Shown here piece after piece: positions 1-10,924 of a stretch of 10,924 nucleotides of DNA (its first letter is position 1; each line of letters starts with the position of its first letter). Both the position numbers and the translations under genes were made by a program. This DNA is from a bacterium (GTDB lineage: Bacteria; Patescibacteriota; 4484-211), in assembly GCA_027020325.1 (NCBI GenBank), contig JALUVT010000073.1, positions 1-10,924 of the forward strand, read 5' to 3'. The notes beneath the pieces are model-generated. The model saw only the letters and a program-made list of their open reading frames with translations, was not told the origin of the DNA and ran no database searches.

Positions 1-1540
1 GGTTAACAGACCTTTCTTCAGGATAAAAAGGCGATAAATTATTTCTCACCCAATAGTCAAATAATTTTTGCAGGTCAAATCCACTCACTTGAATAGTTTT
101 ATCTCCAACAATTTTTGTTCCAGCCAAGGTGTCAAGATCATCGGCTTTATAATCAGAAATAATTTTTAAATCAATCTTCTTTGCCTTAACATCAATATGT
201 TTCTTTAAATCGTATCCCTTTGCCTTTTCCAAAAATATCTCTACAAACAAAGGCGATAACCTTGTTTTCTCCCTATGTCTTTTTGAGTAATAAGAAGTTA
301 AATTAATCGGTTTATAATCCGCTCGTCTTCTGCTTGTATAAATAGCAATATAACTTTTAGCAATATCTTCTTGGATTTCTATGTTGTCTAAGTTTGTATA
401 AACATAGCCATAATTTAAAGCTTCATTCTTATAATGTCCTTTATCGGGTTCGGGCATTCTCATAATTCTGCCAACTGTCTGAATAGAAAAAATTTGACTG
501 TGCCATTCTCTAAATAAAATTAAAATCTGCGCCCTTGGACAATCCCACCCCAAAGCAATCGCTTGCTTAAAAATTAAAACTTCAACTTCGCTATCGTTTC
601 TTTCAACATCTTCTTTATTGATATGTTCTCCCGAAAGCCAAATTGCTAGCTTGTTATTGCCTTTTTCTGTTGAAATTTTATATTTATTCTTCAAAATACT
701 TTCCACCCGTTCTCTTATCCTATCTTCCAAACTCGTTTTTCTGTCTGGCAATTGAATTAAAATCAAAGGATTAACATTAACTCCTTCTTTTTTATAAGCC
801 TCCACTAGTTCTTGCCTCTTTTTTATAGCCGCATCAATTACCAACTCCTCACTCCCACCACTTAATTTTTGTGTTTGTATTTTCCCTTGTCTTATAAAAT
901 TCTCAAACTCGTCATTTAAAATGACAGCTTTTTTAATCATTCCTTCTCTTTTTACATCGTCCAACAATACATCAACTGTTAGATCACCTCTTAAAACCGG
1001 CGTTGCTGAAACTTCAACAGTCAATTTTGGCCCAATCATCTGAATTAACCCCTGAGAAATTTTACTGGTAGCATGATGATGAGCTTCATCAATAATTAAA
1101 ATTATCTCCCGTCCTTCTTCTTTTGTTCGCTCTATAACTTTAGACAAATTAAAATCCTGTTCATTATCGCGGATATAAACATTATCTGCTTTGTTGATGC
1201 TCTCCCAATTGAAGAACAGGATTTCGTTTTCTCCTATCTTTCTATCATCTAAATCTTCAAAATAAGAACATTTTAAAGCCCTGCTTTCTTCAAAATAATT
1301 TTCCAGCTTCTTTCTACTTTGAATATGAAGCTGTCTCGGCGCTGTCCAAATAAAGCTGAGAGGTTGTCGAACTTCCTTATCATCAACCAACTGCTTTAAA
1401 AACTCCGCCATCATTATTGTCTTACCTGACCCAGTAGGAGATTTTAAAACCAGCTTTTTACTGCCAGAATAACCCAAAAGCCTTTTAGCTTTTTCTAATA
1501 ATTCATCTATTGCGTTTTGTTGATAGATTTTGAGAGTCAT
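1..1540 (-). CDS. res: Type III restriction enzyme Res subunit (helicase/nuclease), C terminus cut by window edge
   Basis: The frame is open for 513 codons from ATG at 1540 to the window edge, so the C terminus is missing. Superfamily 2 helicase motifs are in order: Walker A SPTGSGKT at residues 34-41, the DEAH box DEAHHH at 151-156 (motif II), SATP at 178-181 (motif III), and QTVGRIMR at 354-361 (motif VI). DEAHHH is characteristic of type III Res subunits, which hydrolyse ATP to communicate along DNA between recognition sites and cut with a PD-ExK nuclease domain in their C-terminal part; that domain is not in view. No Shine-Dalgarno site precedes the ATG. The gene is separated from its partner mod by rnhA and a DUF3800 gene, whereas mod and res are usually adjacent. 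A degenerate copy of its first codons lies about 805 bp upstream. Family assignment is secure; activity cannot be judged without the missing part. Confidence 0.93.
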   Translation of the reverse strand, partial: MTLKIYQQNAIDELLEKAKRLLGYSGSKKLVLKSPTGSGKTIMMAEFLKQLVDDKEVRQPLSFIWTAPRQLHIQSRKKLENYFEESRALKCSYFEDLDDRKIGENEILFFNWESINKADNVYIRDNEQDFNLSKVIERTKEEGREIILIIDEAHHHATSKISQGLIQMIGPKLTVEVSATPVLRGDLTVDVLLDDVKREGMIKKAVILNDEFENFIRQGKIQTQKLSGGSEELVIDAAIKKRQELVEAYKKEGVNVNPLILIQLPDRKTSLEDRIRERVESILKNKYKISTEKGNNKLAIWLSGEHINKEDVERNDSEVEVLIFKQAIALGWDCPRAQILILFREWHSQIFSIQTVGRIMRMPEPDKGHYKNEALNYGYVYTNLDNIEIQEDIAKSYIAIYTSRRRADYKPINLTSYYSKRHREKTRLSPLFVEIFLEKAKGYDLKKHIDVKAKKIDLKIISDYKADDLDTLAGTKIVGDKTIQVSGFDLQKLFDYWVRNNLSPFYPEERSVN

Positions 1541-1548
1541 AGGTTATC
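1508..1548 (-). repeat. Direct repeat, copy A, spanning the functional res start codon
   Basis: This copy covers the first 11 codons of res and 8 bases upstream. It aligns with 2314-2353 with 35 identities in 41 columns and one single-base gap. It holds the intact start of the long Res frame. Confidence 0.85.
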
Positions 1549-1593
1549 TACACATTTATATTGACAAAGCTTTATTTATTTATTAGCTTTATA

Positions 1594-1650
1594 CTAAGCA
1601 AGTAAATCCTTATGCGTGGGCTTCCGGATGGTTGCTCGTAAATAGCGCAT
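1594..1650 (-). other. GC-rich 18-codon mini-ORF and inverted repeat between DUF3800 and res
   Basis: The gap between the DUF3800 gene and res holds a compact segment much richer in G and C than its surroundings. On the minus strand it reads as a short ORF, MRYLRATIRKPTHKDLLA and then TAG. An imperfect 9-bp inverted repeat (1608-1616 against 1646-1654, one G-T pair) brackets most of it with a 29-nt loop. No Shine-Dalgarno site is seen before its ATG. It could be a translated leader, the remnant of a larger gene, or a small structured RNA; I do not recognise it. It lies inside the segment bounded by the two res-start copies, so it may have arrived with the DUF3800 gene. Confidence 0.3.
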
Positions 1651-1694
1651 AGGGTTTTGCTTTTTATGGGAATAAAGGACTTTCTTCCACAATT

Positions 1695-2300
1695 TTATTT
1701 AATTAAATTATAATAACTGTCATCTCCATATTCATATTTTCTAAAAATCGCCCAACTGGCAAAATCTATTGCTTGTAATGATTTTTCCTCATGCGGAGTT
1801 TTAATTAAAACTTTAACATTCACCTTATGACGATTTGTAATCTGACTATTAAGATAATTTCTGAAATTTTGATTAAGAAATTTATTAGTCTCCCTTCTTG
1901 AGGCGATAATCAAGATATTCTTTGTTAAGGGCAATAACTTTTTAGTATATATGCGGTCCAACAAAATATTAGCCACATAATTATACAATACCTGTTTTTC
2001 ATTCTGAAGTTTTATATAAACTCTCTTTTTATTCAAATAAATTGTCATTATAGCGCAGTCTTTTTCTGATAATCTTTTGAGCAATCTTTGACGAGTAACC
2101 GGTTTTTCTTTTACTGCATGTAAAACTCCAAGTCTTCTTTTGTATTTCTTTTTTAACTCTGAATGTGTCCTGCGAACAATTTTCTCTATAGATCTTTTAC
2201 TTTCAACAAATAGACAAGTAATTACAAAAACCTTAGAAGTTTTCTTCTTTTTAAAATTAAAACCTAAATCTCCTGATTCGTCTAAAAAAATGTAATTCAT
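1695..2300 (-). CDS. DUF3800 family protein
   Basis: A 201-residue protein with the DUF3800 hallmarks: an N-terminal beta strand running into DESGD (residues 7-11), and a C-terminal QAIDFASW (176-183) whose Asp179 and Trp183 match the family's QxxDxxxW-type motif. The biochemical function of DUF3800 is not firmly established. It is frequent in phages, mobile elements and defence loci, and its spaced acidic residues have prompted suggestions of a metal-dependent nuclease; for this protein that is inference only. The protein is very basic in the first half (KKKK near residue 17, many Lys/Arg at 36-75), in keeping with nucleic acid binding. No Shine-Dalgarno site is visible. The gene sits between rnhA and res, bounded by two copies of the res start, which suggests an inserted cassette. 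ATTTAATTAA occurs at both ends of the gene (1697-1706, 2303-2312), but in such AT-rich DNA this may be chance. Confidence 0.85.
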   Translation of the reverse strand: MNYIFLDESGDLGFNFKKKKTSKVFVITCLFVESKRSIEKIVRRTHSELKKKYKRRLGVLHAVKEKPVTRQRLLKRLSEKDCAIMTIYLNKKRVYIKLQNEKQVLYNYVANILLDRIYTKKLLPLTKNILIIASRRETNKFLNQNFRNYLNSQITNRHKVNVKVLIKTPHEEKSLQAIDFASWAIFRKYEYGDDSYYNLIK

Positions 2301-2313
2301 AGATTTAATTAAT

Positions 2314-2353
2314 TATTGCGTTTTATTGGTAGATTTTGAGTTGCATAGTTATC
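2314..2353 (-). pseudogene. Remnant res start (direct repeat copy B), MQLKIYQ then stop
   Basis: Read on the minus strand, an ATG at 2346 opens MQLKIYQ followed by TAA. The true res start reads MTLKIYQQNAI. Nucleotide identity with 1508-1548 is 35 of 41 columns. Tyr6 differs by a synonymous change (TAT against TAC), and the stop arises by CAA to TAA. The remnant ATG lies 2 bp behind the rnhA stop codon, the same spacing as between fic and mod, so this was probably the original res start position before the DUF3800 segment came between. The alternative, a short coupled leader peptide, is possible but explains the sequence match less well. Confidence 0.7.
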
Positions 2354-2786
2354 CGTTTAGATGTTTATCTATACAATCATTGCATAATTTATCGGCAATT
2401 TTGATAAACTTGTTAGTCCGTGGAACATGGAAATATTCGATGTTTTGAATGCCTCGCTCCTTTTCCGAAGCTTCCCTATATAAGATTTTAATCATAGGAT
2501 CTTTCACCCTCCATTCTTCAGACATTTGTTTAATTAATAACTGACTATCAGAAAAAACTTTGACATTCCATCTTGTATATTCTATTGCCTTGTCTAAGGC
2601 CCTTATCAAACCCTGGTATTCGGCCTGATTGTTTGTGATATCTCCCAAAAAATGAGCTTCTTTATAAATTATTTGACCATTTAATACAAACACAAAAGCA
2701 CAAGCACCCTTCCCAGGATTATTTCTAGAAGCGCCGTCAGTATATATTTCCAAAATATCGCTTTTTTGTACTACATTAACTCGCAT
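2349..2786 (-). CDS. rnhA: Ribonuclease HI (RNase H-like, RVT_3 type)
   Basis: A 145-residue RNase HI. It hydrolyses the RNA strand of RNA-DNA hybrids with two metal ions. All four catalytic acids are visible: Asp17 in YTDGASRNNPG, Glu56 in NNQAEY, Asp80 in FSDSQL, and Asp132 in KIADKL near the C terminus. The compact form without an N-terminal hybrid-binding domain resembles the archaeal/Gram-positive RVT_3 branch more than E. coli RnhA. Length is normal for a single-domain enzyme. Its start is 6 bp behind the mod stop, so it is almost certainly co-transcribed with mod. A housekeeping role is possible, but its place inside a restriction operon suggests either cargo or a contribution to defence, for example against R-loops or RNA-primed invading DNA; this is inference. 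Confidence 0.92.
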   Translation of the reverse strand: MRVNVVQKSDILEIYTDGASRNNPGKGACAFVFVLNGQIIYKEAHFLGDITNNQAEYQGLIRALDKAIEYTRWNVKVFSDSQLLIKQMSEEWRVKDPMIKILYREASEKERGIQNIEYFHVPRTNKFIKIADKLCNDCIDKHLNG

Positions 2787-2792
2787 AACATA

Positions 2793-4577
2793 TTACTTAA
2801 AAATCCTCCTATATACCCCTAAAATTACCTCAGGAATAGGAGATAGTTTAATCCGCGCACCAGAACTTCGTTCGGTGCGGGGCCTTGCTTCGCTTCGCTT
2901 TTTGTTTAAATCAGCAAATTCATCGCTAAAATCATCGTCCCCCAATGAAAAAATGTAGACACTCATATTGCCACCTAAATTTTTTATCGCTTCTTTAAAT
3001 TCTGGAATCGCTGATTGGTCAAAAATTATACCGGTATAATGCTTGCTGTTCTTAAAAACCTTAAAACTGCCTTTGTCTTGTACCAATTCAAATGTTCCTT
3101 CTTTTACACAAAGCATTTCCGTTGCCTGTTTTGTAAGTTTAATTTTATTTTTATCTGTTGGCTCAGCGTCTACAAAATCAGTTTTGAAGTATTTTAGATT
3201 ACCGCCCAAACCTCCAACTTGTTCGCTCTTCAAATTTTTATATCCCTGAATAACTTTTTTAACTCGTGGATAGCAAACATCGGTACAGATATTATTTTCA
3301 TTATTAGTAACCAAAATAAATTGACGATTCCCTCCATCTTCTTTATTAAGCTCTAAAACTGCTTGTCCAGTTGTGCCGGTGCCAGCGAAAAAGTCTAAAA
3401 CTAGAAAGTCTTTTTTGTGTATATTGTTTTTCTCATCAAAATAGAGAGAAATTAGATATCTTATTAAAGATGTAGGCTTAGGATAGTCAAATATATCTTG
3501 TTTCCCAATAATTCTTTCTAATTCGGCAGTTCCATCTTCTGTTGTCCCAACTTTATTATTAAATCTATCTAATACAACAAAAGGATTATTTCTATTAGTG
3601 AAGATTATCTGCTTTGGCGAATCTCTAAAAATCTTATTTTTGCCATATATAACCCTAATGGCAAAATTAGAAGTTTTTACCCAAAATTTTGCCCCCTCTT
3701 TAATATGTTTATTAACAGTATTCTGGGACCAACGGGACTTAAAAGACAAGATAAGATCATTAACATTTTTCCCGTTCTTAACTTTAACGGGTTTAATAAG
3801 CTTATATTTTTTATCTGTGGAATTTCTATAAATTCCATCTTTAATGTTAAAAATTACAGAATTAGCAGGAAAAACTAATTTTTGTATCCTATTCGAAGCG
3901 TTATATAATGGAGCATCATCAAATTCTGTTTTTAATCTTTGGACAAGTAATTCTCGAATTTTATCTTTAAAAAATCTCCGAGCATAAACTAATATATACT
4001 CGCAGTTGGAATAATAATTCACTTTTTGTCGTCCGAAATGCTGAGTCTTTTCCCATATAAACATGGTAATAAAATTCCTTTCCCCAAATATCTCATTCAT
4101 CAACAGCTTCAACTGAGCCACCTCGTTATCGTCAATTGATATAAAAATCACCCCTGTGTCTTTCAGTAAATTCTTTGCCAGTCTCAATCTTTTCTCCATA
4201 AAAGAAAGCCATTTTGAGTGGCGGTAGGAGTCTTCTTTGTCAACATAATGGTCGTTGAAAATAAAATCTTTATTGCCCGTGTTATACGGCGGATCAATGT
4301 AAATCACATCTACCTTTTTGGCATGGGTATAATTCAAAATAGAAAGCGCGTGGTAATTATCACCTTCAATAAGTAAATTTACCGGCTTTTCTTTATCAGT
4401 AATTATCTCTTTATTCTTAACTTCTTTTAGAAACGGCAATTTTTCTTTGCACATCTCTACAACATCTTCCGGTTTATCTTCCCACACCAAACCATACTTT
4501 TTTCTTTTCTTTAACTCTTTCTTTAGCCGTTCAATTTCCGCTTTTAATTTTTCTACTTCAGGTTGTTTGTTACTCAT
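2793..4577 (-). CDS. mod: Type III DNA (adenine-N6) methyltransferase, Mod subunit
   Basis: A 594-residue DNA methyltransferase. The catalytic motif DPPYNTG (residues 95-101) comes before the SAM-binding motif FAGTGTTG (397-404), the order of the beta class to which type III Mod proteins belong. Residues 5-28 are Lys/Glu-rich and heptad-like, so probably a coiled coil. The long stretch at about 180-345 between the motifs should hold the target recognition domain, which sets specificity for both modification and Res. FDYPKPTSLI (363-372) is a typical conserved element before motif I. Mod methylates one strand of an asymmetric site and forms the active complex with Res. The start lies 2 bp after the fic stop, implying translational coupling. 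The C-terminal core ending in PIPEVILGVYRRIF is interrupted by an in-frame GC-rich insertion at about residues 561-575. Otherwise it looks intact. Confidence 0.95.
   Translation of the reverse strand: MSNKQPEVEKLKAEIERLKKELKKRKKYGLVWEDKPEDVVEMCKEKLPFLKEVKNKEIITDKEKPVNLLIEGDNYHALSILNYTHAKKVDVIYIDPPYNTGNKDFIFNDHYVDKEDSYRHSKWLSFMEKRLRLAKNLLKDTGVIFISIDDNEVAQLKLLMNEIFGERNFITMFIWEKTQHFGRQKVNYYSNCEYILVYARRFFKDKIRELLVQRLKTEFDDAPLYNASNRIQKLVFPANSVIFNIKDGIYRNSTDKKYKLIKPVKVKNGKNVNDLILSFKSRWSQNTVNKHIKEGAKFWVKTSNFAIRVIYGKNKIFRDSPKQIIFTNRNNPFVVLDRFNNKVGTTEDGTAELERIIGKQDIFDYPKPTSLIRYLISLYFDEKNNIHKKDFLVLDFFAGTGTTGQAVLELNKEDGGNRQFILVTNNENNICTDVCYPRVKKVIQGYKNLKSEQVGGLGGNLKYFKTDFVDAEPTDKNKIKLTKQATEMLCVKEGTFELVQDKGSFKVFKNSKHYTGIIFDQSAIPEFKEAIKNLGGNMSVYIFSLGDDDFSDEFADLNKKRSEARPRTERSSGARIKLSPIPEVILGVYRRIFK
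2853..2900 (-). repeat. Coding palindromic GC-rich element inserted in mod
   Basis: A GC-rich patch inside AT-rich mod. Its core at 2856-2879 folds into a near-perfect hairpin: CGCACC (2856-2861) pairs with GGTGCG (2874-2879), GAAC (2863-2866) pairs with GTTC (2870-2873), with a 3-nt loop and one bulged base. Next to it on the plus strand lies a tandem GCTTC run (about 2887-2899). It encodes about 15 residues, RSEARPRTERSSGAR, placed between the acidic segment and the conserved PIPEVILGVYRRIF tail, where type III Mod proteins normally have only a short linker. The frame is kept. This is the pattern of a protein-coding palindromic repeat element, as known from Rickettsia; equivalence to that family is not claimed. 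Confidence 0.65.
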
Positions 4578-4579
4578 AA

Positions 4580-5707
4580 TTATCTTTTAAACAAACCCAA
4601 ATATTCTTTTAAGGCAAAAAGGCGGTTACGAGAATAGCCGGTTATCTCCACTAATAGACCTAAATCAACCAATGATTTAATTAAGCGGTTAGCGCTGTTA
4701 AAACTAACTCCCAATACATTGGCTACATTCTTAGCATTAACAATTGGCTGAGAGAATAGAAAAAGCAGAAGCCTTTGGCCCTTTTTAGCGCGCGCGCCCA
4801 ATGTCATAATCTTATTTTCATAATATCTTCTGAGTTCAACTATTTTTCTAAGGGTGGCAATGCCGCCTTGGGCTGTTTCAACAACGCCGCTTAAAAAGAA
4901 TTTTATCCATTGCTCTAAATTGTTAGTCTGATGCACCATTGTTAAAGCGTCATAATAACTGCCGCGGTTTTTTTCAAAAAAAGCAGACAAATACAAAACA
5001 GGTTTTTCTAAAATTTTGGCGTCAATCAACTGCAAAACGATTAAAAGCCGACCAATTCGGCCATTGCCGTCCAAAAACGGATGGATTGTTTCAAATTGAT
5101 AATGACAAATGGCAATTTTAATGAGAGGAGGAATTGTTAATTTTTTGTTGTGCCAAAATTTTTCTAAATCCGCTAAAAGCTCCGGAACTTCGTCATGATG
5201 AGGAGGAATAAAAAAAGCGTCAGTTAAAGATGAACCGCCAATCCAATTTTGACTTTTTCTAATCTCACCGGGCAATTTATGTTTTCCCCGAACGCCAGAG
5301 AGTAAAATTTTGTGTGTTTCTTTTATTAAGCGGAGGCTAACTGGAAGCTTCTTCAATTCTTCAATGGCAAAATTTATGGCTTTAATATAATTCTGAACTT
5401 CAAGCCAATCATCTCTTCTTTCTGGAATTATTTCCTCTTTGGGAAGAAGGACTTCGTCAATCTCGGTTTTTGTGCCCTCAATTCTGCTGGAGGTAGTCGC
5501 TTCTTTGATGATATGCATTTTTATAAAAAAATCGACATCAGGCACTAAAAAAGAATAAGCGTTAAGTTCGCCTAAAAGACGCATTGCTTCAGCCAGCAAA
5601 ATATCAATTTTTTTGTCTTTCCACTCAAAATCGCGGTTAATAAAAGACGGGCTAAAGCTTTTATAGTTATATTGCTGTTTATATATACCAGCTTTAAAAA
5701 CTCTCAT
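4580..5707 (-). CDS. Fic-family protein with C-terminal winged helix (predicted AMP transferase)
   Basis: A 375-residue Fic protein. The N-terminal part (about 30-100) corresponds to the Fic_N domain and holds the autoinhibitory motif SSRIEG (residues 73-78, fitting [S/T]xxxE[G/N]), which marks a class II enzyme whose Glu blocks ATP until released. The catalytic motif [12 protein letters not shown] (209-220) is complete, with His209 as the expected base. The C-terminal region (about 305-370) is a winged helix-turn-helix, suggesting DNA binding. Fic enzymes usually transfer AMP from ATP to a protein hydroxyl; the target here is unknown. It is the first gene of the restriction operon, 2 bp before mod, and its promoter carries a perfect inverted repeat, so autoregulation through the winged helix is a reasonable inference. 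ATG at 5707 is chosen because the frame begins there just below the promoter; no Shine-Dalgarno site is seen. Confidence 0.92.
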
Positions 5708-5711
5708 ATTT

Positions 5712-5737
5712 TGACAATATAAAGATCCATATTGTCA
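5712..5737. promoter_or_regulatory. Perfect 9-bp inverted repeat, likely operator of the fic operon
   Basis: TGACAATAT (5712-5720) and ATATTGTCA (5729-5737) are perfect inverted copies separated by 8 bp. The repeat touches the -10 box and covers the predicted start site, an ideal place for a repressor. The -35 region (TTGACATAT on the minus strand) resembles a further half site. The Fic protein with its winged helix is the obvious candidate binder. As RNA, the same repeat would form a leader hairpin just before the ATG, which is the main alternative. Confidence 0.65.
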
Positions 5738-5765
5738 TTCTAATTAAATTCTGAAAATATGTCAA
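5737..5765 (-). promoter_or_regulatory. Promoter of the fic-mod-rnhA-res operon
   Basis: On the minus strand TTGACA (5760-5765) and TAGAAT (5737-5742) are separated by exactly 17 bp. The -35 is a perfect sigma70-type consensus and the -10 matches five of six. Transcription would begin near 5730, leaving a leader of about 23 nt before the fic ATG at 5707. Confidence 0.75.
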
Positions 5766-5827
5766 ATTATATTTCCAAATTTGTTAAATTAAATTTTTCT
5801 TCCTAAAACTTAAAAATTCATTTTTTT

Positions 5828-5843
5828 ACCACAATAATGTGGT
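5828..5843. other. Short perfect hairpin between fic promoter and tRNA-Ser
   Basis: ACCACA, a 4-nt loop, then TGTGGT forms a perfect 6-bp stem. A run of seven T lies on its left on the plus strand, so the T tract is on the wrong side for a terminator in either direction. It could be a protein site or a remnant of tRNA 3' processing or termination. The rest of 5766-5889 is AT-rich without recognisable features. Confidence 0.3.
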
Positions 5844-5889
5844 CAATCACTTCTATTTTTAATTTTAGGGGAGGCGATTAGATTCCAAT

Positions 5890-5979
5890 TGGCGGAGGGG
5901 GTGGGATTCGAACCCACGGCCCCGTTGATCGGGGCACGGTTTAGCAAACCGCTCCTTTGGACCACTCAGGCACCCCTCC
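5890..5979 (-). tRNA. tRNA-Ser(GCT), CCA end encoded
   Basis: The minus strand folds as a class II tRNA: acceptor stem GGAGGGG with CCCCTCC, a D arm, an anticodon stem-loop with loop TTGCTAA, a long variable arm with a 6-bp GCCCCG/CGGGGC stem, a T arm GTGGG-TTCGAAT-CCCAC, discriminator G and an encoded CCA (5892-5890). The anticodon GCT (5945-5943) reads AGC and AGU serine codons. Its 3' end faces the restriction island to the left. No clear intrinsic terminator follows it. Confidence 0.96.
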
Positions 5980-5988
5980 TTTCTTCTA

Positions 5989-6017
5989 ATCTTATCACGA
6001 AAAACAACTTTCGTCAG
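5989..6017 (-). promoter_or_regulatory. Probable promoter of tRNA-Ser
   Basis: On the minus strand CTGACG (6012-6017) and TAAGAT (5989-5994) lie 17 bp apart, each four of six to consensus, and the -10 is preceded by an extended TGA (TGATAAGAT). Transcription would start a few bases before the mature tRNA 5' end at 5979. Confidence 0.5.
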
Positions 6018-6062
6018 CTTAAAAATAAAACATGTTAATTAGCTTTTTCATCTACTATCGGT

Positions 6063-6068
6063 TATAAT
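6063..6068 (+). promoter_or_regulatory. Probable -10 element of the recA operon
   Basis: A perfect TATAAT lies 18 bp before the recA ATG. No convincing -35 is seen; TTAGCT at 6039-6044 is at 18 bp but poor. Start near 6075 would leave a leader of only about 12 nt, in keeping with the absence of a Shine-Dalgarno site. CGGTT (6059-6063) and AACCG (6080-6084) form a weak inverted repeat around it. No E. coli or Bacillus type LexA box is seen. Confidence 0.55.
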
Positions 6069-6086
6069 AAGTTAAATTCAACCGTT

Positions 6087-7103
6087 ATGACTAATCAAGA
6101 TAAATCTCAAGCTGTTTTACTGGCAATTGAACAAATTGAAAAACAATTCGGCAAAGGGGCGATTATGCGTCTGGGACAACGACAAGTAAGCGCGGATGTC
6201 CGGGTCATCCCGACGGGCTGCCTCGCTTTAGATCTTGCTTTGGGAGTGGGGGGAGTTCCTCGGGGGCGGATTGTAGAAATTTTCGGACCTGAATCTTCGG
6301 GCAAAACAACCTTAGCACTTCATATCGCCGCTGAAGCGCAAAAACAGGGGGGAATAGCGGCTTTTATTGACGCTGAACATGCCCTTGATCCAGATTATGC
6401 GGCTAATATTGGCGTTAATATCGATGAACTGCTTCTTTCGCAACCTGATACCGGCGAACAAGCTCTCGAAATTGTTGAAACTCTCGTTCGTTCGGGCGGG
6501 GTTGATGTCATCCTTGTTGATTCAGTAGCCGCTTTAGTACCCCAAGCTGAAATCGAGGGAGAAATGGGGGATCAACATGTGGGCCTGCAAGCCCGTCTTA
6601 TGTCACAAGCACTACGCAAATTAGCCGGAGCAATTAATAAATCAAACACCACGGCTATTTTCTTAAACCAGCTCCGCATGAAAATCGGAATCATGTTTGG
6701 TAATCCTGAAACAACTCCGGGTGGGAGAGCTCTTAAATTTTACTCTTCCATCCGCATCGACATTCGCCGTACTACTTCAATCAAAGAAGGGGACAAATTT
6801 ATTGGCAATCGTGTCCGGGCCAAAGTTGTAAAAAATAAAGTGGCTCCCCCTTTCCGCAGTGCAGAATTTGATATTATTTTTAACGAAGGAATTTCTCGCG
6901 AGGGGACATTACTCGACCTCGCCACAGAATACAACTTAGTTAAAAAAGCCGGGGCCTGGTATAGTTACGGGGAGAAAAAAATTGGACAGGGGAAGGAAGC
7001 GGCGCGACAATTTCTTAAGGAAAATCCCGAAATCGCCGCTGAATTAGAGAAAACAATCCGCGAGAAAAACAACCTCCTTCCCCCTTCCACCCCCTCCCCC
7101 TAA
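6087..7103 (+). CDS. recA: Recombinase RecA
   Basis: A 338-residue RecA, the ATP-dependent strand-exchange protein that coats single-stranded DNA in homologous recombination and repair. Walker A GPESSGKT is at residues 67-74, the catalytic Glu lies in FIDAEHALD (93-101), Walker B VILVDS at 141-146, and the L2 DNA-binding loop region [10 protein letters not shown]...NPETTPGG at about 192-213. The N-terminal helix ([17 protein letters not shown]) is normal, and length is typical. The C-terminal tail is unusual: instead of an acidic end it finishes [11 protein letters not shown], encoded by a C-rich tract. The ATG follows a perfect -10 box closely, and no Shine-Dalgarno site is present. recX follows 17 bp later, the common bacterial pairing of RecA with its modulator. 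Confidence 0.98.
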
Positions 7104-7120
7104 AAACAAAATAAAATTTA

Positions 7121-7768
7121 ATGCCACGAGTTAAAAATCAACGGAGAAAATTAATCCACGGCCGTATTTTTATTGAACTTACCTTAGAAACAGGGGAAAA
7201 ATTACTAATACGACCGCAACGAGTAAAAAATTTTAACAAATCTCCCGAAACAGAAATTGACTCCGACTTGTACCAGCAATTAGAAGAGGAAAATTGGCGT
7301 AACCAGCTCTACTTCCGCCTGCAACGCTTTTTGAAAATCCGTCCCCGCTCAGTTCAAGAAACACGACTCTATTTACAACAAGCAAAATTTGGCCCGCCCA
7401 ACGAAAAAAGGGAAAAAATTATCACCGAGCTTCTACAAGAATTACAAAAGGAAGGGCAGCTTGATGATCAAAGTTTTGCGCGCTGGTGGATTCAACAGCG
7501 CCGCCAAGGGCTGCGTCCTAAGGGGCCGCGGGCAATTTATGCTGAATTGCGTCAAAAGGGAATTGATCCCACCTTAGCCACGAGTTTAATTGACGCTCTC
7601 TCGCCCGAAGAAGACCTAATTCTCGCCCGGCAACTTTTAGAAAAGTTTAAAAAAAGACAAAAAGCGAATTCTCGTTGGCAACAAAAAGCCGCCGCCTATC
7701 TCAAACGACGCGGCTTTAGCTATGAAGTAATCCGAAAAATAGTTGCCCTACAGTCCCAAAAAGGATAA
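7121..7768 (+). CDS. recX: RecX family regulatory protein
   Basis: A 215-residue RecX, which binds the RecA filament and limits or modulates its activity. After an N-terminal beta-rich segment (about 10-36) come the three-helix RecX repeats. Family signatures visible are LDDQSFARWWIQQRR (114-128), GPRAIYAELRQKGI (135-148), and AAYLKRRGFSYEVIRKIV (191-208) in the last repeat. The position directly after recA supports the call. Its stop is 1 bp before the preferred rny ATG, so translation of the two is probably coupled. No Shine-Dalgarno site precedes its own ATG. Confidence 0.93.
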   Translation: MPRVKNQRRKLIHGRIFIELTLETGEKLLIRPQRVKNFNKSPETEIDSDLYQQLEEENWRNQLYFRLQRFLKIRPRSVQETRLYLQQAKFGPPNEKREKIITELLQELQKEGQLDDQSFARWWIQQRRQGLRPKGPRAIYAELRQKGIDPTLATSLIDALSPEEDLILARQLLEKFKKRQKANSRWQQKAAAYLKRRGFSYEVIRKIVALQSQKG

Positions 7769-7769
7769 A

Positions 7770-9014
7770 ATGCAACAAGTTAAGATGCCAGCAAATAACT
7801 CGTCTTCCACAAATTCAACTAAAACGACAACGGATCTTAAAAAATTGCAAGAAGAGTACCGTCGTAAATTGGCCCAAGTGGCACAATTGAGCCCGGAACA
7901 GGCGCGGGAAAAACTTTTCGCTGAATTAGAACAAGAATTATTGGAAGAGAAAGCGCAACGGATAAAAAAGATGGAAGAGCAATTTAAAAAAGAGGCCGAG
8001 GAACGAGCGCGGGAAATCCTGCTCACTGTCATGCAACGAATTGTGCGTGATCAAGTGGCCGAATCAACAATTACCACCGTCCGTCTTCCCGATGATGAAC
8101 TCAAAAGCCGCATTATTGGTAAAGAAGGTCGTAATATCAAAACTTTTGAACGCCTCACCGGGGTAAATATTTTAATCGACGAGACGCCGCAAGTAGTAAC
8201 CCTTTCTTCTTTTGATCCTGTCCGTCGCGAAATTGCCCACCGAGCCTTAGAAGATTTAGTTTCTGATGGACGAATTCAGCCGGCACGGATTGAAGAGGCG
8301 GTCAAGAAGGCCAAAAAAGAAGTAGAAAAAATAATTAATGAAGCCGGAGAAGAATTAGTTTACCGCGCCGGGGTTTTGGATTTGCCGCCGGAAATAGTTA
8401 ACTTATTAGGGCGATTTAAGTTTCGGAGCTCTTACGGTCAAAACATGATCGAGCATACTTTAGAAGTAGTTAATATTGGGAAAGCGCTCGCAGCAGAATT
8501 AAAGGCCGATGTTGAGCTGGTCAAAAAAGCTTGTCTGTTGCATGATATTGGCAAAGCTGTTTCTGCGGAAATTGAAGGCCCGCATGACCAAGTAGGCGCT
8601 TTAATCTGTCGCCAGCATGGAATTGACGAAATTGTTGTGCGGACATTTGAAGGCCACCATAGCGGGGATTTTCCTAATCCCGAAGCTGTAATTGTCTATC
8701 TCGCCGACACGATTTCTGCTCATCGCCCTGGAGCTCGCCGGGAAGACTTTAACGCCTATATTAACCGTATTAAAACAATGGAAAATATTGCCTTAAGCTT
8801 TCCTGGAGTTAAAGAAGCCTACGCTATTGCCGCAGGCCGCGAAGTCAGGGTCATTGTTAACCCTCAGGAACTTCGCGAAGCCGAGATGGTCAATTTAGCC
8901 CATCAAATTTCCCGCCAAATTCATGAACAAGTCAAAAATTTCCCCGGACAGATCAAAGTTACGGTAATTCGGGAAACTCGTGTTAATGCTTATGTAACCG
9001 CCAAAATTCAATAA
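7770..9014 (+). CDS. rny: Ribonuclease Y, form without N-terminal membrane anchor
   Basis: A 414-residue RNase Y, an endoribonuclease that starts mRNA decay. A charged coiled coil (about residues 20-95) is followed by a KH RNA-binding domain with RIIGKEGRN (114-122) and an HD phosphohydrolase domain: His229 in EHTLEV, His258-Asp259 in LLHDIGKA, His296-His297 in GHHSGD, and Asp313 in ADTISAHRPGAR. The family is normally about 510-520 residues with an N-terminal transmembrane helix. Here the start is a short Ser/Thr/Asn-rich segment with no hydrophobic helix, so the enzyme is predicted to be cytosolic. ATG at 7770 is preferred because AAAGGA (7759-7764) lies 5 nt before it. A longer version from TTG at 7743 would overlap recX and adds only nine residues, none membrane-like. 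Confidence 0.94.
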   Translation: MQQVKMPANNSSSTNSTKTTTDLKKLQEEYRRKLAQVAQLSPEQAREKLFAELEQELLEEKAQRIKKMEEQFKKEAEERAREILLTVMQRIVRDQVAESTITTVRLPDDELKSRIIGKEGRNIKTFERLTGVNILIDETPQVVTLSSFDPVRREIAHRALEDLVSDGRIQPARIEEAVKKAKKEVEKIINEAGEELVYRAGVLDLPPEIVNLLGRFKFRSSYGQNMIEHTLEVVNIGKALAAELKADVELVKKACLLHDIGKAVSAEIEGPHDQVGALICRQHGIDEIVVRTFEGHHSGDFPNPEAVIVYLADTISAHRPGARREDFNAYINRIKTMENIALSFPGVKEAYAIAAGREVRVIVNPQELREAEMVNLAHQISRQIHEQVKNFPGQIKVTVIRETRVNAYVTAKIQ

Positions 9015-9016
9015 AG

Positions 9017-9832
9017 ATGAAAATCATTTTTATCGGAGATATTGTTGCCCGCCTTGGACGCCAAACCGTAAAAAAAATTCTTCCTTCCCTACGCCAAGAA
9101 CTAAAACCCGATTTTGTGATCGCTAATGCCGAAAATTTAGCCGGGGGAAGGGGCGTAACCGCCGCAACTTTAGATGAAATGCTCCAAACGGGGATTGATT
9201 ATTTTACTAGCGGCAACCATGTTTTCTTCCAAGAAGGATGGCAAGAGCTACTAACTGATCCCAGCTTTCGTCTTCTGCGGCCTGCTAACTACCCTGCTTC
9301 AGTCCCCGGTGTGGGGTGGCGAGTAATCGGGGAAAAAGGGAGTAAATTATTGCTTATTAATCTACAAGGACGCATCTCTTTTAATCAAGAGGGGACCACT
9401 TTAACCGACCCTTTTTTTACTTTAGAAGAAATTCTAACCGCCACGAAGAAGGAGAAAATAGATGCGATTTTAGTTGATTTCCATGCCGAAGCAACTTCGG
9501 AAAAACTAGCTTTTGCTTTTTACTTTGACGGCAAAGTCTCGGCCGTAGTGGGAACGCATACCCATGTCCCCACCGCTGATGCACGGATTCTCCCGCAAGG
9601 TACTGCCTATGTTACTGATGTTGGAATGACCGGAGCCCTTAATTCAGTTCTGGGAGTTAAAAAAGAAATTATCTGGCAACAGTTACGCCTTCCTTACCGC
9701 CAAAAATTTGTCTGGGCCCGACACGGACCAACAATAATTGCGACAGTTTTTATTGAAACAATCAACAAAAACAAAAGCAAATCTATTGTCCGCTACGATC
9801 GAATTAAAGAAAAGCTTGATTTTTCAACTTAA
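9017..9832 (+). CDS. ymdB: YmdB-family metallophosphoesterase
   Basis: A 271-residue member of the YmdB/TIGR00282 family, a calcineurin-like phosphodiesterase that in Bacillus hydrolyses 2',3'-cyclic nucleotides and influences global gene expression. Metal-binding residues are in place: Asp8 in FIGDIV, Glu38-Asn39 in NAEN, Asn66-His67 in SGNH, His155 in VDFHAEATSEK, and His180 and His182 in GTHTHVPTAD. Length is normal. It starts 2 bp after the rny stop, and the rny-ymdB pair is widely conserved in other bacteria, supporting a shared role in RNA turnover. No clear Shine-Dalgarno site is present, suggesting coupling to rny. No strong terminator follows. Confidence 0.96.
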   Translation: MKIIFIGDIVARLGRQTVKKILPSLRQELKPDFVIANAENLAGGRGVTAATLDEMLQTGIDYFTSGNHVFFQEGWQELLTDPSFRLLRPANYPASVPGVGWRVIGEKGSKLLLINLQGRISFNQEGTTLTDPFFTLEEILTATKKEKIDAILVDFHAEATSEKLAFAFYFDGKVSAVVGTHTHVPTADARILPQGTAYVTDVGMTGALNSVLGVKKEIIWQQLRLPYRQKFVWARHGPTIIATVFIETINKNKSKSIVRYDRIKEKLDFST

Positions 9833-9836
9833 AACC

Positions 9837-9866
9837 TTGACATTAGCTCTTTTTTTTTGCTATAAA
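9837..9866 (+). promoter_or_regulatory. Promoter of the HU gene
   Basis: A perfect -35 TTGACA (9837-9842) and TATAAA (9861-9866) are 18 bp apart, with a run of nine T in all but one position of the spacer's middle. Start near 9873 gives a leader of about 140 nt before the HU start codon. Confidence 0.75.
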
Positions 9867-9906
9867 GGGGAAGGTTAGCGAAAAGTAAAAAAATTTCGTC
9901 TAATCA

Positions 9907-10017
9907 ATGTTTATTATCAGGAAAAAAAGCTACCCAATGATTGTCTCTCCGTTTTTTTACCGCAGATTGTACTTTTTTTCTCAATGTCATTTTCCGAAGG
10001 GAGGTGAAGAAAAGTGA
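9907..10017 (+). other. Leader region with possible 36-codon upstream ORF overlapping the HU start
   Basis: Within the HU leader an ATG at 9907 opens a 36-codon frame that ends at TGA (10015-10017), overlapping the HU GTG (10014-10016) by the sequence GTGA, a classic coupling arrangement. The predicted peptide is rich in Phe, Tyr and Lys/Arg, has no recognisable family and no Shine-Dalgarno site. Its last codons contain the HU ribosome site, so the open frame may be chance. GGAAAA (about 9920) could pair with TTTTCC (9990-9995) just before the ribosome site. Confidence 0.25.
9997..10007 (+). promoter_or_regulatory. Strong Shine-Dalgarno site of the HU gene
   Basis: AAGGGAGGTGA is almost fully complementary to the 3' end of 16S rRNA and sits about 9 nt before the GTG start, which it decides. 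It is the strongest ribosome site in a window where most genes have none, in keeping with high expression of HU. Confidence 0.9.
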
Positions 10018-10286
10018 CCAAAACAGATTTGATTGAACTTCTCGCCGAACGTACCGGTCTTACTAAGAAAGCGGCGACAGATGTTGTCAACGCTTTTATT
10101 GAAATTGTTGCCGAGGCTTTAGCCCGCGGAGACAAAGTAACCATTACCGGTTTCGGAACTTTCTTAGTCCGACGGCGGGCGGCACGAATGGGGCGCAATC
10201 CTCAAACAGGGGAGCCCTTGCATATTGCCGCGCAGAACAGCCCTGCTTTCCGCGCCGGGACCTATCTCAAAGAGATGGTCAAATAA
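10014..10286 (+). CDS. hup: HU-family DNA-binding protein
   Basis: A 90-residue HU/IHF-family protein starting at GTG. It forms dimers that bend and compact DNA in the nucleoid. The N-terminal helical part (1-42) is followed by GFGTF (46-50) and the DNA-embracing arm with RNPQTGE (61-67), where Pro63 is the residue that intercalates between base pairs; the C-terminal helix ends YLKEMVK. Length and sequence are typical of HU rather than the sequence-specific IHF subunits, though these cannot be separated with certainty by eye. It is a single-gene unit with its own promoter, a strong ribosome site and a strong terminator. Confidence 0.95.
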   Translation: MTKTDLIELLAERTGLTKKAATDVVNAFIEIVAEALARGDKVTITGFGTFLVRRRAARMGRNPQTGEPLHIAAQNSPAFRAGTYLKEMVK

Positions 10287-10292
10287 TTTCAC

Positions 10293-10328
10293 AGCTGGTT
10301 TTGTTTAGACGAGAACACGAACCCAGCT
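10293..10328 (+). terminator. Weak secondary hairpin downstream of HU
   Basis: AGCTGG (10293-10298) can pair with CCAGCT (10323-10328) over a 24-nt loop and is followed by TTTATTT. It is terminator-like but weak, and lies just before the main terminator; it may contribute to termination or be chance. Confidence 0.3.
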
Positions 10329-10333
10329 TTATT

Positions 10334-10370
10334 TAAGAATAACCCGCTTCAGTGAAGCGGGTTATTCTTA
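10334..10370. terminator. Rho-independent terminator of the HU gene, probably bidirectional
   Basis: A perfect 17-bp stem (10334-10350 with 10354-10370) closed by the 3-nt loop AGT, with a GC-rich top (CCCGCTTC/GAAGCGGG) and an AT-rich base. The T-rich lower stem, TTATTCTTAT, serves in place of a separate U tract. It lies 47 bp after the HU stop. Confidence 0.88.
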
Positions 10371-10391
10371 TCGAGCCAGTTAATAAACGCG

Positions 10392-10400
10392 TGTTACAAT
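10392..10400 (+). promoter_or_regulatory. Possible extended -10 promoter of the helicase gene
   Basis: TGTTACAAT gives an extended -10 (TG, one base, TACAAT at 10395-10400) after the terminator. No -35 is recognisable. A start near 10407 would make the transcript almost leaderless, although AGGA (10402-10405) before the ATG looks like a ribosome site, so the true promoter may lie further up. Confidence 0.4.
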
Positions 10401-10408
10401 CAGGAAAA

Positions 10409-10924
10409 ATGCTTCAACTAAATTCCCAGCAAAAAGCTGCTGTTACTTATATTAGAGGGCCTTTACTTATTATTGCCGGAGCGGGGACAGGGAAAACAAC
10501 AGTAATTACCGAACGCATTAAATGGCTAATTGAAAAGGGACATGCGCAACCGGGCCAAATTCTTGCTCTCACCTTTACCGAAAAAGCGGCCCGGGAAATG
10601 GAAGAACGCGTTGATCAAGTTCTACCTCTTGGCTATGTCCAAACCTGGATTGCAACTTTTCATTCTTTTTGTGAGCGTATCCTCCGCCAAGAAGCGTTTC
10701 ACCTTCAACTAAATCCCGATTTTCGTATTTTAACCGAAGCCCAAAGTTACCTTTTCTTAAAAAACCATCTCTTTGAACTGCCCCTAGATTACTATCGCCC
10801 CCTTAATAATCCGACCAAATTCCTCCGCGGACTTTTAACCCATTTTAACCGTCTCCGCGATGAAAATATTAGCCCCCAAGAATACCAAAAATTTAGTCAA
10901 AAAAATCATTCTGACGAATATCAC
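10409..10924 (+). CDS. UvrD/PcrA-like superfamily 1 DNA helicase, 3' part cut by window edge
   Basis: The first 172 codons of a superfamily 1A helicase. The Q motif LNSQQKAAV (residues 4-12), Walker A GAGTGKTT (24-31), motif Ia LALTFTEKAAREM (52-64) and motif Ib ATFHSFCERIL (82-92) are all present and correctly spaced. Such proteins translocate 3' to 5' on single-stranded DNA in repair and replication. FTEKAAREM and ATFHSFCERIL fit UvrD/PcrA-like enzymes and also AddA-type helicase-nucleases; the missing C-terminal part, which would show whether a nuclease domain is present, decides this. The ATG has AGGAAA a few bases before it. Confidence 0.92.
   Translation, partial: MLQLNSQQKAAVTYIRGPLLIIAGAGTGKTTVITERIKWLIEKGHAQPGQILALTFTEKAAREMEERVDQVLPLGYVQTWIATFHSFCERILRQEAFHLQLNPDFRILTEAQSYLFLKNHLFELPLDYYRPLNNPTKFLRGLLTHFNRLRDENISPQEYQKFSQKNHSDEYH

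Follow-up and report, generated by a model that had tools for sequence, protein, structure and literature searches.

A cassette of a DUF3800 gene and a structured RNA gene lies between two copies of a res start in a type III restriction operon

Introduction

In the window (the whole 10,924-nt stretch analyzed, contig JALUVT010000073.1 of the Patescibacteriota assembly GCA_027020325.1), a minus-strand row of fic, mod, rnhA-like, DUF3800, and res genes carries the beginning of res twice, once behind rnhA and once at the working gene. This arrangement raises the question of how a DUF3800 gene came to lie within a type III restriction operon and why the start of the gene that follows it is present in two copies. 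The features that bear on this question are as follows.

2..1540, minus strand: res, type III restriction subunit (ResIII, PF04851, 4.7e-23), truncated by the contig end
1508..1548, minus strand: start of the working res (copy 2; repeat search, alignment)
1561..1589, plus strand: candidate RNA promoter (TTGACA at 1561-1566, 17 nt, TAGCTT at 1584-1589; 9/12)
1590..1668, plus strand: structured RNA gene, convergent with the DUF3800 gene (model R1, 93.2 bits); right part of the cassette
1695..2300, minus strand: DUF3800 gene (PF12686, 54.8 bits against a gathering cut-off of 21); left part of the cassette, with its edge at the start codon
2314..2353, minus strand: copy 1 of the res start, a remnant behind rnhA (repeat search, alignment)
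2349..2786, minus strand: rnhA-like gene (RVT_3, 6.7e-14; RNase_H, 1.9e-12)
2793..4577, minus strand: mod, type III N6/N4 DNA methylase (PF01555, 3.5e-36)
4580..5707, minus strand: fic gene, first of the row (Fic_N, Fic; PADLOC SoFic, 4.4e-119)

Results

The two copies form a direct repeat (1508-1542 and 2314-2348) that is identical at 30 of 35 ungapped positions (86%), and a recount on the sequence reproduced the 35 identities in 41 columns (one gap) claimed by the first-pass annotation. In a blast alignment, the pair scores 48.2 bits over 50 columns at 84% identity; elsewhere in the window, in 346 further 120-nt stretches, the same probe scores no more than 22.9 bits. Both copies align at the res start codon, and the portion of res that is repeated amounts to 42 nt. 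Copy 2 is the opening of res (MTLKIYQQNAIDEL). Copy 1 begins 2 bp past the rnhA stop (TAA CT ATG) and, as had been described, encodes MQLKIYQ and stops, with TAA in place of the CAA of the working copy; it carries a one-base loss in addition to this stop codon. The DUF3800 gene and GC-rich element placed between the copies by the annotation are both there, the GC-rich element being the plus-strand RNA gene. The DUF3800 protein of the window has 201 aa, shorter than all of its relatives with an unbroken frame (63/63; 207-215 aa), and the C-terminal tail of these relatives (..VEESPLFP) is readable in another frame just beyond its stop.

A second res start is absent from 14/14 Res relatives without DUF3800, for which 0.7-1.5 kb upstream was examined. 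Among the Res relatives, L141 is the nearest at 84% identity; it lacks DUF3800 and begins res 2 bp past the stop of the preceding gene, which is not rnhA. Two patterns had been named as contrary to an insertion, namely relatives without DUF3800 that carry both copies and a MQLKIYQ-stop conserved as a leader peptide, and we saw neither. Both checks that the annotation proposed favor its reading, and the claim of a cassette insertion with a second res start is supported for this locus. The broader claim, that such duplication is how accessory genes enter type III operons, does not hold as a rule: L018, L024, and L052 have the cassette in type III operons with no duplicate, and in L141 and L142, mod and res are separated by other accessory genes, again with no duplicate.

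The gene that directly preceded res before the insertion was probably rnhA. We found no relative in which rnhA adjoins res, and the empty site is known only approximately. As an empty-site probe, rnhA was uninformative, with matches in 286/360 genomes that are apparently mostly housekeeping RNase HI. No circle, recombination breakpoint, or exact empty site was found.

The DUF3800 gene and the RNA gene are one cassette with sharp edges, found at unrelated sites. Across 378 locus pairs, similarity runs out 1 nt ahead of the ATG on one side (median; quartiles 0-5) and at the far side of the hairpin on the other. Carrier genomes have one cassette match (25/29) or two (4). We note that the carriers are nearly all metagenome bins, in which an individual phylum label may reflect misbinning. 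Of the genes directly beside the cassette, 116 of 126 were scanned, and the Pfam family seen most often among them is that of DNA methylases (5/116); most of these neighbors are diverse, and a defense-only neighborhood was rejected. Transport by a plasmid or phage was likewise rejected: the best matches in 6 plasmid and 3 phage records reach 34% and 26% identity, respectively, and 67 viral loci reach at most 33%. There are no inverted arms at both cassette edges among the 25 longest pairs listed for the window. Arrays of different modules lie between copies of one target in L017, L025, L043, L063, L268, and L269, and restriction-modification (R-M) units adjoin similar cassettes in L268 and L269. 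The NYN RNA is present in diverged form at L200.

The structured RNA directly follows the DUF3800 gene in 65/67 loci (by the anchor used). In 40 of the 65 sequences, 97.6% of 840 cells are paired, and two-sided changes number 148 compared to 36.3 in shuffles, with 0/500 shuffles as good. Model R1 is a new RNA model built from 40 sequences with the window RNA, which scores 93.2 bits, among them. A promoter score of at least 9/12 accompanies the RNA in 55/65 loci, compared to 7.4% of shuffles. The candidate promoter in the window is weaker than those of several relatives. A better -10 (TATACT, 1590-1595) is 23 nt away, and a general promoter scan of the window did not list the promoter-like pair. 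The DnaA-box-like TTATCCACA, exact in 17/65 right flanks (background 2e-5 per position), was considered as an element end and set aside, as by eye it also precedes tRNA-promoter-like and other TTGACA promoters. We take it to belong to the promoter region of the RNA.

Rfam contains DUF3800 RNAs (DUF3800-I, -III, and -IX among others; e.g., RF02962 and RF02969) that are likewise small structured RNAs beside DUF3800. Over their full lengths, the L042 RNA and DUF3800-III align on the expected strand and have a GUAA-UCC stretch in common; the score of 18.4 bits is far below the cut-off of 43.8. No Rfam DUF3800 family matches the window up to E 5 or any of 12 loci at gathering score, and there is no Rfam match for L071 up to E 1 or for L038 up to E 3. 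Membership in RF02962 was rejected, with a match at the cassette RNA in 0/29 genomes.

The single gene of the cassette is predicted to encode an RNase H fold; for the L017 DUF3800 protein, which is 90% identical to that of the window, the model is RNase HII-like. Ribonuclease HII itself shares the fold in prediction with a sequence identity of 14-16%, and differs in that DUF3800 here has an RNA partner. In the available text of PMC10910872, another DUF3800 protein has an RNase H fold with a catalytic rearrangement. A sequence search for a solved structure gave eL14 as its best match (E 0.027), which is not credible. The cassette may encode an RNA-partnered nuclease of the toxin-antitoxin or phage-defense type, a tentative assignment to which we give a little under even odds.

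Flanking direct repeats, 21-214 bp in length, occur in 14/67 loci compared to 23/4422 mismatched pairs, and in 14/63 testable loci compared to 9/277 other genes there (p 3e-6); at 36 bits, they are absent in 49/63 loci. One control gene with flanking repeats is an NYN gene in L024, and other DUF3800 subfamilies have flanking repeats in 1/8, 1/2, and 1/22. The annotation had suggested looking for duplicated neighbor genes around DUF3800 at other loci, and pieces of neighboring genes do flank it elsewhere: a murD start in L042, a ComM-like start in L025, a methylase-like 3′ end in L038, and a res start in L066. The left copy ends at most 80 nt from the ATG in 9/14 repeat-positive loci. A classical insertion sequence produces a fixed, short target duplication, which the range of 21-214 bp does not match. 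To the right of the RNA, L017 (~46 nt) and L066 (~23 nt) have a res start without a res gene in the stretch examined, indicating that a piece of res has travelled with the cassette. The L017 piece is similar in size to the part of res that the window carries twice (42 nt).

The differences between copies, counted at first, second, and third codon positions, fall mostly at third positions in L025 (2, 1, 13), L038 (3, 2, 13; nine changes on each copy), L042 (0, 0, 5), and L040 (0, 0, 3), with L031 (4, 0, 0) and one L043 pair (3, 4, 3) as exceptions. The window pair (3, 1, 2) is too short and mixed to separate alleles from decay. In six hand-picked pairs, the third-position share is 0.68 compared to the ~0.44 expected for a single decaying copy (p 2e-4), where 0.44 is our own estimate. 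The codon-position set comprises ten hand-picked pairs from seven loci; it omits L017, L051, L063, L066, L068, and L080, in which the frame is not clear, and L027, whose pairs, in a doubtful frame, gave no third-position excess. The pool from which these pairs were taken has a total of 796 mismatches, which includes unrelated repeats and was set aside. Some third-position changes in L038 and L042 alter the residue, and the L038 copies are 91.6% identical to each other compared to 87% to L188. Within res, the first 90 nt are nearer to L156 and most other segments are nearer to L155, a weak hint of a mosaic. Copies that differ mostly at third positions, as alleles of two genomes would, favor homology-driven integration over a decaying target-site duplication, a preference drawn from sequence comparison that stops short of proof. 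The first-pass annotation had offered both an insertion that rebuilds the start of its target and recombination with a related res; entry of the DUF3800 gene as a unit is supported, and between a target duplication and recombination with a related res the balance tends toward recombination.

Discussion

The repeat, the single res start in 14/14 relatives, the sharp cassette, and the recurrent flanking repeats together make an insertion with duplication of the target in the window well supported. As an explanation of the whole, we propose, with a probability of about 0.58, that a mobile cassette entered by homology and left a spare res start. The cassette (~0.75 kb) consists of a DUF3800 gene without room for its own promoter, then a convergent RNA gene that bears one. 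The incoming DNA, perhaps a circle, would have carried the cassette with tens to ~200 bp of the neighboring gene of its former host, and it most likely entered by homologous recombination, presumably through RecA, between this carried piece and its counterpart in the new host. In the window, the insertion would lie ~13 codons into res, behind rnhA; the old, broken res start would have remained with rnhA as copy 1, and a complete start by the RNA promoter, possibly of donor origin, would open the gene as copy 2. In this arrangement, res is kept and the DUF3800 gene could be read from the operon. The first arrival of the cassette at a new gene lies outside this proposal.

A true target-site duplication would require that some unnamed machinery, perhaps the DUF3800 nuclease and its RNA, cuts with a wide stagger and fills in, such that the copies are identical at birth and the copy left of DUF3800 then decays. 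The stop codon and one-base loss of copy 1 resemble such decay, and the sharp edges at unrelated targets, the proximity of the left copy to the ATG (within 80 nt in nine of the 14 positive loci), and the closeness of the L038 copies to each other relative to outgroups agree with it. However, copy length varies over a tenfold range (21-214 bp), different modules stack at one target, and several remnants are near-intact as protein while their third positions differ, and we regard this route as possible but doubtful. We give little credence to the further idea that the DUF3800 protein and RNA themselves move the element, with a nuclease of RNase HII fold, which the convergent RNA directs or licenses, opening targets and leaving the long duplication, and with NYN-RNA cassettes as a parallel lineage.

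Allelic spread alone, with one old insertion per target gene followed by movement of the remnant-cassette-gene block via homologous flanks and re-exchange of the intact copy with other alleles, could produce the third-position divergence between copies, and res starts are found with the cassette at L018, at L024, and in the window, as well as at two loci without res. Such spread is nonetheless improbable, as the cassette would first have had to insert precisely into many unrelated genes, a step left unexplained, and the remnants would have had to remain young. The genome is fragmented (149 contigs) and this contig ends inside the operon, which would allow for a chimeric contig joining two res-like starts; given that unrelated assemblies show the pattern too and that the copies are diverged rather than identical, we consider an assembly artifact very unlikely. 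Finally, the short open frame with its coupled start behind rnhA has the form of a conserved leader peptide regulating the operon, but a second res start is found, in the upstream stretch examined, in 0/14 Res relatives without DUF3800 and in 0/3 others with it (L018, L024, and L052), leaving a leader peptide scarcely credible.

R-M genes insert with long, variable target duplication, a finding credited to Nobusato et al. 2000 and Furuta et al. 2010 in the available text of PMC3031569, PMC3874152, and PMC4978471, which leaves the mechanism of these insertions unsettled. As far as that text goes, the likeness extends to an accessory unit without a known mobile element and to target direct repeats of the order of 100 bp and of variable length. 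Unlike R-M insertions, the unit here is a nuclease-RNA pair (DUF3800 plus RNA) rather than an R-M complex, its edges are sharp at the start codon and the RNA gene, its copies differ much as alleles do, and it is found under many phylum names and stacked with other modules.

Integron gene cassettes consist of a promoterless gene followed by a hairpin element and are stacked in arrays. The DUF3800 cassette shares the promoterless gene, the hairpin, and the arrays with them; in contrast, its hairpin is itself an RNA gene, with a promoter and with ends that covary, and its flanks are, by eye, long pieces of unrelated target genes and not one recombination site. In the open-access literature searched, we found neither the nuclease-RNA cassette as a unit, nor its RNA family (which, where tested, falls short of all Rfam cut-offs), nor its stacking with NYN, TIR, and R-M genes.

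A 0.75-kb unit of one protein and one RNA bears the same mark as R-M insertions, with sharp ends and at many independent sites, suggesting that the process is small enough for laboratory reconstruction. The cassette also suggests a way for defense modules to join an operon that stays intact, and it connects DUF3800, an orphan protein family, and an RNA not yet described with a predicted RNase HII fold and a mode of spread.

The repeated res start in the window operon

The source genome (670 kb) is assembled into 149 contigs, of which C73 is the window. The features under study are the following:

Minus strand, in order: fic, mod, rnhA, DUF3800 gene, res (truncated by the contig end)
2314-2353: copy 1, a res-start remnant 2 bp after rnhA that reads MQLKIYQ and then stops
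1508-1548: copy 2, which opens the working res

The first-pass annotation had described the start of res as occurring twice, and the repeat is as described, with 35 identities in 41 columns and one gap. Within the direct repeat 1508-1542/2314-2348, 30 of 35 positions are identical, and the pair scores 48.2 bits (Blast); on 346 stretches from elsewhere in the window, the same probe reaches no more than 22.9 bits. The res start codon is the common alignment point of both copies, and 42 nt of the repeat belong to res. At 1670-1700, the conserved C-terminal tail of DUF3800 has been lost through a small frame change, and the window's DUF3800 is perhaps an ageing copy.

Relatives of the type III operon

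A Res search at E 1e-70 across 360 genomes gave matches in 15, the window's own included. A comparison with relatives lacking DUF3800 had been proposed to check the insertion, and all 14 relatives show a single res start: a second one is absent from the 0.7-1.5 kb upstream (best scores 15.7-22.0 bits), and none of these loci contains a DUF3800 gene. In L143-L154, res comes after mod, within some 40 nt except for a gap of ~390 nt in L150. Locus L141, with a Res 84% identical to that of the window, carries a SLFN_AlbA_2 gene and a gene without a Pfam match between mod and res. The coupled junction of copy 1 recurs in this locus (TAACTATGCAACT). Locus L142 carries CD-NTase and Cap15 at this position. 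The cassette is also found in a type III operon without a duplicate, in L018, L024 and L052.

Longer stretches of the L141 and L142 places were examined as L155 and L156. The genes between mod and res in L156 (1539-2973) form a two-gene CBASS module (CD-NTase, PADLOC 5.7e-105; Cap15, Pfam 2.5e-34). A radC-like gene lies just upstream of the type III operon in L155, L156, L018 and L052 (Pfam RadC 1.9e-43 in L155; the rest by eye).

An RNA gene beside DUF3800

We searched 84,980 species genomes for the DUF3800 protein and kept 80 of 88 relatives. The analysis covers the window and 66 loci (L017-L082; n=67), excluding the partial matches L083, L084 and L096 and eleven relatives at 26-29% identity (L085-L095). 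A conserved hairpin lies 3′ of the DUF3800 stop, found by an anchor pattern in 65/67 loci; of the two misses, L032 ends with its contig and L067 has its hairpin further on, visible by eye. The GC-rich element of the first-pass annotation is present, and conserved hairpin, covariation and strand-specific fold identify its nature as an RNA gene.

We aligned 40 of the 65 anchor-positive sequences; 13 of the 21 pairs change on both sides. Pairing holds in 97.6% of 840 cells, compared to 80.6% in shuffles and 40-54% with partners slid, and the 148 two-sided changes compare to 36.3 in shuffles (0/500 as high). Over 91 nt of the window, the fold beats shuffles on the plus strand alone (z -3.65, against -0.38 on the minus strand), so RNA and DUF3800 are convergent. 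A promoter with a spacing of 16-18 nt ends 3-12 nt ahead of the hairpin. It has at least 9/12 matches in 55/65 loci (7.4% of shuffled sequences) and at least 11/12 in 24/65 (none shuffled); the window's own is weak and absent from the list of a general promoter scan. A DnaA-box-like word (TTATCCACA, in either orientation) is found upstream of the RNA promoter in 17/65 loci (e.g., L025, L036 and L073), and in L073 a word of this type also precedes what reads like a tRNA promoter.

The RNA model R1, built from the 40 sequences, matches in 10/379 genomes of the window's phylum; of the 29 known cassette genomes, 25 have a single match and 4 have two. Rfam returned no DUF3800 family for the window up to E 5, none for 12 loci at gathering score, and no match of any kind for the RNAs of L071 (up to E 1) and L038 (up to E 3); the L042 RNA shows a weak alignment to DUF3800-III (18.4 bits; cut-off 43.8).

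Cassette edges and spread

The cassette has sharp edges. Across 378 locus pairs, the left limit of nucleotide similarity has its median 1 nt upstream of the DUF3800 ATG (quartiles 0, 5; 95% within 17). The right limit is the distal edge of the hairpin, at a median distance of 103 beyond the protein match (quartiles 101, 112). The eight longer matches listed include res-sharing loci and one pair of close relatives.

Carriers are labelled as many candidate-phyla bacteria (including the window's phylum), Nitrospirae, Ignavibacteria, Omnitrophota, Bacteroidetes, Deltaproteobacteria and others, and two Nitrospirae loci encode a protein 76-77% identical to the window's DUF3800. This breadth and identity speak for horizontal movement of the cassette, with the caution that the carriers are nearly all metagenome bins. 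A search of plasmids, phages and viral contigs gave no close DUF3800 relative.

Flanking duplications and arrays

Comparing 400 nt upstream with 600 nt downstream at a threshold of 36 bits, we found a direct repeat (21-214 bp) in 14/67 loci and in 23/4422 mismatched pairs. L066, which has a second RNA upstream, is a member of 14 of the 15 mismatched pairs that score best. With 3 kb per side and at least 50 bits, 14/67 loci have a direct repeat and 3 an inverted one, compared to 8 and 1 of 4290 mismatched pairs without L066. The first-pass annotation had asked whether DUF3800 genes elsewhere are flanked by duplicated starts of the next gene. Direct repeats flank the DUF3800 gene in 14/63 loci, compared to 9/277 for control genes (100-450 aa, same loci; odds 8.5, p 3.2e-6); 49/63 show no repeat at the 36-bit threshold. 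The left copy ends at most 80 nt from the gene start in 9/63, compared to 4/277 control genes (p 6e-5). Flanking duplication is a habit of the cassette, and the duplicated pieces are mutually unrelated.

Table. Duplicated pieces
murD start: L042
ComM-like start: L025
res start: window, L066
3′ end of a methylase-like gene: L038
3′ end of a 979-aa gene, methylase-looking by eye: L043

At several loci, copies of one target separate different modules, forming arrays.

Table. Arrays
NYN + DUF3800: L017, L063
TIR + DUF3800: L043
Several ComM-like starts: L025
DUF3800-like genes + R-M: L268 (N6_N4_Mtase, MvaI_BcnI), L269 (C5 methylase)

Upstream of the ComM-like gene in L025, the start of this gene occurs at least four times in a row, in part or in full, with 77-88% mutual identity and other genes between some of the copies. 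L268 and L269 were found through RNAs scoring 41.3 and 36.7 bits with the Rfam family RF02962, just under the cut-off of 43.8; their DUF3800-like genes are below the Pfam threshold (E 1e-3), and their cassettes match over 799 nt and no further. The L269 C5 DNA methylase (293-1666; Pfam 3.5e-76) carries a C-terminal CopG-antitoxin domain (Pfam 1.7e-25).

A separate RNA element with a conserved core stands behind the NYN-domain genes of L017, L063, L198 and L199, and L200 has a diverged version; by eye, the more distant NYN gene of L024 lacks one. NYN and its RNA constitute a second nuclease-RNA cassette, which repeats flank in L017 and L063.

Origin of the second copy

Some R-M systems insert with long, variable target duplications on the order of 100 bp (PMC3874152, PMC3031569, crediting Nobusato 2000 and Furuta 2010), and such duplication is already known. 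An RNase H fold is reported for another DUF3800 protein, together with a link to ncRNAs (PMC10910872). The passages on DUF3800 examined make no mention of mobility, and the DUF3800-RNA cassette as a unit did not surface in the open full texts searched; most subscription papers and the original DUF3800-RNA description lie outside this coverage.

Target-site duplication would leave one copy decaying beside the working gene. Mismatches by codon position are [22,15,69] in ten hand-picked coding pairs and [12,7,40] in six pairs, one per locus. The third-position share in the six pairs is 0.68, compared to ~0.44 expected for such a remnant by our own estimate (p 2e-4). In one L025 pair, 2/44 residues differ, yet 13 third positions do; the L042 pair differs at third positions only, with one of five changes altering a residue; and in L038 nine changes are private to each copy relative to three outgroups, six and seven of them at third positions. 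The exceptions are L031 [4,0,0], one L043 pair [3,4,3] and the window [3,1,2]. With this third-position excess, several remnants resemble alleles that kept coding up to the event, as homology-driven integration of the cassette with a piece of a neighboring gene would predict. A res start also lies to the right of the RNA in L017 (~46 nt of res) and L066 (~23 nt), with no res gene in the DNA examined, and we interpret it as a footprint of the cassette moving together with a piece of its neighbor.
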